Program-made: the position numbers and the translations under genes | DNA from: Gracilinema caldarium DSM 7334 | GTDB lineage: Bacteria; Spirochaetota; Spirochaetia; Treponematales; Breznakiellaceae | NCBI RefSeq assembly: GCF_000219725.1 | Contig: NC_015732.1 | Coordinates: 2,796,972 to 2,860,971 of the forward strand | DNA length: 64,000 bases | Direction: 5' to 3' | The notes under the pieces: model-generated | Told to the model about the DNA's origin: nothing | The model's input: the letters and a program-made list of their open reading frames with translations, nothing else | Database searches by the model: none | In this document: in pieces, positions 1-64,000 of the stretch | Layout: the number at the start of each line of letters is the position of its first letter | Numbering within the stretch: the stretch's first letter is position 1

Positions 1-2
1 TC

Positions 3-1271
3 GACAAGCCTCTGCTCAATTTACAAGAACGACTTTCAGAAGAGTCCATTAAAGAACGGGCAAAAACAACAACAATTAAGGAACTGGCGCAACAGCTTAA
101 CAATGATCTTACTAATTTTATTGCAGGTTTCGATGGAGAACGGAGTAATGCTATCGATCGCTGTTATAACCAGATACTTACCTTTGTACAGCTCGTTAAT
201 TTTGATTATTTCTTTCTCCTTAAAAAATTTGATGCAAACATTTCAGAACGCAATTTTACCTATAAGCCCCAGTTTGAACCTATCAGGGGTGAATACATCA
301 GCGATGACATCAAAGATTTTTTGGAAGTCCTTTATGCCATCGATTTTGACCAAGATTGGAAACAAGCCTTTTCTGCTCTTAAAACCTATAAGGGAGTCGA
401 GGTTGTCGCTATTGACCAATGGAACAGGTTAGTTAATATATTCCGGGATCTAAAACGGGCTGGTATTTTTGAACTTATGGTCCGCCATATTGACAAAAAT
501 CCTAGCTGGCTTCCTAAACCACATATTCCCAATGAATATATACTAGACGCGTATCTGCAAAAAACCAGAACACAAGTAGAAGTATTTATACAGCAACTCG
601 TACAAGAACGACGAAATGCCAAGATTGAGGAACTCGCAAAAGCAATCTTCGGAACCTCTGCAGTAATCAGGCTTAAAAATTACACCGAAAAAGCAAATGT
701 TACTTTTCAGAAAAAAATGCTAGGAGGCTACATACATATTCAAGGACTTAATTTCCTTAAAGCCTTTTTGCTCGACTATTTTAAAAAAGATATTCGAGAA
801 CTCTGTGACCTACTCCTGGTTCGAGGCCAATGGTCTACTAACATCCTTTCTCAACAATTATCTGAAGGTTATCATGAACTGATGGCCATCTCTGATAAAT
901 TAATAACCTTTGATGATTCCCTGGCTGACGATGGGGACATGGGCGGCAGGCTCCGCATCGCCATGGCCAAGGCAGAACGGGATAAGGAACACATAAAATA
1001 TGTGCGAACTTTATTGAAGGGTGTGAACGATGAAGCCCTTAAATTTATTAATCTGAGTGCCCAAAATCTCATCATTGTAGGAAAAAATCTAAAACAAGTA
1101 TTAGAGGATTATCAGCGAACACCCCATGAACTTATCATCAACTGGAAAGATATTGAAAATTCCAGTGAAAAACCCATCGATCAGCGAATAACTGAAGTGT
1201 ATAAAATTATTTATTATTTCATACAACTCATGCAATTCTTTGTTAAACAGGAACAAACACCTGGACAGTAA
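3..1271 (+). CDS. Conserved protein of unknown function, 5' end outside the window
   Basis: The frame is open from base 3 to the TAA at 1269-1271, giving 422 visible residues, so the true start lies upstream of the window and the internal ATG at 321 is not the start. The protein is charged, mostly helical by eye, with no signal peptide or membrane segment in the visible part. It resembles cytoplasmic spirochaete proteins of unknown function (possibly the DUF5312 group, from memory and unverified). I recognise no catalytic motif. The gap of about 100 bases before nifJ contains a promoter, so it is probably not co-transcribed with nifJ only. Codon use looks like that of its neighbours. Confidence 0.75.
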   Translation, partial: DKPLLNLQERLSEESIKERAKTTTIKELAQQLNNDLTNFIAGFDGERSNAIDRCYNQILTFVQLVNFDYFFLLKKFDANISERNFTYKPQFEPIRGEYISDDIKDFLEVLYAIDFDQDWKQAFSALKTYKGVEVVAIDQWNRLVNIFRDLKRAGIFELMVRHIDKNPSWLPKPHIPNEYILDAYLQKTRTQVEVFIQQLVQERRNAKIEELAKAIFGTSAVIRLKNYTEKANVTFQKKMLGGYIHIQGLNFLKAFLLDYFKKDIRELCDLLLVRGQWSTNILSQQLSEGYHELMAISDKLITFDDSLADDGDMGGRLRIAMAKAERDKEHIKYVRTLLKGVNDEALKFINLSAQNLIIVGKNLKQVLEDYQRTPHELIINWKDIENSSEKPIDQRITEVYKIIYYFIQLMQFFVKQEQTPGQ

Positions 1272-1302
1272 ACCAATCCGGCGGTAGACAGTACCGGGGT
1301 GC

Positions 1303-1329
1303 TTGCACAATTTTACTCGGAGCTATAAT
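1303..1329 (+). promoter_or_regulatory. Candidate sigma-70 promoter of nifJ
   Basis: A perfect -10 box TATAAT lies at 1324-1329, with TTGCAC at 1303-1308 upstream. The spacer is 15 bp, or 16 bp if the -35 is read one base earlier, which is short. The nifJ ribosome binding site GAGGAAGG sits at 1365-1372 just before the ATG at 1376. Confidence 0.5.
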
Positions 1330-1375
1330 ATAGAAGAAACACTTCCATATTTTATCCCACCAACGAGGAAGGCAT

Positions 1376-4300
1376 ATGTCCGATAAGAAGATTGTTATGA
1401 TCGACGGAAACACTGCGGCGGCCCATGTGGCACATGCCCTCAGTGAAGTAATTGCTATTTATCCAATTACTCCGTCCAGTCCTATGGGAGAGCTCTCCGA
1501 TGAGTATTCTGCCCAGGGTCGGAAGAACCTGTGGGGCACCGTTCCCCAGGTTGTAGAAATGCAGTCAGAAGCCGGTGCGGCCGGTGCAGTCCATGGTGCA
1601 CTGACCACTGGTGCTCTCAGCACTACCTTTACTGCCAGCCAGGGTCTTCTGCTGATGATTCCCAATATGTACAAAATTGCCGGCGAATTAACTTCTACCG
1701 TGTTTCATATCGCCGCCCGCGCACTGGCAGCCCAGGGTCTGTCCATTTTCGGGGACCACTCAGACGTCATGGCGTGCCGCCAGACGGGATGGGCCATGCT
1801 TGCCTCCAACAATGTGCAGGAAGTCATGGACCTTGCCCTTATTGCCCATGCAGCCACGCTGGAATCCCGGGTTCCCTTCCTGCATTTCTTTGACGGCTTC
1901 CGCACTTCCCACGAAGTACAGAAGATTGAAGAGCTTTCCTATGACCTGATGCGCCAACTCATCTCTGATGAGCTGGTTGCAGCTCATCGAGCTCGAGGCT
2001 TGACCCCTGAAAAGCCTGCAATCCGGGGTACCGCACAGAACCCTGACGTATACTTCACCGGACGTGAAACGGTCAACAAATACTATGAAGCGGTTCCAGC
2101 AATCGTACAGAAATACATGGACCAGTTTGCAAAACTTACGGGCCGCCAGTACAAGATTTACCAGTACTACGGGGCTCCCGATGCAGAACGGGTCATTATC
2201 ATTATGGGTTCCGGCGCAGAACCGGTTGAAGAAACCGTAGATTACCTGAATAAGAAGGGCCAGAAAGTCGGTGTACTTAAGGTTCACCTCTATCGTCCCT
2301 TCGATGCATCCCTTTTTGTTGCAGCTCTCCCCGCAACAGTAAAAGCCATTGCGGTAATGGATCGAACGAAGGAACCGGGATCCCTCGGCGAACCCCTCTA
2401 CGAAGATGTCCGGACTGCTGTAGGTGAAGCCATGAGTGGCGGCAAGAGCCAGTTCAAGGACTATCCGAAAATTGTCGGTGGCCGCTATGGTCTTGGTTCT
2501 GCAGAATTTACTCCTGCCATGGTTAAGGCAATCTTCGACAACCTGTCTCAAGCCACCCCCAAAAACCACTTTACCGTCGGCATTTACGATGATGTGGCCT
2601 TTACATCTCTAGAATGGGATGAAAACTTTGACCTTGAAGAAGAAGGGGTTCACGAAGCCCTGTTTTATGGTCTCGGTTCCGATGGTACGGTCGGAGCTAA
2701 TAAAAACTCCATCAAGATTATTGGTGATGCCACGGACAACTATGCCCAGGGTTACTTTGTCTATGACTCTAAAAAGGCTGGAACCGTTACCGTTTCCCAC
2801 CTGCGCTTCGGCAAAAAACCGATCCGAAAGCCCTATCTGGTCACAAAGGCAAACTTTATCGCCTGCCATAAATTCAGCTTCATCGAAAAGGTTGATATGC
2901 TTGCCAAGGCTAAAAAAGGCGGTACATTCCTCTTGGCTAGCCCCTATCCGGCAGATCAGGTATGGAACCACCTCCCTGTAGAAGTTCAGAAGCAGATCAT
3001 CGACAAGGAACTTAAGTTCTATGTTATCGATGCCGTAAGCCTTGCAGAAAAGGCTGGTATGGGTGGCCGTATTAACGTCATCATGCAGACCGCTTTCTTC
3101 AAGATTTCTGGTGTACTTCCCGAAGCCGAAGCGGTAGAGCTGATCAAGAAGTCCATCAAGAAAACCTACGGGAAGAAGGGCGAAGAGGTCGTTAAGAAGA
3201 ATATCGACACCATCGATATGGCCCTGGCAGGAATCCAGCAGGTGAACTATCCAAAGACCGTTTCCGGCAATGTAAAGATTATTCCTCCCGTTCCTGCAAA
3301 TGCTCCTACCTTTGTTAAGGAAGTTATCGGGGAAATTATTGGATTCCGAGGTGAAAAAATCCCCGTATCCAAGATGCCCGTCGATGGCACCTTCCCCACC
3401 GGAACGACTAAATACGAGAAGCGGAATATCGCCGAAAAGATTCCTGTTTGGGATCCTGAGACCTGTATCCAGTGCGGTAACTGTACGATGGTTTGTCCCC
3501 ATGCGGTTATCCGTATGAAGGCCTATACTCCGGACAAACTGGCTGGAGCCCCTGTAACCTTTAAGTCCACCGATGCCAAGGGCAAGGAATTCGAGGGCAT
3601 GAAATTTACCCTCCAGGTTTCTCCCGAGGATTGTACCGGTTGCGGCGCCTGTGTAAACATCTGTCCCGCTAAGAATAAGACCAATCCTGAGCTCAAGGCA
3701 ATTAACCTTCAACCCCAGCTCCCGCTCCGCGAAGCAGAAGCCAAGAACTGGGACTTCTTCCTCAAGATTCCGAACACCGATTCCAAGCTGCTTAACCTGA
3801 ACCTTGCAAAGGGTATCGGGATGAAGCAACCCCTCTTTGAATTCTCCGGGGCCTGCGCTGGCTGTGGTGAGACTCCCTATGTAAAACTTCTTTCCCAGCT
3901 TTTCGGTGACCGGGCAATTATTGCGAATGCCACCGGTTGTTCCTCCATTTACGGCGGTAACCTCCCCACCACTCCCTATGCAAAACGGGATGATGGCCGC
4001 GGTCCTGCATGGTCTAACAGCCTCTTTGAAGATGCCGCAGAATTCGGTATGGGTATGCGGCTTACCAGTGATAAACTAGCAGAACATGCCCGGGAAGTTG
4101 CCCTGGAAGCAAAGAATGCTGGCATTCAGGCAGCACTGCTCGACAAGATTCTTGCTAATCCCCAGGATACCGATGAAGCAATCGAAGAACAACGGAAACT
4201 GGTTGATGAACTCAAAGCAGCCCTGAAAAAAGACAGCAAACCTCTGGCTAAGAATCTTCTCTCCCTGGCAGACCACTTTATTAAACGGTCAGTCTGGATC

Positions 4301-4933
4301 CTCGGTGGTGACGGTTGGGCTTACGATATCGGCTTTGGCGGCCTTGACCATGTGATTGCTTCCGGTAAGAACGTTAACATTCTGGTTATGGATACGGAAG
4401 TATATTCCAATACCGGTGGTCAAATGTCCAAGGCAACCCCGGTCGGAGCAATCGCAAAATTTGCCGCTGCCGGTAAGGAAATTACTAAGAAGGACCTGGG
4501 CGCAATCGCAATGAGCTATGGTTATGTCTATGTCGCTAAGGTATCTATGGGTGCCAATATTGCCCAGACGATTAAGGCTTTCCGGGAAGCCGAAAGCTAT
4601 GACGGTCCGTCCATCATCATCGCCTACTCCCATTGTATCAACCATGGTATCGACATGATGAAAGGTATGGATCAGCAGAAAGCGGCGGTTACCTGCGGTC
4701 TCTGGCCGATTTACCGCTATGATCCCCGGCTCAAAGCCCAGGGCAAAAACCCCTTCCAGCTGGATTCTAAGGATCCGACCACACCGGTCGAAGACTTCAT
4801 GTACAAGGAAGTACGGTTCAAGGCTCTTAAGGCTGCGGATCCGGCCCGTGCAGAAGCCCTGCTTGCCAAGGCAAAGGCTCAGATTGAAAGGACTTGGAAA
4901 GAGTACAAATATCTGGCTGAACGGCCTTTCTAA
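1376..4933 (+). CDS. nifJ: Pyruvate:ferredoxin (flavodoxin) oxidoreductase
   Basis: 1185 aa, the normal length for the single-chain homodimeric enzyme that converts pyruvate and CoA to acetyl-CoA and CO2 with electrons passed to ferredoxin. The N-terminal pyruvate-binding domain carries YPITPSSPMGE near residue 30. Two 4Fe-4S cluster motifs follow at about residues 695-765 (CIQCGNCTMVCPH and CTGCGACVNICP). The C-terminal thiamine diphosphate domain shows CAGCGETPYV near 825 and GGDGWAYDIGFGG near 980, with the conserved NTGGQ. It has its own promoter and ribosome binding site and is followed by a terminator, so it is probably monocistronic. This is the central catabolic enzyme of an anaerobic fermenter. 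Confidence 0.98.
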   Translation: MSDKKIVMIDGNTAAAHVAHALSEVIAIYPITPSSPMGELSDEYSAQGRKNLWGTVPQVVEMQSEAGAAGAVHGALTTGALSTTFTASQGLLLMIPNMYKIAGELTSTVFHIAARALAAQGLSIFGDHSDVMACRQTGWAMLASNNVQEVMDLALIAHAATLESRVPFLHFFDGFRTSHEVQKIEELSYDLMRQLISDELVAAHRARGLTPEKPAIRGTAQNPDVYFTGRETVNKYYEAVPAIVQKYMDQFAKLTGRQYKIYQYYGAPDAERVIIIMGSGAEPVEETVDYLNKKGQKVGVLKVHLYRPFDASLFVAALPATVKAIAVMDRTKEPGSLGEPLYEDVRTAVGEAMSGGKSQFKDYPKIVGGRYGLGSAEFTPAMVKAIFDNLSQATPKNHFTVGIYDDVAFTSLEWDENFDLEEEGVHEALFYGLGSDGTVGANKNSIKIIGDATDNYAQGYFVYDSKKAGTVTVSHLRFGKKPIRKPYLVTKANFIACHKFSFIEKVDMLAKAKKGGTFLLASPYPADQVWNHLPVEVQKQIIDKELKFYVIDAVSLAEKAGMGGRINVIMQTAFFKISGVLPEAEAVELIKKSIKKTYGKKGEEVVKKNIDTIDMALAGIQQVNYPKTVSGNVKIIPPVPANAPTFVKEVIGEIIGFRGEKIPVSKMPVDGTFPTGTTKYEKRNIAEKIPVWDPETCIQCGNCTMVCPHAVIRMKAYTPDKLAGAPVTFKSTDAKGKEFEGMKFTLQVSPEDCTGCGACVNICPAKNKTNPELKAINLQPQLPLREAEAKNWDFFLKIPNTDSKLLNLNLAKGIGMKQPLFEFSGACAGCGETPYVKLLSQLFGDRAIIANATGCSSIYGGNLPTTPYAKRDDGRGPAWSNSLFEDAAEFGMGMRLTSDKLAEHAREVALEAKNAGIQAALLDKILANPQDTDEAIEEQRKLVDELKAALKKDSKPLAKNLLSLADHFIKRSVWILGGDGWAYDIGFGGLDHVIASGKNVNILVMDTEVYSNTGGQMSKATPVGAIAKFAAAGKEITKKDLGAIAMSYGYVYVAKVSMGANIAQTIKAFREAESYDGPSIIIAYSHCINHGIDMMKGMDQQKAAVTCGLWPIYRYDPRLKAQGKNPFQLDSKDPTTPVEDFMYKEVRFKALKAADPARAEALLAKAKAQIERTWKEYKYLAERPF

Positions 4934-5023
4934 TTAGAGGCCTCTCGGTACAGAAACAATGTAAGAAAGCCATTTACAACATGCACAATGTGGTAAAGGT
5001 GCTCTGACCAAATTAACCTTCAC

Positions 5024-5060
5024 AGGGGTGTCCAATCTATTGGACACCCCTCTTCTTTTA
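5024..5060 (+). terminator. Rho-independent terminator after nifJ
   Basis: An 11-bp perfect stem (AGGGGTGTCCA at 5024-5034 with its complement at 5041-5051), a six-base loop, and a T-rich tail. Confidence 0.85.
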
Positions 5061-5174
5061 AAAATACCCACATTAGGCACACTGACTGACAAGCTACCGA
5101 TCTTTTTTATAGACCGTCTCGAGTATTTAAAATAATACAATCCAAAAGTCTGCTATAAATCTCTAAAATTTCTA

Positions 5175-5203
5175 TTGTTGAGATGACAAGTTCATTGTAT
5201 AGT
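5175..5203 (+). promoter_or_regulatory. Promoter placing transcription start at the response-regulator ATG
   Basis: TTGTTG at 5175-5180, a 17-bp spacer, then TATAGT at 5198-5203. Only seven bases separate the -10 from the ATG at 5211, and no Shine-Dalgarno is visible, so a leaderless mRNA is predicted. Confidence 0.6.
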
Positions 5204-5210
5204 TATAGAG

Positions 5211-6584
5211 ATGATGACGATCCTTGCGATTGATGACGATCCAGCCCAATTGGAGCGTTTATCATTGATTTTAAGACGTTTAGAATATCCTATTGTTGAA
5301 TACCTAGCTGCGGAGACAAAACAAGAAGGGCTTCGAATCGTCCATGACCAGGTGATAGATCTGGTTATAACAGATCTTCGATTACCCGACGGGAATGGGA
5401 TTGAAGTGCTTCAAACGATTAAAGACATGAACCCTATGATACCAGTAGTTGTCATGACAGCCTTTTCCGATGCCCGGGAAGCCGTTGACATTCTGAAACA
5501 GGGAGCAGATGACTATCTGATAAAACCGACACATCCAGAAGATATTGAAAAGCTGGTGCTGCGTATTTATGAGAAGAGCGTTCTCATAAGAGAAGCCTTT
5601 TTACCGCCTTCAGAAGGGAGAGACAGTTCCCCTGCAGTAGCTGGTATTATTTATAAAAGCAAGCAGATGGCCCAGGTCATGCAAACTGCAGCCCGATGTG
5701 CCGAGAGTGATGCCACTATTGTTGTATCTGGAGAGAGCGGTACCGGAAAAGAACTGGTAGCCCGTTTTATTCATGAACGTTCGTTACGACGCAATAACCC
5801 TTTTGTCGCAGTAAACATTTCTGCCCTCGCAGAATCTTTAGCAGAAAGCGAGCTCTTCGGCCATAGAAAAGGATCCTTTACTGGAGCGGATATGGACCGG
5901 ATTGGTCGGTTTGAAATGGCTAATGGGGGAACCCTATTTATTGATGAAATTGGTGATATTCCACCGAGTATACAGGTAAAATTACTTCGAGCTTTACAGT
6001 TCGGGACCATAGAACGGATAGGTGAAAATACACCTCGCCAGCTTGATGTACGGATTATTGCCGCTACAAACAAGAATTTAATTTCATTAGTAGAACAGGG
6101 ACACTTCAGAAAAGACCTCTATTATCGTATTAATGTTATTACCCTTGAACTTCCTCCACTACGCCAACGTAAAGAGGACATTCCTGCCCTGGTGGAGCAT
6201 TTTATTACGCGTTTTAATGAACGGAATCACCGAACCGTCGAAGGTGTTTCTCGAGAAGCAATGAATAAACTTATGAGACATGATTATCCTGGAAACGTCC
6301 GGGAGCTGGAAAACATCATAGAACGGGCAGTAGTACTTTGTAGGGGAGAATTGATTCTGGACCGAGATCTGCCCCCCCTTAACAATAGTGCCCCATGGAA
6401 TGCGCAAATTAAAAAAAATTATAGACAATCTATGACAGACTTTGAACGAAGCATTCTAGAAGAAGCTCTTCTTGAAGCTAAGGGTAATAAGAGCGCCGCA
6501 GCACGAGCCCTAGGTATTACCGAACGCCATCTCAGATCCCGGCTTGAACGGTTGTATCCTGAGGGGGAAAATAAGGATAATTAA
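5211..6584 (+). CDS. Sigma-54-dependent response regulator, NtrC family
   Basis: 457 aa with the full three-domain layout. The receiver domain (about 1-120) has the acidic triad at residues 8-10, the phospho-acceptor Asp55 in ITDLRLP, and a conserved Lys in YLIKP. The AAA+ domain (about 140-375) has Walker A GESGTGKE and the sigma-54 contact loop as GSFTGA, a tolerated variant of GAFTGA. The C-terminal Fis-type helix-turn-helix carries NKSAAARALGITERHL. It should activate sigma-54 promoters after phosphorylation by a histidine kinase, but no cognate kinase is adjacent. Its stop overlaps the ATG of the next gene (TAATG), so the two are translationally coupled. The target genes are unknown. Confidence 0.95.
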   Translation: MMTILAIDDDPAQLERLSLILRRLEYPIVEYLAAETKQEGLRIVHDQVIDLVITDLRLPDGNGIEVLQTIKDMNPMIPVVVMTAFSDAREAVDILKQGADDYLIKPTHPEDIEKLVLRIYEKSVLIREAFLPPSEGRDSSPAVAGIIYKSKQMAQVMQTAARCAESDATIVVSGESGTGKELVARFIHERSLRRNNPFVAVNISALAESLAESELFGHRKGSFTGADMDRIGRFEMANGGTLFIDEIGDIPPSIQVKLLRALQFGTIERIGENTPRQLDVRIIAATNKNLISLVEQGHFRKDLYYRINVITLELPPLRQRKEDIPALVEHFITRFNERNHRTVEGVSREAMNKLMRHDYPGNVRELENIIERAVVLCRGELILDRDLPPLNNSAPWNAQIKKNYRQSMTDFERSILEEALLEAKGNKSAAARALGITERHLRSRLERLYPEGENKDN

Positions 6585-7861
6585 TGTACCTCAGCAAATC
6601 GAGTACAATAAAACACATTGGTTTCGTTTCCACCAGGTTCAAAGGGACCGATGGAGTTTCCCTGGAAACCGAAAAATGGCGCATAGTCCTTGAAAAAATG
6701 GGGTTTGAGTGTTTCTTTTTTTCCGGCCTTTCTGACTGGGTACCAGAGAAGTCTAGAGTAATTGAAGAAGCCTTCTTCGGCCATCCCAGGATTCAAGAAA
6801 TACAGGAACGCTGTTTTGGGACGACGGTTCGCAGCAGAGCTCTTACAGGGGAAATACAGGATATTAGACACCGGCTCAAACTTGCGCTCTATGACTATAT
6901 AGACTTTTTTAAAATCGATCTGTTAATCATTGAAAATGCCGTTACCATACCTATGAATATACCCCTGGGTTTGGCAATTACGGAAGTTATTGCAGAAACT
7001 GGCTTACCCACCATTGCCCATCATCATGATTTTGCCTGGGAACGTCAACGTTTTACCGTCAATGCGGTAGAAGATTATCTTTCCATGGCGTTTCCACCCC
7101 GGCTCCACACAATAAACCATGTCGTAATAAATAGCGAAGCTCGAAAACAGTTATCATACCGCTGTGGACTTTCATCAATCATAATTCCTAATGTGTTTGA
7201 TTTCTCTAAAGAGCCACCACCTTTGGATGACTATGGTCGCAGTTTCCGCTCCGATTTGGGAATTAAGCCGGATGAAACCCTTCTACTTCAACCAACCAGA
7301 ATCATCGCCCGAAAGGGAATAGAACATTCCATAGAACTAGCAAGCCGGCTCAGAGACCATAAGGCAAAACTACTCATCAGCCATCAGGAGCGGGATGAGG
7401 GTTCCCATTATTTTAACCGCACCATGGAATATGCACAACTCCTTGGAGTTGATGTAATTGTTCGACCTGATATTATTGGTCCAGAACGGGGTTCTACATC
7501 CGATGGCAGGAAAAAGTATTGCTTATGGGATTGTTACCTTAATGCAGATTTTGTTACCTATCCCTCGTTATATGAAGGTTTTGGCAACGCCTTTTTAGAA
7601 GCCATCTGGTTCCGTAAACCCATACTCGTGAACCGCTATTCCATATTTGAACAGGACATTGAACCGGTAGATTTTGATGTGGTTACCATGGATTCATACA
7701 TTACCGATGATACCCTTGATGCTGTACGGGCGATTTTAGATACCCCAGAAGCGGTACAGATGATGACGATGAAAAACTTTGAATTGGGGAAACGCTTCTT
7801 TTCTTTTACCTTACTTGAACAAAGAATTAAACAGGTTCTTATGAACTTCGGGCAAGTCTAA
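6584..7861 (+). CDS. Glycosyltransferase, GT4 type
   Basis: 425 aa with a two-domain GT-B arrangement. The N-terminal half begins with IGFVSTRFKGTDGVSLE, a typical acceptor-side nucleotide-sugar transferase start. The C-terminal half has a PTRIIARKGIE segment and the donor-site EX7E motif in SLYEGFGNAFLEAI. No signal peptide or membrane segment is visible, so it is cytoplasmic. The donor and acceptor cannot be told from sequence. The ATG shares one base with the stop of the upstream response regulator, so production of the two proteins is linked. That is unusual for a regulator and an enzyme and hints that the regulator may control surface glycans. Confidence 0.85.
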   Translation: MYLSKSSTIKHIGFVSTRFKGTDGVSLETEKWRIVLEKMGFECFFFSGLSDWVPEKSRVIEEAFFGHPRIQEIQERCFGTTVRSRALTGEIQDIRHRLKLALYDYIDFFKIDLLIIENAVTIPMNIPLGLAITEVIAETGLPTIAHHHDFAWERQRFTVNAVEDYLSMAFPPRLHTINHVVINSEARKQLSYRCGLSSIIIPNVFDFSKEPPPLDDYGRSFRSDLGIKPDETLLLQPTRIIARKGIEHSIELASRLRDHKAKLLISHQERDEGSHYFNRTMEYAQLLGVDVIVRPDIIGPERGSTSDGRKKYCLWDCYLNADFVTYPSLYEGFGNAFLEAIWFRKPILVNRYSIFEQDIEPVDFDVVTMDSYITDDTLDAVRAILDTPEAVQMMTMKNFELGKRFFSFTLLEQRIKQVLMNFGQV

Positions 7862-7894
7862 GGTTTTCTCTACCATTTTGCTCAGATATGAAAT

Positions 7895-7923
7895 TTGACT
7901 AACTAAAAAAAGCTGATTACAAT
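7895..7923 (+). promoter_or_regulatory. Sigma-70 promoter of the GntP permease
   Basis: TTGACT at 7895-7900, a 17-bp spacer, then TACAAT at 7918-7923. The transcription start should fall near 7930, which gives a leader of about 30 bases with a ribosome binding site. Confidence 0.75.
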
Positions 7924-7962
7924 ATTACTATTCTGTCCAGAATGGACTAAATGGAGGTTTGT

Positions 7963-9303
7963 ATGGTATCTGGTGGTATCGCACTGTTATTGCTCCTTGT
8001 GGCAGTAGTACTCATTGTGTATTTTACAGGAAAACTTAAGGTGAACGCCTTCGTGGTGCTCATTATGGTGGCATTCCTCTTCGGTCTTGCTATCGGCATG
8101 CCAGCCCTTAATGTGGTAAAAGCCATTAAAGACGGTTTCGGCGGCACTCTCTCTAGTATTGGTATTGTTATCGTTGCAGGTACTATCATTGGTATCATCT
8201 TGGAAAAAACCGGCGCAGCTCTTTCTATGACTCAGGCAATTCTTAAGCTGGTGGGTAAAGAACGGTCCCCCCTAGCCATGAGCATTGCCGGTTATGTTGT
8301 ATCAATTCCTGTTTTCTGTGACTCTGGCTATGTTATTCTCACGCCCTTGAACAAAGCCCTGGCAAAAGAATCGGGAACATCCATGGCAGTCATGGCAATC
8401 GCCCTTTCAACTGGACTCTATGCAACCCATACCATGGTACCACCAACTCCCGGGCCTATTGCTGCAGCAGGTACTGTCGGAGCGGACCTGGGGTTAGTTA
8501 TTCTCTATGGGCTCATCGCCGCTATCCCTGCTATGCTTGCAGGTTACTTCTGGGCTATTACGATAGGGAAAAAATATGACATTCCCTCAGACGTAGAAGA
8601 ATCCTATTCAGACCTAATTAACAAGTACGGGAAATTACCTTCAGCCTTTATGTCTTTTATGCCCCTCGTAGTTCCAATTGTTCTCATCCTTTTAAAATCC
8701 GTAGCAGATTTCCCCACAAAACCCTTTGGTAAGGAAGGTTGGCTTACTCCAGCTATCAGCTTCATCGGGGACCCGGTTACAGCATTAACAATCGGTGTAC
8801 TTATCTCATTATTACTGGTAAAGAAAGAGGAAATGGGTACTGCGGTAGATAAATGGATGGCTGCTGGCATTAAAGATGCTGCAATAATCCTGGCAATAAC
8901 TGGCGCAGGTGGATCCTTTGGAAAGGTATTGCAAGGCTCCCCAATTGTAGATTTTATTAAAACCAATATGACCGGTCTTAATCTGGGAATATTCCTCCCC
9001 TTCATTATTGCGGCAGCCCTCAAGACGGCTCAGGGATCTTCCACTGTTGCCATCATCACCACTGCAACAATCCTGGCTCCCTTGCTCCAGACCTTGGGGC
9101 TCAACCCCGCATTAACCGTCATTGCAATTGGGGCAGGAGCCATGGTCGTGTCCCATGCTAACGACTCCTACTTCTGGGTAGTTTCCCAGTTCTCCAATAT
9201 GCCGGTTAATACGGCCTACAAGGCCTACACATCAGCTACTGCCGTAGAAGGCATTGTGGCGATGATTGTGGTAGCGGTTCTTTCACTCTTTATTCACTAC
9301 TAA
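7963..9303 (+). CDS. GntP-family permease (gluconate/sugar acid:H+ symporter)
   Basis: 446 aa, almost entirely hydrophobic with about 12 predicted membrane spans. GntP-family features include the segment PVFCDSGYVIL, the PPTPGP loop, and the C-terminal HANDSYFWVVS stretch. It probably imports gluconate, glycerate or another sugar acid; the exact substrate is not visible. The start chosen is the ATG at 7963 because GGAGG at 7953-7957 precedes it with ideal spacing. The in-frame ATG at 7951 would place the ribosome binding site inside the gene. It has its own promoter and terminator and so is a single-gene unit. Confidence 0.9.
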   Translation: MVSGGIALLLLLVAVVLIVYFTGKLKVNAFVVLIMVAFLFGLAIGMPALNVVKAIKDGFGGTLSSIGIVIVAGTIIGIILEKTGAALSMTQAILKLVGKERSPLAMSIAGYVVSIPVFCDSGYVILTPLNKALAKESGTSMAVMAIALSTGLYATHTMVPPTPGPIAAAGTVGADLGLVILYGLIAAIPAMLAGYFWAITIGKKYDIPSDVEESYSDLINKYGKLPSAFMSFMPLVVPIVLILLKSVADFPTKPFGKEGWLTPAISFIGDPVTALTIGVLISLLLVKKEEMGTAVDKWMAAGIKDAAIILAITGAGGSFGKVLQGSPIVDFIKTNMTGLNLGIFLPFIIAAALKTAQGSSTVAIITTATILAPLLQTLGLNPALTVIAIGAGAMVVSHANDSYFWVVSQFSNMPVNTAYKAYTSATAVEGIVAMIVVAVLSLFIHY

Positions 9304-9344
9304 TACATACCAGCTTGCAAAACACTGTTATAAAATAACTTATT

Positions 9345-9384
9345 AACGGGTTTGGCAGAATGTTTTCCAAACCCGTTTTTTTCA
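9345..9384. terminator. Terminator between convergent GntP permease and mazG
   Basis: An 11-bp perfect stem (AACGGGTTTGG at 9345-9355 with 9367-9377) followed by a T-run on the plus strand. The minus strand has a weaker T-rich tail, so it may serve both genes. Confidence 0.85.
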
Positions 9385-9390
9385 TTATAG

Positions 9391-10212
9391 TTATTCAGAA
9401 TAGGTATTTTTAGCATTCTGCCAGAATTGTTCCATTTGTGATATATGTTCCTTGTCCATAGGGATATTCTGAGTTTTCATCGTTTGCTCTACATGTTGAA
9501 AACGACGGACAAATTTATTATTGGTCCGCTGTAGAGCCACCGAAGGATCTATTTGCAGATAGCGGCACATATTAACTACAGAAAATAAAAGATCCCCCAG
9601 TTCTTCTTCCAAATGTTCCCGATGCTCCTCTGTTTCATGTTCACCATGGATATAACAGGCTTCTTTAACTTCCGCCAACTCTTCTTCTATTTTTTCCCAA
9701 ACTCCCGATAGTTCAGGCCAGTCAAACCCTACCTTAGCGGCCTTCTTTTGTAATTTGTATGCCCGCTCTAAAGGAGGCAAAGCCCTTGACACCTGGTCCA
9801 TGAGGGAATCTTTCGGCTTCCGACCTTCCTGTTCAACCTTGATTTTTGCCCATTGTTCCAACACTTCAGCACTCGTAGAGGCGGAACTCTCGCCAAAGAC
9901 ATGGGGGTGCCTTCGAATTAGCTTGGCTGTTATTTCCTCCAGAGCCTGGGAAACAGAAAAAAGACCTTTCTGTTCATGCATATAGGCAATCATAGTTGCC
10001 AGAAGGTAAATATCTCCCAGTTCTTCCCGCACATGGAGCCAATCTTTAGAGTCTATTGCCTCTATGCATTCGTAGGTTTCTTCTATAAGTGCACCACGCA
10101 AACTTTCTGGGGTTTGCTCCCGATCCCAGGGACAACCATCATCGGCTCTGAGCCGCCGTACAACCGAATAAAGCCCTTCAAAGGCTTCTGCTGGAGTTTT
10201 TTTTGTTTCCAT
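9391..10212 (-). CDS. mazG: Nucleoside triphosphate pyrophosphohydrolase MazG
   Basis: 273 aa, the usual length for the two-domain MazG that hydrolyses NTPs and dNTPs to monophosphates as a house-cleaning enzyme. The N-terminal domain has CPWDREQTPESLR and EETYECIEAI...REELGD. The second repeat carries EELAEVKEACY and LEEELGDLLF, the acidic Mg2+-binding helices. It lies 32 bases downstream of pth on the same strand. No Shine-Dalgarno is evident. A TTGACC / GCTAAT promoter with 17-bp spacing ends seven bases before the ATG, partly inside the end of pth, so the gene may have its own leaderless transcript. Confidence 0.95.
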   Translation of the reverse strand: METKKTPAEAFEGLYSVVRRLRADDGCPWDREQTPESLRGALIEETYECIEAIDSKDWLHVREELGDIYLLATMIAYMHEQKGLFSVSQALEEITAKLIRRHPHVFGESSASTSAEVLEQWAKIKVEQEGRKPKDSLMDQVSRALPPLERAYKLQKKAAKVGFDWPELSGVWEKIEEELAEVKEACYIHGEHETEEHREHLEEELGDLLFSVVNMCRYLQIDPSVALQRTNNKFVRRFQHVEQTMKTQNIPMDKEHISQMEQFWQNAKNTYSE

Positions 10213-10219
10213 ACTGATA

Positions 10220-10248
10220 ATTAGCTATAAAACACCCAAACGGGTCAA
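10220..10248 (-). promoter_or_regulatory. Candidate promoter for leaderless mazG mRNA
   Basis: On the minus strand, TTGACC (10243-10248), a 17-bp spacer and GCTAAT (10220-10225), with seven bases to the ATG at 10212. The -10 is imperfect (four of six bases). Confidence 0.4.
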
Positions 10249-10910
10249 GTAAGGCGGCGTTTATTCCAAGCTGGCAGCAGAACCTCCGGGCCAAAAACCA
10301 AAGCATACTCCAGGGCCAATGAGGTTACAGCAAGCACCTGTTCCAGCACAGGCATTTCATCCCGGGAAAAATCAGATAGCACATAAGAAGCAATATCATT
10401 ATGCTCGGGCCGGCCGATACCGATTCTGAGACGCCAGAAATCGGCGGTCCCCACATGGGCCTTTATTGAACGTAAACCGTTGTGTCCACCCAGACCGCCA
10501 GAAAATTTACATGACACGGTGCCAAGAGGTAATTCGAGTTCATCATGAACTACTAAAATGTTCTCCGGTTTAATTTTATAAAAAGTTACGGCCTCAATCA
10601 CCGCATCGCCAGAACGGTTCATATAGGTTTCAGGTAGAAGGCAGTGAATTTTATCTGGATGAGACTCTGGCAGTTGCAAGGTCTTACTCCCTTCGACTGC
10701 GAGATCCTTTCCCTTTTCCTGCCATTCTATCAGGCTTCGAAGATTTTTCAGCTTCCCGTAATCGATAGAACCATACTGGGATTTAAATTTTTTTTGCAGC
10801 GACATATAGCTGGCCATCTGGGAAGCTTCCCAGAGGAGCCACCCTGCATTATGCCTATTTTTTTGATATTCCTTGCCATGATTACCTAAAAATATAATAA
10901 GCTCAATCAT
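10245..10910 (-). CDS. pth: Peptidyl-tRNA hydrolase
   Basis: 221 aa, longer than the usual 185-200 because of extra residues between about 35 and 100. It cleaves peptidyl-tRNA released by stalled ribosomes. Conserved residues are visible: LGNHGKEYQKNRHNAGW with the catalytic His, ETYMNRSG, HDELELPLG, and GGHNGLRSI with the substrate-binding Asn. The start at 10910 gives the canonical N-terminus IELIIFLGN. No ribosome binding site is obvious. mazG follows on the same strand. Confidence 0.95.
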   Translation of the reverse strand: MIELIIFLGNHGKEYQKNRHNAGWLLWEASQMASYMSLQKKFKSQYGSIDYGKLKNLRSLIEWQEKGKDLAVEGSKTLQLPESHPDKIHCLLPETYMNRSGDAVIEAVTFYKIKPENILVVHDELELPLGTVSCKFSGGLGGHNGLRSIKAHVGTADFWRLRIGIGRPEHNDIASYVLSDFSRDEMPVLEQVLAVTSLALEYALVFGPEVLLPAWNKRRLT

Positions 10911-10975
10911 TCTTATTTACAGTACTCCCGTACTCATAGTAGACTGGAGAACAAACTTAGTAAAGGACACAGAAT

Positions 10976-12910
10976 ATGGAAATCCATGGCATTGAACGGC
11001 ACATAGAAGCTTCTACACAGAAACAATCTGTACAAACCATCCGGTACAGAGTTGGATCCCCAGAAGCGATACGGGAAGCTCAAAGCAATGATGAAAATAT
11101 AGCATTGCTCGTTGATTACCTCAGTTTTGAGGAAGTGGCACAACTTATTCAAGCGGATAGCAATTTTGTAAAAGCATTATCAAAAACCAATAAACTGGCA
11201 ATTCATCCTGGAGGCTGGCAATCCTGGTCAGCCGGATGGGAATTAGTTGGCAGAGAATCCTTACCTCGCAAAGTTCATGTTGTTCCGGAACTGCTCAAAT
11301 TTACCAATCGGGATGGAGATAATCCTGGTAAAGGAGAAATTCTGGGCCATTTCATCATGTATATTCGTTCCGGCTCCACCTATCTCTGTTTAGCTTCGAA
11401 AGAAGGAGGATCTCTGCCGCCTGTCACATACCGGATCGACAGAAAAGCGGGTCGTATTGCGATAGAAGTATTTGCCCGGGGGAAAACCTGGAAAGCTGGT
11501 GAAACCATCGCTGAACTTTCTATCTTCCTTGCTGGTAATTTCTTCCAGCTTAAGGATACGCTCCGTCGTCTTTATAAGAATGAAGAACAATTTTATGCCC
11601 TCAGTTTTGTACGTCAGGGTTCTGGGAAAAAGCGCATCCAACCTACCGATTCACAGGGCACTGTTAGTCCCTGGATTACCAAAAAAGATATGCCCGGTGG
11701 TTTTGAATCCTGGTATAACCATTACACCGACATTAATGAAAAGCTGATTCTGGAAGACCTTGAAAGTCTTGGGACAACCGATAACTTAATTAAGTTACAA
11801 TATATCGATCGTAATAGACCAACGATATTCCAGATTGATGACGGCTGGGAAAAGGCGGTTGGCCACTGGGAAATAGATCCACAGCGTTTTCCCCATGGGC
11901 TTAAGCCCATCGCAGAAGCCATAGAAAAGAAAGGTTACATTCCCGGTCTCTGGCTTGCCCCCTTCCTCATAACGCGAAAGTCTCCGGTTTTCACAGAACA
12001 CCCCGATTGGGTATTAAAGGACGAACAGGGGGAACTTGTGGTTGCGGGCTACAACGATCTGTGGGACAAACAGTTCTACTGTCTGGATCTTTCCCTGCCG
12101 GCTGTACAAGAGTACCTGGATCAGCTCATGGACCGGGCTATTAATGAATGGGGCTACCGCTACCTCAAGCTCGATTTCCTCTATGCAGGGCTCTTGCATG
12201 GGGCCTTTGCGAAGGGGGGCTCCGCCTATGAACACTATGATGGGGCCTGCAAAATTCTCACATCCCGTCAGGGAACAAGGTCGGGACTTCCTGTTGCCTA
12301 CCTGGGTTGCGGGGTGCCCTTTGGGCCCTCATATAAGTATTTCCCCCTTTCCCGCATCGGGGCTGATACCAAAGAACAGTGGGACTGGCTTAAGGTACGC
12401 CTCGTCGGGCATGTGGGACGGCCTTCGGCCTATGTCAGTCTTCATGATACCATAGGCCGCTCATATCTGGATAACACCCTTTTTGTTAATGATCCGGATG
12501 TGGTATTCCTGCGGACCCATAATTGTAAACTGACTGAACAGGAAAAAGAGGTTGTCGCCCTTACCAACTTTATGCTTGCAAGCCAGGTGATGTTCTCCGA
12601 TGACCCGACCCAGCTTTCCCAGGAAGATATTGAATTAACTAAACGGATTTCTCGCCTCTATGATGAACTCTCAGATGATGAATACGGGGTTATCCGGATA
12701 CAGCGGGATGTATTCCATGTATTCAGCCGCAGTGGCGCAATCCAGGGGCTCATCAACCTGTCGAACAGATCAGCCAGAATACACCGAAGCCAGGCTTCAG
12801 AACTGTTTGCATGTATCGAATCAGGCCGGCCGCTCATCAACCATATACAACGACAAGGACGAGATTCGGCCGCCTTTACGTCACACAGCATCACCATTTT
12901 CAGGAAATAG
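10976..12910 (+). CDS. Alpha-galactosidase, GH36 family
   Basis: 644 aa, in the GH36/clan GH-D range. The N-terminal half is a beta-rich domain. The catalytic barrel has the FQIDDGWEKAVGHWEI segment near residue 285, the nucleophile Asp400 in YLKLDFLYAG, and the likely acid/base Asp464 in RIGADTKEQW. It should release alpha-galactosyl residues from melibiose or raffinose-type sugars. There is no signal peptide, so it acts in the cytoplasm on imported oligosaccharides. AAAGGA precedes the ATG by eight bases. No sugar transporter is adjacent. The pyrophosphatase gene begins five bases after the stop. Confidence 0.9.
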   Translation: MEIHGIERHIEASTQKQSVQTIRYRVGSPEAIREAQSNDENIALLVDYLSFEEVAQLIQADSNFVKALSKTNKLAIHPGGWQSWSAGWELVGRESLPRKVHVVPELLKFTNRDGDNPGKGEILGHFIMYIRSGSTYLCLASKEGGSLPPVTYRIDRKAGRIAIEVFARGKTWKAGETIAELSIFLAGNFFQLKDTLRRLYKNEEQFYALSFVRQGSGKKRIQPTDSQGTVSPWITKKDMPGGFESWYNHYTDINEKLILEDLESLGTTDNLIKLQYIDRNRPTIFQIDDGWEKAVGHWEIDPQRFPHGLKPIAEAIEKKGYIPGLWLAPFLITRKSPVFTEHPDWVLKDEQGELVVAGYNDLWDKQFYCLDLSLPAVQEYLDQLMDRAINEWGYRYLKLDFLYAGLLHGAFAKGGSAYEHYDGACKILTSRQGTRSGLPVAYLGCGVPFGPSYKYFPLSRIGADTKEQWDWLKVRLVGHVGRPSAYVSLHDTIGRSYLDNTLFVNDPDVVFLRTHNCKLTEQEKEVVALTNFMLASQVMFSDDPTQLSQEDIELTKRISRLYDELSDDEYGVIRIQRDVFHVFSRSGAIQGLINLSNRSARIHRSQASELFACIESGRPLINHIQRQGRDSAAFTSHSITIFRK

Positions 12911-12915
12911 GAACC

Positions 12916-14565
12916 ATGGATAAACTGGTATATGTTATTGGACACCGGAATCCGGACACCGACTCGGTAGTATCCGCAGCTGCCTATGCGCGACTTAAGG
13001 TGTTACAAGGGATGCACTATTGCCGTGCTGGGCGGGCAGGGAAAATAAACCCCCAAACAGAATATATCTTTAACAGATTTGCGGTCCCCGTACCGGAATT
13101 TATTCCCGATCTGGTCCCTAAGGTTGCATACTACCTTAACGACAGTCCGGTCAGCGTACCGGCAGACATATCACTTTGGGAAGCCCTTGAACGAATGGAA
13201 CGGGAATCCCTTAAGGTGCTCCCGATTGTTAACCAGGATGGGACCTACAAAAGTCTCCTCCATTACAATGCCTTTGCAAAATACATACTGCAAAAAATAA
13301 ATCCCCATAAAAAATCCGCTATTCCTACATCCATCAACCTCCTGATCAATACCTTGCGAGCCCAGCCAATCACCGTATTTGATGAGACCGAGGTACGTAA
13401 GTCCCTCATTGTGGTAGCCGGTTCTACAGAGGAAACCTTTCGAGCCCATCTATCTGCGGAAATGCCTGAAAATGCCCTGGTTATCGTGGGAGACAGAAAG
13501 GAAATACAGCGTTTCTGTATCGAAAAACATGTCAGGGCTCTGGTAATTACCAATGGGATTACCCTGGAAAAGGATATTATAGAACTGGCAGAACAAAATC
13601 GGGTCTCTATTATTATCAGCCCCTTTGATACTAGCTCCACATCTTTACTTATCATCTATTCCACCCCGGTAGGTTTTATGGGCGATGAGACCATTCAGCC
13701 GGTAAACCTGAGAGACCCGGTACGAAAGATCCGGCAGAGTCTTTCCCAGTCCGCGTCCCGCTGTCTCCCCGTGGTGGATGATGAAAACCATATAGCAGGG
13801 GTCATATCTGAAGGGGATCTGATTAAAGAGTCGAATCTGGAGGTTATTATGGTTGATCATAATGAACCCACCCAGGCAATAGAAGGTATAGAAAACTATA
13901 AAATACTGGAAGTGATCGACCATCACCGGCTGGGAAATCTTTCTACCCGATACCCCATCACGTTCATCAACAAGGTTGTAGGCGCTACGAGTACCATCAT
14001 AACCAACCTGTACCGGGAACAACGGGTTCCTTTAGACCGACCAACCGCATCAATCTTACTGTGCGGCATCCTGGCTGATACGCTGGTACTCCAATCCGCC
14101 ACTACCACCGATATAGACCGGGAAGCGGCGGAATACCTGGCATCTATAACCGGGCTGGAAATTCCCCAGCTCGGCAGAGAATTGATGAGTGCCGCAAGCC
14201 AGATTAATAACCGGCCCGCAGAAGAACTGGTTCGTATGGATATGAAAGAATACCAGGAACAGGGGGCCCATTTTACCGTGAGCCAGGTCGAAACCGATAC
14301 ACCAGAAGAATTGGTGGCTCGAAAGGATGAAATTTTAGCAGAACTGAACACGGTTAAACATGCGGGCAAACGACTCTTTAGTGCCCTCATGGTAACCGAT
14401 GTAACCGAACTGACCTCTATTCTTTTTGTAGAGGGAGAAAAGAACTTTGTTGCCCAGCTCAGTTTTCCCAAATTAGAAGAAGGGGTATATATGCTTAAGG
14501 ATATCGTCTCCCGTAAGAAACAACTTATGCCCTTATTGGCAGAACTTGTGGAAAATACGCAATAA
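12916..14565 (+). CDS. ppaC: Manganese-dependent (family II) inorganic pyrophosphatase with CBS and DRTGG domains
   Basis: 549 aa against about 310 for the plain enzyme; the extra length is a regulatory insert. The N-terminal DHH motif is GHRNPDTDSV, followed by a CBS domain from about 75, a DRTGG-type domain (about 200-310), the second CBS, then DHNEP, DHHRLGN and CGILADT of the catalytic core and a C-terminal DHHA2 domain. Such CBS-pyrophosphatases are controlled by adenine nucleotides. The start chosen is the ATG at 12916, which gives the canonical N-terminus and is preceded by AGGAA; longer in-frame starts lie inside the alpha-galactosidase gene. Confidence 0.95.
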   Translation: MDKLVYVIGHRNPDTDSVVSAAAYARLKVLQGMHYCRAGRAGKINPQTEYIFNRFAVPVPEFIPDLVPKVAYYLNDSPVSVPADISLWEALERMERESLKVLPIVNQDGTYKSLLHYNAFAKYILQKINPHKKSAIPTSINLLINTLRAQPITVFDETEVRKSLIVVAGSTEETFRAHLSAEMPENALVIVGDRKEIQRFCIEKHVRALVITNGITLEKDIIELAEQNRVSIIISPFDTSSTSLLIIYSTPVGFMGDETIQPVNLRDPVRKIRQSLSQSASRCLPVVDDENHIAGVISEGDLIKESNLEVIMVDHNEPTQAIEGIENYKILEVIDHHRLGNLSTRYPITFINKVVGATSTIITNLYREQRVPLDRPTASILLCGILADTLVLQSATTTDIDREAAEYLASITGLEIPQLGRELMSAASQINNRPAEELVRMDMKEYQEQGAHFTVSQVETDTPEELVARKDEILAELNTVKHAGKRLFSALMVTDVTELTSILFVEGEKNFVAQLSFPKLEEGVYMLKDIVSRKKQLMPLLAELVENTQ

Positions 14566-14568
14566 TGA

Positions 14569-14597
14569 TTGACTCTATATTTATCGATATATACAAT
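14569..14597 (+). promoter_or_regulatory. Promoter for leaderless mRNA of the Cys-rich thioredoxin-like gene
   Basis: TTGACT (14569-14574), exactly 17 bp, TACAAT (14592-14597), then seven bases to the ATG at 14605. The TTG of the -35 box is in frame 36 bases upstream of the ATG, so gene finders may wrongly start the gene there. Confidence 0.75.
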
Positions 14598-14604
14598 AGA
14601 GAGC

Positions 14605-14940
14605 ATGAACACTATTGAAATATATGGTTACGCCGCCCAGGAAATCTGTTCAGGCTGTGAAGGGCATTGTGGTGATGGGGCTTGTCAGCCCGGTATAAAA
14701 AAAACTACAGAGACTCTAGTAGAGGAATTTACCTACCTGCTTAAGAAGGCGGGTATTCCGGCAGAGACCTATTTTTATGAAGCAACAAATGAAAATTTGG
14801 TCCGCAATGCGGATGTACACCGGGTTCTTTCCATGGCTGATCTTGCACCAGCCATTGTATTAAACGGTAAACTGCTCTTTTTTGGTGGATTCTCACCTGA
14901 AGGTCTTGTCGAAGAAGTAAAAAAACGGATTAATTATTAA
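14605..14940 (+). CDS. Small Cys-rich thioredoxin-fold protein, function unknown
   Basis: 111 aa. It begins NTIEIYGYAAQEIC, a thioredoxin-like first strand and turn, followed by four cysteines (15, 18, 22 and 27) in the pattern C-x2-C-x3-C-x4-C. Then comes a helix and APAIVLNGKLLFFGGFS, a typical thioredoxin-fold cis-Pro region and strand. It resembles glutaredoxin or YuzD-like proteins but the Cys cluster is unusual and could bind metal. A strong promoter ends seven bases before the ATG. The ATG at 14605 is preferred over upstream frames because they would contain the promoter. Confidence 0.7.
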   Translation: MNTIEIYGYAAQEICSGCEGHCGDGACQPGIKKTTETLVEEFTYLLKKAGIPAETYFYEATNENLVRNADVHRVLSMADLAPAIVLNGKLLFFGGFSPEGLVEEVKKRINY

Positions 14941-15011
14941 TGAGGGAATTAAAAGGACCCCTTCTCTTTAAACATTTTTATCTATACTAACTAACAAAAT
15001 AAGTAAGCCTC

Positions 15012-15047
15012 AGGGGGTTATCCTATAAGGAGTACCCCTTAAAGGCT
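15012..15047. terminator. Stem-loop between convergent genes, possible terminator
   Basis: On the minus strand GGGGT...TCCT-TAT-AGGA...ACCCC forms a nested hairpin with a small internal mismatch. It lies downstream of the SUMF1-fold gene (minus) and the thioredoxin-like gene (plus). The T-tract is weak. Confidence 0.35.
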
Positions 15048-15068
15048 TTAGCAGCATCGAAAGGGCAT

Positions 15069-15971
15069 TTAACGTTTTTGTTCAGGTGGTGAAAGAGCTT
15101 CAAACAGATTAAGGCCCCCAGGAAGGGCAAATTCATCTCCGTCTTGGGCTCCTGCATTACGGGCAATGCGAAAACCCACAGAATTAACCTTAAATGTCGG
15201 CACATTCCAGTAACGGTATGTCGTTCGGAGCAGTTTTTCCGGAGTAAACCAGGAACCGCCCCGAAGTACTTTTTGACCAGTTTGGTTTTGAGATCCATCT
15301 GGATTGACTACTTCTTCCTTTGGATAAGCTCCGTACCAGTCCCAGCACCATTCCCATACATTGCCACTCATATCGTAAAGGCCTAATGCATTGGGGGCTT
15401 TCTGAGCTACAGGTTTTGTACTTTTACCACTATTCGTCTCATACCAGCCTACAGAAGCAGCTGAGCTGTCAGTACCAGCATAAGGGGCCTTACTAAGGGG
15501 CTCATCGGTAATTGCACCTATTTGACCTCCCCGGGCAGCGTATTCCCATTCAGCCTCTGTGGGCAACCGATATCCATTTGCAGTCTTGTCCCATTCAACC
15601 TTAGTACCATCAATTTTATATGTGGGTATAAGCCCTTCCTTAAGACTTAAAGTATTACAAAATTGTATTGCATCATACCAAGAGACATATTCAACAGGAC
15701 GATCCTTTCCCGGGAATTTCGAAGGGTTTGTACCCATAACCTCTTGCCATTGGGCTTGGGTAATTTCAGTATTGGAAATATAAAAAGAATTGACTGTAGT
15801 TTTATGTGGTCGTTCATTGGCGGAATAGGGCGCTTCATTACTGCCCTGCCAGAAGGTCCCCCCTTTCACAAAAATCATATTCAACGTTTGAGCTGCAAGA
15901 CGAACTGGTACCAAACAAATAAAAAAAAGTACCATGACACGTAAGTAGATTTTATATTTAAGTAACACCAT
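15069..15971 (-). CDS. Secreted SUMF1-fold (formylglycine-generating-enzyme-like) protein
   Basis: 300 aa with an N-terminal signal sequence ending near LAAQ. The SUMF1 fold is clear: FVKGGTFWQGS, STTEITQAQW-like NTEITQAQWQEVMG, YRLPTEAEWEYAARGG, GNVWEWCWDWYG and VLRGGSW. Genuine formylglycine-generating enzymes carry a copper-binding Cys pair near the RGGSW region; here the segment after RGGSW has no Cys, so sulfatase-activating catalysis is unlikely. Bacterial relatives of this type are often binding or structural envelope proteins. It follows clpP on the same strand with a 77-base gap. Confidence 0.85.
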   Translation of the reverse strand: MVLLKYKIYLRVMVLFFICLVPVRLAAQTLNMIFVKGGTFWQGSNEAPYSANERPHKTTVNSFYISNTEITQAQWQEVMGTNPSKFPGKDRPVEYVSWYDAIQFCNTLSLKEGLIPTYKIDGTKVEWDKTANGYRLPTEAEWEYAARGGQIGAITDEPLSKAPYAGTDSSAASVGWYETNSGKSTKPVAQKAPNALGLYDMSGNVWEWCWDWYGAYPKEEVVNPDGSQNQTGQKVLRGGSWFTPEKLLRTTYRYWNVPTFKVNSVGFRIARNAGAQDGDEFALPGGLNLFEALSPPEQKR

Positions 15972-16048
15972 CCATTCATATCCTTTTCATGACATTTCGA
16001 GCTATAACCATTACTGAAGCCCTTGGTTACATTAAAATATCTTCCACT

Positions 16049-16672
16049 TTATAAATCTGAACGTTGTTCGACCACCCGGCTGATGAGGCCATACTTAACC
16101 GCTTCGTCAGCATTCATCCAGAAATCCCGGTCCGTATCCTTTTCTACCTGTACAAATTTCTGACCGGTCTCCTGGGAAATAAGCCGGTTGATCTTTTCCC
16201 GCAATTTTTCCAATTCCCGGGCATGAATTTCAATATCTGTAGCTACACCACGAATACCGGAAAGGGGTTGATGAATGAGATAATGGCTGTTTGGGAGCCC
16301 AATCCGCCGTTCCTTGGGAGCTGCAAGGAGAATTATTGCAGCAGCACTAGCTACAAGTCCCATACCGATGGTCCAGACAGGGGGCTTAACAAAACGGATC
16401 ATGTCAAAAATGGCATACCCAGCATCTGCATCTCCGCCAGGTGAATCAATAAAGATCTTGATCGGATCATCACTCATATCTTCCAACAATAAAAGCTGGC
16501 GAATGGTTCTTTCTGCCAGTTCCTTATTAATTTCACCGGAAAGAAGTATCGTTCGTGTTTTTAACATCTTCCCAACGAGCGGATCAGGACCACCCTGAGG
16601 AACAGACTCTTTTTCTTCGGGCTCATCTTCACCTTCGTTACGGCGAATATATTCACTATATAAAGACTTCAT
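16049..16672 (-). CDS. clpP: ATP-dependent Clp protease proteolytic subunit
   Basis: 207 aa, normal ClpP length. The catalytic triad is present: Ser109 in GLVASAAA, His134 in YLIHQPLSG, and Asp183 in the DRDFWM segment. The sequence around the Ser (VASAAA rather than AASMGA) and the acidic N-terminal extension (about 30 residues) differ from the E. coli protein. This suggests one of the two ClpP paralogues common in spirochaetes, a point from general knowledge. AGGAGA precedes the ATG, and a good promoter lies about 30 bases upstream. No Clp ATPase is adjacent. Confidence 0.93.
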   Translation of the reverse strand: MKSLYSEYIRRNEGEDEPEEKESVPQGGPDPLVGKMLKTRTILLSGEINKELAERTIRQLLLLEDMSDDPIKIFIDSPGGDADAGYAIFDMIRFVKPPVWTIGMGLVASAAAIILLAAPKERRIGLPNSHYLIHQPLSGIRGVATDIEIHARELEKLREKINRLISQETGQKFVQVEKDTDRDFWMNADEAVKYGLISRVVEQRSDL

Positions 16673-16703
16673 AGGTTTCTCCTACAATTTTTTGGTACTT
16701 ACA

Positions 16704-16732
16704 ATATACGCGGATACGATAAAAGGGTCAAT
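16704..16732 (-). promoter_or_regulatory. Sigma-70 promoter of clpP
   Basis: On the minus strand TTGACC (16727-16732), 17 bp, TATATT (16704-16709), giving a leader of about 25 bases that contains AGGAGA. Confidence 0.7.
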
Positions 16733-16828
16733 CAAATGCGGACTTCTAAAAACTTCAGTTCCTTAAGGTGCCCCTGAATATTGAACATTTTTTAATTTCT
16801 TTTCGCCAAAAAATTATCGTATTTCAGG

Positions 16829-16860
16829 TTGACTATATATATTATATTTGATATATTCAA
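16829..16860 (+). promoter_or_regulatory. Promoter and candidate operator of the CoA-disulfide reductase gene
   Basis: TTGACT (16829-16834), 17 bp, TATATT (16852-16857). An inverted repeat TTGATATATTCAA (16848-16860) covers the -10 box and could bind a repressor. GGAGG at 16880-16884 serves the ATG at 16890. Confidence 0.65.
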
Positions 16861-16889
16861 CATACAATATCATTCCCATGGAGGAACCT

Positions 16890-18593
16890 ATGCCAGAAAA
16901 GGCTAAAAAAATAGTGATTATTGGCGGTGTGGCTGCTGGGGCTACAGCGGCAGCCCGACTTCGCAGGCTGGACGAATCTGCGGAAATAATTCTCCTTGAA
17001 CGGGGCCCCTATGTTTCCTTTGCAAACTGCGGCCTTCCCTATCATATTGGCGGAACAATTGAGAAACGGAGCAAACTGCTCCTACAGACTCCTGAGGGTT
17101 TTTTCAGCAGATATCGAGTCCAGGTTATGTTGAACACCGAAGCTGTCGAAATTGACCGGCAGAAAAAAACTGTCACGGTGCGTAACAACAAGTCCCCAGA
17201 TCCTAATCAGGCCCTTAGCACCATAGAGTATGATGGACTTATCCTTGCTCAGGGCGGTACTCCGGTTATTCCGCCTCTCCCTGGGGTTGACCAGACTCAT
17301 GTGTTTAAGCTCTGGACCATTCCCGACATGGATGCCATTAACAAATACATAAAAGAGCACAATCCGAAACATGTGATCGTAGTAGGGGGTGGCTTTATCG
17401 GCCTTGAAACCGCAGAAGCCTTTGTTGAACGGGGACTCTTGGTAACCATCGTTGAACTTACCGACCACCTGATGCCCCCCATGGATGCTGTGTATGGCAA
17501 ACGGATACAGGAACGCTTCGAAGCCGCAGGAGCTCTAGTCCTGGTCCAGAAGGGAGTGCAGAGTATTCAGAAGGATAGTGTTACTTTAAATGATGGCAGT
17601 ACTATTCCGGCAGACATGGTACTCCTTTCCGTAGGGGTACGGCCAAATACGGAGCTCGCAAAAAAAGCAGGTCTTGAAATCGGAGCAACCGGAGCTCTCG
17701 TTGTTGATGAATATCTCAGGACTCAGGATCCCTTTATCTGGGCTGCAGGCGACATGATAGAGGTGGTTTCCCGGGTATCGGGGGCCAAGGTTCGGATTCC
17801 TCTGGCAGGTCCGGCAAACCGGCAGGGCCGTATTGCAGCGACCAACCTTCTAGCAGCCCTGGCTGAACAGCGGAGAGAAGCCGGACCGGCGCCCCTCAAG
17901 TACCGCGGAGCCATCGGGACCTCAGTGGTTAAGATTTTTGATGAGACCGCAGCCAGTACGGGATTTTCCCTTGCCGCAGCCCGCAGGGCCGGTTTGGATG
18001 CCCGGGAAACCACCATTCTCAAGGCCCATCATGCAACATATTATCCGGGGGATCAGGACCTCCTGTTAACCCTGGTCTATGAGGCAAAGACGGGAAAACT
18101 GCTCGGCGCCCAGGCTTATGGTAAGGAAGGTGTAGAGAAACGGATTGATGCAGCAGCGGTCGCAATTTATGCAGGGCTGACAGTTGAAAACCTTACGGAG
18201 ATCGATTTTGCCTATGCACCGCCCTACTCTTCCGCCAATGATCCCCTGAACATGGCCGCCTTTACGGCAGTGAATACCATGACCGGCTACAGCCCTCAAA
18301 TTTCTGCTGATGAACTGCCTTTGGATGGTTCAGTACAGATCCTCGATGTCCGGACCTATGGCGAATATGCCCATGGTCACCTGGCTGCGGCTATCCATAT
18401 TCCCCTGGACGAACTGCGGGATCGATTGGATGAGCTATCCAAAGATAAACCGGTTCGGATCATTTCAAAAGGTGGTTTCGAAGGGCATTTAGCGAACCGG
18501 GTTCTGAAGCAGCTGGGTTACCAGGATGTTGCATATATAAGCGGTGGCTGGGCCACTCTCAGACTGAGAAAGGGTCTCAATATTGAAGCATAA
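16890..18593 (+). CDS. cdr: CoA-disulfide reductase-type flavoprotein fused to a rhodanese domain
   Basis: 567 aa. The FAD-binding start is IVIIGGVAAGATAAARLRR, the redox Cys47 sits in VSFANCGLPYHIGG, and the NAD(P)H site is VVVGGGFIGLETAEAF. A pyridine-nucleotide dimerisation domain follows to about 460, then a rhodanese domain (about 475-567). Such fusions reduce CoA disulfide, CoA persulfide or polysulfide. In the rhodanese loop the usual catalytic Cys is replaced by Ser526 (IISKGGFEGHLA), so this domain is probably not a sulfurtransferase. The next gene, 15 bases downstream, encodes a complete small rhodanese. The ATG at 16890 is chosen over 16848 because of the GGAGG spacing. Confidence 0.9.
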   Translation: MPEKAKKIVIIGGVAAGATAAARLRRLDESAEIILLERGPYVSFANCGLPYHIGGTIEKRSKLLLQTPEGFFSRYRVQVMLNTEAVEIDRQKKTVTVRNNKSPDPNQALSTIEYDGLILAQGGTPVIPPLPGVDQTHVFKLWTIPDMDAINKYIKEHNPKHVIVVGGGFIGLETAEAFVERGLLVTIVELTDHLMPPMDAVYGKRIQERFEAAGALVLVQKGVQSIQKDSVTLNDGSTIPADMVLLSVGVRPNTELAKKAGLEIGATGALVVDEYLRTQDPFIWAAGDMIEVVSRVSGAKVRIPLAGPANRQGRIAATNLLAALAEQRREAGPAPLKYRGAIGTSVVKIFDETAASTGFSLAAARRAGLDARETTILKAHHATYYPGDQDLLLTLVYEAKTGKLLGAQAYGKEGVEKRIDAAAVAIYAGLTVENLTEIDFAYAPPYSSANDPLNMAAFTAVNTMTGYSPQISADELPLDGSVQILDVRTYGEYAHGHLAAAIHIPLDELRDRLDELSKDKPVRIISKGGFEGHLANRVLKQLGYQDVAYISGGWATLRLRKGLNIEA

Positions 18594-18608
18594 GGAAGGA
18601 AGAGGAAG

Positions 18609-18887
18609 ATGGCAGGAAATTTAGTAGAAGAAAAAATCAAAGTTGGAGCTCTGGTGGTAGATGTCCGTACAGAAGATGAATTTATGGATGAGGCTTTTCC
18701 CGGGGCGATTAACATTCCCGTGGGCGAACTGCAGGTTCGAATGAAAGAACTGGAACCCAAGGATCGACCTCTGGTTCTCTATTGTGCTTCCGGAGCCCGC
18801 AGTGCCCTGGCGGCCCGAATTCTAAAAGCCGCAGGCTGGACCGACGTCATTAACGCTGGCGGCCTCTGGGATATGCCCGGGTATTAA
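18609..18887 (+). CDS. Single-domain rhodanese-like sulfurtransferase
   Basis: 92 aa, a single rhodanese domain: VVDVRTEDEFMDEAFPGAINIP, then the active-site loop LYCASGARSALAARIL with an intact Cys. It should carry persulfide sulfur. AGGAAGGAAGAGGAAG precedes the ATG, a strong ribosome binding region. Its position 15 bases after the CoA-disulfide reductase gene, whose own rhodanese loop lacks Cys, suggests that it supplies persulfide to that enzyme. Confidence 0.92.
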   Translation: MAGNLVEEKIKVGALVVDVRTEDEFMDEAFPGAINIPVGELQVRMKELEPKDRPLVLYCASGARSALAARILKAAGWTDVINAGGLWDMPGY

Positions 18888-18905
18888 TGATATACTGCAG
18901 GTACT

Positions 18906-19571
18906 ATGAACCTGCTCTATGCTTTTTATGAACGAAGGGCCCTGAATGCCTTTGTGGAAAATGATTTCCCAAAAGCCAGGGATCTGTTCAACAAAATGCT
19001 CAAGAAATGGCCCCAGCGTATTGGCATCCGCCACAACCTGGGGCTTGTGTATGTTGCCCTCAGGGATTTTCAAGCTGCAGAAACCTGTTTTCTGAAAGAC
19101 TTAGAGGACTACGGAGAATCAGTAAGCAGGCATCGAGCGTTGGGAGATCTTTATTTTTCCTGGGGAAAGGCAAGTGAATCGGCCCAGCATTACGAAAAAG
19201 CCCTTGCTTTAGCCCGTGCAGAAAACCGAGGTTCCAGATCCGAGATATCGCCGGATATCAATTTTATGCAGCGGCGCATTGCTCTTTGTAACAATGAAGA
19301 GGCTTTCCGGAAAGCCATGGAAGGAGAAGCGGCCCTGCAACGAGGTCTTGCAGCCCAGCAGCATAAAGACTGGGAGCTGGCTTACAGGGAATTTAAGACC
19401 GCAGCCGAAGCTGACCCGACCAACTTCCCCGCCTGGAATAACCGGGGGTCAATTGCAATGAATATGTACAAAGATATTGATGAAGCGAAGCGCTGCTTTG
19501 CCGAAGCCGCCAAACTGAGCGCGGCTCCGGCAATAATGCAAAACCTGTTATTGGTTACGAAAGGCCGGTAA
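18906..19571 (+). CDS. Tetratricopeptide-repeat protein
   Basis: 221 aa built of TPR helices: NDFPKARDLFNKMLKKWPQ, IRHNLGLVYVALRDFQAAE, ALGDLYFSWGKASESAQHYEKAL and WELAYREFKTAAEADP. It is probably a protein-protein interaction scaffold with unknown partners. No signal peptide is visible. A TATACT box at 18891-18896 ends nine bases before the ATG and no Shine-Dalgarno is present, so it may have its own nearly leaderless transcript as well as read-through from the rhodanese gene. Its last 17 bases overlap the 3' end of the convergent fhs gene. Confidence 0.8.
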   Translation: MNLLYAFYERRALNAFVENDFPKARDLFNKMLKKWPQRIGIRHNLGLVYVALRDFQAAETCFLKDLEDYGESVSRHRALGDLYFSWGKASESAQHYEKALALARAENRGSRSEISPDINFMQRRIALCNNEEAFRKAMEGEAALQRGLAAQQHKDWELAYREFKTAAEADPTNFPAWNNRGSIAMNMYKDIDEAKRCFAEAAKLSAAPAIMQNLLLVTKGR

Positions 19572-21309
19572 TTTTACCCGATTCATCAATATCAATTCCC
19601 ATAAAGGCGGGCTTACTGGGAAGACCAGGCATGGTCGTCATATCACCGCAGAGAGGATAAACAAAGCCCGCTCCTGCGGCAAGCCGAACTTCCCGGATTG
19701 GGAGCCGCCAGCCCTTGGGGGCCCCTTTCAGGGCTGGATCATGGGAAAGGGAATACTGGGTTTTGGCCATGCAGATGGGTAAAGTCCCAAATCCATCGGC
19801 TTCGAGTTTTTCCAGAGTTTCCCGGCTTTCATCACTATAATCGACCCCATCAGCCCCATAGACATCCCGGGCAATAGTCTCGATCTTAGCAGTAAGACTC
19901 TGATTAAGTTCGTACAAATACTGAAATTGCTTTGGTGCTTCGCATGCCTTTTCAACTGCTTCAGCCAGATCCGCGGCCCCTTCTCCGCCCTGTTCCCAGT
20001 GATGGGTTACCACCGCTGCAAAGGCCCCTGCCTGTACTGCAGTTTCCCGTACCAGATCCCACTCAGCCTGGGTGTCCGTAGGAAAGGCATTAATGGCGAC
20101 AACCGCAGGAATCCCAAAGCGCTTAACAATGCCGAGATGGGCGACCAGATTGGAAAGACCTCGGCGTAATAAGTCAAGATTTTCTTCTTTGTACTCATTG
20201 GGAAGGGGTTTCCCGGGAACCACCGCAGGGCCGCCTCCATGGGATTTTAACGCCCGGACCGTAGCCACCACCACGACCGCATCGGGAACAAGACCGCTGG
20301 TTCGGCACTTAATATCAAAGAATTTTTCCATTCCCATATCGGCACCAAAACCGCTTTCGGTTACCACATAGTCCGCATAGCGAACCGCAATCTGGTCAGC
20401 AATGACCGAAGAGTTGCCATGGGCAATATTGGCAAAAGGACCCGCATGAATAAAAGCAGGCTGGCCCTCCAGGGTTTGGAGCAGATTCGGCTTAATCGCG
20501 TCGCGAAGCAGGGCTGTCATTGCCCCGGCCACACCAAAATCTTCCGCAGTGAGCGGTTTTCCCTTCGTATCATGGGCAACTACCATCCGGCCAATCCGGG
20601 ACCTGAGATCTCCCAGATCTGTAGCCAATGCAAGAATTGCCATGACTTCACTGGCTACAGAAATATCAAAGCGGCTTTGGCGCACCGGTCCGTCTTCCCG
20701 GTCACCGAGTCCGGTAATAATGTGCCTGAGGACCCGGTCATTCATATCCACAACCCGGCCGATACCAACCCGATAGGGATCAATGTTCAGTTTCTGCAAA
20801 CCCAGCTTTTCAAAATAAGCGTCGGACCAGCGGCTTTCATGATACAGCCGGGCATCGATAGCTGCAGCGCAGAGATTATGGGCCGCAGAAACCGCATGAA
20901 TATCTCCCGTCAAATGCAGGTTGATGTCCTCCATGGGGATCACCTGACTGTACCCCCCTCCTGCAGCACCCCCCTTGATACCAAAAGTGGGCCCCATGGA
21001 GGGTTGTCGCAATGTTGCAACCGCACGATGCCCCCGATACCCCAACCCTTGCACAAGGCCCACTGTGGTAGTTGTTTTGCCTTCTCCCAGGGGTGTGGGG
21101 CTGATAGCGGTTACATCAATATATCGGGCTCGTTTTGGTAAATCGCTTTGTCCAAGTTTCCAGTCTATCTTAGCCTTTATATTCCCAAATAACTCAACCG
21201 ATGAACCTGGCAAACCTAATTTCCGTGCAATGTGTAATATAGGCTCGATCTGAGCCTCCTGGGCGATCTCAATATCCTTTGGAACGGGGTAGCGCTTGCT
21301 CACTGCCAT
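19555..21309 (-). CDS. fhs: Formate-tetrahydrofolate ligase
   Basis: 584 aa, slightly longer than the usual 556-560. It makes 10-formyl-tetrahydrofolate from formate, ATP and tetrahydrofolate. The ATP-binding loop is TPLGEGKTTTTVGL, and RQPSMGPTFGIKGGAAGGG and LTGDIHAVSAAHN are diagnostic. In anaerobes it serves folate one-carbon supply or reductive acetogenesis; no other Wood-Ljungdahl gene is in the window, so that role is open. AGGAGG lies at the ideal distance from the ATG. The 3' end overlaps the convergent TPR gene by 17 bases. Confidence 0.97.
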   Translation of the reverse strand: MAVSKRYPVPKDIEIAQEAQIEPILHIARKLGLPGSSVELFGNIKAKIDWKLGQSDLPKRARYIDVTAISPTPLGEGKTTTTVGLVQGLGYRGHRAVATLRQPSMGPTFGIKGGAAGGGYSQVIPMEDINLHLTGDIHAVSAAHNLCAAAIDARLYHESRWSDAYFEKLGLQKLNIDPYRVGIGRVVDMNDRVLRHIITGLGDREDGPVRQSRFDISVASEVMAILALATDLGDLRSRIGRMVVAHDTKGKPLTAEDFGVAGAMTALLRDAIKPNLLQTLEGQPAFIHAGPFANIAHGNSSVIADQIAVRYADYVVTESGFGADMGMEKFFDIKCRTSGLVPDAVVVVATVRALKSHGGGPAVVPGKPLPNEYKEENLDLLRRGLSNLVAHLGIVKRFGIPAVVAINAFPTDTQAEWDLVRETAVQAGAFAAVVTHHWEQGGEGAADLAEAVEKACEAPKQFQYLYELNQSLTAKIETIARDVYGADGVDYSDESRETLEKLEADGFGTLPICMAKTQYSLSHDPALKGAPKGWRLPIREVRLAAGAGFVYPLCGDMTTMPGLPSKPAFMGIDIDESGKITGLS

Positions 21310-21433
21310 GGGGTAAACCTCCTAACCTAGTATCCAGGATGAGCCTCGTAAGGCTAATCAATTTTCTAACTGCCATTGATTATAGGCACTTCTTAGAAAC
21401 TGAAGTATAAAAACTTTAATATTTAAAACACCC

Positions 21434-22552
21434 TTATTCTACATAGACCCGCGGGACCCGTTTGTTGATCCCACAGGTGATCTCATAAGGGATAGTCCCC
21501 AAAAGTTCTGACAGTTCTGCGGCGGTAGGATCCGCTTCGGTTCCACCAAACACAGTCACCGGTTCCCAACGCCTAACAGGACTATCCATTCCAAGGTCTA
21601 TCATACACTGATCCATGCAAATTCGTCCAACTAAAGGATACCGCCTACCTCCTATAGACAGGGATAATTTCCCTGAAAGCCGCCGGGGAAGTCCATCGGC
21701 ATACCCAATAGGAAGTGTTCCGATAACGGTTTCCTGTGACGCTTGCCATTTCCGGCCATAGGAAATGGCTTCTCCCGGATATACCTTCTTCATAAAAACC
21801 ACATGGGTTTGCAGTTCCATTACTGGTTGTACAGGTACTGTCTTTGCTAATTCTGGAATGGGAGGATAACCATAGGCTAACAGACCCGGCCGTACCATAT
21901 CAAAATAGGAATTTTCATGAAGAACTACCGCTCCGGAATTTGCCGCATGAAGGATTCCCGGTTTATAACCATGCTGACACAATGCATCCACAGCATCTGA
22001 GAATCGCTGAAGCTGCTTTTGTGTGTAGGCCCGATCATCGGTATCGAGAGAATCAGCCACGGAGAGATGTGTAGCAGTTCCTTCCCAATGAAGTGATGGA
22101 TAGGATGTTATCACCTCAACCAGATCCAAAATATTTTCCGGACGACATCCAATCCGTCCCATTCCAGTATCAATTTTAATATGTACCGGAAGTATTTCAC
22201 CAAGCCGTTCCGCAGTTTTCCCGACCAAATGAGCAAATTCTGTATCTGGTACGAGGGGAGTAATGTGATATCGGACCACATCCTCCAATTCTTCAGGAAT
22301 GGGGAGGGAAAAAAGCAGGATAGGGGCCACTATCCCCGCTTCCCGTAATTCAATTCCTTCCTGTACAGAAGCGACCGCAAGGAATTTTGCTCCTGCTTTA
22401 ATAGCTGCAATACCGATCCTTACCGCCCCATGTCCATAGGCATCGGCCTTTACCGGAATACAAATCGCCGTTTTTGGCCCAATTTTTTTTCGAATTTCAG
22501 CAAGATTTGCCTTAAGTCGCTCAAGATGGATAATTGCTCGTGTAGCTCGCAT
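21434..22552 (-). CDS. alr: Alanine racemase
   Basis: 372 aa, normal length. The PLP-binding lysine is in CIPVKADAYGHG, and the catalytic Tyr is in EAISYGRKW. It makes D-alanine for peptidoglycan. MGRIGCRP and CMDQCMID are typical family segments. GAGG lies four bases before the ATG. It is divergent from the downstream lipoprotein gene, with a short shared AT-rich intergenic region of 93 bases. Confidence 0.96.
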   Translation of the reverse strand: MRATRAIIHLERLKANLAEIRKKIGPKTAICIPVKADAYGHGAVRIGIAAIKAGAKFLAVASVQEGIELREAGIVAPILLFSLPIPEELEDVVRYHITPLVPDTEFAHLVGKTAERLGEILPVHIKIDTGMGRIGCRPENILDLVEVITSYPSLHWEGTATHLSVADSLDTDDRAYTQKQLQRFSDAVDALCQHGYKPGILHAANSGAVVLHENSYFDMVRPGLLAYGYPPIPELAKTVPVQPVMELQTHVVFMKKVYPGEAISYGRKWQASQETVIGTLPIGYADGLPRRLSGKLSLSIGGRRYPLVGRICMDQCMIDLGMDSPVRRWEPVTVFGGTEADPTAAELSELLGTIPYEITCGINKRVPRVYVE

Positions 22553-22645
22553 AATACCTCATATTAAAGCACTATTTTCTATATACGTCAGCCCATCAAC
22601 CATCTCTGGAATTTTACTAAAATCTATAGTATATTAAAATTGTAA

Positions 22646-24181
22646 ATGTTGAAAACATCTAGAATCCTAAATAATATAGTAATCCTCATCTTATCATTTT
22701 TCATACTATCATGTACTGACATATCATCAATTATTCCACAATCAAGTACCTACAAAGTTGCTTTATACATTGACAATACTCCCCTTGAAACCAACGGATT
22801 AATCAATGCACAGAAAATAATAAAACCGGTTTTTATTAATTCTGTTGACAATGATCCTGATGTCCAAGGCCTATCAATACACATAAAAAACTTACAAAAC
22901 GAAGAAGTTTCTTCAGAGATTCTCTATGTAAAATCCCCAATTGAGACATCAGGAACGAGGATCTTGCTTCCCAACCTTGATAAAAATCTTCCAGAATTTC
23001 AATTACCAAAGGACTTAATGATAGGCCCCTATCTCATAGTAATCAAAGTTTTAGGGAATTCCACAGTATTATCTGAAAAAGAAATACCCATATATTACTT
23101 AGGAGACGCGACCCTATCTATTACGAGTCTTTATAGTTATCCCCCTGGACATAAACCTTCACCGACAGCACCACTGTACCCCCCACATATCAACCTATTG
23201 ATTGAAGGCTCTATTGTCTTTGATATTCGACTGGATCCATACCTTATATGGTATGAAGGAGCAAACATCCTCAAAGAAGGCAGACTTACAGAATTGTCTC
23301 CGACCTTGCTATGGGAAACCTCTCAAAAAGAGGGCTTTCATACTATTCGGTTAGAAGTGTATCCTGAAAGTCCTCATAGTTCTAAACTAAATATCAAAGT
23401 ACCATGTATAAGTGCAAATCTCCGTATTGCAATTTCAAAAAATGCACCAATTCCTGGCATTGATTTTGCGGCAAACAACTATTCCTGGTGGTATCATTTT
23501 TTAGGGTCTCTTTCAGCAGAAACAACAAACAATGACTCCGAAGATTATTCTCTTGTTAAAAAGGGATTATCTGATCCGCTTTGGTTAGCAGGAACAGACT
23601 CCTATGGCTTGGCAATTGGAGAAGTCCATCAGTATCTACTAAAAAAACCAATATTAGCAGAAAAGGATAACCAACTACACCAAGGAACTATTCTACTACG
23701 TTTTGCTCCCTTTAGTAAAAATGCTAAGGGAACTGTTTTTTATGCAATATTTGAAAATAGAAACAATCCTAAAGCAGCATTTGCCATTCGTTTGTGTATA
23801 GACTCTGATAAACTTATTCTTAAAGCTCAGGTTGATGAAAATTCAATCCAAACGACTACATTGCATACTATGTTAGAACCACTTACTTTTTATACTATCG
23901 AATTACTTTTACAACAGAAAGGATCCAATATAACGATAGCAACAGCCCCCAATACCAGTCCGGTACTTACATTACCACTTCCAGATGATTTTGTATATGC
24001 AAATGAAGGTTCATTTGGTTTTGGTGAACAACAACTGGAAACTACAGACATTTCACTTTACCAAAGTCCAATTCCAGAACAACTTTTAAACGATAGTACG
24101 CTGACCTCTATGACAAATACGGAGCTTCATACACTATTTCCCATCATTGCAATAATTGACGAGTTTGGTGTCAAGTTATAA
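22646..24181 (+). CDS. Lipoprotein of unknown function
   Basis: 511 aa. The N-terminus is a lipoprotein signal with lipobox FILSC at about residue 23. The rest is beta-rich by eye; the C-terminal part (about 270-500) reads like a lectin/glucanase-fold segment (for example FWFGEQ-type strands and GTILLRFAPF), but I cannot name a family. Base composition is clearly more AT-rich than that of the neighbouring alr and fhs genes, which may indicate transfer or weak selection. It begins a run of envelope lipoprotein genes in the same orientation. Confidence 0.7.
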   Translation: MLKTSRILNNIVILILSFFILSCTDISSIIPQSSTYKVALYIDNTPLETNGLINAQKIIKPVFINSVDNDPDVQGLSIHIKNLQNEEVSSEILYVKSPIETSGTRILLPNLDKNLPEFQLPKDLMIGPYLIVIKVLGNSTVLSEKEIPIYYLGDATLSITSLYSYPPGHKPSPTAPLYPPHINLLIEGSIVFDIRLDPYLIWYEGANILKEGRLTELSPTLLWETSQKEGFHTIRLEVYPESPHSSKLNIKVPCISANLRIAISKNAPIPGIDFAANNYSWWYHFLGSLSAETTNNDSEDYSLVKKGLSDPLWLAGTDSYGLAIGEVHQYLLKKPILAEKDNQLHQGTILLRFAPFSKNAKGTVFYAIFENRNNPKAAFAIRLCIDSDKLILKAQVDENSIQTTTLHTMLEPLTFYTIELLLQQKGSNITIATAPNTSPVLTLPLPDDFVYANEGSFGFGEQQLETTDISLYQSPIPEQLLNDSTLTSMTNTELHTLFPIIAIIDEFGVKL

Positions 24182-24215
24182 AATCTGCAAACCATAAAAA
24201 GATTTCTTCTATGCT

Positions 24216-24244
24216 TTGATTTTTATCTATTGTTGTACTATATT
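24216..24244 (+). promoter_or_regulatory. Sigma-70 promoter of the 24.3-kb lipoprotein gene
   Basis: TTGATT (24216-24221), 17 bp, TATATT (24239-24244), followed by GAGGAGG just before the ATG at 24275. Confidence 0.7.
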
Positions 24245-24274
24245 CTAGATAGTTTTTATTGCTGAGGAGGATTT

Positions 24275-25348
24275 ATGTTAAAAAATCGATTCTGGGGACC
24301 CTTAATTACAGCCTTCTTTGTTATTTCGTGTGTATCATCACCTGAACCTAAAGCTCAACAAGAAGAAATGCCAAGTGCATCAGTCCCAGCTCCTAAATCT
24401 GATGCCAGAAAAAGAGCTCAAGAGCTTATTACTGGTGAAAAGATGGCAGACGAAGCTTCAACAAAATCAGACAATACTCCAACAGAAACAACAAAAATAG
24501 GAACAGAAAAACCTGTATTAACTACTACTGAACCCTCTAAAGAAGAAAGTGCACCTGAGTTAAGCCCGAAGGAAAAACAGTTCTTTGAAAATTACCTTAA
24601 AAGGCTCAAGTATATGATGGTTGTCAAAGAAGGTGCTACAGTTTCAGAATTTCAGAAACGATCAATCTTAACAAAAGGGAATGAGGTGCTTCTTAAGCAA
24701 GGCTATGATGTTATTCAGTATGACCAGCTTCTGAAAAATATAGAGGATCAGCGAGCCGCCTACGAAGCTGAAGTTGGTTCTTCTATGAGTATAACCCAAT
24801 ATATTGCACAAAAGTTAGGCGCCGATGTGTATGTAGAACTGGACTGTATTCCCCGATCTTCTACTGAAAATAGCCGTCATTATGGAGAGGCAAACTTTAC
24901 AGCTAATATGTATGATCCTTCTACTGCAGAATTGCTAGGTTCAGTAACCTTTAGAACAGACCGTTCTATCAGTACTACATCCCAGGAAGATGCCCTTATT
25001 AATGCAATTACCGCAGGAACAGCCCAGCTCATGCCTCGAATTATCAGAGATTCTACCAATGTGTTGAGAAACCGCTATGCCAACGGTATTCGGTATCAGG
25101 TTATTATTCAAAGAACTACTGATTCAAGGGCGGTTGCAGCCTTCAGACGGAATTTACGGTCCCGGGTACGGGAAATCGTGATGGGACCCAGTGCGGCGGA
25201 TCAAACTACCATGGATGTCTACCTTTTTGGTTCCCTTTCTGATTTAGAAGATGCCTGCTATAGCGCTTTCGAAAAAACCCCTGGGATGGAATCGGCTTAC
25301 TGGGTCTACACTCGGGGAAAAACGATAACTTTTAATACCGGATCCTGA
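24275..25348 (+). CDS. Lipoprotein with DUF6175/CsgG-like domain
   Basis: 357 aa. The lipobox is VISC at about residue 19, followed by a long Glu/Pro/Thr/Lys-rich linker (about 22-105) that probably spans periplasm or peptidoglycan. The folded part begins at about 110 with a helix, then GYDVIQYDQLLKN and AQKLGADVYVELDC, a pattern like CsgG/FlgO or LPP20-associated domains that assemble in the envelope. Resemblance to DUF6175 is from memory. It has its own promoter and is followed by two LPP20-type lipoproteins, so a joint envelope role is inferred. Confidence 0.7.
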   Translation: MLKNRFWGPLITAFFVISCVSSPEPKAQQEEMPSASVPAPKSDARKRAQELITGEKMADEASTKSDNTPTETTKIGTEKPVLTTTEPSKEESAPELSPKEKQFFENYLKRLKYMMVVKEGATVSEFQKRSILTKGNEVLLKQGYDVIQYDQLLKNIEDQRAAYEAEVGSSMSITQYIAQKLGADVYVELDCIPRSSTENSRHYGEANFTANMYDPSTAELLGSVTFRTDRSISTTSQEDALINAITAGTAQLMPRIIRDSTNVLRNRYANGIRYQVIIQRTTDSRAVAAFRRNLRSRVREIVMGPSAADQTTMDVYLFGSLSDLEDACYSAFEKTPGMESAYWVYTRGKTITFNTGS

Positions 25349-25445
25349 TATTTTATTCTTACTGTGATATTGGTTATTATGGTACCTGGTAGGTACTTAA
25401 AAACTTACCCATTGTCGGTTAACACCCGATTCTAAGGAGGAGAAA

Positions 25446-26123
25446 GTGAAAAAGATTTATGTAGCTCTGACAGTTGCCCTGGTTGCACTTTCAGTTGCTG
25501 GCTGTGCAAGTAAACCCGCTGCTAAGGAACCACCCAAAGAACAAGTTCCTACAAAAGGACCAAATTATGTCGTAATTGATCATAAAACAATGGCTCTTGG
25601 CGGTGCTATTCCTGACTGGCTTGAAATTTACATGAATGGTGGTGGGCTACGAGATATCGAAGCCCTTCCGAAATACAAAGATGTTTTTGTATTTGTCGGC
25701 GAAGATTCTGGTACGAACCTGAACGCACTCCGCCAGTGGGCTACGGGATTCTCTGTTGCTCAAGATATGGCACGGCTCGTATCGACCCGTGTACAAGCCC
25801 GCTTCGCCGGTGCTGCTGCGGGTAGCCCTGATGATGAGTATGGCCGGTACTTTGAAAACGTCGTGAAAACCGCCTCTGATGCGACCTATTCAGGAGCCCG
25901 TAAAGAAGCAGATTTTTGGGTTCTGAAGCGATATTTCAAAGCAGATGGCAAGACCGTAGATCGGGAAGTATATGATTACTATGTTCTTGTTACTATCGAT
26001 AAGGAGACCCTGAAAAAACAAATTGATAATGTTTTAAACGGTGTAAAAACCGACAAGCCACTCACCAAGGAACAACAGACTGCGGTAGACCGGGTAAAAC
26101 AATCCTTCTATGAAGGGTTCTAA
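25446..26123 (+). CDS. LPP20-type lipoprotein
   Basis: 225 aa with a GTG start immediately after AAGGAGGAG, which fixes the start. The lipobox is VAGC at about residue 20. The mature part has the PDWLEIYMNGG strand, FVFVGEDSG, and a helix with GFSVAQDMARLVSTRV, the layout of LPP20/FlgP-like envelope lipoproteins, then FWVLKRYFKADGKTVD...YDYYVLVTID. The LPP20 call is by pattern. The gene ends before a hairpin-rich gap of about 200 bases. Confidence 0.8.
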   Translation: MKKIYVALTVALVALSVAGCASKPAAKEPPKEQVPTKGPNYVVIDHKTMALGGAIPDWLEIYMNGGGLRDIEALPKYKDVFVFVGEDSGTNLNALRQWATGFSVAQDMARLVSTRVQARFAGAAAGSPDDEYGRYFENVVKTASDATYSGARKEADFWVLKRYFKADGKTVDREVYDYYVLVTIDKETLKKQIDNVLNGVKTDKPLTKEQQTAVDRVKQSFYEGF

Positions 26124-26152
26124 TCTGAAAAATACTGTTTTATAGGTTCTGA

Positions 26153-26190
26153 GCGCCTCTAAAAACTCAGTTAGGTTTTTATAGAGGCGC
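26153..26190 (+). terminator. Stem-loop after the LPP20-type lipoprotein gene
   Basis: GCGCCTCTAAAAAC pairs with GTTTTTATAGAGGCGC (two-base bulge). The T-tail is short (CTTT). Two further hairpins follow at 26208-26236 and 26237-26255. Confidence 0.5.
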
Positions 26191-26283
26191 CTTTAAGCTG
26201 TGGTAGACTTTTAAAAACTTACAGAGTTTTTAGAAGAGCCCATCTTAAATGGGCTAATGTAAAGGTTCTGTATGAGCCCCAGG

Positions 26284-26321
26284 GGCGGTACCATCCGGGA
26301 GGAGGGGCCGCCTGTTTTTTT
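26284..26321 (+). promoter_or_regulatory. Terminator-like element just before a start codon, possible attenuator
   Basis: A GC-rich block with GGCGG (26284-26288) facing CCGCC (26308-26312) is followed by TG and seven T residues. It ends at the ribosome binding site of the 26.3-kb gene. GCCCC at 26276-26280 could pair with the same GGGG stretch as an alternative structure. Confidence 0.3.
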
Positions 26322-26331
26322 AGGAAATATT

Positions 26332-27816
26332 ATGAATAAGAAAGAAAGCAGCCTATTAGTACTTATCATGGCTTTGTTATTGGCAGCCTGTGCAGGCGGC
26401 CCCGCGGCCAAGACTGACCAGAGCAGTAACACTCCACCACCTGCATGGGCCCTAGAAACCCCTGGACCAAGTGGTGGATTCACCTATTTTGTGGGGTATG
26501 CAGACGGACCGGCAAATGGTGAGGTACAAGCCACAGAGGCTGCCACGGCAAGCCTTATTGCCGAAATCATGCGGTATATCGGTGTTACGATAACCGCTGA
26601 ATCCTCTGCAACGGCTCGGTCTACACTGGACAGTTTCCAGGCAGATCTGGTACAGACGGTGAAGCAGACTTCATCTAACCGGGTAGCCGGATTCCAGATT
26701 GCTGAACGCTATGTTCAAAAAAAACCTAATGGAGTTACGGTCTATATTCTTGGTAAATATAACACTAAGGACCTGGAAGCGGAAAAGAAGCGGATCGCCG
26801 CTGTATTCCAGGAAAAGATTGATGCAGTGGCTGTTCCTGAAGCAAGGGGAAAGGAACTTCTTGCAGCAGGGGATGTGATTGGTGCAGTACGGCAGTTTAT
26901 AGCCGCAGCATCAGCAGCATCAGGGGCAACTATAGAAAACGCGTCTATTAAGTTTGAACGGAATATCAATAATGCCAGAGAAGCGGTAGCTCTCATCAAA
27001 CTAGAGAAATTAAACGACCGGCTCCAAGCGAGCCCAGGAGTTGCATTTAAAGAACCCTTCAGAGCCCGAATTTCAAGCAATGGGAAACCGATACCTCAGG
27101 CTCCCATCATCGTAGGCTATCAATCCAAGCTGGCCAATGGCCGGATGACCACGAAAACCGTAAAGGTTCTCGCAGGGCCCGATGGGGTCGTGGACTTTAA
27201 CCATCCGTCTCCCGATTTTGTTGGTAAAGCGACCCTTACCATGAGACTCGACCTGTCAGCCGAAATGGAAGCCCTGTATAATGCAGGCGATACGTTTCAA
27301 TCCCTTGTAGCAGGCTTGGAGGATGCTATTGCGGATAAACGGATAAGTTTTGAGTATACCATAGTTTCCCAGGCTAAAAACATTCCCATGGCAGTACTCA
27401 TTGTAGATACCGACACTGGGGGGAATCTATCGATAGGAACCACAGGCTCGGCCTTACTCCAAACCCTGAGTTCCAATGGTTTTAAGGTATTGGTGGCACC
27501 GATGACCGCCGACCAAATAGCCGGTAAGGACGATTCAGCGATTTTGGCTGCTGCAAAGACAGCCCTTGCGGGTAAGGCGGAACGTTTTGCCTATGGCCTC
27601 AGCCGCGTGGTGTCCGTAAAGGATGATAAAACACAAAAAATTGTCACCGTTTCTGTGGAAGTTAAGGTGGTAGAGCTTGCAAGCGGCAGGATTCTCTATT
27701 CATCGGTAAAACAGGTACCTGGCCTCGGTAGTACTGAAAAGGAAGCCATGGAAGCAGCCCGGCGGCAGTTAGGTCAGAAAACCATTGGTGATGATCTTGC
27801 TGCAGCCCTGCCGTGA
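26332..27816 (+). CDS. LPP20/CsgG-like two-domain lipoprotein
   Basis: 494 aa. The lipobox is LAAC at about residue 18. After PPAWALETP comes an LPP20-like domain (about 40-165: FVGYADGPANGEVQATEAAT and VAGFQIAERYVQK), then a helical region, a beta-sandwich (about 215-320) and a C-terminal CsgG/FlgT-like alpha-beta domain (AVLIVDTDTGG to RILYSSVKQVPG). This resembles the layered build of FlgT-type proteins, an inference from pattern. The ATG at 26332 with AGGAAA is chosen over 26272, whose extension would cover the terminator-like leader. A strong terminator follows. Confidence 0.75.
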   Translation: MNKKESSLLVLIMALLLAACAGGPAAKTDQSSNTPPPAWALETPGPSGGFTYFVGYADGPANGEVQATEAATASLIAEIMRYIGVTITAESSATARSTLDSFQADLVQTVKQTSSNRVAGFQIAERYVQKKPNGVTVYILGKYNTKDLEAEKKRIAAVFQEKIDAVAVPEARGKELLAAGDVIGAVRQFIAAASAASGATIENASIKFERNINNAREAVALIKLEKLNDRLQASPGVAFKEPFRARISSNGKPIPQAPIIVGYQSKLANGRMTTKTVKVLAGPDGVVDFNHPSPDFVGKATLTMRLDLSAEMEALYNAGDTFQSLVAGLEDAIADKRISFEYTIVSQAKNIPMAVLIVDTDTGGNLSIGTTGSALLQTLSSNGFKVLVAPMTADQIAGKDDSAILAAAKTALAGKAERFAYGLSRVVSVKDDKTQKIVTVSVEVKVVELASGRILYSSVKQVPGLGSTEKEAMEAARRQLGQKTIGDDLAAALP

Positions 27817-27888
27817 TATTGGAACTGGTAGCAGCCCTGTCGTGACAATAAGGGTTGTAACTACCACGATATAAAAAGCAGCTGAAAA

Positions 27889-27926
27889 ACAAAAGCCCCG
27901 GATGATGCCGGGGCTTTTGTTACATA
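27889..27926. terminator. Terminator between the lipoprotein gene and the convergent ABC operon
   Basis: A 13-bp perfect stem (ACAAAAGCCCCGG, 27889-27901, with 27908-27920) and a six-base loop. The A/T ends of the stem let it work in both directions. Confidence 0.85.
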
Positions 27927-27949
27927 GGAGCGACAACTAGGGATATATA

Positions 27950-28693
27950 CTATAAGACCTTGCGGAGAAATTCTCTGGTTCGAGGGTTTTCTGGATTTCC
28001 GAAGATTTTATCTGGCGGGCCTTCTTCGGCAATGATACCGCTGTCCATAAAAAGAATACGTTTTCCCACTTCCCGGGCAAAGCGCATCTCATGAGTTACC
28101 ACAATCATCGTCATACCTTCAGAAGCAAGATCTCGCATTACTTCGAGAACCTCTCCAACCATCTCAGGGTCCAAAGCACTGGTGGGTTCATCAAAGAGCA
28201 TAACATCGGGCTGCATAGCCAGAGCCCTGACAATGGCAATACGCTGTTTTTGTCCTCCCGAAAGTTTTGGGGGAAATACCTGAGCCTTGTCAGTAAGTCC
28301 AACCCGTTTGAGGAGTTCCATAGCACGATTTTCTGCTTCTTCTTTGGTAAGCCCCCGCAGTTTAATTGGTGCCAGGGTAATGTTATCCAGAACATTCATG
28401 TGTGGAAAAAGGTTAAAGAGCTGGAACACCATTCCCATCTTACGCCGATGTAGATCCAGATCATGCCCCGCCCGAGTTATATCCACACCTTCGAAAATCA
28501 CCTGACCGCTAGTAGGTGTCTCGAGCAGGTTAAGACAGCGGAGAAAGGTACTCTTCCCCGAACCAGAGGGTCCGATAATGACAGCCACATCGCCCTTCTC
28601 AAAACTGGTACTGATGCCCTTGAGGACTTCCAGAGAACCGAAACGTTTATACAAATCTATTGTTTTTATCAGTTCTTCGTTATGAGCGTTCAC
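27950..28693 (-). CDS. Polar amino acid ABC transporter ATP-binding protein
   Basis: 247 aa. Walker A is GPSGSGKST, the signature is LSGGQKQR, Walker B is [13 protein letters not shown], with the switch His in VVTHEM. GlnQ/ArtP-type ATPases are about this length. The start chosen is GTG at 28693, ten bases after AGGAGG. A TTG at 28714 extends the frame but puts the ribosome binding site inside the gene. It overlaps the end of the permease gene by 14 bases, so translation is coupled. Last gene of the operon. Confidence 0.93.
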
Positions 28694-29378
28694 CGGAATG
28701 CATCCTCCTTTCAATATAAGCCAGCAGTTTGGAAAGCGGGAAGGTCATAAGGAAATACAGGAGCGCCGCAACCAGCAGGGGCTCAAAGGGCTGAAAGGTG
28801 TTTCCCCGAATGGTATCGGCTTTGTACATGAGCTCACCGATACCAATGATCGAAACAATAGAAGATTCCTTTATGACTACAACAAATTCATTTCCCAGAG
28901 CAGGAAGAATGTTTCGAATGGCCTGGGGAATAATGATATGCCGCATGGCCATACGATGAGGCATCCCGAGAGACCGGGCGGCTTCCATCTGTCCCTTATC
29001 AACAGCCTGAATACCAGCTCTGAATATTTCTGCCACATAGGCCCCTGAATTAAGGCCAAGGGTTATAACCCCTGACATGAAGTCGGAGAAATTAATCCCT
29101 AGTATAATCCCGATCCAGGGAATATCGGGGAAACGGATCCCTATAGTCTGAAGGCCATAATAAATAATAAAAAGCTGTACCAGGAGGGGGGTACCCCGGA
29201 TAAACTCAATGTAAGCGGTAGCAATAAACCGGAGGGGCTTTCTGCTGGAGAGCTTTAACAGGGAAAGAAAAAGCCCGATAGCGGTACCTATGATAACCGC
29301 CAAAGCTGCGAGCAAAATAGTGTTCTTAGCCCCTACGATGTAAAACTGCCAATATTTACCTAAAAATGTGAAGTTCAC
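28680..29378 (-). CDS. Polar amino acid ABC transporter permease
   Basis: 232 aa, GTG start, about five membrane spans. The segment [15 protein letters not shown] is typical of the His/Glu/Gln/Arg permease family, and the EAA loop is [22 protein letters not shown], the contact for the ATPase. A single permease gene implies a homodimeric channel. It lies 16 bases after the substrate-binding protein gene and overlaps the ATPase gene. Confidence 0.94.
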
Positions 29379-29394
29379 GCTCGCTTACCAACTT

Positions 29395-30240
29395 CTAATT
29401 TTCTACCAGTTCATTGGCTTCAGTAACAAACTGGTCTATTTTCTTTTCAGCCATCAGCCGTTCCACGGTCTTATTGATGGCCGCCAGAAGTTCCGGGTTC
29501 CCTTTCTTTACTGCAATAGCGGATCCACCTTGGTCATCGGTGAAGGTAGGTGCTGCTAAGGCCAGATCAGGGTTGTTATTCACATAGGCAGTGGCCACAG
29601 GGAGTTCCGCGACGATTGCATCGACTTTTTTATTTTTAAGGTCCAGAATGAGGTTCTTAATGGTACCCAATTCCTTAACCTTATCGGAAGGCTTTTCAGC
29701 TTCAGCTTCAGAGAGACCGAGGATTTGAGTCTTGGCAATACCAACCTGGATGGTACCCTTCTGAGCAGAAAGCCGAGCATTTTTCAGAGCCTCAACGGTC
29801 TGGTATTTTTCCTTATCTTCTGCCCGTACAATCACCCCATGGACCGCATAATAATAGGTAGTACTGAAATCGACACTCTTTTTCCGCTCTTCCGTAGGGG
29901 TCATACCGGAGATGACAATATCGATGGTACCAGCCTGCAGGGCTGCCAGGAGTCCATCAAACTGCATATCCTTTATCTCTAGTTTTACACCGAGGTCTTT
30001 GGCGATTTCCTGGGCAATAGCAATATCAAACCCAACGATAAGATCCTTTCCGTCCTTAAGACTGTGAAATTCGTAGGGTGGATAATCTGCCGACGTACCA
30101 ATAACCAGGGTCTTGGCTTTCTGAATTTTATACAGAGCATCCTGTTTTTGGTTTGATGAACAGGACAGGCTGATTCCTGCCAGAACTGCAATGGTTATGA
30201 GGACCGTTGAGAAAGAAACAAACAATTTGCAAGATTTCAT
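29395..30240 (-). CDS. Polar amino acid ABC transporter substrate-binding lipoprotein
   Basis: 281 aa. Signal with lipobox SLSC at about residue 27. The type 3 solute-binding fold is clear: TLVIGTSADYPPYEF, VGFDIAIAQEIAKDLG, FDGLLAALQAGTIDIVISGMT and RLSAQKGTIQ. The ligand is likely arginine, glutamine or another polar amino acid; two ARG-box-like sites upstream favour arginine. GGAGG precedes the ATG. First gene of the three-gene operon. Confidence 0.93.
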   Translation of the reverse strand: MKSCKLFVSFSTVLITIAVLAGISLSCSSNQKQDALYKIQKAKTLVIGTSADYPPYEFHSLKDGKDLIVGFDIAIAQEIAKDLGVKLEIKDMQFDGLLAALQAGTIDIVISGMTPTEERKKSVDFSTTYYYAVHGVIVRAEDKEKYQTVEALKNARLSAQKGTIQVGIAKTQILGLSEAEAEKPSDKVKELGTIKNLILDLKNKKVDAIVAELPVATAYVNNNPDLALAAPTFTDDQGGSAIAVKKGNPELLAAINKTVERLMAEKKIDQFVTEANELVEN

Positions 30241-30253
30241 GATTCCTCCATGG

Positions 30254-30288
30254 ATGTATAATTATACATTTCAGAGTATAAATATACA
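30254..30288 (-). promoter_or_regulatory. Pair of ARG-box-like operators before the amino acid ABC operon
   Basis: A perfect 16-bp palindrome ATGTATAATTATACAT (30254-30269) and a second site TGTATATTTATACT (minus strand, 30275-30288) both fit TGnATwwwwATnCA, the second with one mismatch. Their centres are 20 bp apart, two helical turns. TTGACT (30296-30301, minus) upstream and TATACT inside the second box (15-bp spacer) could be the promoter. Confidence 0.55.
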
Positions 30289-30293
30289 CGGCT

Positions 30294-32150
30294 TTAGTCA
30301 AGGTAGCCTAAGGACCGGCTTATCCTTGCTCGGGAAACTGAAATAATTTCTCCAGTAGCGACCCGAACCAGCCTGAGGTACACTTCCCAGGCATTATCAT
30401 CACCCTTGGTAACAGGAAGACTAATCATACTTGGCAGGATAAGATATTCTGCCCCTACAAGGTTACCCACCTTTGCGGCACTTGCCGGATCTGCGATCGC
30501 CGACAGAGAGAGTTCCAATTCCTGGAGTATTGCCTGGAGATCATTCCGTTCTACCAGGGTAAAACGCTGAGACTGATTTGCTGCCTGTAAAAGCCGTGCA
30601 CTGAATCGTTCAGCATTCTTCTTTTCCAATGACGAAGCAGCTTCCGGATACGACAGAGGAACCAGAGAAACACGGGTCCCCTTTGTGATGGGTGTAGTAG
30701 CATAATCCAAAAGACGGACAACAGTTTCGGTGAACAGCTCATCCAATATTGACTCTACATCCCGTTCGGGGACTGCTCTAGCCTCATAATAGTCATCTGA
30801 GGGAACACTGACTGAATCTCCTGAAAGAAGACTAATTTCTTCTTTGGCTAGTCGGATGATAATTGCCTCAAGACGATCTGCGGTCCAGTTTGCCCCTGTA
30901 TGATGGCTTACTGCACCAGGGGCACCACCTTCGCTTTCACCTTTTTCACCATAGGTTAAAAAGATATATTTTCCCCGACTTCGCTGGGATATCTGACGGA
31001 GCTGATACTCTCCATCGAGGGTGAGGCCCCCAGTTCCAATGCTGTGGATTCTAATAGCCTGGGTACGAGCCCGCTCTACGGATTCATTATAGGGGATACC
31101 ATCAATATAGGTATGGGCTGGGGCATCGGTAATGATGAATATCAACCGAGCGCCATTAGGATTCCAACCCATTTTATCATCTAATGCAACTGCCAGAGCA
31201 GCTTCCAGGTCTTCCGGCGTATCACCACCACCATCTGCTTTGGCTTTGGCTAAATTTGACTGAAAATTTTTCAAATTCTCCGTTAGGGGGAAAGGCCAAG
31301 TAATATAATCATCACCCCGATCGCGATAGAGAACTAAGCCGAAACGAAGTTGCGGACGCGGAGTAGCCAGATCCAGATTATCCCTGATGATTTCGATAGT
31401 TGCTTTGAGCCGCTCGATTTCTTCGCCCATAGAGCCAGTAGTATCCAGAATAAAAACAATATCAAGCGGTACTGGTGTAGGAACCCATAGGGCGCCCTGA
31501 CTCGGTTTGGTGGATAAAGATAATTCAATATTCCGCAAGCCCTGGGGAGAAACGGAAATCCGCCCTTGCAAGGCTTGTTTGCCACTGCCAGATCCCGGCG
31601 TGCTAGCTTCAATATTCCAGAGCCCCGGAGAATCTGTTAGCGGATTGATGAGTACCCTGCCATCTGCATAGGTTTTTATCTGTTCTACGAGAACCTTTTT
31701 TTCGTTATAGACTGAGACAAGTGCATTGGGGATAGGCTTTTTACGTTCATCAAGAACAGTAAGGATAATCCGGTTTTCTACGGGAACGGGTCTGATACCG
31801 GGTGTATCCTTGAAACGATTAAGAAAATCGAGGAAATAGTTATACTGGGTATTATCATCTACAAGGCCTGCTTTTAAGCCGGATTCAATGTTTTTACGCC
31901 CCGAGACAGAACCTGTAGTATATTCAGAGCGGCCTACTTTTTCTGACACACCATAGTCATCCATTTCGGTATCCCCAAGCCCTATCTTTGGAGCTGATTT
32001 AGCATCCTTTGCAGGTTCTGGGGCTGTAACCATTGGAGTGGTAGAATCTCCTGATACGGTAGCGACCGCAGGAGCCGAAGAAGAACAGCCTATGTTCATC
32101 AAAATGAATAGAACGAATAGACAGGCTAAAATAAATTTGACCGTTTTCAT
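30294..32150 (-). CDS. Lipoprotein with von Willebrand factor A domain and CsgG/FlgO-like C-terminal domain
   Basis: 618 aa. Lipobox MNIGC at about residue 28. After a disordered linker comes a small beta-domain (about 140-215: RIILTVLDERKKPIPNALVS), then a VWA domain (about 225-420) with the metal site DIVFILDTTGSMGEEI and FIITDAPAHTY, then a C-terminal domain (about 470-618) with FTLVERNDLQAILQELELS and GAEYLILPSMIS, matching CsgG/FlgO-type envelope proteins. The fusion is unusual. It is divergent from the YkgJ-type gene; a TATACT box ends six bases before the ATG at 32150 and no Shine-Dalgarno is seen. Confidence 0.8.
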   Translation of the reverse strand: MKTVKFILACLFVLFILMNIGCSSSAPAVATVSGDSTTPMVTAPEPAKDAKSAPKIGLGDTEMDDYGVSEKVGRSEYTTGSVSGRKNIESGLKAGLVDDNTQYNYFLDFLNRFKDTPGIRPVPVENRIILTVLDERKKPIPNALVSVYNEKKVLVEQIKTYADGRVLINPLTDSPGLWNIEASTPGSGSGKQALQGRISVSPQGLRNIELSLSTKPSQGALWVPTPVPLDIVFILDTTGSMGEEIERLKATIEIIRDNLDLATPRPQLRFGLVLYRDRGDDYITWPFPLTENLKNFQSNLAKAKADGGGDTPEDLEAALAVALDDKMGWNPNGARLIFIITDAPAHTYIDGIPYNESVERARTQAIRIHSIGTGGLTLDGEYQLRQISQRSRGKYIFLTYGEKGESEGGAPGAVSHHTGANWTADRLEAIIIRLAKEEISLLSGDSVSVPSDDYYEARAVPERDVESILDELFTETVVRLLDYATTPITKGTRVSLVPLSYPEAASSLEKKNAERFSARLLQAANQSQRFTLVERNDLQAILQELELSLSAIADPASAAKVGNLVGAEYLILPSMISLPVTKGDDNAWEVYLRLVRVATGEIISVSRARISRSLGYLD

Positions 32151-32156
32151 ACTGCA

Positions 32157-32205
32157 AGTATAGCCCAAGGGAGCCCTTGACGCTAATTTTTTTACTCGAT
32201 ACAGT
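32157..32205. promoter_or_regulatory. Overlapping divergent promoters between the VWA lipoprotein and YkgJ-type genes
   Basis: Plus strand: TTGACG (32177-32182), 17 bp, TACAGT (32200-32205). Minus strand: TATACT (32157-32162) with a weak TTAGCG 18 bp away at 32181-32186. The -35 elements share two bases, so the two promoters should compete. Confidence 0.45.
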
Positions 32206-32227
32206 AAGCCATTCCCGGAACAAACTA

Positions 32228-32935
32228 ATGAAAGCTATTTCTCATTACCATACCCCAGCCCTCGCGGAGACTGCGCTAGCTGAACCTTTGCGTAAGCTCT
32301 ACGAGATTTATGACAGAATAGAAAAGAGCCAGGCAGGGTGGATTTCTGCCACACCATTCCGATGCCCCGAGGGTTGTGGATCCTGTTGTGACCACTTTGA
32401 GCCCGATATTCTCGATGTGGAAGCCTATTTTCTCGCGTCCTGGCTACTCATTCATCAACGGGATAGGATACATTCGATACCTTTTGATTCTGACCAAAAA
32501 GGATGTATCCTCTCAGATCAGAATAATCCATATCATTGCACCGTCTATGAAGGCCGTCCTCTCATTTGCAGGCTTTTTGCCTATTCGGGAGACCGTGGTA
32601 AGGATGGTTCGGTACGGTATCGACCCTGCAAATTCATGAAAAGTGATTCGGTGAGCAGCCATACGGGGAAAACCTATTCGGCGCAAGAACTGCAGGAACT
32701 GTTCGGAACCCTTCCTCCTGTCATGGGGGACCTCGCAGGAGAGGCCGCCATGTTACTTCCTGAACGGTCCGGTGATCGTGCACCGCTCCGGGAGATACTT
32801 CCTGTGGCTTTGGCAAAAATTCAGTATATCCTTGACCTGGCGGCTTTCTCTGCCCAGGCTAGACAAAATGACCCCGATGGGAATAACGACGGCGATAATG
32901 ATAACGATGGAGCACCTCTGCCTCGGGCGAGCTGA
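32228..32935 (+). CDS. YkgJ-family zinc/iron-chelating CxxC protein
   Basis: 235 aa. The YkgJ (UPF0153) pattern is CPEGCGSCCDHFEPDIL, then CILSD, YHCTVYEGRPLICRLFAYSG and RYRPCKF. It probably binds a metal cluster, with unknown function. The C-terminus is a low-complexity Asp/Asn-rich tail encoded by short ATAACGA-like repeats. The start at 32228 is the first ATG after the promoter; no Shine-Dalgarno is visible. It ends seven bases before the convergent nitroreductase gene. Confidence 0.8.
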   Translation: MKAISHYHTPALAETALAEPLRKLYEIYDRIEKSQAGWISATPFRCPEGCGSCCDHFEPDILDVEAYFLASWLLIHQRDRIHSIPFDSDQKGCILSDQNNPYHCTVYEGRPLICRLFAYSGDRGKDGSVRYRPCKFMKSDSVSSHTGKTYSAQELQELFGTLPPVMGDLAGEAAMLLPERSGDRAPLREILPVALAKIQYILDLAAFSAQARQNDPDGNNDGDNDNDGAPLPRAS

Positions 32936-32942
32936 TGGACCT

Positions 32943-33476
32943 TTATACCGAAAAGGGTTTACGCCACTGGTTTTCCCAAAGAATTTCAGTCAGAGGCAGC
33001 CGGTGCTTATCCGCCACGGGCCGTTCTGTATCGGCGGGATAACCTAAGGCAACCAATTCCACTACAGGGACCTCATTTGGTATCTGGAGCACTTCCTTGA
33101 CTGGTTCCGGGTCGAAAGAGCCAATCCAGCAGGTACCAAGACCCATAGCTGTTGCTGCCAGAGTAAGGTGGTCAATCGCAATAGCCACGTCGATAGGGTA
33201 AGCCGGTTCACCACAGCGCATTATTCGTTTATCTGTTTCAGCACAGGCTACCACAATCACCGGACATTGTTTTAAAAAAGGTTGCCCTCCTGCAGTGGCA
33301 ACTTTTTCCCGTAATTCTGGATCAGTAACCAAAATAAAACGCCATTCCTGAGCATTCCGTGCTGAAGGGGCAAGGCGAACCGCTGAAAAAATAGATACTA
33401 TTTTTTCCCGCTCTACGGTCTTATCAAGAAAGGATCTAACACTTCGCCGATGGGCAATTGCATCAAAGAGGTTCAT
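32943..33476 (-). CDS. Nitroreductase-family FMN protein
   Basis: 177 aa, a short nitroreductase. AHRRSVRSFLDK at the N-terminus and LAPSARNAQEWRF are the FMN-phosphate and ring contacts, and GLGTCWIGSF is the usual C-terminal half motif. It likely reduces nitro compounds or quinones with NAD(P)H; the substrate cannot be read. A TTGCAA-17 bp-TAGAAT promoter ends six bases before the ATG, so a leaderless transcript is predicted. Confidence 0.9.
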   Translation of the reverse strand: MNLFDAIAHRRSVRSFLDKTVEREKIVSIFSAVRLAPSARNAQEWRFILVTDPELREKVATAGGQPFLKQCPVIVVACAETDKRIMRCGEPAYPIDVAIAIDHLTLAATAMGLGTCWIGSFDPEPVKEVLQIPNEVPVVELVALGYPADTERPVADKHRLPLTEILWENQWRKPFSV

Positions 33477-33482
33477 AGTTAT

Positions 33483-33511
33483 ATTCTAGAAGCCGCATCA
33501 CACTATTGCAA
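33483..33511 (-). promoter_or_regulatory. Promoter for leaderless nitroreductase mRNA
   Basis: Minus strand TTGCAA (33506-33511), 17 bp, TAGAAT (33483-33488), six bases to the ATG at 33476. No ribosome binding site. Confidence 0.6.
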
Positions 33512-33528
33512 GATTAAGGGGGTCTTTC

Positions 33529-34527
33529 TTGACTCGGTTGTTTATAGTACTACCTTGGATTTTTCTTTCACTTTTTGGTCTATGGCTTCTTGTAGTTATC
33601 GGTATAGGTCTTCGTTCTTACAGGCTCATGTTCAGAGCACAATTCCAGGATCTGGAATACTGCCGCACCTGGGGACTCGAACATAACGAATACACAGAGG
33701 ACTTTCTGAATCTCCCCTGGGAACTGGTCCGTATTCATTCAGCCTACAGGGATGCCCCTATTGGCGCCATAGTACTTTCCGCACCAGCAGCCCCAGTAGG
33801 ACTTGATGCAAAGGGGATAGCAGTTTTTGTCCATGGTATCACCTGGACACGCTATGGGATGCTCAAATACATGCAGCCCTTTATCGATCGGGGCTGGCAT
33901 GTGGTAGCCATTGATCTGGCAGGCCATGGAGATAGCCCTGGGGGGAACAAATCGGTCCCTGCCTATGGCTACCATGAAAAACATGATATTGGTGCGGTGG
34001 TCAATTGGGCTCGAGACCGTTTTGGAGTAAATCTGCCGCTCATTCTAATAGGAGAGTCTATGGGAGCAGCCACGGTTCTGCAGTATGCACCGATAGGAGC
34101 TCCCGCAGGCACATCAGCAGAAACCTGGAAAGTACAGGCCATCATTGCCGATTGCCCCTACTCTTCTGCGGCGGATGAGCTTGATGCACGGCTGGCCGAT
34201 ACGGGAATTCCTCGCTTTATTGCAAAACCAGCCCATAAGATAGTTGATATGCTACTGTACCTGTTCCGGGGTTACCACCTGGCAGATCCCTCGCCCAAAG
34301 AAGCGGTGCTGCAAAGCCCGGTTCCTATCCTGTTTATCCATGGAGAGGCGGATACCTATGTACCCACCTGGATGTCCCAGGTCATGGCAGACCGACGGGG
34401 TTCTCTTAAAACAGGCCCTACAGAGCTGCTACTCGTACCCGAAGCAAGTCATGCCAAAAGCGTGATGGTAAACCGGGACCTCTGGTTCGAACGGGTCTTT
34501 GCTTTTTTAGACAAGCATGTGAAGTAA
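33529..34527 (+). CDS. Alpha/beta hydrolase with N-terminal membrane anchor
   Basis: 332 aa. One N-terminal membrane segment (about 3-22), then an alpha/beta hydrolase domain: oxyanion strand AVFVHGITWTRYG, nucleophile elbow GESMGAA, acid loop FIHGEADTYVP and His in EASHAKS. All triad positions are present. It resembles BD-FAE/YqkD-type serine hydrolases attached to the membrane; the substrate is unknown. The start is TTG at 33529, placed six bases after AGGGGG; no nearer ATG fits. Confidence 0.85.
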   Translation: MTRLFIVLPWIFLSLFGLWLLVVIGIGLRSYRLMFRAQFQDLEYCRTWGLEHNEYTEDFLNLPWELVRIHSAYRDAPIGAIVLSAPAAPVGLDAKGIAVFVHGITWTRYGMLKYMQPFIDRGWHVVAIDLAGHGDSPGGNKSVPAYGYHEKHDIGAVVNWARDRFGVNLPLILIGESMGAATVLQYAPIGAPAGTSAETWKVQAIIADCPYSSAADELDARLADTGIPRFIAKPAHKIVDMLLYLFRGYHLADPSPKEAVLQSPVPILFIHGEADTYVPTWMSQVMADRRGSLKTGPTELLLVPEASHAKSVMVNRDLWFERVFAFLDKHVK

Positions 34528-34531
34528 CGAA

Positions 34532-34560
34532 AGGCCGCTCACTTAAGCGGCCTCTTAATT
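34532..34560. terminator. Terminator between the hydrolase gene and convergent murJ
   Basis: AGGCCGCT (34532-34539) pairs with AGCGGCCT (34546-34553), six-base loop, short T-rich tail. Confidence 0.6.
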
Positions 34561-34582
34561 GACGTTCTATTTCAATAATCGA

Positions 34583-36208
34583 TTAAAAGCGGCGTTTGAG
34601 ACTTTTAGCAATATAGAGAGCCTGCTTATCCTTACTAAGAACAAGAAGGGCTGCACCAATCACCCCAAAAACGAGAGTGTTGATAAGAAGTGGCATTCCA
34701 TAGCCAATAAGTCTTCCACGTCCTTGAAAGATGCTCAGCAAGCGCGGGCTCAACCAGACAAGGGGCAGCACCGCAAGGCCTGAAAAAACAGCCAGTTTTG
34801 TTGTATATCCCAGGGCTGATGCAACGGCCCGTCCTACTGCGACCTGGGGATTTCTCCGCAGGAAGAGCAGCAGAAAGACCGTATTCACCATACTTGCCAG
34901 GGTAAGCGCTAGAGCGACCCCTCCCCCCTTCATAGGCCCCACCAGAAGGGCAGCCAAGATCATATTCACAAAAAAAGAAAGAATTCCCGCCAGAGTCGGC
35001 GACTTGGAATCACTCTGAGCATAGAAGGCTGGGGCCAGTATACGGTTAATCGCAATAAAAAAAAGTCCTACTATATGATAGGTAAAGGCGTTTTTTGTAA
35101 GCGCCACCGACTCCTCATTAAAGCTATTAGCTTGAAATAACAGGCGAATTATGACTTCTCCCTGCTGGAGCGAAAATATCGTCACCGGTATGGTAATAAG
35201 GGCGATGATATCCATGGCTGTTATGAGCCGCTGGTTATACTCAGCCCACTGACCTTTTTTTGCATAACCCGCCAGATCCGGCAACAGTACCGTTCCGATA
35301 GAAACCGCAAATATGCCAAGGAACAGTTCTTGAAGCCTGAGAGAATATTGTAGGCTCGACACAACCCCCGGTCCAGCCCGCCCTGCCAGGGCAGTGGATA
35401 CCAGGTCATTGAGCTGATAGGCCGCCATACCGACTATAGTCGGGCCTACAAGACGCAGAACCGTCCTGGTACCCGGGTTGGTAAAGGCTTTTTTCATACT
35501 AGAGAAGCTAATCCTATACCCAAGCCGGTACACCGCCGGCCACTGGATAAGGCACTGTAAGGTTCCCCCGATAAGAACTCCCACTGCCATGGCCCGGGCG
35601 GGATTTCCAAGTAGGGGTGAAAGCCCATAGGAACAGAGGATGATGACCACATTCAGAACTATTGGTGCAAATCCAGATGGCGCAAATATGGAATGGGAAT
35701 TGAGAATTCCCTGAAGGAAAGCGGCAAATGAAATAAGGGCCAAAAAGGGAAACATGATCTGGGTAAGGAGAATTGTTTCATTCAGTTCCTTAAGGCTGAA
35801 AATAGGTACCAGAAGGGGAGTGAGAGCTATACCGAGAAGTACCACCAGCGTTACCAGAAACGTGAGGAGAGTAATAAATGATGATAAAAAGTCCTTTGTT
35901 TTTTCCTTGTTATCCTCGATCAGATATCCCTTAAAAGTAGGAATAAAAGCTACCGCAATAGACCCTTCAGCAAAAAGACGGCGAAACAGATTCGGTATCA
36001 TAAAGGCAACACTGAAGGCATCCGAAAGGGGGCTGGTGCCCAGAAGGGCCGCCTTAACCATTTCCCGTACCAAGCCTGCGATTCGGGACCCGAGGGTTAA
36101 CAGCGAGAGAATAGACCCCTGCTTTACAAGGCTTGCCCCCCTGCTATTTCCATTCTGCCCAGCCCGCTCTGGAGTCGGGCTGGGCATTGGTGCATTATCA
36201 TCAGCCAT
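34583..36208 (-). CDS. murJ: Lipid II flippase MurJ (MviN family)
   Basis: 541 aa with about 14 membrane spans. The family start GSILSLLTLGSRIAGLVREMVKA and RRLFAEGSIAVAFIPTF are diagnostic. It moves lipid II across the inner membrane for peptidoglycan synthesis. Preceded by a proline/asparagine-rich cytoplasmic N-terminus of about 25 residues. The ATG overlaps the end of the GDPD gene by eight bases, so the coiled-coil/GDPD/murJ genes form one translationally coupled unit. Confidence 0.95.
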   Translation of the reverse strand: MADDNAPMPSPTPERAGQNGNSRGASLVKQGSILSLLTLGSRIAGLVREMVKAALLGTSPLSDAFSVAFMIPNLFRRLFAEGSIAVAFIPTFKGYLIEDNKEKTKDFLSSFITLLTFLVTLVVLLGIALTPLLVPIFSLKELNETILLTQIMFPFLALISFAAFLQGILNSHSIFAPSGFAPIVLNVVIILCSYGLSPLLGNPARAMAVGVLIGGTLQCLIQWPAVYRLGYRISFSSMKKAFTNPGTRTVLRLVGPTIVGMAAYQLNDLVSTALAGRAGPGVVSSLQYSLRLQELFLGIFAVSIGTVLLPDLAGYAKKGQWAEYNQRLITAMDIIALITIPVTIFSLQQGEVIIRLLFQANSFNEESVALTKNAFTYHIVGLFFIAINRILAPAFYAQSDSKSPTLAGILSFFVNMILAALLVGPMKGGGVALALTLASMVNTVFLLLFLRRNPQVAVGRAVASALGYTTKLAVFSGLAVLPLVWLSPRLLSIFQGRGRLIGYGMPLLINTLVFGVIGAALLVLSKDKQALYIAKSLKRRF

Positions 36209-36998
36209 GGGCTGGCTCCTCTTCTGGTGTAATGAGCGGGTGTAAATCCTGGGGACGGTTAGTGATGATCCCTGCGGCGCCTTTTCTAAGCAGATCCTGA
36301 GCTACATCAAGATTATCTACAGTCCAGGGAACAATGGGACGCGCCCCAAGGGCTCCAAGGGTAAAGGAGAAAGCCTTCGATACTTTATTATGTATTGGTT
36401 TTAAGTAGTCACAACCCGAAATCCAGCGGCCTTCACCATGATGCAGGTAAACAGGGAGTTCCGGATCATCACACCAGATGACCGCTGTAGGAAACTGGAG
36501 CGCACGTTTTTTAAAGTTCCGTAGCGCAATCGGATTAAAGGATGACACGGTAATATGCCCTTCTGCTCGTTTGCCAAAGGATTCGAGCATTTCTGCCAGA
36601 GCTCCAGGCAGGGGATCACCGGCAGTTTTTCTGGTTTTAAGTTCTATATCGATATACATATCGGGCAAGAATGCATCGAGCACCTCATGGAGGAGCGGAA
36701 GCCTGCAATGGGAAAATCGTGAATCTTTCCAGGAACCGCAATCCAAATCCTTTAGTTCGTCCCAGGTGCAATCCTCCACAGGCCGGTCAAGACCGGTGGT
36801 CCTGAGAAGTGTATCATCATGAAGCACCACCAGGTGGCCGCTTTTGCATTGATGAACGTCGAGTTCTAACCCCGGCGAACCCAACTGTTGTGCCATCTGA
36901 AAAGCTTCCATGGTGTTTTCCGGCGCCAAGGAAGAACAGCCCCGGTGGGCAAAGAGGAGGGGCCGCGGATGTTCTGGTAAAAGGGGTACTCTACTCAT
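36201..36998 (-). CDS. Glycerophosphodiester phosphodiesterase
   Basis: 265 aa, single GDPD barrel. LLFAHRGCSSLAPENT with the catalytic HRG, the metal ligands in LELDVH, and the second His in VLHDDTLLRTT are all present. It hydrolyses glycerophosphodiesters to sn-glycerol-3-phosphate and an alcohol. No signal peptide, so cytoplasmic. Its ATG overlaps the stop of the upstream coiled-coil gene (ATGA) and its end overlaps murJ. Confidence 0.94.
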   Translation of the reverse strand: MSRVPLLPEHPRPLLFAHRGCSSLAPENTMEAFQMAQQLGSPGLELDVHQCKSGHLVVLHDDTLLRTTGLDRPVEDCTWDELKDLDCGSWKDSRFSHCRLPLLHEVLDAFLPDMYIDIELKTRKTAGDPLPGALAEMLESFGKRAEGHITVSSFNPIALRNFKKRALQFPTAVIWCDDPELPVYLHHGEGRWISGCDYLKPIHNKVSKAFSFTLGALGARPIVPWTVDNLDVAQDLLRKGAAGIITNRPQDLHPLITPEEEPAHG

Positions 36999-37621
36999 GG
37001 GGTTACCTCTTGGTCAGCAAAGTTGCCTGTATCACCGCCGGAGCTGTCGCGGTGGCCGGCGTTCGCTGTGTCGGCCCCGCTGTCTGCCTGGCCACCGCCG
37101 TCGAAATGGCTGGAGCTGTCCGCCACGCCGGCAGTGTCAGCCTTACCGACCAGCCTCGCCTTCAGTGCCTCGAGGGCCGCATTGGCCTGGGCTTCTTTTT
37201 CGAGCTTAGCCAGGTTCCGTTCAGTTTCTGCAGCGGCTTCATCACCGGGCATACGTCCTGCAGCCATAAGCAGTTCCTGCTCCAGCAGGTCCGGATCTAC
37301 TGTCCGCTCCCGAGCTTTAAGCGCCGGTAATTGACGCTGCATTATATCAATCTGGGAACGAAGTTCTGCTGCTTCAGCCTGTAGTTTCGCAAGATCAGCA
37401 CGGAGACGCTCCGCAACTTTTTCAGCCTCCAAGGCCAGGTCTTCGGCTCCCTTGTTTCGAGCCAGTTCAATGCGGCCCGTCCACTTTGCCAGATCCGCTT
37501 CCAGCTCAGCCCGTTTTTTTTCAGTGAGTTTTAAGGAAGCCAGATGGGCCGCAATATAGGCCTTGGCCTCCTGAGGATCCATACCAAAAAGATCCTCCGG
37601 AGGCTGTTCAAATCGTTCCAT
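36995..37621 (-). CDS. Coiled-coil protein of unknown function
   Basis: 208 aa. Residues about 20-150 are charged heptad-rich helix (KRAELEADLAKWTGRIELAR, KVAERLRADLAKLQAEAAEL), followed by a Gly/Ser/Asp-rich disordered tail (about 155-208). No signal peptide. I recognise no family. The ATG at 37621 follows GAGGAG and is preferred over the GTG at 37636. First gene of the unit with GDPD and murJ, so a cell-envelope role is possible. Confidence 0.65.
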   Translation of the reverse strand: MERFEQPPEDLFGMDPQEAKAYIAAHLASLKLTEKKRAELEADLAKWTGRIELARNKGAEDLALEAEKVAERLRADLAKLQAEAAELRSQIDIMQRQLPALKARERTVDPDLLEQELLMAAGRMPGDEAAAETERNLAKLEKEAQANAALEALKARLVGKADTAGVADSSSHFDGGGQADSGADTANAGHRDSSGGDTGNFADQEVTP

Positions 37622-37701
37622 AGGAAGGCTCCTCACAGGTCAGCCAGAGGGCTGACATTTATGTCATCATAGCCCTTTCGAAGGGAAATGTCGATTGCCC
37701 C

Positions 37702-37730
37702 TTGTTCATACCCCACTCCTTCAGTACAGT
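37702..37730 (+). promoter_or_regulatory. Promoter for leaderless aroA mRNA
   Basis: TTGTTC (37702-37707), 17 bp, TACAGT (37725-37730), six bases to the ATG at 37737. No Shine-Dalgarno is present. Confidence 0.6.
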
Positions 37731-37736
37731 GGCAGC

Positions 37737-39104
37737 ATGCGCGCGGTAATACATCCCCATCAATTTACTGGAACTTATCGAATTCCTGCTTCCAAATCCC
37801 ATACCATACGGCGGCTCTTATTTGCGACCTTGGCCCAAGGGGTAAGCGTCCTGGAATATCCTCTGGATTCGCTGGATGCCCGATCCTGTGTTGCAATCTG
37901 CCGGGCCTTTGGTGCCCATATCGAAGAAGTACGGGAATCGGCCGAAGAAGCCCGCCGGTCCGGAAACCCCAATGCTCCGGCCCCGGACGGGAGCCGGCTC
38001 GCCCGCTGGATTGTAACCGGTGTAGGGAAAGACCCATCGGGGCAGCCGAATCTGAAGACCCCAGAGGATGTGCTGAACGTGGGTAATTCGGGAACAACCC
38101 TGTACCTGGCCCTGGCTGTCGCGGGGCTCCATGGGGGAATTTCCATTTTTACCGGAGATCACCAGATACGCCGGCGAAGTGCTCAAAATCTGCTAGTAGC
38201 CCTGGAGGGACTGGGGGTCCGAGCTGAATCATCCCGGAATAACGGCTGTGCACCCATCATAATTCAGGGCCCCTGGAAGGGCGGCCGGGTTTCCATAGCA
38301 TGCCCCACAAGCCAGTATCTCTCGGCACTGCTTATTGCGGCTCCCCTGGCTGCACCGGGAACGATTACAGAACTGGAGGTGCCCCTCCTGAACGAGCAGC
38401 CCTATGTGGAAATGACCCTGGCATACCTGGACGCTCAGGGTGTCCATTATGAAGCCGCCCCGGACAGGTCCTTTTTCAGGATCTGGGGCGGTGCTTCCTA
38501 CAAACCTATGGGCGGAATCGTACCGGGGGATTTTTCTTCCGCCGCCTTTCCCGCCTGCGCGGCAGCCATCTCCGGCGGAACAGTTACCCTTCTCGGACTT
38601 GACCCGACGGACACCCAAGGCGACAAGGCCCTCTTTGAATACCTTGCTCTCATGGGCTGTCAGGTTTCATGGAATCAGCAGGTTGATGGATGGAGCCTCA
38701 CGATCGCCGCACCCAAAGAACTGCGGGGCCAAACACTGGACCTGAATGCCACACCGGACGCGCTCCCCGTCATGGCCGCAACCGCATGTTTTGCCAAAGG
38801 GACCACAAAACTCATCAATGTTCCCAATGCCCGTATTAAAGAAACAGACCGCATTGCAGTCATGGCTCAAGAATTAGGTAAACTCGGCGCTCACATTACA
38901 GAACAGGTCGATGGACTTGTCATCGAAGGGGGGCAGCCTCTTCGAGGTACAGAAGTTCAGGGACACGATGACCACCGGGTCGTCATGGCCCTGGCGGTAG
39001 CAGGGCTCGCATGCCAGGGGGCAACCACGGTGGATAGCGCCGAAGCGGCCGCTGTCACCTATCCTGGTTTTCTGGAACTACTGGGTGCAGATATGATAGA
39101 ATAG
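37737..39104 (+). CDS. aroA: 3-phosphoshikimate 1-carboxyvinyltransferase (EPSP synthase)
   Basis: 455 aa, slightly long because of a charged insert at about 65-100. It joins shikimate-3-phosphate and phosphoenolpyruvate in aromatic amino acid synthesis. PASKSHTIRRLLFATLA is the substrate-binding N-terminus, with NVGNSGTTLYL, KETDRI and GHDDHRVVMAL as further landmarks. The ATG at 37737 gives the canonical N-terminus. The trkA gene starts four bases after the stop, an odd partner that makes the three genes aroA-trkA-trkH one transcription unit. Confidence 0.94.
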   Translation: MRAVIHPHQFTGTYRIPASKSHTIRRLLFATLAQGVSVLEYPLDSLDARSCVAICRAFGAHIEEVRESAEEARRSGNPNAPAPDGSRLARWIVTGVGKDPSGQPNLKTPEDVLNVGNSGTTLYLALAVAGLHGGISIFTGDHQIRRRSAQNLLVALEGLGVRAESSRNNGCAPIIIQGPWKGGRVSIACPTSQYLSALLIAAPLAAPGTITELEVPLLNEQPYVEMTLAYLDAQGVHYEAAPDRSFFRIWGGASYKPMGGIVPGDFSSAAFPACAAAISGGTVTLLGLDPTDTQGDKALFEYLALMGCQVSWNQQVDGWSLTIAAPKELRGQTLDLNATPDALPVMAATACFAKGTTKLINVPNARIKETDRIAVMAQELGKLGAHITEQVDGLVIEGGQPLRGTEVQGHDDHRVVMALAVAGLACQGATTVDSAEAAAVTYPGFLELLGADMIE

Positions 39105-39108
39105 ACCT

Positions 39109-40515
39109 ATGCGCGTCATCATCGTTGGAGCCGGCATGGTCGGCACCCAGTTGGCAAGGCACCTCATCAATGAAAAACATGATGTATCCCTCATCGAAAT
39201 TGATGAAGAGCGGGCCCGTCATGCATCAAACCGGCTGGACTGTTTGGTCATCAATAGCGAAGCTAACAACATACAGACCCTGGAAGAAGCGGGTATCGCT
39301 AAGGCCGATGCCCTCATCTGTGTCACCGAATCGGATGAGCTCAATATCATCATTTGCGGTCTGGCCGAAGGACGTTACCCCCAGGTATTAAAAATAGCCC
39401 GGGTCCGTAATCCGGATTATGACAACCTGACCAGGGGCGGCGAAAAGGCCCTCGGGATCGATTACTTTGTACACCCCGACCGGGAGGCAGCACGGACCGT
39501 CGTACAGGCCGTTGAACATGGTGCTTTAGGTGACATTCTGGCTTTTGGTGACAGTGCTTTTGAAATGGGGACTATAGAAATTGCAAAAACCAGCCCGCTC
39601 TGCGGTGAATCCATAAAAATCTTTCATAGCCTCATCGGCTCAGAAATACTGGTAGCCCTCATTGAGCGGGGTAATGAGCATATCCTGCCCAGTGGAACGA
39701 CCACATTACACGAGGGCGACCGGGTATATATCATAGGCCGCCAGGCAGATATTCAGAAGGTTTTTGAAATTTCCGGTAAAAAACTTGAAAAGGTGGAAAA
39801 AATTGGGATCGTAGGCGGTGGCCGCATTGGAACCCTTATTACCGAAGCCCTCCTTGAACGGGCTCAGCCGCAATCCAAATCACTCTTTTCTTTTTTGACC
39901 AAATTTTCCCCCCGGCGGTTTAAAAAAATAGTACTTATCGAAAAAGATTATGAGCTTTGTAAGGACCTTTCCGTAAAATTCCCCGATATTCTGGTACTTA
40001 ATGAAGATATTTCCGACGAAGGTTTTATATCGGAAGAAGGAATTGCGGACCTGGATCTGATTATCACCGCTACGGATAACCAGGAGCTTAATATTATTAC
40101 CGCCCTTTATATGAAATCCCATGGGTTAAAACGGGCAATAGCCTTGGTCAACTCTCCAAGTTATGGGACCATTGCCCGGAGGCTCGGCATCGATGTGGTT
40201 GTACCTATTAAATCTGTAGTCGTCGATACCATTCTAGCCCGCCTGATGGGAAGCGGTGTAACAGGCCTCCACCGGCTTGGGGAGGGCACTATCGAGATTT
40301 TAGAGATTCTTGTCGCACCGGAAGCTCCGGTTTGCGGTCAAAAACTCAAGGATTTTCACCTTTCGTCGGGAGGTTTAGTGATGCTCATAACCCGGCACGG
40401 CGAATCCTTTATTCCCCATGGGGAACACCAGTTTGAACCTCATGACCGGCTGGTGATTATTGCACAAAAGGGTGTGGGTAACGAATTAGAACGACTCTTT
40501 GGCAGGCAGGAATGA
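39109..40515 (+). CDS. trkA: Potassium uptake regulatory subunit TrkA
   Basis: 468 aa with duplicated layout: TrkA_N Rossmann domain (VIIVGAGMVGTQLARHL), TrkA_C, then a second Rossmann domain (GIVGGGRIGTLITEAL, about 230) and a second TrkA_C. It binds NAD(H)/nucleotides on the cytoplasmic face and gates the TrkH channel. The ATG is four bases after aroA and its stop overlaps the trkH start (ATGA), so the K+ subunits are made together. Confidence 0.95.
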   Translation: MRVIIVGAGMVGTQLARHLINEKHDVSLIEIDEERARHASNRLDCLVINSEANNIQTLEEAGIAKADALICVTESDELNIIICGLAEGRYPQVLKIARVRNPDYDNLTRGGEKALGIDYFVHPDREAARTVVQAVEHGALGDILAFGDSAFEMGTIEIAKTSPLCGESIKIFHSLIGSEILVALIERGNEHILPSGTTTLHEGDRVYIIGRQADIQKVFEISGKKLEKVEKIGIVGGGRIGTLITEALLERAQPQSKSLFSFLTKFSPRRFKKIVLIEKDYELCKDLSVKFPDILVLNEDISDEGFISEEGIADLDLIITATDNQELNIITALYMKSHGLKRAIALVNSPSYGTIARRLGIDVVVPIKSVVVDTILARLMGSGVTGLHRLGEGTIEILEILVAPEAPVCGQKLKDFHLSSGGLVMLITRHGESFIPHGEHQFEPHDRLVIIAQKGVGNELERLFGRQE

Positions 40516-41957
40516 GACGACGCATTTTAATTCGGGTCTTAGCGCTATTGCTTGGAATCATCGCCCTGTCCATGATTCCCTCTTTACTCATTGCCCTTGT
40601 TGACCGGGAAACACAAAGCATCAGGGCTTTTCTGTATCCCCTGGTGGTTTGTACCAGCGGAGCACTCCTGGCTTTAGGTTTGGGAAAATCCAGCAATATT
40701 GCCTTTAATGCGGGAGACGGGTTCCTGCTAGTCTCCCTGGCCTGGTTTTTAACCAGTATACTGGGAAGCATTCCTTTTGTCATAACCGGTGTAACTAGCA
40801 ACCCTGTAGATGCCCTTTTTGAAAGTGTTTCCGGTTTTACTACCACCGGAGCGACCATATTTAAAGATCTAGAAAAACTCCCCCGGTCAATCCTCTTGTG
40901 GCGGGCCATGACCCATTGGCTTGGCGGCATGGGTATTGTGGTGCTCACCGTTGCATTGGTACCCCTCCTAGGCGTAGGGGGCTTTCAGCTCCTTAAGGCT
41001 GAAACACCAGGCCCTGAAAAGGACAAAATTACCCCCAAAATCACCGCCACGGCAAAGATCCTCTGGTTCATTTACATAGGACTTACCGCTTTGGAAGTAC
41101 TGCTCCTCATGATGGGCGGCATGAACTGGTTCGATGCGGTTACCCATGCATTTGCAACCATGGCTACCGGGGGTTTTGGGACGAAAAACATAAGCATTGC
41201 TTATTACAACTCTGCATGGATCGATTGGGTCTGTACCATATTCATGATTCTTGCAGGAATGAACTTCAGCCTGTACTACCGGATTTTACAAGGTAAATTC
41301 CAGGATCTCCTTAAAAATACCGAACTTAAAGTGTACCTGTCCATTGTCATTATTACTTCAGTTCTGGTTGCTCTTGTTGTACTGCCCCAGTATGGCACCC
41401 TGGCTGGAGCCCTCAGGTTTTCATCCTTTCAGGTTGCCTCGATAATCACCACCACTGGTTTTGCTACCGCTGATTTTGACCTCTGGCCATCCTTTGCCAA
41501 GGCAGTATTGTTTCTTCTCATGTTTATTGGGGGCTGTTCCGGATCTACCGGTGGGGGGATTAAGGTGGTACGCCATGTGGTCCTCTTTAAGCAGGCGGGA
41601 AACGAAATCAGACGACTGCTGCATCCCCGGGGGGTCTTCAGCATCCAGCTCAATGGCAGGGTTGGCCGGAAAGATGTCGTCTATGGTGTTGCAGGCTTTG
41701 TATTTCTGTACTTAACCCTGGTTCTTCTGGTTACCCTGGTTGTTTCCAGTGCCGGGGCGGATCTCATTTCAGCTTTTTCTTCAGCCCTGGTTACCATCGG
41801 GAATATTGGGCCCGGTTTTGGACTCATTGGCCCAAGTCAGAACTATTCGAATTTTCCCAATTATGTCAAATTAGTCTGGTCCTTTGCCATGATTGCAGGC
41901 CGTCTCGAACTCTGGACCGTGATCATCCTGTTTACCCCTGAGTTCTGGCGCCGTTAA
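40512..41957 (+). CDS. trkH: Potassium uptake membrane subunit TrkH
   Basis: 481 aa, about ten membrane helices with four P-loop repeats; SVSGFTTTGATIF, FATMATGGFGTKN, STTGFATADF-like TTTGFATADFD and GNIGPGFG are the selectivity-filter segments. It forms the K+ channel regulated by TrkA. Overlaps trkA by four bases. Confidence 0.95.
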   Translation: MRRRILIRVLALLLGIIALSMIPSLLIALVDRETQSIRAFLYPLVVCTSGALLALGLGKSSNIAFNAGDGFLLVSLAWFLTSILGSIPFVITGVTSNPVDALFESVSGFTTTGATIFKDLEKLPRSILLWRAMTHWLGGMGIVVLTVALVPLLGVGGFQLLKAETPGPEKDKITPKITATAKILWFIYIGLTALEVLLLMMGGMNWFDAVTHAFATMATGGFGTKNISIAYYNSAWIDWVCTIFMILAGMNFSLYYRILQGKFQDLLKNTELKVYLSIVIITSVLVALVVLPQYGTLAGALRFSSFQVASIITTTGFATADFDLWPSFAKAVLFLLMFIGGCSGSTGGGIKVVRHVVLFKQAGNEIRRLLHPRGVFSIQLNGRVGRKDVVYGVAGFVFLYLTLVLLVTLVVSSAGADLISAFSSALVTIGNIGPGFGLIGPSQNYSNFPNYVKLVWSFAMIAGRLELWTVIILFTPEFWRR

Positions 41958-42020
41958 CAGAGGTTCAGAATTATCTTCTAAAGTACACCGACTTGCTCCG
42001 GGACTTTCAGCATTACTACA

Positions 42021-42049
42021 TTGCTACAAAAAGCACTTTTCGATATACT
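42021..42049 (+). promoter_or_regulatory. Promoter of lysK close to the start codon
   Basis: TTGCTA (42021-42026), 17 bp, TATACT (42044-42049), nine bases to the ATG at 42059. No Shine-Dalgarno; leader predicted at most two or three bases. Confidence 0.6.
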
Positions 42050-42058
42050 CGGTCTGTT

Positions 42059-43642
42059 ATGGACACAAAGAATATACATTGGGCTGACCAAACCGCGGAA
42101 AAAATTATCCGCGAGAAAGGTGATAAGGATTTGTACACCTGTGCTTCCGGGATTACCCCCTCAGGTACGGTACATATTGGTAATTTTCGGGAAATTATCT
42201 CGGTAGATCTGGTCGTTCGGGCTTTACGGGATCGGGGCAAGAAGGTCCGCTTTATCTACTCCTGGGACGATTACGATGTATTCCGCAAGGTTCCTCTGAA
42301 CATGCCAAAGCAGGATATGCTTGCCCAATACCTGCGCTTTCCCATTACCATGGTACCCGACCCCTGGGAGCGGGATGAAAGCTATGCCCGGCACCATGAG
42401 GTAGATGTAGAATCAATCCTGCCTGAGGTAGGTATTTTCCCTGAATTTTTATATCAGGCAAAACGATACCGATCATCCATGTATGCGGAAGGGATCCGTA
42501 AAGCTCTGGAACACCGGGATCTTCTTAAAAATATCCTGGATAAGTACCGGGATGAGGAACACAAGATTCAGGGCGAATGGTGGCCCATCAGTGTATTCTG
42601 TGATTCCTGTAACCGGGATACCACCGAAATTGATGGCTGGGACGGCCAGTGGGGAGTTACCTACCATTGCACCACCTGCAACCACAAGGAAACAGTGGAC
42701 CTCCGAACAGCCAAGGGTGTTAAGCTTGGCTGGCGGGTCGACTGGCCCATGCGGTGGGAATTTGAAAAGGTTGATTTTGAACCGGCCGGTAAGGACCACC
42801 ACAGTCAGGGCGGCTCCTTTGACACGGCAAAACATGTCTGCAAGGACGTCTATGGCTGGGAAGCCCCCATCACCTTCCGCTATGACTTTATCGGTATTAA
42901 GGGAACACCGGGTAAAATGTCCAGTTCCAAGGGCAAGGTGGTAGACCTCTACGATATACTCCGGGTGTACACCCCCGAAGTAACCCGCTACCTTTTTGCA
43001 GGGACCCGGCCCAATACGGAATTTGTTATTTCCTTTGACCTGGATGTTATTAAGATTTACGAAGATTATGACAAGACCGAACGGATTGCCTGGGGAGTAG
43101 AAAAAGCCAAGGATGAGGAAACCTACCTGAAGGAACGGCGCATCTATGAACTATCCCAGGTAAACGGCATGCCCAACATGATGCCCTATCAGGTGCCCTT
43201 CCGGCATCTCTGCAACCTGATTCAGATTGCCGACGGCAATATCGACAAGGTGATTGCGGGACTTCCTGATATCAAGGAAGAACAGATACCGGCTTTCCGC
43301 AAACGCTGTGAATGCGCCTGGTACTGGATTCGGGAATGTGCTCCCGAGGACTTCCGGTTCCACCTCCGGCCTGCCGGGGAACGGGCAGAACTGACCGATG
43401 CAGAAACTGCCGCAGTCCGGGACCTGCGGGACCAGGTGGTAGCCAGAATCGAAACCTTCGCTGACGACAAGACCTGCGGCGAAGCGATCTATGCGGTAGC
43501 CAATGAACACCAGATGGATGGCAAGGTCCTGTTCCGGGCCGCCTACCAGGCTCTGATCGGAAAGGATCAGGGACCACGGCTCGCCAACTTCCTACGAAAC
43601 ATCGATAAAAACCGGCTGCTTGAGATACTGAAGGCTTATTAA
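42059..43642 (+). CDS. lysK: Class I lysyl-tRNA synthetase
   Basis: 527 aa. The class I signatures are SGTVHIGNFRE (HIGH) and GKMSSSKGK (KMSKS). A zinc-ribbon-like CDSC...CTTC pair sits near 180-210. This archaeal-type enzyme, instead of the common class II LysS, is characteristic of spirochaetes and some alphaproteobacteria (established knowledge). It charges tRNA-Lys. The ATG at 42059 lies nine bases after a -10 box; upstream in-frame starts would overlap the promoter. A terminator follows. Confidence 0.95.
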   Translation: MDTKNIHWADQTAEKIIREKGDKDLYTCASGITPSGTVHIGNFREIISVDLVVRALRDRGKKVRFIYSWDDYDVFRKVPLNMPKQDMLAQYLRFPITMVPDPWERDESYARHHEVDVESILPEVGIFPEFLYQAKRYRSSMYAEGIRKALEHRDLLKNILDKYRDEEHKIQGEWWPISVFCDSCNRDTTEIDGWDGQWGVTYHCTTCNHKETVDLRTAKGVKLGWRVDWPMRWEFEKVDFEPAGKDHHSQGGSFDTAKHVCKDVYGWEAPITFRYDFIGIKGTPGKMSSSKGKVVDLYDILRVYTPEVTRYLFAGTRPNTEFVISFDLDVIKIYEDYDKTERIAWGVEKAKDEETYLKERRIYELSQVNGMPNMMPYQVPFRHLCNLIQIADGNIDKVIAGLPDIKEEQIPAFRKRCECAWYWIRECAPEDFRFHLRPAGERAELTDAETAAVRDLRDQVVARIETFADDKTCGEAIYAVANEHQMDGKVLFRAAYQALIGKDQGPRLANFLRNIDKNRLLEILKAY

Positions 43643-43685
43643 TAGTAGCACCAACCACCATGAGATCCCATCGTTAACAATTTGA

Positions 43686-43717
43686 GGGCAGTTCCGATAA
43701 GGGACTGCCTTTTTTTA
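43686..43717 (+). terminator. Terminator after lysK
   Basis: GGCAGTTCC (43687-43695) pairs with GGGACTGCC (43701-43709, one G-U), followed by eight T residues. Confidence 0.85.
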
Positions 43718-43788
43718 TCCATGCTCACGAACGAAGCGCACTCATGAGAGCCTCAGTACATTATCACAGAATTATAAACATCTAACTA

Positions 43789-43817
43789 TTGTCAATTATG
43801 ACTAATTATGTTAACTT
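43789..43817 (+). promoter_or_regulatory. Candidate copA promoter with direct-repeat operator
   Basis: TTGTCA (43789-43794), 17 bp, TAACTT (43812-43817). AATTATG occurs at 43794-43800 and again at 43804-43810, exactly 10 bp apart inside the spacer, a possible site for a copper regulator. The -10 is weak. Confidence 0.4.
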
Positions 43818-43841
43818 TTTTATAGAACAAAGAGGCAGTTC

Positions 43842-46118
43842 ATGATTAAAACCACCACCATGCAGATTCGGGGTATGACTTGTACAGCCTGCGCGAGGGC
43901 TTCCGAGCGGGCGGTAAAAAAACTCGCCGGTATTTCGGATGCCAATGTCAACTTTGCCACTGAAAAGCTGACCCTTCAGTTTGATGATACCCAGGTAAGC
44001 CTTGCGGATATAAAGGCTGCAATTAAGAAAGCCGGTTATGAAGCGGTTGAAATAAAAGCCCAGGAAGAAGAACCCACAGTAGAAGTACAGAAACAGCGGC
44101 TTTTCATTCCTATAGCTTTCACCATTCCTATTTTCTATCTTGCCATGGGCATGATGCTCTCCTGGCCTATTCCTTCGTGGCTTGCCCCCATGCAGTATCC
44201 CCTGCGTTTTGCTCTGGTCCAGCTCGTACTGCTCATTCCGGTAGTATTTGCCGGGTTCCGTTTTTACCACGTGGGGTATCCAGCCCTGTTCCGCGGCAGT
44301 CCCAATATGGATTCCCTCATTGCATTGGGAACCACCGCTGCCATCCTCTACAGTCTCTTTTCTCTCTTCCAGATTTTCATGGGAGATCACATGGCGGTTG
44401 AACATCTCTATTTTGAAAGTGCTGCGGTTATCATAACCCTGGTGTTGGTTGGCAAAACCCTGGAAGCCCTTGCCAAGGGAAAAACCTCGGAGGCTATCAA
44501 AAAGCTCATCGGCCTTCAGCCCAAAACCGCCCGGGTCATTCGTGAGGGCGTCGAACAGGAAGTCCCAATCGCAAGCCTCATTCCAGGAGATACCATCCTG
44601 GTACGGCCGGGAGAAAAAATCCCTGTCGATGGCATCATCCTTTCAGGTTCTACTGCGATTGATGAGTCCTTTTTGACCGGTGAAAGTCTTCCTGTGGAAA
44701 AACAGGCCGGGGATGAAGTAACCGGGGCCAGCCTCAATAAAAACGGGGCAATTACCATCCGAGCTACCCGGGTTGGACAGGATACGGTACTGGCTCAGAT
44801 CATCAGATTGATGGAACAGGCCCAGGCGGATAAGGCCCCCATTGCCCGTCTTGCGGACCAGGTCTCAGCCTATTTTGTCCCCATTGTCATCGGGATCGCC
44901 CTCGTTTCGGCCCTCCTCTGGTTTATTGCCGGAGAAGGCCTGGTATTTGCTATGTCGATCCTTATCTCGGTCCTCGTTATTGCCTGTCCCTGTGCGCTGG
45001 GCCTGGCTACACCTACCGCGATTATGGTTGGTACCGGAATGGGAGCCCAGCAGAGCATTCTTATTAAATCAGGGGAAGCCCTGGAGATTGCCCACAAAAT
45101 AGATACGGTGGTCTTTGATAAAACCGGAACCATTACTGAAGGGAAACCACGGCTTACGGATCTGCAGCCTGCACCAGAGAGCAACCTATCCGAAGACGAA
45201 TTGCTAGCCCTGGCAGCAGGGATTGAACAGCTTTCAGAACATCCCCTGGGAGAAGCTATTGTAGCTGCCGCCCGGGAACGGAATCTGGCATTGCCGGAAG
45301 TAACAGAAGTAACAGCGATTCCCGGCCGTGGAATCCGGGGAAATGTGGGCGGCAGCGTGGTCTTGCTGGGGAACCAGGCCTTCATGGAAGAGCATTCCAT
45401 CAATATGGATGAGTTTCTCAGGGGTGAAAAAACCAGAAACAGCCCCATCGAAGCCCTGGCTGCGGAGGGTAAAACCGTCATGTTCCTTGCCCTGAAGGGG
45501 ACCGTGCAGGGACTTTTGGCAGTCGCCGATACACCCAAAGCAGAAAGCCGGACAGCGGTTGCGGCTCTGCACCGGATGGGGCTCAAGGTCATTATGATTA
45601 CCGGGGATCACCGAAAAACCGCAGAAGCTATTGCCCGCCAGACCGGGATTGACCAGGTATTGGCGGAGGTACATCCCCAACATAAGGCCCAGGCGGTTCA
45701 GGAACTGCAAAAGGCAGGGCACCGGCTTGCCATGGTGGGGGATGGCATCAATGATGCACCAGCCCTGGTACAGGCGGATATCGGTATCGCCATGGGGTCT
45801 GGTACGGATGTAGCCATAGAAAGCGCCGATATGGTGCTGATGCGAAGTAATCCCCTGGATGTGGTGACCGCCATAGAGCTATCCCGGAGAACCATTCGAA
45901 CGATTAAACAGAATCTTTTCTGGGCATTCGGATACAATGTGTCAGGGATACCGATCGCGGCGGGACTGCTCCACCTGTTCGGTGGCCCCCTCTTAAATCC
46001 CATGATTGCCGCAGCGGCCATGTCCTTCAGTTCCGTTTCGGTGGTGACCAACGCCCTGCGGCTTAGAACCTTTAAGCCGCCCATCACCACAGGGGCTGAC
46101 AGGGCTTCATATAAATAA
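43842..46118 (+). CDS. copA: Copper-translocating P1B-type ATPase
   Basis: 758 aa. One N-terminal HMA domain ([11 protein letters not shown]), eight membrane helices, the actuator LTGESLP, the CPC ion-site in [12 protein letters not shown], phosphorylation [10 protein letters not shown], the SEHPLGEAI nucleotide-domain motif and [10 protein letters not shown] hinge. It exports Cu+ from the cytoplasm. Only one metal-binding domain, as in many bacterial CopA. A small copper chaperone follows 69 bases downstream, so this is a copper-resistance pair. AGAGG precedes the ATG. Confidence 0.95.
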
Positions 46119-46187
46119 CAAGGGCAATGAGGGCTTCAAAAGCGTATTATAAGTGTTTTGTCTACCATATTGATGGAAGGAGGATTT

Positions 46188-46397
46188 ATGACAAAGACCT
46201 TAGAAATAGAAGGAATGACCTGTAAGCACTGTGTCATGCATGTAACCAATGCGCTGAAAGCGGTTGCAGGGGTAACAACGGTTCAGGTTGACCTGGCTGG
46301 TAACAAGGCAGTGGTGGAAGGCTCCAATCTGGATGATCAGGCCCTGAAGGATGCCGTAGCCGATGCGGGCTACGAGGTGGTGGCCATCCACGAGTGA
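46188..46397 (+). CDS. copZ: Copper chaperone CopZ
   Basis: 69 aa, a single HMA domain: GMTCKHCVMHVTNAL with the Cu+-binding CxxC and a C-terminal GYEVVAIHE. It hands Cu+ to CopA. AAGGAGG lies at ideal distance from the ATG at 46188; a longer TTG start is unlikely. A terminator follows whose T-run abuts the 3' end of the opposing tRNA gene. Confidence 0.95.
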   Translation: MTKTLEIEGMTCKHCVMHVTNALKAVAGVTTVQVDLAGNKAVVEGSNLDDQALKDAVADAGYEVVAIHE

Positions 46398-46412
46398 CAG
46401 CCACTCACTAAA

Positions 46413-46449
46413 AACCGCTCAGCCCTTACAGGGCAAGCGGCTTTTTTTT
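46413..46449 (+). terminator. Terminator after copZ
   Basis: CCGCTCAGCCC pairs with GGGCAAGCGG (one mismatch), then eight T residues ending at the tRNA 3' end. Confidence 0.85.
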
Positions 46450-46522
46450 GATCCATAGACGATTCGAACGTCCGACCTAGCGCTTAGGAGGCGCTCGCTC
46501 TATCCACCTGAGCTAATGGATC
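46449..46522 (-). tRNA. tRNA-Arg (anticodon CCT)
   Basis: On the minus strand the molecule begins GATCCATTAGCTCAGG and ends TTCGAATC...ATGGATC plus discriminator A. The seven-base acceptor stem is perfect, the D-arm has AGCTCAGG, the anticodon loop is CTCCTAA on the stem AGCGC/GCGCT, and the T-loop is TTCGAAT. The anticodon CCT reads AGG codons. CCA is not encoded; an A-run follows. Confidence 0.95.
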
Positions 46523-46553
46523 ATTGGGGAAGCCGTAAGGCTGCCCGATGTAG

Positions 46554-46582
46554 ACTATACAATAAAGGCCCCCTTTTTTCAA
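46554..46582 (-). promoter_or_regulatory. Sigma-70 promoter of tRNA-Arg
   Basis: Minus strand TTGAAA (46577-46582), 17 bp, TATAGT (46554-46559), about 25 bases before the mature tRNA. Confidence 0.7.
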
Positions 46583-46732
46583 TAGCAGGGGTTTAACAAG
46601 GACAATGCTGAAGGTTTTGCTCCTGCAACCTGCAGGGGGAAGCCCTGCTTCCTGAAATAATGCATCCTGCTTGGCACCGGCGGAATAATACAGTAAAGTG
46701 CTGACAAGATTGTACTTAAGGGAATGTTTTTC

Positions 46733-47743
46733 ATGAAAAGAATCTGGCGAACCTTAACAATTTTTCCAGTGCTGCTTTTGCATCTCTTGTGTCCAGCCTT
46801 GGGCACCGCAGAAGAAGCCAGTCTTTATTGGAGTATAGAAAACAGTTTGGGGCTTACCTATGGCCATGCCAGGGAACTGGTCTACCAGGACTCGGGTTTA
46901 CCGGACTTACTGAGCGAACTGGTCTGGCCCCTGGAAGGTCTCCTTTATTATGGGACAAGCCTTACTTTTTCATATGGGAAAAGCCCTATGGCTGGTTTTT
47001 ACAGCAGACTGGACGTCCGGTTCGGCTTTACGATGCAGAGCGGCACCATCACCGACAAGGACTGGCTCGGATACAATACTGCTACCAATTCTTATTTTTT
47101 AACTCATTTCTCCGCCCACGATGCCATCAGCGAACATTCCCAATGGGTCGATGCGACGATAGGGTACGGTTTCATGGTCTCTGACCGTTTTATTATCAGG
47201 ACCGGTCTTACAGCTTCGTTTATGAACCTGCACTGGACCGCCCGGGATGGGTATATTCAGTACGGTTCCAACATCGGACAAAACAACTCAAGTTATGTTC
47301 CATGGTCCAGTTCCTTCCCAAAAGATCCAGTGTATGGTACGGGCATCGCTTACTGGCAGAACTGGGTCTCCATAGCCCCTACCCTTGAGGTGTTATGGCT
47401 GGTAGACAATCGACTCACCCTGACAGCTGCTGCTTCGGTGTATGTGCTGAACAGTTGTAATGATCAAGATGATCATTACCTACGCGAGTTGCCACTTCAA
47501 TTCACCGAACATGTTAATGGTGGCTTTGGAATAGAACCCAAACTTACGGTTAGTTACCGGCTGGTCTCCAACATCTCAGTTGGTATAGAAGGTGCCTGGA
47601 GGTATATCACCAGACTTCGGGGCAACACAAGCATTATGGAAATAGGAAGCGGAACGACCGGCGGTCCTTATACAGACCTGGCCGGTACAGACTATTCGGT
47701 GGGTAGCTGTGCGGTGTTTGTACGGTTTACTCCGCAGCGATAA
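46733..47743 (+). CDS. Omptin-family outer membrane aspartyl protease
   Basis: 336 aa with a signal peptide ending near ALGTAEEA, then alternating beta-strand sequence of a 10-strand barrel. Omptin landmarks align throughout: SLGLTYGHARELVY, TDKDW with Asp108/Asp110 (OmpT Asp83/Asp85), TARDGYI, QDDHY with Asp246/His248 (OmpT Asp210/His212), and EGAWRYITRLRGNTS. All four catalytic residues are kept. Omptins cleave between basic residues at the cell surface and in enterobacteria need LPS; how that applies here is unknown. Start: ATG at 46733, nine bases after AAGGGA. Its 3' end overlaps the convergent GGDEF gene by 17 bases. Confidence 0.85.
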   Translation: MKRIWRTLTIFPVLLLHLLCPALGTAEEASLYWSIENSLGLTYGHARELVYQDSGLPDLLSELVWPLEGLLYYGTSLTFSYGKSPMAGFYSRLDVRFGFTMQSGTITDKDWLGYNTATNSYFLTHFSAHDAISEHSQWVDATIGYGFMVSDRFIIRTGLTASFMNLHWTARDGYIQYGSNIGQNNSSYVPWSSSFPKDPVYGTGIAYWQNWVSIAPTLEVLWLVDNRLTLTAAASVYVLNSCNDQDDHYLRELPLQFTEHVNGGFGIEPKLTVSYRLVSNISVGIEGAWRYITRLRGNTSIMEIGSGTTGGPYTDLAGTDYSVGSCAVFVRFTPQR

Positions 47744-48740
47744 CCCGGTTGCGGCCCTGGTCTTTTGCTTTACGGAGGGCCGCATCGGCGGCGGCAAGAA
47801 GTTCCGGCCCGGTAGTACCGTGCTGAGGTGACACGGCTACCCCAAGACAGGTCTTAATAGAAAGCTCAATTTCTTGTAAACGCCCTTGAGAATCTGTCCA
47901 TGAAAGGGGTATAGGGAGCGCAGAAACCGCAAGTCTCAATCGTTCGCTGATACTCATGGCTTCTTCCAATGATGTATCAGGAAGCACAAAGGCAAATTCA
48001 TCCCCTGCCAGCCGGGCAGCAATGTCCGCATCCCGCAGTACCTGTCGGAAAACACCCGCTACTGCCTTAATCACCTTATCACCAGCAGCTTCACCATAGG
48101 CATTATTAATCTCATGAATCCTGTCCAGATCCATCATCATTACAGAAATATTCCGCTTCACTTTATTGGGGCCTTCGAGCCTGCTGTTCAGGGATTCCTC
48201 GAGAAAACGTCGATTATAAAGGCCTGTTAGGCTGTCTGTAATTGCCCTGAGACGGGCTGTTTCACCCCAACGAAGAAGATCATTCAAGAAGCGAGAAGAT
48301 TCATCAAGCCAGCTGGTCATTACCTGACTGATAGCACCTAACAGCTTAAGGGCAATCATGGGATGTTCAAAAATGAGCCGGTAGAAATCGAGCCCCTGGA
48401 GTACGAAAACATCGGTTTCTTCTGTGGCGGTACAGGTCGCAGACCGGGGGGCATCTTCAATAATTGCCATTTCACCGAAAAAACGGCCTGGTTCAAAATC
48501 ATAGATTTTTCGCTGTTTCCCATTACCCAGATTCACCGTGGCGACCACATGACCGGTCAGAATAATAAACATCTCTTGTCCCGGATCTCCTTCAGAAAAT
48601 ATTATTTCACCCTTATGATAATGATGACGCTCCAAAAAGGCTGTTACCGCATTAAATTCAAGTTCACTCATAGCTGCAAAAAGAGGCGAATTGATTAAGG
48701 CCTCGTTATCAAGTGGAGATTTACTCATCGATTTACTCAT
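47727..48740 (-). CDS. Cyclic nucleotide-binding domain / GGDEF protein (likely active diguanylate cyclase)
   Basis: 337 aa. The cNMP-binding domain (about 10-135) has EIIFSEGDPGQEMFIILTGH, FFGEMAIIEDAPRSATC. The GGDEF domain (about 165-335) starts TDSLTGLYNRRFLEE and has RLAGDEFAFVLP at the active site; AGDEF is a variant seen in active cyclases. It may make cyclic di-GMP in response to a nucleotide or other ligand. The ATG at 48740 overlaps the end of its upstream paralogue by eight bases; a second ATG at 48728 is also possible. No membrane segment. Confidence 0.88.
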   Translation of the reverse strand: MSKSMSKSPLDNEALINSPLFAAMSELEFNAVTAFLERHHYHKGEIIFSEGDPGQEMFIILTGHVVATVNLGNGKQRKIYDFEPGRFFGEMAIIEDAPRSATCTATEETDVFVLQGLDFYRLIFEHPMIALKLLGAISQVMTSWLDESSRFLNDLLRWGETARLRAITDSLTGLYNRRFLEESLNSRLEGPNKVKRNISVMMMDLDRIHEINNAYGEAAGDKVIKAVAGVFRQVLRDADIAARLAGDEFAFVLPDTSLEEAMSISERLRLAVSALPIPLSWTDSQGRLQEIELSIKTCLGVAVSPQHGTTGPELLAAADAALRKAKDQGRNRVIAAE

Positions 48741-49740
48741 TATGCAAAACCTTTGCCGTAAGATGTCCGGGAAATGATATAACTCTGTTTCCTCCAGCCT
48801 GCCATTGTTCAACCATATAGACATATTGCTGTTGCACCAGGGTATCCCAATCCTCGAGCATGTCAGGCCACACCCCAAATACAACCGTGGCTGAGAAGGT
48901 AAAACCGGGAAATTTCTCTGTTGGTGAAATCGGTGTTAAAGCGGTGACAGCTTTATATAGGTTTTGAGCCACAGTTTGAGCAGACTCAAGACTACAACGG
49001 GGCAGGCAGAGTCCTACTTCATTACTTTTAAAACGTAAAGCCCAACCACGTCCAAATTGCCGGACCAGGGACTTTAAAATTCCTGCGATACTCACCATTG
49101 CTTCATCCCCTGCACTATGACCAAGACCATCAACTAAGATTTTAAATCGATCCGGTTTCATGAGAATTAGTGCAGTTGGGGCCTGTAATTCTCGCCGGAT
49201 TTCTTCATCGAGAAAAGCACGATTCCAGAGCCCCGTACCGGGGTCCTCATAGGCCCGACGCCTTAATTCTTGAACCCAAGAAGTGTTTTCTGAAATGAGT
49301 TTTTGGGTAGATCTGAGGCGGCTAGAAATCATAGAAAGAGAACGAAGCAAAATACGGGAAACCGTATCAGGTTTTTCACGCTTAATATCTTCAAAATTAA
49401 GTCCTAAGGCAGGAAAACAAATTAATTCTGTATCTTCCAAGGCGACTGCAACGGCATCATAGATCGTTTGCCGGGCAAAATCGAACTCGCCCAGGAGATC
49501 CTGGCCAGTAAAAATGGCAAGCTCTTCAACTTGTCCATCAGTTTTTATACGAAAAACTCTAATCGATCCAGATACAATATAATAAAAACGATCTGCTGGA
49601 TCACCTATTGTAAAAAGACGAGCTCCCTTTCGCAACTGAAAACGACTTACTCTGGATACTATATAGTCCTCATCATCGGTTAATAATCCTGAGAAAAGTG
49701 ATGATTTTTTTAAAATATCTTGATTATTACAATCACCCAA
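48733..49740 (-). CDS. Cyclic nucleotide-binding domain / degenerate GGDEF protein
   Basis: 335 aa, the tandem paralogue of the next gene. cNMP-binding domain (about 8-130: GARLFTIGDPADRFYYIVSG, LLGEFDFARQTIYDAVAVA) and GGDEF fold (about 170-330: DPGTGLWNRAFLDEE). The active-site motif GGDEF is replaced by KSNEV in RFKSNEVGLCLP, so no cyclase activity is expected; it may bind ligand or form a heterodimer with the downstream protein. The start is TTG at 49740 after a GGGGGAAG ribosome binding site; no ATG fits. Confidence 0.85.
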   Translation of the reverse strand: MGDCNNQDILKKSSLFSGLLTDDEDYIVSRVSRFQLRKGARLFTIGDPADRFYYIVSGSIRVFRIKTDGQVEELAIFTGQDLLGEFDFARQTIYDAVAVALEDTELICFPALGLNFEDIKREKPDTVSRILLRSLSMISSRLRSTQKLISENTSWVQELRRRAYEDPGTGLWNRAFLDEEIRRELQAPTALILMKPDRFKILVDGLGHSAGDEAMVSIAGILKSLVRQFGRGWALRFKSNEVGLCLPRCSLESAQTVAQNLYKAVTALTPISPTEKFPGFTFSATVVFGVWPDMLEDWDTLVQQQYVYMVEQWQAGGNRVISFPGHLTAKVLHNE

Positions 49741-49873
49741 AACAATCTTCCCCCTTTTTAGTATGGTTCTTTACATAAGACTGGTCAAGATTTCCTCGAT
49801 ATAAACCTTGCAAACAAGATAGACCTATATTAGTATTTAATTCTAGATTTTTGACTTTTTGGAATAATGTTAT

Positions 49874-50980
49874 ATGAAGGGACACCTTTTTTTTATTATT
49901 TACTTATGTTTCATATGTCTTCCTACATTATCATCACAATCTCATACTAATAAAACCGCAGAAATTATCGATCTTAACCTTTTTCCTGTTTTTATACACA
50001 ACGATTTTAAAAGTGAGTATATAACCATGTATGATTCACCAATAGCTCATGACTGGTTATGTATTTCACCTTCGTTAGATGGCAATCGATCTGTTCGAAT
50101 TATTGATATACCGGAATATAGCAAACATCATTTTTTAAGTATTATTACTCAAAAACCTGAGGAATTTACGTACATTATTCCATTTATCGTATCCAGCAAT
50201 CAATTAGCAGATTTTTCTACATCAATTCCCTCCATGTTAGGACTTCATCTTGCATCCATAGGTGATAACTGGGAGATTTATCTAAATGGAACACTTCTTC
50301 GGCGGGAAATACATTTAGATACATCAGGTTTTATTACAACTCATTGTAACTACCGAGATTTACTGATTTCTTTTCCACCTTCACTATTGAGAACAGGGTC
50401 AAATTATTTGCTGTTTCACATTATTGGCGATCCTGCCAATCCAATGGTTGGCTTAAATTCATCCAGCCCTTATAGGATTGCTAATCTAGACCTCTTAAGA
50501 TTAACAACAAAAACAACCTTTGAAACAACCTTAAGCATTATTTATATCTTCATGGGCTTATATATTTTCTTAATTAATCTTTCTAAAACATTTACTTTTA
50601 TGCGTACCTTTGGACTTTTTTCACTTATTCTGGGTATCTATTTTCTTTGTCGATCATCTATTTTATATCAATGGATTTCAAATTCAGAGTTATTATTTAA
50701 AATTGAAATCAGTAGTTTATTTCTTATCTTGCCTACAACGATATTTTTTCTTTCTGGCTTTCTTCCTCCTGAAAAGGTTCGCCAAAGAATTAACATTGGA
50801 TTATATATCCTCTACGGTTTGTTTACTTTATTAGGACTTATTTTCCCACCAGCCTTTGGACATGATCTCGTAAATTTATGGGGAATAATCAGCATTTTTA
50901 CATCCTTGTATATATTAGGATATATATTGCTCTGGCATTTTTTTATTACCCTTCAAAAAGAACTAAATAGGGCTTCCTGA
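49874..50980 (+). pseudogene. 5' half of a membrane sensor gene split by an insertion sequence
   Basis: 368 aa up to a stop supplied by the insertion sequence; only the last three residues are encoded by the element. Signal peptide, an extracellular beta-domain (about 25-215, with LHLASIGDNWEIYLNGTL), then seven membrane helices like 7TMR-DISM proteins. It aligns along its length with the intact gene at 53.7 kb. Joined to the 3' half it would be a 740-aa sensor. The gene is very AT-rich. The truncated protein lacks every cytoplasmic domain. Confidence 0.88.
50964..50969. repeat. Left target-site duplication (TAAATA)
   Basis: TAAATA directly precedes the left inverted repeat and is repeated exactly at 52619-52624 after the right end. 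Confidence 0.85.
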
Positions 50981-51032
50981 AAAACAAACAACTCTTTACA
51001 AAAGAAGCAAATACAGAGATAATCTCAATAAG

Positions 51033-51076
51033 AAGTGCACGGAAGAAAGGGGTAAGGCCTTAAAAAGCGTGCACTT
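51033..51076 (+). promoter_or_regulatory. Stem-loop upstream of the transposase start
   Basis: AAGTGCACG (51033-51041) pairs perfectly with CGTGCACTT (51068-51076); the loop contains the palindrome TAAGGCCTTA (51053-51062). It ends five bases before the GGGG ribosome binding site, so it could limit transposase translation from read-through transcripts. Confidence 0.5.
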
Positions 51077-51091
51077 TACTATGGGGTAACG

Positions 51092-52555
51092 ATGTATAAG
51101 GAAAAGGAACAGGTACCTGAGTTTGAAGACTTTTATGTACCCTTCGGAGGACATTTACGAGAAGATAATCGATGGGTACGATTAGCCGCAATTATTCCAT
51201 GGGAAGAGATAGAAGCTGAATATAAAAAATGTTTTTCAAAACGAATTGGAAGAACAGCCAAGACCGTACGGCTCGCCTTGGGATCATTATTGATAAAAGA
51301 GAAATTACAATTAACAGATGAAGAAACGGTAGAAACAATACGAGAGAACCATTACCTGCAATATTTTTTAGGATATGAATCTTACAAAGATGAAAAACCC
51401 TTTGATCCAAGCATGATGGTTCATTTTCGAAAACGGCTTGGACCTGATGCAATAGCACAGATAAATGAGTTGATAGCGAAACGGTATCAAGAACAGGTAG
51501 AAGCAGAATCTGAAAAAAAACAGAACAAAGAAAACCAAAAGGATGACCATGATCATGGAAATCGAGGGCAACTCATTATAGATGCCACGTGCGTCCCCCA
51601 GGATATCCGGCATCCCCATGATGTCACTTTATTGGATGAAGCGCGAAGGAAAACAGAAAAGATAATTGATACGTTATATGAAGCGAGTGAGCTCACCATA
51701 AAACCACGAACCTATAGAAAACAGGCCCGTATCAAATATCTCAATTTTATACGAGGGCGACGAAGAACAAAAAAAGAAATACGCAGAGCGATTCGGACCC
51801 AACTCCAATACATACGACGTAATTTACGGACTATCAATGAATTACAAAACAAGGTTCCCAGTACAACGTTGAGTGCAAAACAGCGACGTGATCTTATCGT
51901 GATACATGAGGTTTACCGGCAACAGGTACAGATGTATAAGGGAAAGACCCATTCGATATCGGGAAAAATCGTCAGTATCAGTCAACCCCATGTACGACCA
52001 ATAGCCCGAGGTAAAGCAAAAGCGGCCTTTGAATTCGGAGCAAAACTATCAGCATCGATGACCGAACACGGGATGATTTTTATAGATCGATTACAATGGG
52101 AACCCTATAACGAACAAGAAGATTTGCCAACACAAATAGAAAAATATAAGAGGCGATGTGGTCGATATCCGGAATCGGTGCATGCCGATAAAATATATCG
52201 GACACGAGCAAACCGAGCCTATTGTGAAGCTCGAGGAATACGATTGTCTGGACCACCCTTAGGCAGACCGATTAAAGAAACATTAGAGAATAAAAAGATA
52301 GTACGACAGCTACGAAAGATTCAAAGACTTGACGAAGCCATTCGACAAGCGATTGAAGGTGGCTTTGGATATATGAAACGAAAGTTTGGTCTTGGTACAA
52401 TCTATGAAAAATTACGCGAAACTAGTGAAACAGCAATCATGGTATGTGTATTGCTGACCAACTGTGAAAAGATCCTGAGGGATCTTTTTATGCGCTTTTT
52501 ATTTTTACTTGGTTTTAAACCTCATAAATCATATTTGAAAGTTTTAGTATACTAA
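51092..52555 (+). CDS. DDE transposase of the insertion sequence
   Basis: 487 aa, full length. N-terminal DUF772-like helical domain (YFLGYESYKDEKPFDPSMMV). The catalytic acids are read as Asp in LIIDATCVPQDIR, Asp in SVHADKIYRTRANRAY, and Glu in EGGFGYMKRKFGL. A highly basic insert lies between the first two. It is uninterrupted, so the element may still be mobile. TGGGG precedes the ATG by five bases. Confidence 0.9.
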   Translation: MYKEKEQVPEFEDFYVPFGGHLREDNRWVRLAAIIPWEEIEAEYKKCFSKRIGRTAKTVRLALGSLLIKEKLQLTDEETVETIRENHYLQYFLGYESYKDEKPFDPSMMVHFRKRLGPDAIAQINELIAKRYQEQVEAESEKKQNKENQKDDHDHGNRGQLIIDATCVPQDIRHPHDVTLLDEARRKTEKIIDTLYEASELTIKPRTYRKQARIKYLNFIRGRRRTKKEIRRAIRTQLQYIRRNLRTINELQNKVPSTTLSAKQRRDLIVIHEVYRQQVQMYKGKTHSISGKIVSISQPHVRPIARGKAKAAFEFGAKLSASMTEHGMIFIDRLQWEPYNEQEDLPTQIEKYKRRCGRYPESVHADKIYRTRANRAYCEARGIRLSGPPLGRPIKETLENKKIVRQLRKIQRLDEAIRQAIEGGFGYMKRKFGLGTIYEKLRETSETAIMVCVLLTNCEKILRDLFMRFLFLLGFKPHKSYLKVLVY

Positions 52556-52618
52556 ATTAAACCCATTTTAACGTAAAAAAGTTTTGAAATATCATTTTTA
52601 GACATTTTCAGTAGGCCC

Positions 52619-52624
52619 TAAATA
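52619..52624. repeat. Right target-site duplication (TAAATA)
   Basis: Exact copy of 50964-50969 next to the right inverted repeat. Confidence 0.85.
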
Positions 52625-53751
52625 CAAAAAAAGATAAAATAGATACTCGTACAATTATTAAAAAAGTTAAAAATGTTCTTTTATTAACACCTATTGGCAA
52701 TATTCTCATTGGGTTTAGTTTTCTCGCATGCACTGCTATGTTTGATGCTTTTGAAACGATTATTACCCATAAGAATCATGTACTTAGTCGTTATTCTTTT
52801 TTAATTTTTATTTTTGGAAGTATCATTGCTATTGCTCATCATTATCGAAATCTCTTAACCCGTTTACAAACTACTAATCATCTTCTCGAAACACAAATTA
52901 GCCTCATTAATCATAGTAAGTTAATGGCAGAACGTAATGAACAGGTTTTTTACAATATATTTTATAGTAGTATCGATCCCATTTTTATCACTGACGACCA
53001 GCTACATATCATAGATTACAATCTTGGTACAGCCTATTATTTTACTTTTAATAGTAAACAGCTAAGTGATAAAAACACCCTCTTTGATATTTTACCTATG
53101 GATAATGATTCCAAGTTAAAACTAAAAACCACCATAGCAATATATAAACACCATGTATCATGCAGTTTTAAACAAACAGTTCGTATCATAGCACCATATA
53201 ATGCTTCAAAACACTTACTACAATCATACACATTACATGTAGACAAACTCAACTACAACGAATCACCGCTTTTTTCAATTAGAGTAGTACCAATAAAGAC
53301 AAAATTGGACTTTATGAGTTTAAAATGGAGCCGCGGAAGTTATACTATAGATAGTTCACCAGAACAAGCGGATTTACTTAGCCAACGATTAACAGCGGCC
53401 CTTTACTACTTTATAACAGAACAGGGTTCAGAGCTTATTCGAACAGGTATCCATGAAATGTTGCTTAATGCAATAGTACATGGAAATAAAAATGATCCAC
53501 AAAAGAAGGTTTTTGTTAAATATATATTCACTCCTCGCAAGGTACTTATTCGAATAACCGATCAGGGGAATGGCTTTGATCACATCAGTATTTTAAAAAA
53601 GGTCCAACTGCACGATAATATATATTTAAAAAACCACCAGGGAATATTTATTACACTTGGAGCCTTTGATTATGTGACTTATAATGAAATAGGAAACCAG
53701 GTAACCCTGGGTAAAAATGTATATAACAAGGAAGCAGAACATGAAACTTAA
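52625..53751 (+). pseudogene. 3' half of the split membrane sensor gene
   Basis: The frame is open from inside the right end of the element; the first ATG is at 52738 (337 aa from there). It encodes the last membrane helices (TPIGNILIGFSFLACTAMF), a PAS-like region, and a C-terminal RsbW-type ATPase with N-box EMLLNAIVHGN and DQGNGFDH. The glycine lid is weak (NHQGIFIT) compared with the intact paralogue. It may be transcribed from the element, but it has lost the sensor half. Ends 11 bases past the next gene's ATG. Confidence 0.85.
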
Positions 53752-56029
53752 ATTAGTACCCAGAATTTTTCTTTTCCAAGCACTTTTATTCTCTTCAATT
53801 TATTTATACGCATTGCCAAGTATCCCTAATACATCAGCTTTTTTTATTGATTTAAACACCCTTCCAATATATGTACATTTAGGTTTTAATCAACGGCTTA
53901 TTTCATCAGTTCCGGATACCAACGATACTGCCTGGCAGGTTTTTCCGCCTACACCAGAGGGACCTCGAATTGTTCGTTATCTGGAAATTGATGGAATACC
54001 GAAAAAAAAATTCTTGAGTATTACAACCTATAAACCTATTGAAACAACCTTTGTTATTCCTTTTATGGTCAATACAAAAACACTTACCGGGATAGTCCCT
54101 GGGTTACATCTTGCTTCCATTGGTGATAATTGGGAAATTTACCTGAATGGCACCCTTATTAAATCTGAGCTGCACTTGAATTCTACCGGCTCTATAACAT
54201 CCCATAGAAGTTATCGTGATGTATACCTACCCATCAATCCTGATCTCTTTGTAGATGGGCAAAACATTATAGCCTTCAGAATTATTGGAGAGCCCACTAA
54301 TACACCGGTTGGCTTTTTCTTTTCTCAACCCTATGTCATTACCGACTACACATCAATTGAGGCATCTAACAACGATGTCTGGAAATTTGCCCTTTGTGCA
54401 ATCTATATATTTATTGGTCTTTACCATATAGTTCTCTATTTATTCAGACTACAGGATCGATATAACCTATTTTATGGGTTCTTCTCTATAGATCTAGGAC
54501 TCTATTTCTTTGCAAGAATTCATACGGTTTATCAGTTTATCCCTGATTCAGTATTATTAATGAAACTTGAGTTCATTACACTCTACATGGTCATGCCATC
54601 GGTCAGTGCATTCATTGAAACCTTGAGTATCAATAAGACTCGATGGGGAACCAGAATAATGGCAATGTATTGCGGGATATTATCTTTGGGAACTATTTTT
54701 TCATCCCTTGCGTTTGCCCACGATCTTTTAAAAATTTGGCAATACAGTGCCCTCTTTATAGTGTTCTATATTTTTGGATACGCAGTTTTGTGGGACTTCT
54801 TCTCCACCGCCTTTCGACGATGGAAACGAACCGCTCAGGTCAACAATCATTCAGGTTTTGGAGGTCAAATATGGCATGATCTCATTAAAACGCCCCTTGG
54901 AAATGTGGCTATTGGAGCTTCCATTCTGTTTGCAACTGCACTCTTTGATATTTTAGATTCCATCTTTTTCCTTACCGATGCGGTGCTTTCCCGCTATGGA
55001 CTATTCATCTTTACCATCGGCAGTGCGTTAATTCTGGCCAATCGATATGGGTTCTTATTTAAACAGCTTAATTATGCCAATGTAAATTTGGAAGAACGTA
55101 TCAATGATCTCAGTGTAGCAAAAGCTACTGCCGAACGAAATGAACGAAAATATCGTAGCCTTTTTAATGGAACAAAAGATCCTATTGCATTGTTGGATAA
55201 GGATTTCCGATTTAAGGAATGCAATGGAGCGGGTATTGATTATTTCAATCTTGAAGGAGTAGATCTTTCCTATACCAGCGAGAAAACCCCCAAACTTACA
55301 GACCTGCTTTATGAAGATCAGCGGGAACATATTTCTTTAGCAGAACGGTTTGAAAGTATTCGTGAACGACTGCTTACTTCAAAACAGATTGTTGAAGTTC
55401 AAGCACAGATGCGTTCTCCCCTCGGAGAATTTAAATCCTGTTCACTGCGCATGGAAAGCATAAAAACTTCTGATGAACTTGAAATATTAGTTCGAGTGAT
55501 ACCAGATATTCAGAATGAATTAGTACATGCTTTTATTGAAGGGCGGGAACGTTTTGAAATAGAAAACACCCTCACCGCAGCAGATGAAATTAGCCGCCAT
55601 ATCTGTATCAATCTCGGGAAATACATGCCCCAGGAAGATGCTAATTTTGCAATGGTATGTGTTCGAGAAATCATTATTAATGCTATTGAACACGGAAATC
55701 TTGAAATTACTTTTGATGAAAAGTCAAAGGCACAACGAGAGCGAAGGTATTTTGAGTTTTTACAAGAACGGAAAGACGTTCCTCAATACAAAGACCGGCG
55801 GGTCCAAGTAGAATATTCTATAACACCGCAGAGGGCTCTCTTTAGGGTAACAGATGAAGGCAAAGGGTTTGATCATCGTACCTTTTTAAAAAGAGTAGCT
55901 AATCCCAGTCCAGAAATTTTGGAACATGGCCGGGGCCTCTTTATGACCCTGGCGGCTTTTGATAGGGTAGTCTATAACGATAAGGGTAATCAGGTAACTC
56001 TGGAAAAACGCTTTACAGTCAAGACGTAA
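53741..56029 (+). CDS. 7TMR-DISM-type membrane sensor with PAS-like and RsbW-type ATPase domains
   Basis: 762 aa. Signal peptide (1-20), an extracellular beta-domain (about 25-205) with LHLASIGDNWEIYLNGTL, about seven membrane helices (about 215-440), a short coiled coil, a PAS-like domain (about 470-570: LFNGTKDPIALLDKDFRF) and a C-terminal HATPase (about 610-762) with N-box REIIINAIEHGN, G1 DEGKGFDH and G2 HGRGLFMT. No His-containing dimerisation helix is present, so it resembles partner-switching serine kinases (RsbW-like), not a classical histidine kinase. ATG at 53741 after AAGGAAG; the upstream in-frame ATG at 53717 is less likely. Intact paralogue of the split gene before it. Confidence 0.85.
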   Translation: MKLKLVPRIFLFQALLFSSIYLYALPSIPNTSAFFIDLNTLPIYVHLGFNQRLISSVPDTNDTAWQVFPPTPEGPRIVRYLEIDGIPKKKFLSITTYKPIETTFVIPFMVNTKTLTGIVPGLHLASIGDNWEIYLNGTLIKSELHLNSTGSITSHRSYRDVYLPINPDLFVDGQNIIAFRIIGEPTNTPVGFFFSQPYVITDYTSIEASNNDVWKFALCAIYIFIGLYHIVLYLFRLQDRYNLFYGFFSIDLGLYFFARIHTVYQFIPDSVLLMKLEFITLYMVMPSVSAFIETLSINKTRWGTRIMAMYCGILSLGTIFSSLAFAHDLLKIWQYSALFIVFYIFGYAVLWDFFSTAFRRWKRTAQVNNHSGFGGQIWHDLIKTPLGNVAIGASILFATALFDILDSIFFLTDAVLSRYGLFIFTIGSALILANRYGFLFKQLNYANVNLEERINDLSVAKATAERNERKYRSLFNGTKDPIALLDKDFRFKECNGAGIDYFNLEGVDLSYTSEKTPKLTDLLYEDQREHISLAERFESIRERLLTSKQIVEVQAQMRSPLGEFKSCSLRMESIKTSDELEILVRVIPDIQNELVHAFIEGRERFEIENTLTAADEISRHICINLGKYMPQEDANFAMVCVREIIINAIEHGNLEITFDEKSKAQRERRYFEFLQERKDVPQYKDRRVQVEYSITPQRALFRVTDEGKGFDHRTFLKRVANPSPEILEHGRGLFMTLAAFDRVVYNDKGNQVTLEKRFTVKT

Positions 56030-56030
56030 C

Positions 56031-56948
56031 TTATATTCCCAGAACCAGCGCTACTAATGGTATGGTGACAATACAGAAGAGGGTAGAAATAAACACCAAA
56101 GAACTAGCACTTTCTGCATCAGCACCATAAACCTCAGCAAGGATACTCGTGTTCGCTGCAACGGGCATCGCTGTAACGACAACAGGTAATATGAAGAATA
56201 AGCCTCTGAAACCAGCACCATATAATAACAGCCCTACAATCGCTGGCAACACAAGAAGGCGAACCAGGGTGGTGGCATAGCGCTGCCAGGTACCAAGTAC
56301 AGAACGGAATGGCATTTTACCGAGGATTGACCCAATAACAATCATAGAAAGGGGAGACGTACTATCTCCGGTCATTTTTAATACCTGATAGAGGGATGCT
56401 GGAAGTTTTACCGAACCTAAAAAAAATAAAAAGCCCACCATAGTTGCAATAACGCTGGGATTAATAAAGGTTTTCCAGCTTAAAAATAAAGGCCGTTTTC
56501 CCTCCCGGGCAATAAGCCAGGCACCGATAGAAAAAGCAAGAAAATTAAAGGGAATATTATAGATGGCAAGATAAAAAAGCGCCTGCTGTCCTAGAACCGC
56601 TTCAACAACGGGGTACCCCATAAAGCCCACATTGGAAAAAATAAGCGCATAGCGATGTACTCCCCGTTCTTTTTTTGTAAGGGGTACAAGAAAGGGATAT
56701 AAAGCGGCTATTATAAATGAAAAACCATATATGACAAAAGAGAGCCCCAACGTCAGTCCCGATTCACCAAGAAGGGCTCTGCTAAAGGGGCGCTGGAGCG
56801 AAACCACTATAAGAGCAGGCAGAGATATATTCAGAACAAAGGATGAAAAATGACTGATAGCTCCATCATCAAGAACCCGCAATTTCCTGGCACTATACCC
56901 GATTGCAATGAGAAAAAAGAGAACTAATACCTGGGTAATCACATTCAT
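56031..56948 (-). CDS. AEC-family transporter (auxin efflux carrier type)
   Basis: 305 aa, about ten membrane helices. MNVITQVLVLFFLIAIGYSA is a typical start, and GYPVVEAVLG and PVAANTSILAEVYG are family segments. AEC members export or import organic acids or amino acids; the substrate cannot be told. ATG at 56948 is chosen because it gives the canonical first helix. Its stop lies one base from the stop of the convergent sensor gene. Downstream of the aldehyde dehydrogenase gene. Confidence 0.85.
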   Translation of the reverse strand: MNVITQVLVLFFLIAIGYSARKLRVLDDGAISHFSSFVLNISLPALIVVSLQRPFSRALLGESGLTLGLSFVIYGFSFIIAALYPFLVPLTKKERGVHRYALIFSNVGFMGYPVVEAVLGQQALFYLAIYNIPFNFLAFSIGAWLIAREGKRPLFLSWKTFINPSVIATMVGFLFFLGSVKLPASLYQVLKMTGDSTSPLSMIVIGSILGKMPFRSVLGTWQRYATTLVRLLVLPAIVGLLLYGAGFRGLFFILPVVVTAMPVAANTSILAEVYGADAESASSLVFISTLFCIVTIPLVALVLGI

Positions 56949-56976
56949 AACAATGAGAGTATACCCGAATCGTTCA

Positions 56977-58500
56977 TCAACTTCTATCCCAATACCGGAA
57001 GAAAAAGCTCGCAAGACGTACCAGGGCTTTGCTTTTTTTAACCATGTGTCTCAGCCCCACCATATATAAAATTGCAAGCAGTCCATCAAAGACCTTACGT
57101 GAATAGGGATGCCACCAAAGATTCTTTTTAGCCCCCGGTAGTATATCCCTGATAATCACCTGACTTTGCAACATCTCCCGGAACCCTGCTTCGCCATGGG
57201 TTCTACCAAGACCTGAGGCACCGAAACCGCCCCAGGGAGTCTCCGCTAAACCGTGGGACATGAGGTGATCGTTTATCATGACTGCCCCAGCACGGATTCT
57301 CCGGGCAATTTCATATCCCCGCTTTGTATCCCTAGTCCAGACTGAGCCCGTAAGTCCGTAGATACAGTCATTTGCCAGGGATATAGCTTCTTCATCATTA
57401 GCTACTGGAATAACCGCCATAACAGGACCAAAGATTTCTTCCCGCATTACAGGCATATCCCGAGTAACATCGGTTAAAATAATTGCAGGGAAATCGAGGT
57501 CAGACCCATCCATATTACCAGCCTGACTGCGAGCATAGATACAGGCACCCCTATCCAGACACACCTGAACCTGCCGACGCACTTCCTCTTTTTGTTGGCG
57601 GCTGGTCATACAACCTATATCACAATCCCACTGGACTTTCCCGTCAACTAGAGGAATTCCTACCCTGAGGGCCCTTACCCGGCGGCCAAGGATTTCCAAA
57701 AACGCTTCATATACAGATTGATGAACGAACAGGCGCTGGGCTCCGCCACAGGATTGTCCGGCATTTGACAATCCTGCCCACACCAGCCCCGCGGCAGTCC
57801 GCTCCAGATCAGCATCGACCCGTATGATAGCCGCATCTGCCCCGCCAAGCTCCAGCACTAATGGCAGGAGCCGCGGGGCGGCCAGGGCCATTAGTTCCCG
57901 ACCAACGGCTGTAGATCCAGTGAAAAAAAGTTTATCCACACCACCGGCAATCATTGCGGGTCCTGCTTCTTTACCAGGGATCTCAATATATTGGAAGAGC
58001 CCTTCCGGTAGGTTAACCGCATCGAAGGCCGCAGCCAGAACACGACCAACCTGAAGGGTATTACTAGCTACCTTTAGGATAACCCCATTACCTGCCAGGA
58101 GGGCCATAACTACTTCGGAAAAGGGTATGGAAAAGGGGTAATTCCAGGGAGAAATAATACCCACAACTCCATAGGGTTGGTACACCAGGGTACTGCGTTT
58201 ATTAGCCAGAAGAATACTACCACCCTTAATTGGCTGGCCCTTCATAAACCATCGCCCCAAACGGCAATAATACCGAACACCTAGTGCTGCCGGAATAATT
58301 TCTGTAGCCAGAGCATCGATCATGGTCTTACCAGTTTCTCTGCTTATAATAGCAGCGATTTCTTCCCCATGTTCGGCAAGATAAGGTACAAGACATTTTA
58401 TAACCCGAACCCGTTCTTCCCAGATAAACCTGGACCAGGCTGACTGAGCAGAGCGGGCTATTTTTATTTTTTCTTCTACAAGATTTACAGCACTACTCAT
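56977..58500 (-). CDS. Aldehyde dehydrogenase family protein
   Basis: 507 aa. NAD(P)-binding and catalytic segments: SPWNYPFSIPFSEV, FTGSTAVGREL, the Glu in LVLELGGADAAI, catalytic Cys in NAGQSCGGAQR, and EEIFGPVMAV. After about 450 there is a hydrophobic-basic tail (VFDGLLAILYMVGLRHMVKK) that could tie it to the membrane, as in fatty aldehyde dehydrogenases. ATG at 58500 has AGGGTAAGGA upstream; a GTG at 58545 is an alternative. Substrate unknown. Confidence 0.88.
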   Translation of the reverse strand: MSSAVNLVEEKIKIARSAQSAWSRFIWEERVRVIKCLVPYLAEHGEEIAAIISRETGKTMIDALATEIIPAALGVRYYCRLGRWFMKGQPIKGGSILLANKRSTLVYQPYGVVGIISPWNYPFSIPFSEVVMALLAGNGVILKVASNTLQVGRVLAAAFDAVNLPEGLFQYIEIPGKEAGPAMIAGGVDKLFFTGSTAVGRELMALAAPRLLPLVLELGGADAAIIRVDADLERTAAGLVWAGLSNAGQSCGGAQRLFVHQSVYEAFLEILGRRVRALRVGIPLVDGKVQWDCDIGCMTSRQQKEEVRRQVQVCLDRGACIYARSQAGNMDGSDLDFPAIILTDVTRDMPVMREEIFGPVMAVIPVANDEEAISLANDCIYGLTGSVWTRDTKRGYEIARRIRAGAVMINDHLMSHGLAETPWGGFGASGLGRTHGEAGFREMLQSQVIIRDILPGAKKNLWWHPYSRKVFDGLLAILYMVGLRHMVKKSKALVRLASFFFRYWDRS

Positions 58501-58710
58501 ATCCTTACCCTGGTCCATATTGTCATAAATTTCTTTCTTAATCACAGGCCACTTTCGGTTATTGATGCTTAATTAACCAATTCTGCCCAGATGACCTTGT
58601 TAGGCCAGACCCCCGAATATCGGCGCTTCATCAAATGAAAGGCCTTTTTTAAACTAATAAACAAAATCGGTAGTTCTGACAGCGGCGTCCTAACTGACAA
58701 GCAAACCTGA

Positions 58711-60000
58711 TTATCCTACAATATGCTTGAGCACAAAAAGGATACCCACTATCCACGTTATTATAGTAATATCCTTTATTTTTCCAGTTAGTGCCTTGAG
58801 CAAAATATAAGAAAGAATACCAAAAACAAGACCCTCTGCAATGCTGTAGGCGAGGGGCATCATGATGATGGTGAGGAATGCCGGAATGGCTTCGGTAAAG
58901 TCGGAGAGATCAATTTCCTTAACTGGACTCATCATAAAAAGGCCGACGAGAATAAGAGCCGGTGCGGTAGCAGCCCCAGGGACGAGCAGGAAGAGGGGAG
59001 AAAGGAAAAGGGCCAGCAGGAAAAGAATACCCGTTACCAGGGAAGCAAGTCCGGTCCGACCCCCTTCGGCCACACCGGAAGCACTTTCAATATAGCTGGT
59101 TACGGTGCTGGTACCAAGCATAGCACCCACAGCAGTCCCAATGGCATCAGAAAGGAGAGCCTGCTTAACCCGGGGAATTTCTCCCTTTTCGTTAATCAGT
59201 CTGGCCTGGGTAGTAATACCGACCAGGGTCCCAATGGTGTCAAAAATATCAACAAAGAGGAAGGTAAAGAAGACGATAAAGAAATCGAAGGTAAAAATTT
59301 TATCAAACTGGAACTGTAGGAAGAGCGGAGCCGCAGGCATACTGATGGGAGTCCAATTCTGTGGTACTGTGGTTACCCCAAAGGGAATACCGATTATGGT
59401 GGTTCCCAGAATACCAATGAGTAGGGCGCCCTTTACCCGGAAAGCAAGCAGTACTCCACTAAGTACAAGACCGATAAGGGCAACGAGGGCAGGACCTTTG
59501 CTGATGGAACCAAGGGAAACCAGGGTTGCATCATTGTTTACAATAATGCCGGCATTTTGCATACCGATAAACGCGATAAATAGACCAATACCGACCGATA
59601 CAGCCTTTTTAACATTAATAGGAATGGATTTAACAATTGCTTCCCGAACATTAAACAGAGAAAGAATGATGAAAAGCAGACCTTCCAGGAAAACCGCAGT
59701 CAGTGCAAGCTGCCAGGGGTAGCCCATGCCGAGGACTACGGTAAAAGCAAAGAAGGCATTCAATCCCATACCAGGAGCCAGGGCAACCGGAAGATTGGCC
59801 AGAAGGGCCATACAAATCGTTGCGATGGCCGAAGCCAGAGCGGTAGCGGTAAAAACTCCGCCCGGAATCATACCAGCAGCCTTTAAAATGCCTGGATTGA
59901 CCGCCAAAATATAGGCCATGGTCATAAAAGTGGTTATGCCAGCCATCACTTCGGTTCGGACGGTGGTACCGTGAGCTTTAAGCTTAAAAAATTGTTCCAC
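58711..60000 (-). CDS. NCS2-family (AzgA-like) purine permease
   Basis: 429 aa, about 12-14 membrane spans, GTG start six bases after GGAGG. TFMTMAYILAVNPGIL, GLNAFFAFTVV and TSTVTSYIESASGVAEGGRTGL are typical of the guanine/hypoxanthine/adenine permeases. It imports purine bases with protons. The decayed adenine deaminase gene lies immediately upstream on the same strand, consistent with an old adenine salvage operon. Confidence 0.93.
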   Translation of the reverse strand: MEQFFKLKAHGTTVRTEVMAGITTFMTMAYILAVNPGILKAAGMIPGGVFTATALASAIATICMALLANLPVALAPGMGLNAFFAFTVVLGMGYPWQLALTAVFLEGLLFIILSLFNVREAIVKSIPINVKKAVSVGIGLFIAFIGMQNAGIIVNNDATLVSLGSISKGPALVALIGLVLSGVLLAFRVKGALLIGILGTTIIGIPFGVTTVPQNWTPISMPAAPLFLQFQFDKIFTFDFFIVFFTFLFVDIFDTIGTLVGITTQARLINEKGEIPRVKQALLSDAIGTAVGAMLGTSTVTSYIESASGVAEGGRTGLASLVTGILFLLALFLSPLFLLVPGAATAPALILVGLFMMSPVKEIDLSDFTEAIPAFLTIIMMPLAYSIAEGLVFGILSYILLKALTGKIKDITIITWIVGILFVLKHIVG

Positions 60001-60113
60001 GTTTCGCCTCCATTCGTTAGGACGGGCTCATAACCCGGCCAATTTTAACGAACAGCATACGATAAAATGAAAACCAGTGCAACTGAGAATCTCTATGTTT
60101 TTTGTTCTTTATG

Positions 60114-61354
60114 TCAGAAAAACAGATCGGGTATTTCAAACCGGTCCACATCGACCAGACCACGGTCGGTTAATTTGATATGAAGAATAACGGACAGGGC
60201 CATGAAGGACAGGGTCATGAGAGGTTGGGTATTGGACACCCCTTCGTTTTAAAAAAAGGCTTCGAAAGCATCGAGCTTTTGGTTCACCTCTGTTGCGCTT
60301 TGATTTGTCATGAGGCCCCCGATGGAAAGAGGAAGATCAGCGATAACCCGGTCACCTAAGGTTACCATCAGGCCTCCCCAATTTTATTCAAGTACCGGGT
60401 GGCGTAAAGATTGATGTACCATCAACCCCTACGACAATCATAAGGTCTTTCAGGAGGACCATATCAGCCTGATATCCCGGAGCCAGGGCACCAAAGGTCT
60501 GGAGTCCATAGCGATCCGCCACATTCAGCGTAGCCAATCGGATTGCATCGTTGGGATCCACGCCGGCGGCCACGAGGAGTCTGAGCATTCGATCGATGTG
60601 TCCCTCCCGGACCAGGTCGGTCGGATGCCGGTCGTCGGAACAGAGGAGGAAGCGGCGGGCATTCCTGGGGGTTACCGTTGGAACCAGGGCTTTTAGGTCC
60701 CGGGCGGCGGAACCTTCACGGATCATCACATACATGCCCTTGAAAAGCTTTTTAGCAGCCTCCTCCGCACTGGTCGATTCATGATCGAACCGGATCCCCG
60801 CGGAAATATAGGCCGACAGGTCCCGCCCCCGAACGGCCGAGGCGTGGCCATCGATAGCCTTACGGGCTTCCCGGAAAATAGCGAGTTTATCCAGCAAGGT
60901 CGCTTCACCGGCAATAAGGCCGGGTAAATTGTTCACTTCCCCAAGGCCCAGCACCCGTTCTTCCCGGGCAAATTGATGCATGTCCGAAGCGAAAAGACTG
61001 GCACCTGAAATGTCAAAATTGGTAGCTGGTACACAGGAAGGGACCGTCAGGTATACATCCAGGGGAAGACCCTCAGGGGACCACAATGCGGGCATACTCA
61101 GCGGGGCTGAGGGGGGAGGACTCGATATGGACATGGGCATCCATAAAGGAGGGGGCCAGGTATAAGCCCCGGGCGTCTATAGATTGATGAGCCGAGAGGC
61201 CATCGTTGATATCCACAATACGCTCATAGGCTACCGATACGGTCGTATCCGGCACAAGGCGGCCCTGGAACACATCAACCAGGGTACAGTGCTCGATGTT
61301 GAAATCGCAGACCTGTCGGCCCGAAGCAGCAGCAAGGATTCCTGTGTACTGCAC
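60114..61354 (-). pseudogene. ade: Decayed adenine deaminase
   Basis: Four traces of one protein. N-terminus 61354-61073 with a GTG start after GGGGAGG and FMDAHVHIESSPLSPAEYARIVVP-type metal site; then a frameshift and loss of the segment that normally holds the DPHE motif; a long middle piece (about 61087-60388) with EGLPLDV, GHIDRMLRL and SDDRHPTD; an in-frame loss before MIVVGVDG; then shifted remnants NKIGEA, GGLMVTLGDRVIADLPLSIG, and finally [11 protein letters not shown]...[13 protein letters not shown] to a TGA at 60114. At least three lesions, so no active enzyme is expected. Family identity is firm. Confidence 0.9.
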
Positions 61355-61428
61355 GGTGCTACCTCCCCGGGGCTTTTAACCCTTTCTACTAGTGTAACCC
61401 CGGGTATAGCCAGCACGCAAGAAAAATC

Positions 61429-61470
61429 GTATGTGGAAGGTGGTATGTGAAAGAGGGTATGTGGAAAGGG
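61429..61470. repeat. Three tandem 14-bp repeats
   Basis: GTATGTGGAAGGTG, GTATGTGAAAGAGG and GTATGTGGAAAGGG at an exact 14-base period, between the surface protein stop and the ade remnant. Confidence 0.75.
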
Positions 61471-61475
61471 GGTCC

Positions 61476-64000
61476 CTATTCCTTCACCACCATCACCTTG
61501 CGGATTTCGTCGATATCGGGGCCGACGATGCGGATAAAGTACATGCCCCGGGCAACCACCCGTCCGCCCCGGTTTTTGCCGTCCCAGCTTGCCGTATAGT
61601 CCCCGGCCTGCCGGTAGCCCCGGTACAGGACCTGTACCAGGTCGCCATCCAGGGTAAAGACCTGGATCGTCACCTGCCCAGCTTTGGTGAGCTGGTAGGA
61701 GAGCCGTACCCGTTCGCCCTTGGTCGGATCGATGACGTTGTTGAGGATCGTGGCATTGCTCCGCTGTTTGGTGACATCGTGGATGTCGAAGCTGAAGGGC
61801 CGCACGAGCCGGTACCAGTTGCTCGGTATCGCCGCACCGGGGGCCACATCGAGTCGGGCCACATAGAGGGGGTTATCGGCATTTAAGCCATTATCCAAAG
61901 TAAAGAAGAAGTCCAGAGTGGAGACGCTCTTTACCCGGGGGTCGCTGGCGGGAATGCTGAAGTTCCAGAGTGGCCCCGTTCCCTGCAGTGCACCCCCATA
62001 GCGGCTCGTACCGCCGCCATGGGCCGGGTCGTTTGGCCAGGGAACGATACCCGAGAAGGCGGCGCCTGAGGGGCTCCCCTGGTTAAAGACGGGGAGCCAG
62101 AGCCCTATGGGGCCGTTGACGCTCGTTGCCCGGAAGGTATCGGCCACGTTGCTGTCGAAATGGAGCGACAGATTGACTGGATTCAGAGCGGGGTTCACCC
62201 GGACCTGCAGGGTGATGTCCTGGTCCCGGAGCCACTGGGTTCCCGTAAAGTCCCGCACAAGACCGATGGTCTGGCCCGCAGCCTCGCTTCCCGTGGGGAA
62301 GGCTGACTCATACTGGCTTTCGCTCACCTCTGTGGTCACGCTGTCCCGGGCCCAGATAGGCCAGACAAAGTAACGGTCATCGGTGGCACTGGCCGGCGGC
62401 ACCGAGATAAGAACGTCGCTGATGCGGTGGGAGTTGGATGAAAGTGAAATAGGGTTGGGTAAAGTCCCATTTGGATATTCCGGTGCTTCAGTAACAAAAG
62501 CTGAATAAACAGGGTCTGTTGTCCAATCGGTAATTGGCTGTGCCCGATCACTGATATTATTAGCAATTGTTACAGTCGTACTTCCATTTGCGATATCATT
62601 AATGTTATAGGCAGTAGGGTAAGTTGCCATAACACCAAAAAGAGATCCTGTACCAATTTGTCCGACCACATTAAGTGCTGTTGCTGAAGCAAAATCATTT
62701 ATATCCGTATTTGCTATAGAATTCCCCAATGAATTATTTATTGGTTCATTAAAAGCAAAAAAAGTCTCAGAAGAACCTGGCAATGAGAAGGTATAGACAA
62801 TCCGCGGCGGAACCGTATCGGCCGGTATAATTGGATTTGCCAGATCTGTTCCCAGGCTGAAATAGGGTGCTATGGTACCTTTCAGAGACCTATTTGCTTG
62901 TAGTGTTATAATCCTCCAAGAGGGGGTTATATTTCCATCCACATAGGGTTTTTCTTTCAGCCAGATATAAAATACTGAATCACCATAGGTACCAGAGAAA
63001 CCATTTGTGCCTTTAGTCCTATCCACCTCATAACCATCAACGGATACTTCAAAATTAGAAAAGTCCATATTTAAAAACGATTGGGTCTTTACCTTAATAC
63101 GGTCTATTTTACCATTTCCATTTTCATCTTCAGTATAACTGTACAGTACATTGAGACCGCTTATCCATCCATAACAGGTTAATTGCTGTTCACCTGGTGG
63201 GCTGTTATCAGCAGTAACTGTACCCAATAGGGCAAGACCTGAATCATAGGAAATAGGGGTACTTCTGGCATCGCTGTAATAAATCGTTACATGCTGTAAA
63301 TCGACGATTGCTGTTCCTGCGAGGTTGATCTGCCACATTAACGCGGGATCTGGTGCTGCAGGTAAAACCCAATTGAGATCTTGACCGTCATCCCCTTGGT
63401 TATCTCGGGTAATAGTTATGTTATTGCCAGATGTTCCATGAATATTGAGTTTACCGTTGCTAAGAAAATACTGTGTTTTATTTCGCTCAAATCGTATTGT
63501 TCCTCCGGCTACGTAATATTTTAATTCATACCATTCGTTTGAACCAGAAATAACAGGATTATTACTTGTAAATTCAACAACACAGGTGCCGGGAATAAAA
63601 TGATTTGCAATACCGGTGTTATTGGTCCAATTTCCGCCAACAGTAATATTGTGATCATTGGATGTAAAAGATCCATTCTGAATAGTAAGATTCCCGGAAA
63701 TGCTTAACACCGAAACTAACGAGATATTTCCGCCAGAATTTAAACTAAGGTTCCCGATCTGCACACCGGCGTTCAACGTCGTCCCCGCCCCGGTCATCAC
63801 CAGCGTCGAGTTCCCCGGCGTGTTAAAGGTCCCTGAGATCGCCACATTCCCAGAGGCTGTTATCGTATTCGTCCCCGTATTGTTTATCGTCCCCGTGCTC
63901 GTGAAAGCTCCACAATTTATCGCTGAGCCCCCGCCGTTAAACGTTATCGCTCCTCCGTTCGTTATCCCGTTCGCACCAGCCGCCACCGTCCCTCCGGCTC
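61476..64000 (-). CDS. Large secreted surface protein with FlgD-Ig-like C-terminus, 5' end outside the window
   Basis: 841 visible residues; the frame is still open at the window edge. The upstream part is a Gly/Asn/Thr-rich parallel beta-helix-like region (SGNVAISGTFN, IGNLSLNSGGNISL). The middle is beta-sandwich sequence with a DENGNGKIDRI calcium-type loop. The last 90 residues form a FlgD-Ig-like domain (GDYTASWDGKNRGGRVVARG) often used as a C-terminal sorting or anchoring domain in secreted proteins. Base composition changes abruptly within the gene near 62430 and 63755. Likely an adhesin or surface-layer protein; exact role unknown. Confidence 0.8.
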   Translation of the reverse strand, partial: AGGTVAAGANGITNGGAITFNGGGSAINCGAFTSTGTINNTGTNTITASGNVAISGTFNTPGNSTLVMTGAGTTLNAGVQIGNLSLNSGGNISLVSVLSISGNLTIQNGSFTSNDHNITVGGNWTNNTGIANHFIPGTCVVEFTSNNPVISGSNEWYELKYYVAGGTIRFERNKTQYFLSNGKLNIHGTSGNNITITRDNQGDDGQDLNWVLPAAPDPALMWQINLAGTAIVDLQHVTIYYSDARSTPISYDSGLALLGTVTADNSPPGEQQLTCYGWISGLNVLYSYTEDENGNGKIDRIKVKTQSFLNMDFSNFEVSVDGYEVDRTKGTNGFSGTYGDSVFYIWLKEKPYVDGNITPSWRIITLQANRSLKGTIAPYFSLGTDLANPIIPADTVPPRIVYTFSLPGSSETFFAFNEPINNSLGNSIANTDINDFASATALNVVGQIGTGSLFGVMATYPTAYNINDIANGSTTVTIANNISDRAQPITDWTTDPVYSAFVTEAPEYPNGTLPNPISLSSNSHRISDVLISVPPASATDDRYFVWPIWARDSVTTEVSESQYESAFPTGSEAAGQTIGLVRDFTGTQWLRDQDITLQVRVNPALNPVNLSLHFDSNVADTFRATSVNGPIGLWLPVFNQGSPSGAAFSGIVPWPNDPAHGGGTSRYGGALQGTGPLWNFSIPASDPRVKSVSTLDFFFTLDNGLNADNPLYVARLDVAPGAAIPSNWYRLVRPFSFDIHDVTKQRSNATILNNVIDPTKGERVRLSYQLTKAGQVTIQVFTLDGDLVQVLYRGYRQAGDYTASWDGKNRGGRVVARGMYFIRIVGPDIDEIRKVMVVKE

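Follow-up and report, generated by a model that had tools for sequence, protein, structure and literature searches.

Can an omptin protease work in an outer membrane that lacks lipid A? Characterised omptins are held to need rough lipopolysaccharide (LPS) (PMC3724046, excerpt), so that such a protein might be inactive where the membrane has no lipid A. The question is raised by a gene of the spirochaete Gracilinema caldarium DSM 7334, whose genome is one contig of 3,239,340 bases; by the window we mean the whole 64,000-nucleotide stretch of that genome that we analysed. A first-pass annotation, made by a model from the letters alone, had read the gene as a complete omptin-type surface protease in a spirochaete-like genome, and both parts of that reading held.

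Positions 46733–47743 of the plus strand form a complete open reading frame (ORF) of 336 residues with zero internal stops. The start codon is ATG 46733, preceded nine bases away by AGGGA, and an in-frame ATG at 46724 is another possible start. The sole Pfam family in the product is Omptin (PF01278; 96.7 bits where 22.6 is the cut-off, E 1.7e-27), which spans residues 34–330 and positions 6–279 of the 283 in the profile. NCBIfam omptin subfamily models give 19.1 and 16 bits where their cut-offs are 537 and 415, the kind of weak match that a distant member should show; identity to OmpT is 18%, and a phmmer search of PDB sequences found only OmpT (1i78, E 0.006) and pOmpT (7xw0, E 0.022) as solved relatives. 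Residues 1–26 (46733–46810, plus strand) are predicted from the sequence to form a Sec signal peptide, with a low-confidence helix at 2–19 in the structural model; our guess is that cleavage follows ALGTA. The gene has a GC content of 0.492 against 0.466 for the window, and a scan for promoters and terminators gave no more sites than shuffled sequences. Comparison with three close relatives yielded dN/dS values of 0.12–0.17, at a dS of about 2 where synonymous sites are near saturation, which we take as signs of purifying selection.

The predicted fold matches this family assignment. An AlphaFold2 model built on a 66-row alignment has ten barrel strands, a mean pLDDT of 93.7 and a pTM of 0.87. 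Foldseek, which the first-pass annotation had proposed running against OmpT and Pla, returned OmpT, Pla and pOmpT entries as its ten best matches (E 1e-19 to 5e-12). VIA-align placed the model on OmpT/Pla-type barrels with Z scores of 27.9–32.4, and on OmpT and Pla at Z 30–32 with rmsd of 1.7–2.1 Å. The list is led by an OmpT model (32.4), Pla 2x4m_B (31.8) and OmpT 1i78_B (31.4), with rmsd of 1.7–2.0 Å over 280–285 aligned residues. From this superposition and the sequence alignments, the four catalytic residues would lie close together in the barrel. Two outcomes that the annotation had named as counting against it, a barrel holding those residues apart and a protein unrelated to peptidase family A26, did not occur.

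The numbering of the proposed catalytic set, Asp108, Asp110, Asp246 and His248, also proved correct: phmmer, MAFFT and hmmalign agree in placing these residues on OmpT D83, D85, D210 and H212. Both phmmer alignments (1i78 and 7xw0) put D246-x-H248 (47468–47476; all codons given here and below are on the plus strand) on D210-x-H212, and the longer one (1i78) also puts D108-x-D110-W (47054–47062) on D83-x-D85-W. Residues that support the active site are kept as well, with Ser127 and His129 (47111–47119) aligning to OmpT S99 and H101. In a 15-row alignment that includes OmpT, D108, D110, S127, D246, H248 and E48 are invariant.

Residues that shape specificity give a more divided picture. Using the OmpT numbering and the S1 and S1' roles of E27, D208 and D97 given in PMC11410778 (excerpt), we found the S1 pair retained as Glu48 (46874–46876) and Asp244 (47462–47464), but His125 (47105–47107) stands at the S1' residue D97. 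P1' specificity may thus differ from that of OmpT. Cleavage at dibasic sites, as first predicted, is therefore only half supported, by the S1 side.

We surveyed the same positions across the phylum. A profile built during the analysis gave 143 hits among ORFs collected from the best match of all 119 omptin-bearing genomes and from many second matches; 139 ORFs were left after removal of the one from E. coli, which came back as the OmpT reference, of two duplicates at one locus (L133) and of one 21-bit fragment. The D-D-D-H tetrad is intact in 127 of these, a count that hmmalign reproduced as a second alignment, while the other 12 comprise three N-D-D-H, seven gapped fragments, one A-A-D-H and one E-G-D-Y. 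The column of S99 holds Ser in 124 ORFs and that of H101 holds His in 84; the window omptin keeps both. Ranked by identity to OmpT, the four catalytic positions fall in the 98th–99th percentile of all positions.

These counts bear on whether the protein might be a barrel without proteolysis, now serving as an adhesin or pore. Relatives without the tetrad do exist: at least one intact set occurs in 114 of the 119 genomes, and the other five (G032, G150, G177, G252 and G305) have none in the ORFs read. The adhesin OpcA, moreover, is the first non-omptin fold in the VIA-align list, at Z 18.6. The window copy, however, retains all four catalytic residues together with the equivalents of S99, H101, E27 and D208, and few columns of the family alignment are better conserved than the four catalytic ones; we regard a switch to adhesin or pore as improbable.

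Several side observations emerged from the survey. Tandem omptins occur as three copies in G107 (L082; one of them E-G-D-Y), two in G170 (L127) and two in G310 (L043), and an omptin with an intact tetrad lies at G165:C1:2059279-2060178 (L081). A branch of 16 rows outside the class (SH-aLRT 99; L103, L107, L108, L127, L082, L097 and others) often has Ile in the D97 column and, depending on the alignment, Tyr or Gly in that of E27. From its residues, this branch is possibly a different specificity group.

If the active site is intact, what of its expected activator? The first-pass annotation had suggested that the host may lack classical LPS, and this was borne out insofar as no lipid A pathway is recognisable. 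Family searches for LpxC, LpxB, LpxK and WaaA, the four families that made up the set, found no match in the complete genome, with a positive E. coli control in each search; Omp85/BamA is present. A published survey of genomes agrees with this pattern, reporting no Kdo2-lipid A enzymes in T. denticola, T. pallidum and Borrelia (PMC3087551, excerpt). Across the phylum, LpxC occurs in 110 of 392 genomes, but the class of G. caldarium has 97 omptin-bearing genomes and LpxC is absent from every one of them. Tabulated over the 392, both genes occur in 7 genomes, omptin only in 112, LpxC only in 103 and neither in 170 (Fisher p 4e-12); the LpxC genomes listed all fall outside this class, so the negative association, though genuine as a tally, is confounded and carries no causal conclusion.

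The putative lipid A contacts of OmpT, numbered as in PMC7356225 (excerpt), are likewise missing. At Y134, E136, R138, R175 and K226 the window omptin has, in two alignments, Ala161, Phe163 and Asn165 (47213–47227), Asn210 (47360–47362) and Asn262 (47516–47518), so that none of the five is conserved. Identity to OmpT at these positions sits at percentiles 57, 0, 67, 29 and 69 of all positions. None of the 139 spirochaete-phylum omptins has E136, and the five-residue motif is mostly missing among them.

An obvious account, that the motif was lost because LPS was lost, is unsupported by these data. E136 is missing in all nine omptin ORFs from the seven phylum genomes that bear both omptin and LpxC (R138 is present in three of the nine), and not one of the 12 non-enteric proteobacterial omptins sampled has either E136 or R138. 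Among the rows examined, E136 is carried only by OmpT and OmpP of E. coli K-12, and OmpP is without R175 and K226. Since the motif is mostly missing in spirochaete and the sampled non-enteric proteobacterial omptins alike, it looks enterobacterial rather than lost for want of LPS. Its weight in the enzymes themselves is contested, as OmpT with all five contacts mutated was active in vitro when LPS was added (PMC7356225, excerpt), and changes at R138 reduced the activity of Pla (PMC3724046, excerpt). The motif is best read, from alignments, as an enterobacterial feature of disputed importance.

The annotation had gone on to state that activation of the spirochaete enzyme must differ. That is plausible, but the missing contacts do not compel it: E136 and R138 are equally absent from the omptins of rhizobia, which make LPS, and the mutated OmpT still works with LPS. 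A narrower form of the idea is that the omptin still needs an anionic amphiphile, with a spirochaetal glycolipid or phospholipid replacing lipid A as activator. LPS activation is described for the omptins that have been studied (PMC3724046, excerpt), and the response of the five-residue mutant to LPS (PMC7356225, excerpt) suggests that contact between lipid and barrel may be non-specific. The phylum's omptins also share a feature that could face lipid, in that 117 of the 135 with a residue at OmpT position 136 have Tyr, Phe or Trp there, although this preference may be plain barrel-girdle chemistry. We hold this variant, which is a branch of our main reading, to be a real but somewhat doubtful possibility.

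The first-pass annotation had also implied that an omptin is out of place in a spirochaete. On the contrary, the family is common there: of 392 phylum genomes searched with PF01278, 119 match, as do 13 of the 16 from the same family, and the window protein used as a query finds relatives in 75 of 98 genomes of its family, including 4 of 4 of its genus. Its closest rows are Gracilinema and Treponema MAGs at 58–66% identity, among them a MAG itself named Gracilinema caldarium (58–62%), and outside the genus the family relatives listed are at most 43% identical. A scan of genome contigs found only three relatives, all Gracilinema or Treponema MAGs. Plasmid records contained zero at E 1e-5, and phage records gave one weak match (E 4e-4).

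Could the gene nonetheless be a recent arrival from an enterobacterium? Omptins are best known from that group, and their genes have been suggested to move between lineages (PMC3724046, excerpt). A rapid maximum-likelihood analysis of 95 full-length rows from the spirochaete phylum and proteobacteria (same-order rows thinned to 26) gave an unrooted tree with weak support at many deep forks and with some long branches. The window omptin and its three MAG relatives form a clade of four (SH-aLRT 100), inside a group of 17 (94) that holds 12 of the 14 rows of its own family. All 14 proteobacterial rows are set apart by a single branch (98), and their nearest neighbours are three spirochaete rows from the class of G. 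caldarium (96). With only 18% identity to OmpT, this tree placement, synteny kept with relatives and a wide distribution in the family, we rejected a recent enterobacterial origin, which appears extremely improbable. The lateral transfer that the annotation had raised, with a phylogeny as its check, thus found no support, as the proteobacterial rows make a separate branch and the gene occupies a conserved chromosomal place.

That place is shared on both sides of the gene with two relatives (L134 and L135). Window and relatives alike show the order class I lysyl-tRNA synthetase, copper-type ATPase, tRNA-Arg(CCT), omptin and two opposite-strand cNMP-GGDEF genes; the stretch from a third relative (L136) begins inside the omptin and has the downstream half. 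The copper-type P-type ATPase (43842–46118, plus strand; assigned by Pfam) has counterparts of 86% identity in L134 and 82% in L135, and the tRNA (46448–46523, minus strand) is the same gene in the same place in both. Downstream and convergent, two overlapping tandem genes with cNMP-binding and GGDEF domains by Pfam (47727–49740, minus strand) are 75–86% identical in L134–L136. The omptin gene stands alone, so this context gives no hint of a substrate. Farther along the window, 49874–53751 has low GC (34–36%) and carries a DDE transposase, a 7TM signalling gene and a HATPase gene; in L134–L136 the place after the GGDEF pair is taken by a gene related to window 53705–56026 at 35% identity.

Elsewhere in the genome lie two further omptin sequences, a second full copy at C1:1003587-1004243 (54.6 bits) and a broken remnant (C1:997578-997805, L003; L133:4483-4740) that scores 19.5 bits and contains one TGA. 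The remnant, about 6 kb from the second full copy, runs out into unrelated sequence, and a gene with IS91-type transposase domains (L133:7890-9128) lies between the two.

Together, the fold, the intact tetrad, the signs of purifying selection, the presence of BamA and the unmatched lipid A genes argue for a working omptin. We consider it quite probable, from sequence and model, that this is a surface protease with a housekeeping job in an outer membrane without lipid A, and activity without lipid A is likely. The Sec pathway would export the protein and BamA would insert its barrel in the outer membrane, with the active-site groove facing the cell surface. There, the Asp108/Asp110 and Asp246/His248 pairs would activate water and cut the peptide bond after a basic residue, which would be preferred at P1. 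Without lipid A, either the bare barrel would be active or another membrane lipid would replace LPS.

The lifestyle of the host narrows the choice of substrate. The organism, under the name Spirochaeta caldaria H1, is described as a strictly anaerobic freshwater hot-spring thermophile with an optimum of 48–52 °C, obtained from a cyanobacterial mat and degrading cellulose better in co-culture (PMC3739177, excerpt). This is a free-living spirochaete, not a parasite, which makes the cleavage of host proteins suggested at first doubtful. Protection from cationic peptides, or upkeep of the cell surface, is a likelier role in a hot-spring anaerobe than the breakdown of host proteins. The most likely job would be destroying cationic antimicrobial peptides or neighbours' bacteriocins and trimming surface proteins, perhaps with some feeding on peptides.

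Taken alone, the window protein is unremarkable: it belongs to a known protease family and is well conserved within its own lineage; the interest lies in the wider pattern, in which intact omptins are common in spirochaetes without a recognisable lipid A pathway. Our literature search, judged by titles, abstract openings and excerpts, found no paper on spirochaetal omptins, the nearest being a leptospiral protein modelled as Pla-like (PMC5406399, excerpt). Omptins are described as requiring LPS for reasons that are unsettled, and natural homologues with an intact active site and no lipid A genes allow a direct test. We lean slightly towards the view that omptin proteolysis is not intrinsically lipid A-dependent, that activation by LPS is an enterobacterial add-on and that a large spirochaete radiation works without it or with another lipid. 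The spirochaete homologues also broaden a family mostly seen as an enterobacterial virulence trait, being a common and probably housekeeping tool in their own phylum.

Set beside known systems, the window omptin shares with OmpT of Escherichia coli (PF01278, MEROPS A26) the ten-stranded barrel, the D83/D85/D210/H212 set and the equivalents of S99, H101, E27 and D208; it differs in its low identity, in the change of D97 to His, in its lack of lipid A contacts and in a host where no lipid A genes were found. Pla of Yersinia pestis has the same fold (Z 31.8, rmsd 1.7 Å over 280 residues), but serves a mammalian pathogen as a virulence protease activated by LPS (PMC3724046, excerpt), whereas the present protein belongs to a free-living anaerobe. 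Omptins of other treponemes and spirochaetes are of the same PF01278 family and, among the family relatives listed, reach no more than 43% identity outside the genus. The plasmid-borne omptins of Mesorhizobium, Rhizobium, Sinorhizobium, Shinella, Pararhizobium and Roseateles resemble the window omptin in their intact catalytic set and in the absence of E136 and R138 (12 of 12 sampled), yet occupy a separate, supported branch of the tree and serve hosts that make LPS.

Follow-up and report, generated by a model that had tools for sequence, protein, structure and literature searches.

A 7TMR-DISM receptor of Gracilinema caldarium that ends in a SpoIIAB/RsbW-type ATPase is a probable partner-switching serine kinase

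In the stretch of DNA analyzed here (the window; 64,000 nucleotides from Gracilinema caldarium DSM 7334), computational analysis identified a single open reading frame in which a 7TMR-DISM receptor is joined directly to an ATPase of the SpoIIAB/RsbW kind, as the original prediction had proposed, and in which the phospho-acceptor (DHp) helix is truly absent. Judged from its sequence and modeled structure, this protein, the second of two tandem copies (copy 2), is probably a receptor-linked partner-switching serine kinase.

The reading frame of copy 2 stops at 56029 (+) and begins either at ATG 53717, giving 770 aa, or at ATG 53741, giving 762 aa. ATG 53741 has the better ribosome-binding site, AAGGAAGCAG, and is equally or more likely to be the start. 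Residue numbers are those of the 770-aa form (ATG 53717). The receptor and its parts are as follows.

53717..56029, + strand: 7TMR-DISM, PAS and HATPase_c_2 receptor, copy 2 (ORF call, Pfam, AlphaFold)
53753..53821, + strand: signal peptide or N-terminal hydrophobic helix, residues 13–35 (hydropathy; helix in the model)
53843..54346, + strand: extracellular beta-domain, residues 43–210 (model; alignment)
54377..55054, + strand: seven transmembrane helices, PF07695, residues 221–446 (Pfam; model)
55055..55171, + strand: signaling helix prolonging the last transmembrane helix, residues 447–485 (model)
55148..55504, + strand: PAS domain, residues 478–596 (PF13188; homologue matches; model)
55529..56017, + strand: RsbW/SpoIIAB/LvrC-type ATPase domain, residues 605–767 (PF13581; structure matches)
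55667..55699, + strand: N box, E651..N655..H659 G660 N661 (invariant in alignments; aligned with the SpoIIAB N box)
55853..55873, + strand: G1 box, DEGKGFD (alignment)
55925..55939, + strand: G2 box, HGRGL (alignment)

Pfam placed 7TMR-DISM_7TM at residues 222–358, PAS_8 at 478–531 and HATPase_c_2 at 638–764 of copy 2, all above cut-off. The PF07695 match scored 39.7 bits against a curated cut-off of 29 and recurred at E 0.01 in 24 of 27 homologues, and PAS matches were found in 22 of the 27. A full-length AlphaFold model (pLDDT 83), for which 27 full-length sequences were aligned, showed the beta-domain at 43–210, seven transmembrane helices starting at 221 and ending at about 446, a long helix running to 485, the PAS domain at 490–596 and then a SpoIIAB-like ATPase with its first strand at 609. 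Pfam and the model together thus bear out the order first read from the letters: signal peptide, beta-domain, seven membrane helices, PAS and HATPase. The extracellular part of copy 2 and of its homologues had no Pfam match to DISMED1 or DISMED2; a beta-domain is predicted there by the model, and G56, F116, N144 and N183 are invariant within it in the alignment. With the full-length model as the Foldseek query, no partner for the extracellular domain appeared among the matches listed, which were taken up by hits to PAS and ATPase.

The original prediction had seen no H-box, and a phospho-acceptor helix hidden between about residues 570 and 610 was looked for by alignment, Pfam and AlphaFold; none was found, and a hidden DHp helix is ruled out. 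In the model, residues 570–610 are made up of PAS strands followed by a short linker of low confidence, 12 residues lying between the end of the PAS domain at 596 and the start of the ATPase at 609. Neither H604 nor H628 is conserved among the homologues, and the only invariant histidines of the cytoplasmic part in 28 sequences are H659 of the N box and H737 of the G2 box. HisKA was found by Pfam in none of the 27 full-length homologues. Pfam did find HisKA and HATPase_c in a receptor with a related sensor from another genome (L131), indicating that the method was able to detect HisKA.

The motifs and the fold of the ATPase confirmed that it is of the RsbW/SpoIIAB kind and not that of a histidine kinase. 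The key residues of the N box (RE..INAIEHGN), the G1 box and the G2 box (HGRG) are invariant in 28 homologues; E651, N655, A656, E658, H659, G660, N661, K669, Y678, R685, D713, G715, G717, F718 and the HGRG residues are the same in all 28 sequences, which argues for a nucleotide site that is probably in working order. In SpoIIAB, the N-box glutamate acts as a base. A model of the isolated domain (pLDDT 86.5) matched LvrC with a Z score of 19.1, SpoIIAB with 15.4, RsbW with 14.0 and UsfX with 12.4, followed by the RsbW domain of Rv1364c (11.1) and SiaB (10.7), whereas histidine-kinase catalytic domains and mitochondrial kinases reached 8.0 or less. The only solved structures matched by the sequence profile of the domain were LvrC, RsbW and SpoIIAB. 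The NCBIfam RsbW equivalog model scored 17.8 bits against a cut-off of 145; therefore, the ATPase is a relative of RsbW and not RsbW itself.

Matches extending from the extracellular domain of the receptor through to its C terminus were present in 34 of 393 Spirochaetota genomes, at 27–51% identity. The nearest named relatives, in Gracilinema caldarium and Treponema metagenome-assembled genomes, are 74–78% identical with gene order unchanged, and a one-protein scan of genome contigs returned only three close relatives. Elsewhere in the phylum, the PAS-ATPase module is attached to other inputs, namely Rec domains and other membrane sensors. The host genome holds a second member of the ATPase family (L007 979–2382; C1:3207509), with a cNMP-binding domain fused at its C terminus and no Pfam match over about 170 residues at its N terminus. 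Next to one homologue of the kinase receptor lies a 7TMR-DISM receptor fused to an MCP chemotaxis signaling domain (L086 9995–12175).

Genes of the ATPase family are linked to SpoIIE phosphatase genes, overlapping them head-to-tail in three genomes (L150, L151 and L161). In L150, where the kinase gene runs into the contig end and its input domain lies outside the sequence seen, the SpoIIE gene is followed by a STAS gene (4646–4975; 23.7 bits against a cut-off of 22.6), which has EEHREMF in place of the canonical phospho-serine motif. In two further genomes (L083 and L084), the gene for the kinase receptor is divergent from one for a 7TMR-DISM-SpoIIE protein. SpoIIE receptors with a close sensor (at least 50% identity, full length) were found in six genomes, and the kinase receptor was present in all six, a pairing with a chance P of 2.7e-7 that ignores relatedness, the six genomes amounting to three families. 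Within each of these genomes, the sensors of the two receptors are 35–42% identical. More distant sensor-SpoIIE proteins also occur in genomes without a listed kinase receptor, and the pairing is therefore not obligatory. Six Spirochaetota genomes have both receptors, and two of these additionally carry a kinase-receptor gene divergent from a phosphatase-receptor gene. It is conceivable, if rather doubtful, that a kinase receptor and a SpoIIE receptor with homologous sensors form a push-pull pair, opposing each other on the same STAS protein in response to one outside signal.

In the window, neither SpoIIE nor STAS genes were found in linkage with the kinase receptor, this linkage being seen in relatives only, and no STAS gene lay nearer than 4 kb to the receptor in the window or the fetched homologue neighborhoods (4–5 kb for the homologues). 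Three small recurrent neighbors were considered as STAS candidates and rejected: cl8 is SpoVG, cl9 resembles a membrane protein, and cl26, which matched no family, appears to be a spurious reading frame. The original prediction called for a STAS partner somewhere in the genome, and a genome search found eight STAS domains, together with 12 SpoIIE and 7 sigma-70-type genes; several of the STAS domains carry a phosphosite of the D-S/T-S/T-G type. Two SpoIIE-STAS sets (C1:1235168 and near 527000) each include a small HATPase. Two others, near 3092871 and near 761225, have no HATPase_c_2 gene alongside, the latter being followed by a PAS histidine kinase gene. A single STAS gene, at 262429, stands alone. 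From gene order, these last two sets and the solitary STAS protein are candidate partners of the receptor kinase. The sole 7TMR-DISM-SpoIIE protein of the host has a sensor distant from that of the kinase receptor.

If copy 2 is a partner-switching kinase, a ligand at the outer face would bind the beta-domain and/or the 7TM region and change the 7TM bundle, and this change would pass along the continuous helix 424–485, through the PAS domain, into the ATPase. The PAS domain may supply a second, internal signal. We infer that the ATPase has kinase activity, its substrate most likely being a serine of a STAS antagonist encoded elsewhere in the genome, and it may also bind the target of the STAS partner. 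SpoIIE phosphatases, some of them on receptors with homologous sensors, would take the phosphate off. The direction of control and the output of the receptor are likewise predicted features of this scheme.

The output could also be reached by binding alone. In this reading, which we regard as unlikely, copy 2 would be a membrane-held anti-sigma factor, with the ATPase binding a sigma factor directly and the receptor controlling its release, kinase activity having little or no role. The nearest solved structure, LvrC, is a domain under Rec control that has been put forward as an anti-sigma factor, and the seven sigma-70-type genes would offer targets; however, the N-box glutamate and the Mg/ATP motif residues are invariant, and the SpoIIE linkage implies a phosphorylated partner. 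The two readings are not exclusive, because RsbW and SpoIIAB do both jobs.

A different output is raised by a neighboring gene pair.

47727..49740, − strand: divergent pair of cNMP-binding/GGDEF proteins (Pfam; homologue neighborhoods)

The pair adjoins the kinase receptor locus in the window, in the close relatives L147–L149 and in L077, and lies within two genes of the receptor in L079 and L080, which belong to another class. Since it stands beside the locus in some lineages, a c-di-GMP output rivals a sigma-factor output: copy 2 would be a partner-switching kinase acting through the cNMP-GGDEF pair, as in SiaABCD or HsbRAD of Pseudomonas, and the structural match to SiaB is in keeping with this. 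We nevertheless consider it improbable, because most of the 12 genomes tested have the pair at another place and in the window it is on the opposite strand, and a search of the genome, run without a positive control, did not find SiaC. It is very improbable that the receptor is an unusual histidine kinase with its acceptor histidine elsewhere (H628, for example, or in trans), a reading suggested by the Pfam name of the domain, histidine kinase-like, and by the HisKA-HATPase protein of L131, but opposed by the missing DHp helix, by the confinement of conserved cytoplasmic histidines to the N and G2 boxes and by a fold far nearer to SpoIIAB than to histidine kinases.

Several features of the surroundings were recorded. 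The tandem cNMP-GGDEF genes are kept together throughout the phylum and come near the kinase receptor in two separate lineages. An omptin-family outer-membrane protease homologue (46724–47743; PF01278, 1.8e-27) is kept beside the locus in L147–L149. At 60388–61354, an apparent adenine-deaminase-type gene, noted by eye, occupies two overlapping frames and is possibly frameshifted.

The original prediction had also taken the tandem arrangement as a sign of two related ligands. A second copy does exist, but here it is split by an IS5-family element.

49874..50980, + strand: N-terminal part of copy 1 (extracellular domain and part of the 7TM region), interrupted (ORF, Pfam, alignment)
50970..52618, + strand: IS5-family element inside copy 1 (transposase 51092–52555; inverted ends GGGC...; target duplication TAAATA)
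52738..53751, + strand: C-terminal part of copy 1 (PAS and ATPase, G2 box HQGI), its end overlapping the start of copy 2 (Pfam)

The element is 1649 bp long and, with about 18 near-identical copies, represents a recent burst in the genome; its target duplications are of 6 bp and mostly of the TAnnTA type. In L147–L149 both copies are intact, with overlapping frames in L147 and L149 and almost adjoining ones in L148. Even where copy 1 is intact, its G2 box is degenerate (HQGI or HQGL, as against HGRG), and among the relatives it is conserved at 31–55%, compared with 74–78% for copy 2. Disrupted, faster-evolving and degenerate in its G2 box, copy 1 seems rather to be a partner that is regulatory or in decay, and the case for two ligands is weak. 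From its sequence, copy 1 may serve copy 2 as a regulatory partner, or it may be losing its function.

With known 7TMR-DISM receptors, a group that was reportedly named in a 2003 paper, copy 2 shares a predicted extracellular beta-domain, the PF07695 7TM region and the signaling helix. The known outputs of such receptors are histidine kinases, cyclases/GGDEF, PP2C/SpoIIE and HD-GYP domains, some of which were also seen in this analysis, whereas the output here is an RsbW-type ATPase. Within the reach of our literature search, which mostly did not extend to subscription papers, nothing linked 7TMR-DISM with RsbW or SpoIIE. The junction is a new combination of known parts, conserved family-wide.

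With SpoIIAB and RsbW, the anti-sigma serine kinases of Bacillus, the ATPase shares the fold and the N, G1 and G2 boxes, and its family is linked to SpoIIE genes, with STAS in one operon. By contrast, SpoIIAB and RsbW are small and soluble and lack a receptor; the ATPase of copy 2 is fused to one, and its gene has no adjoining STAS gene in the window. SiaABCD and HsbRAD resemble the receptor in combining partner switching with sensory input, but there it is the phosphatase, SiaA, that acts as membrane sensor, next to a soluble kinase, whereas here the sensor is on the kinase. The best-known partner-switching systems use a small soluble kinase and receive the environmental signal mainly at the phosphatase or a stressosome. 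Receptors carrying the kinase across the phylum suggest that this opposite arm may also be gated from outside, such that an outside signal could drive a partner switch through one protein.

The closest counterpart is LvrC of Leptospira interrogans (PDB 9qih, where it is named SenB; LIC11110), a Bergerat protein gated by Rec for which an anti-sigma role has been proposed (PMC13269768). It is the best match of the receptor ATPase in both sequence (E 4.6e-19) and fold, has the same type of Bergerat domain with an insert after the N box, and likewise places its output domain under an N-terminal sensor module. LvrC is a soluble protein whose gate, a Rec domain, receives its phosphate from a histidine kinase, whereas the gate of copy 2 is a 7TM region and a PAS domain in one chain. 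In Leptospira, partner switching has been tied to motility and virulence (PMC13066512, PMC5100919). The receptor family offers a testable entry to spirochaete signaling, in which little is known of the kinases and inputs, and makes LvrC one member of a wider group of sensor-gated ATPases that are Rec-linked, 7TM-linked or joined to other membrane sensors.
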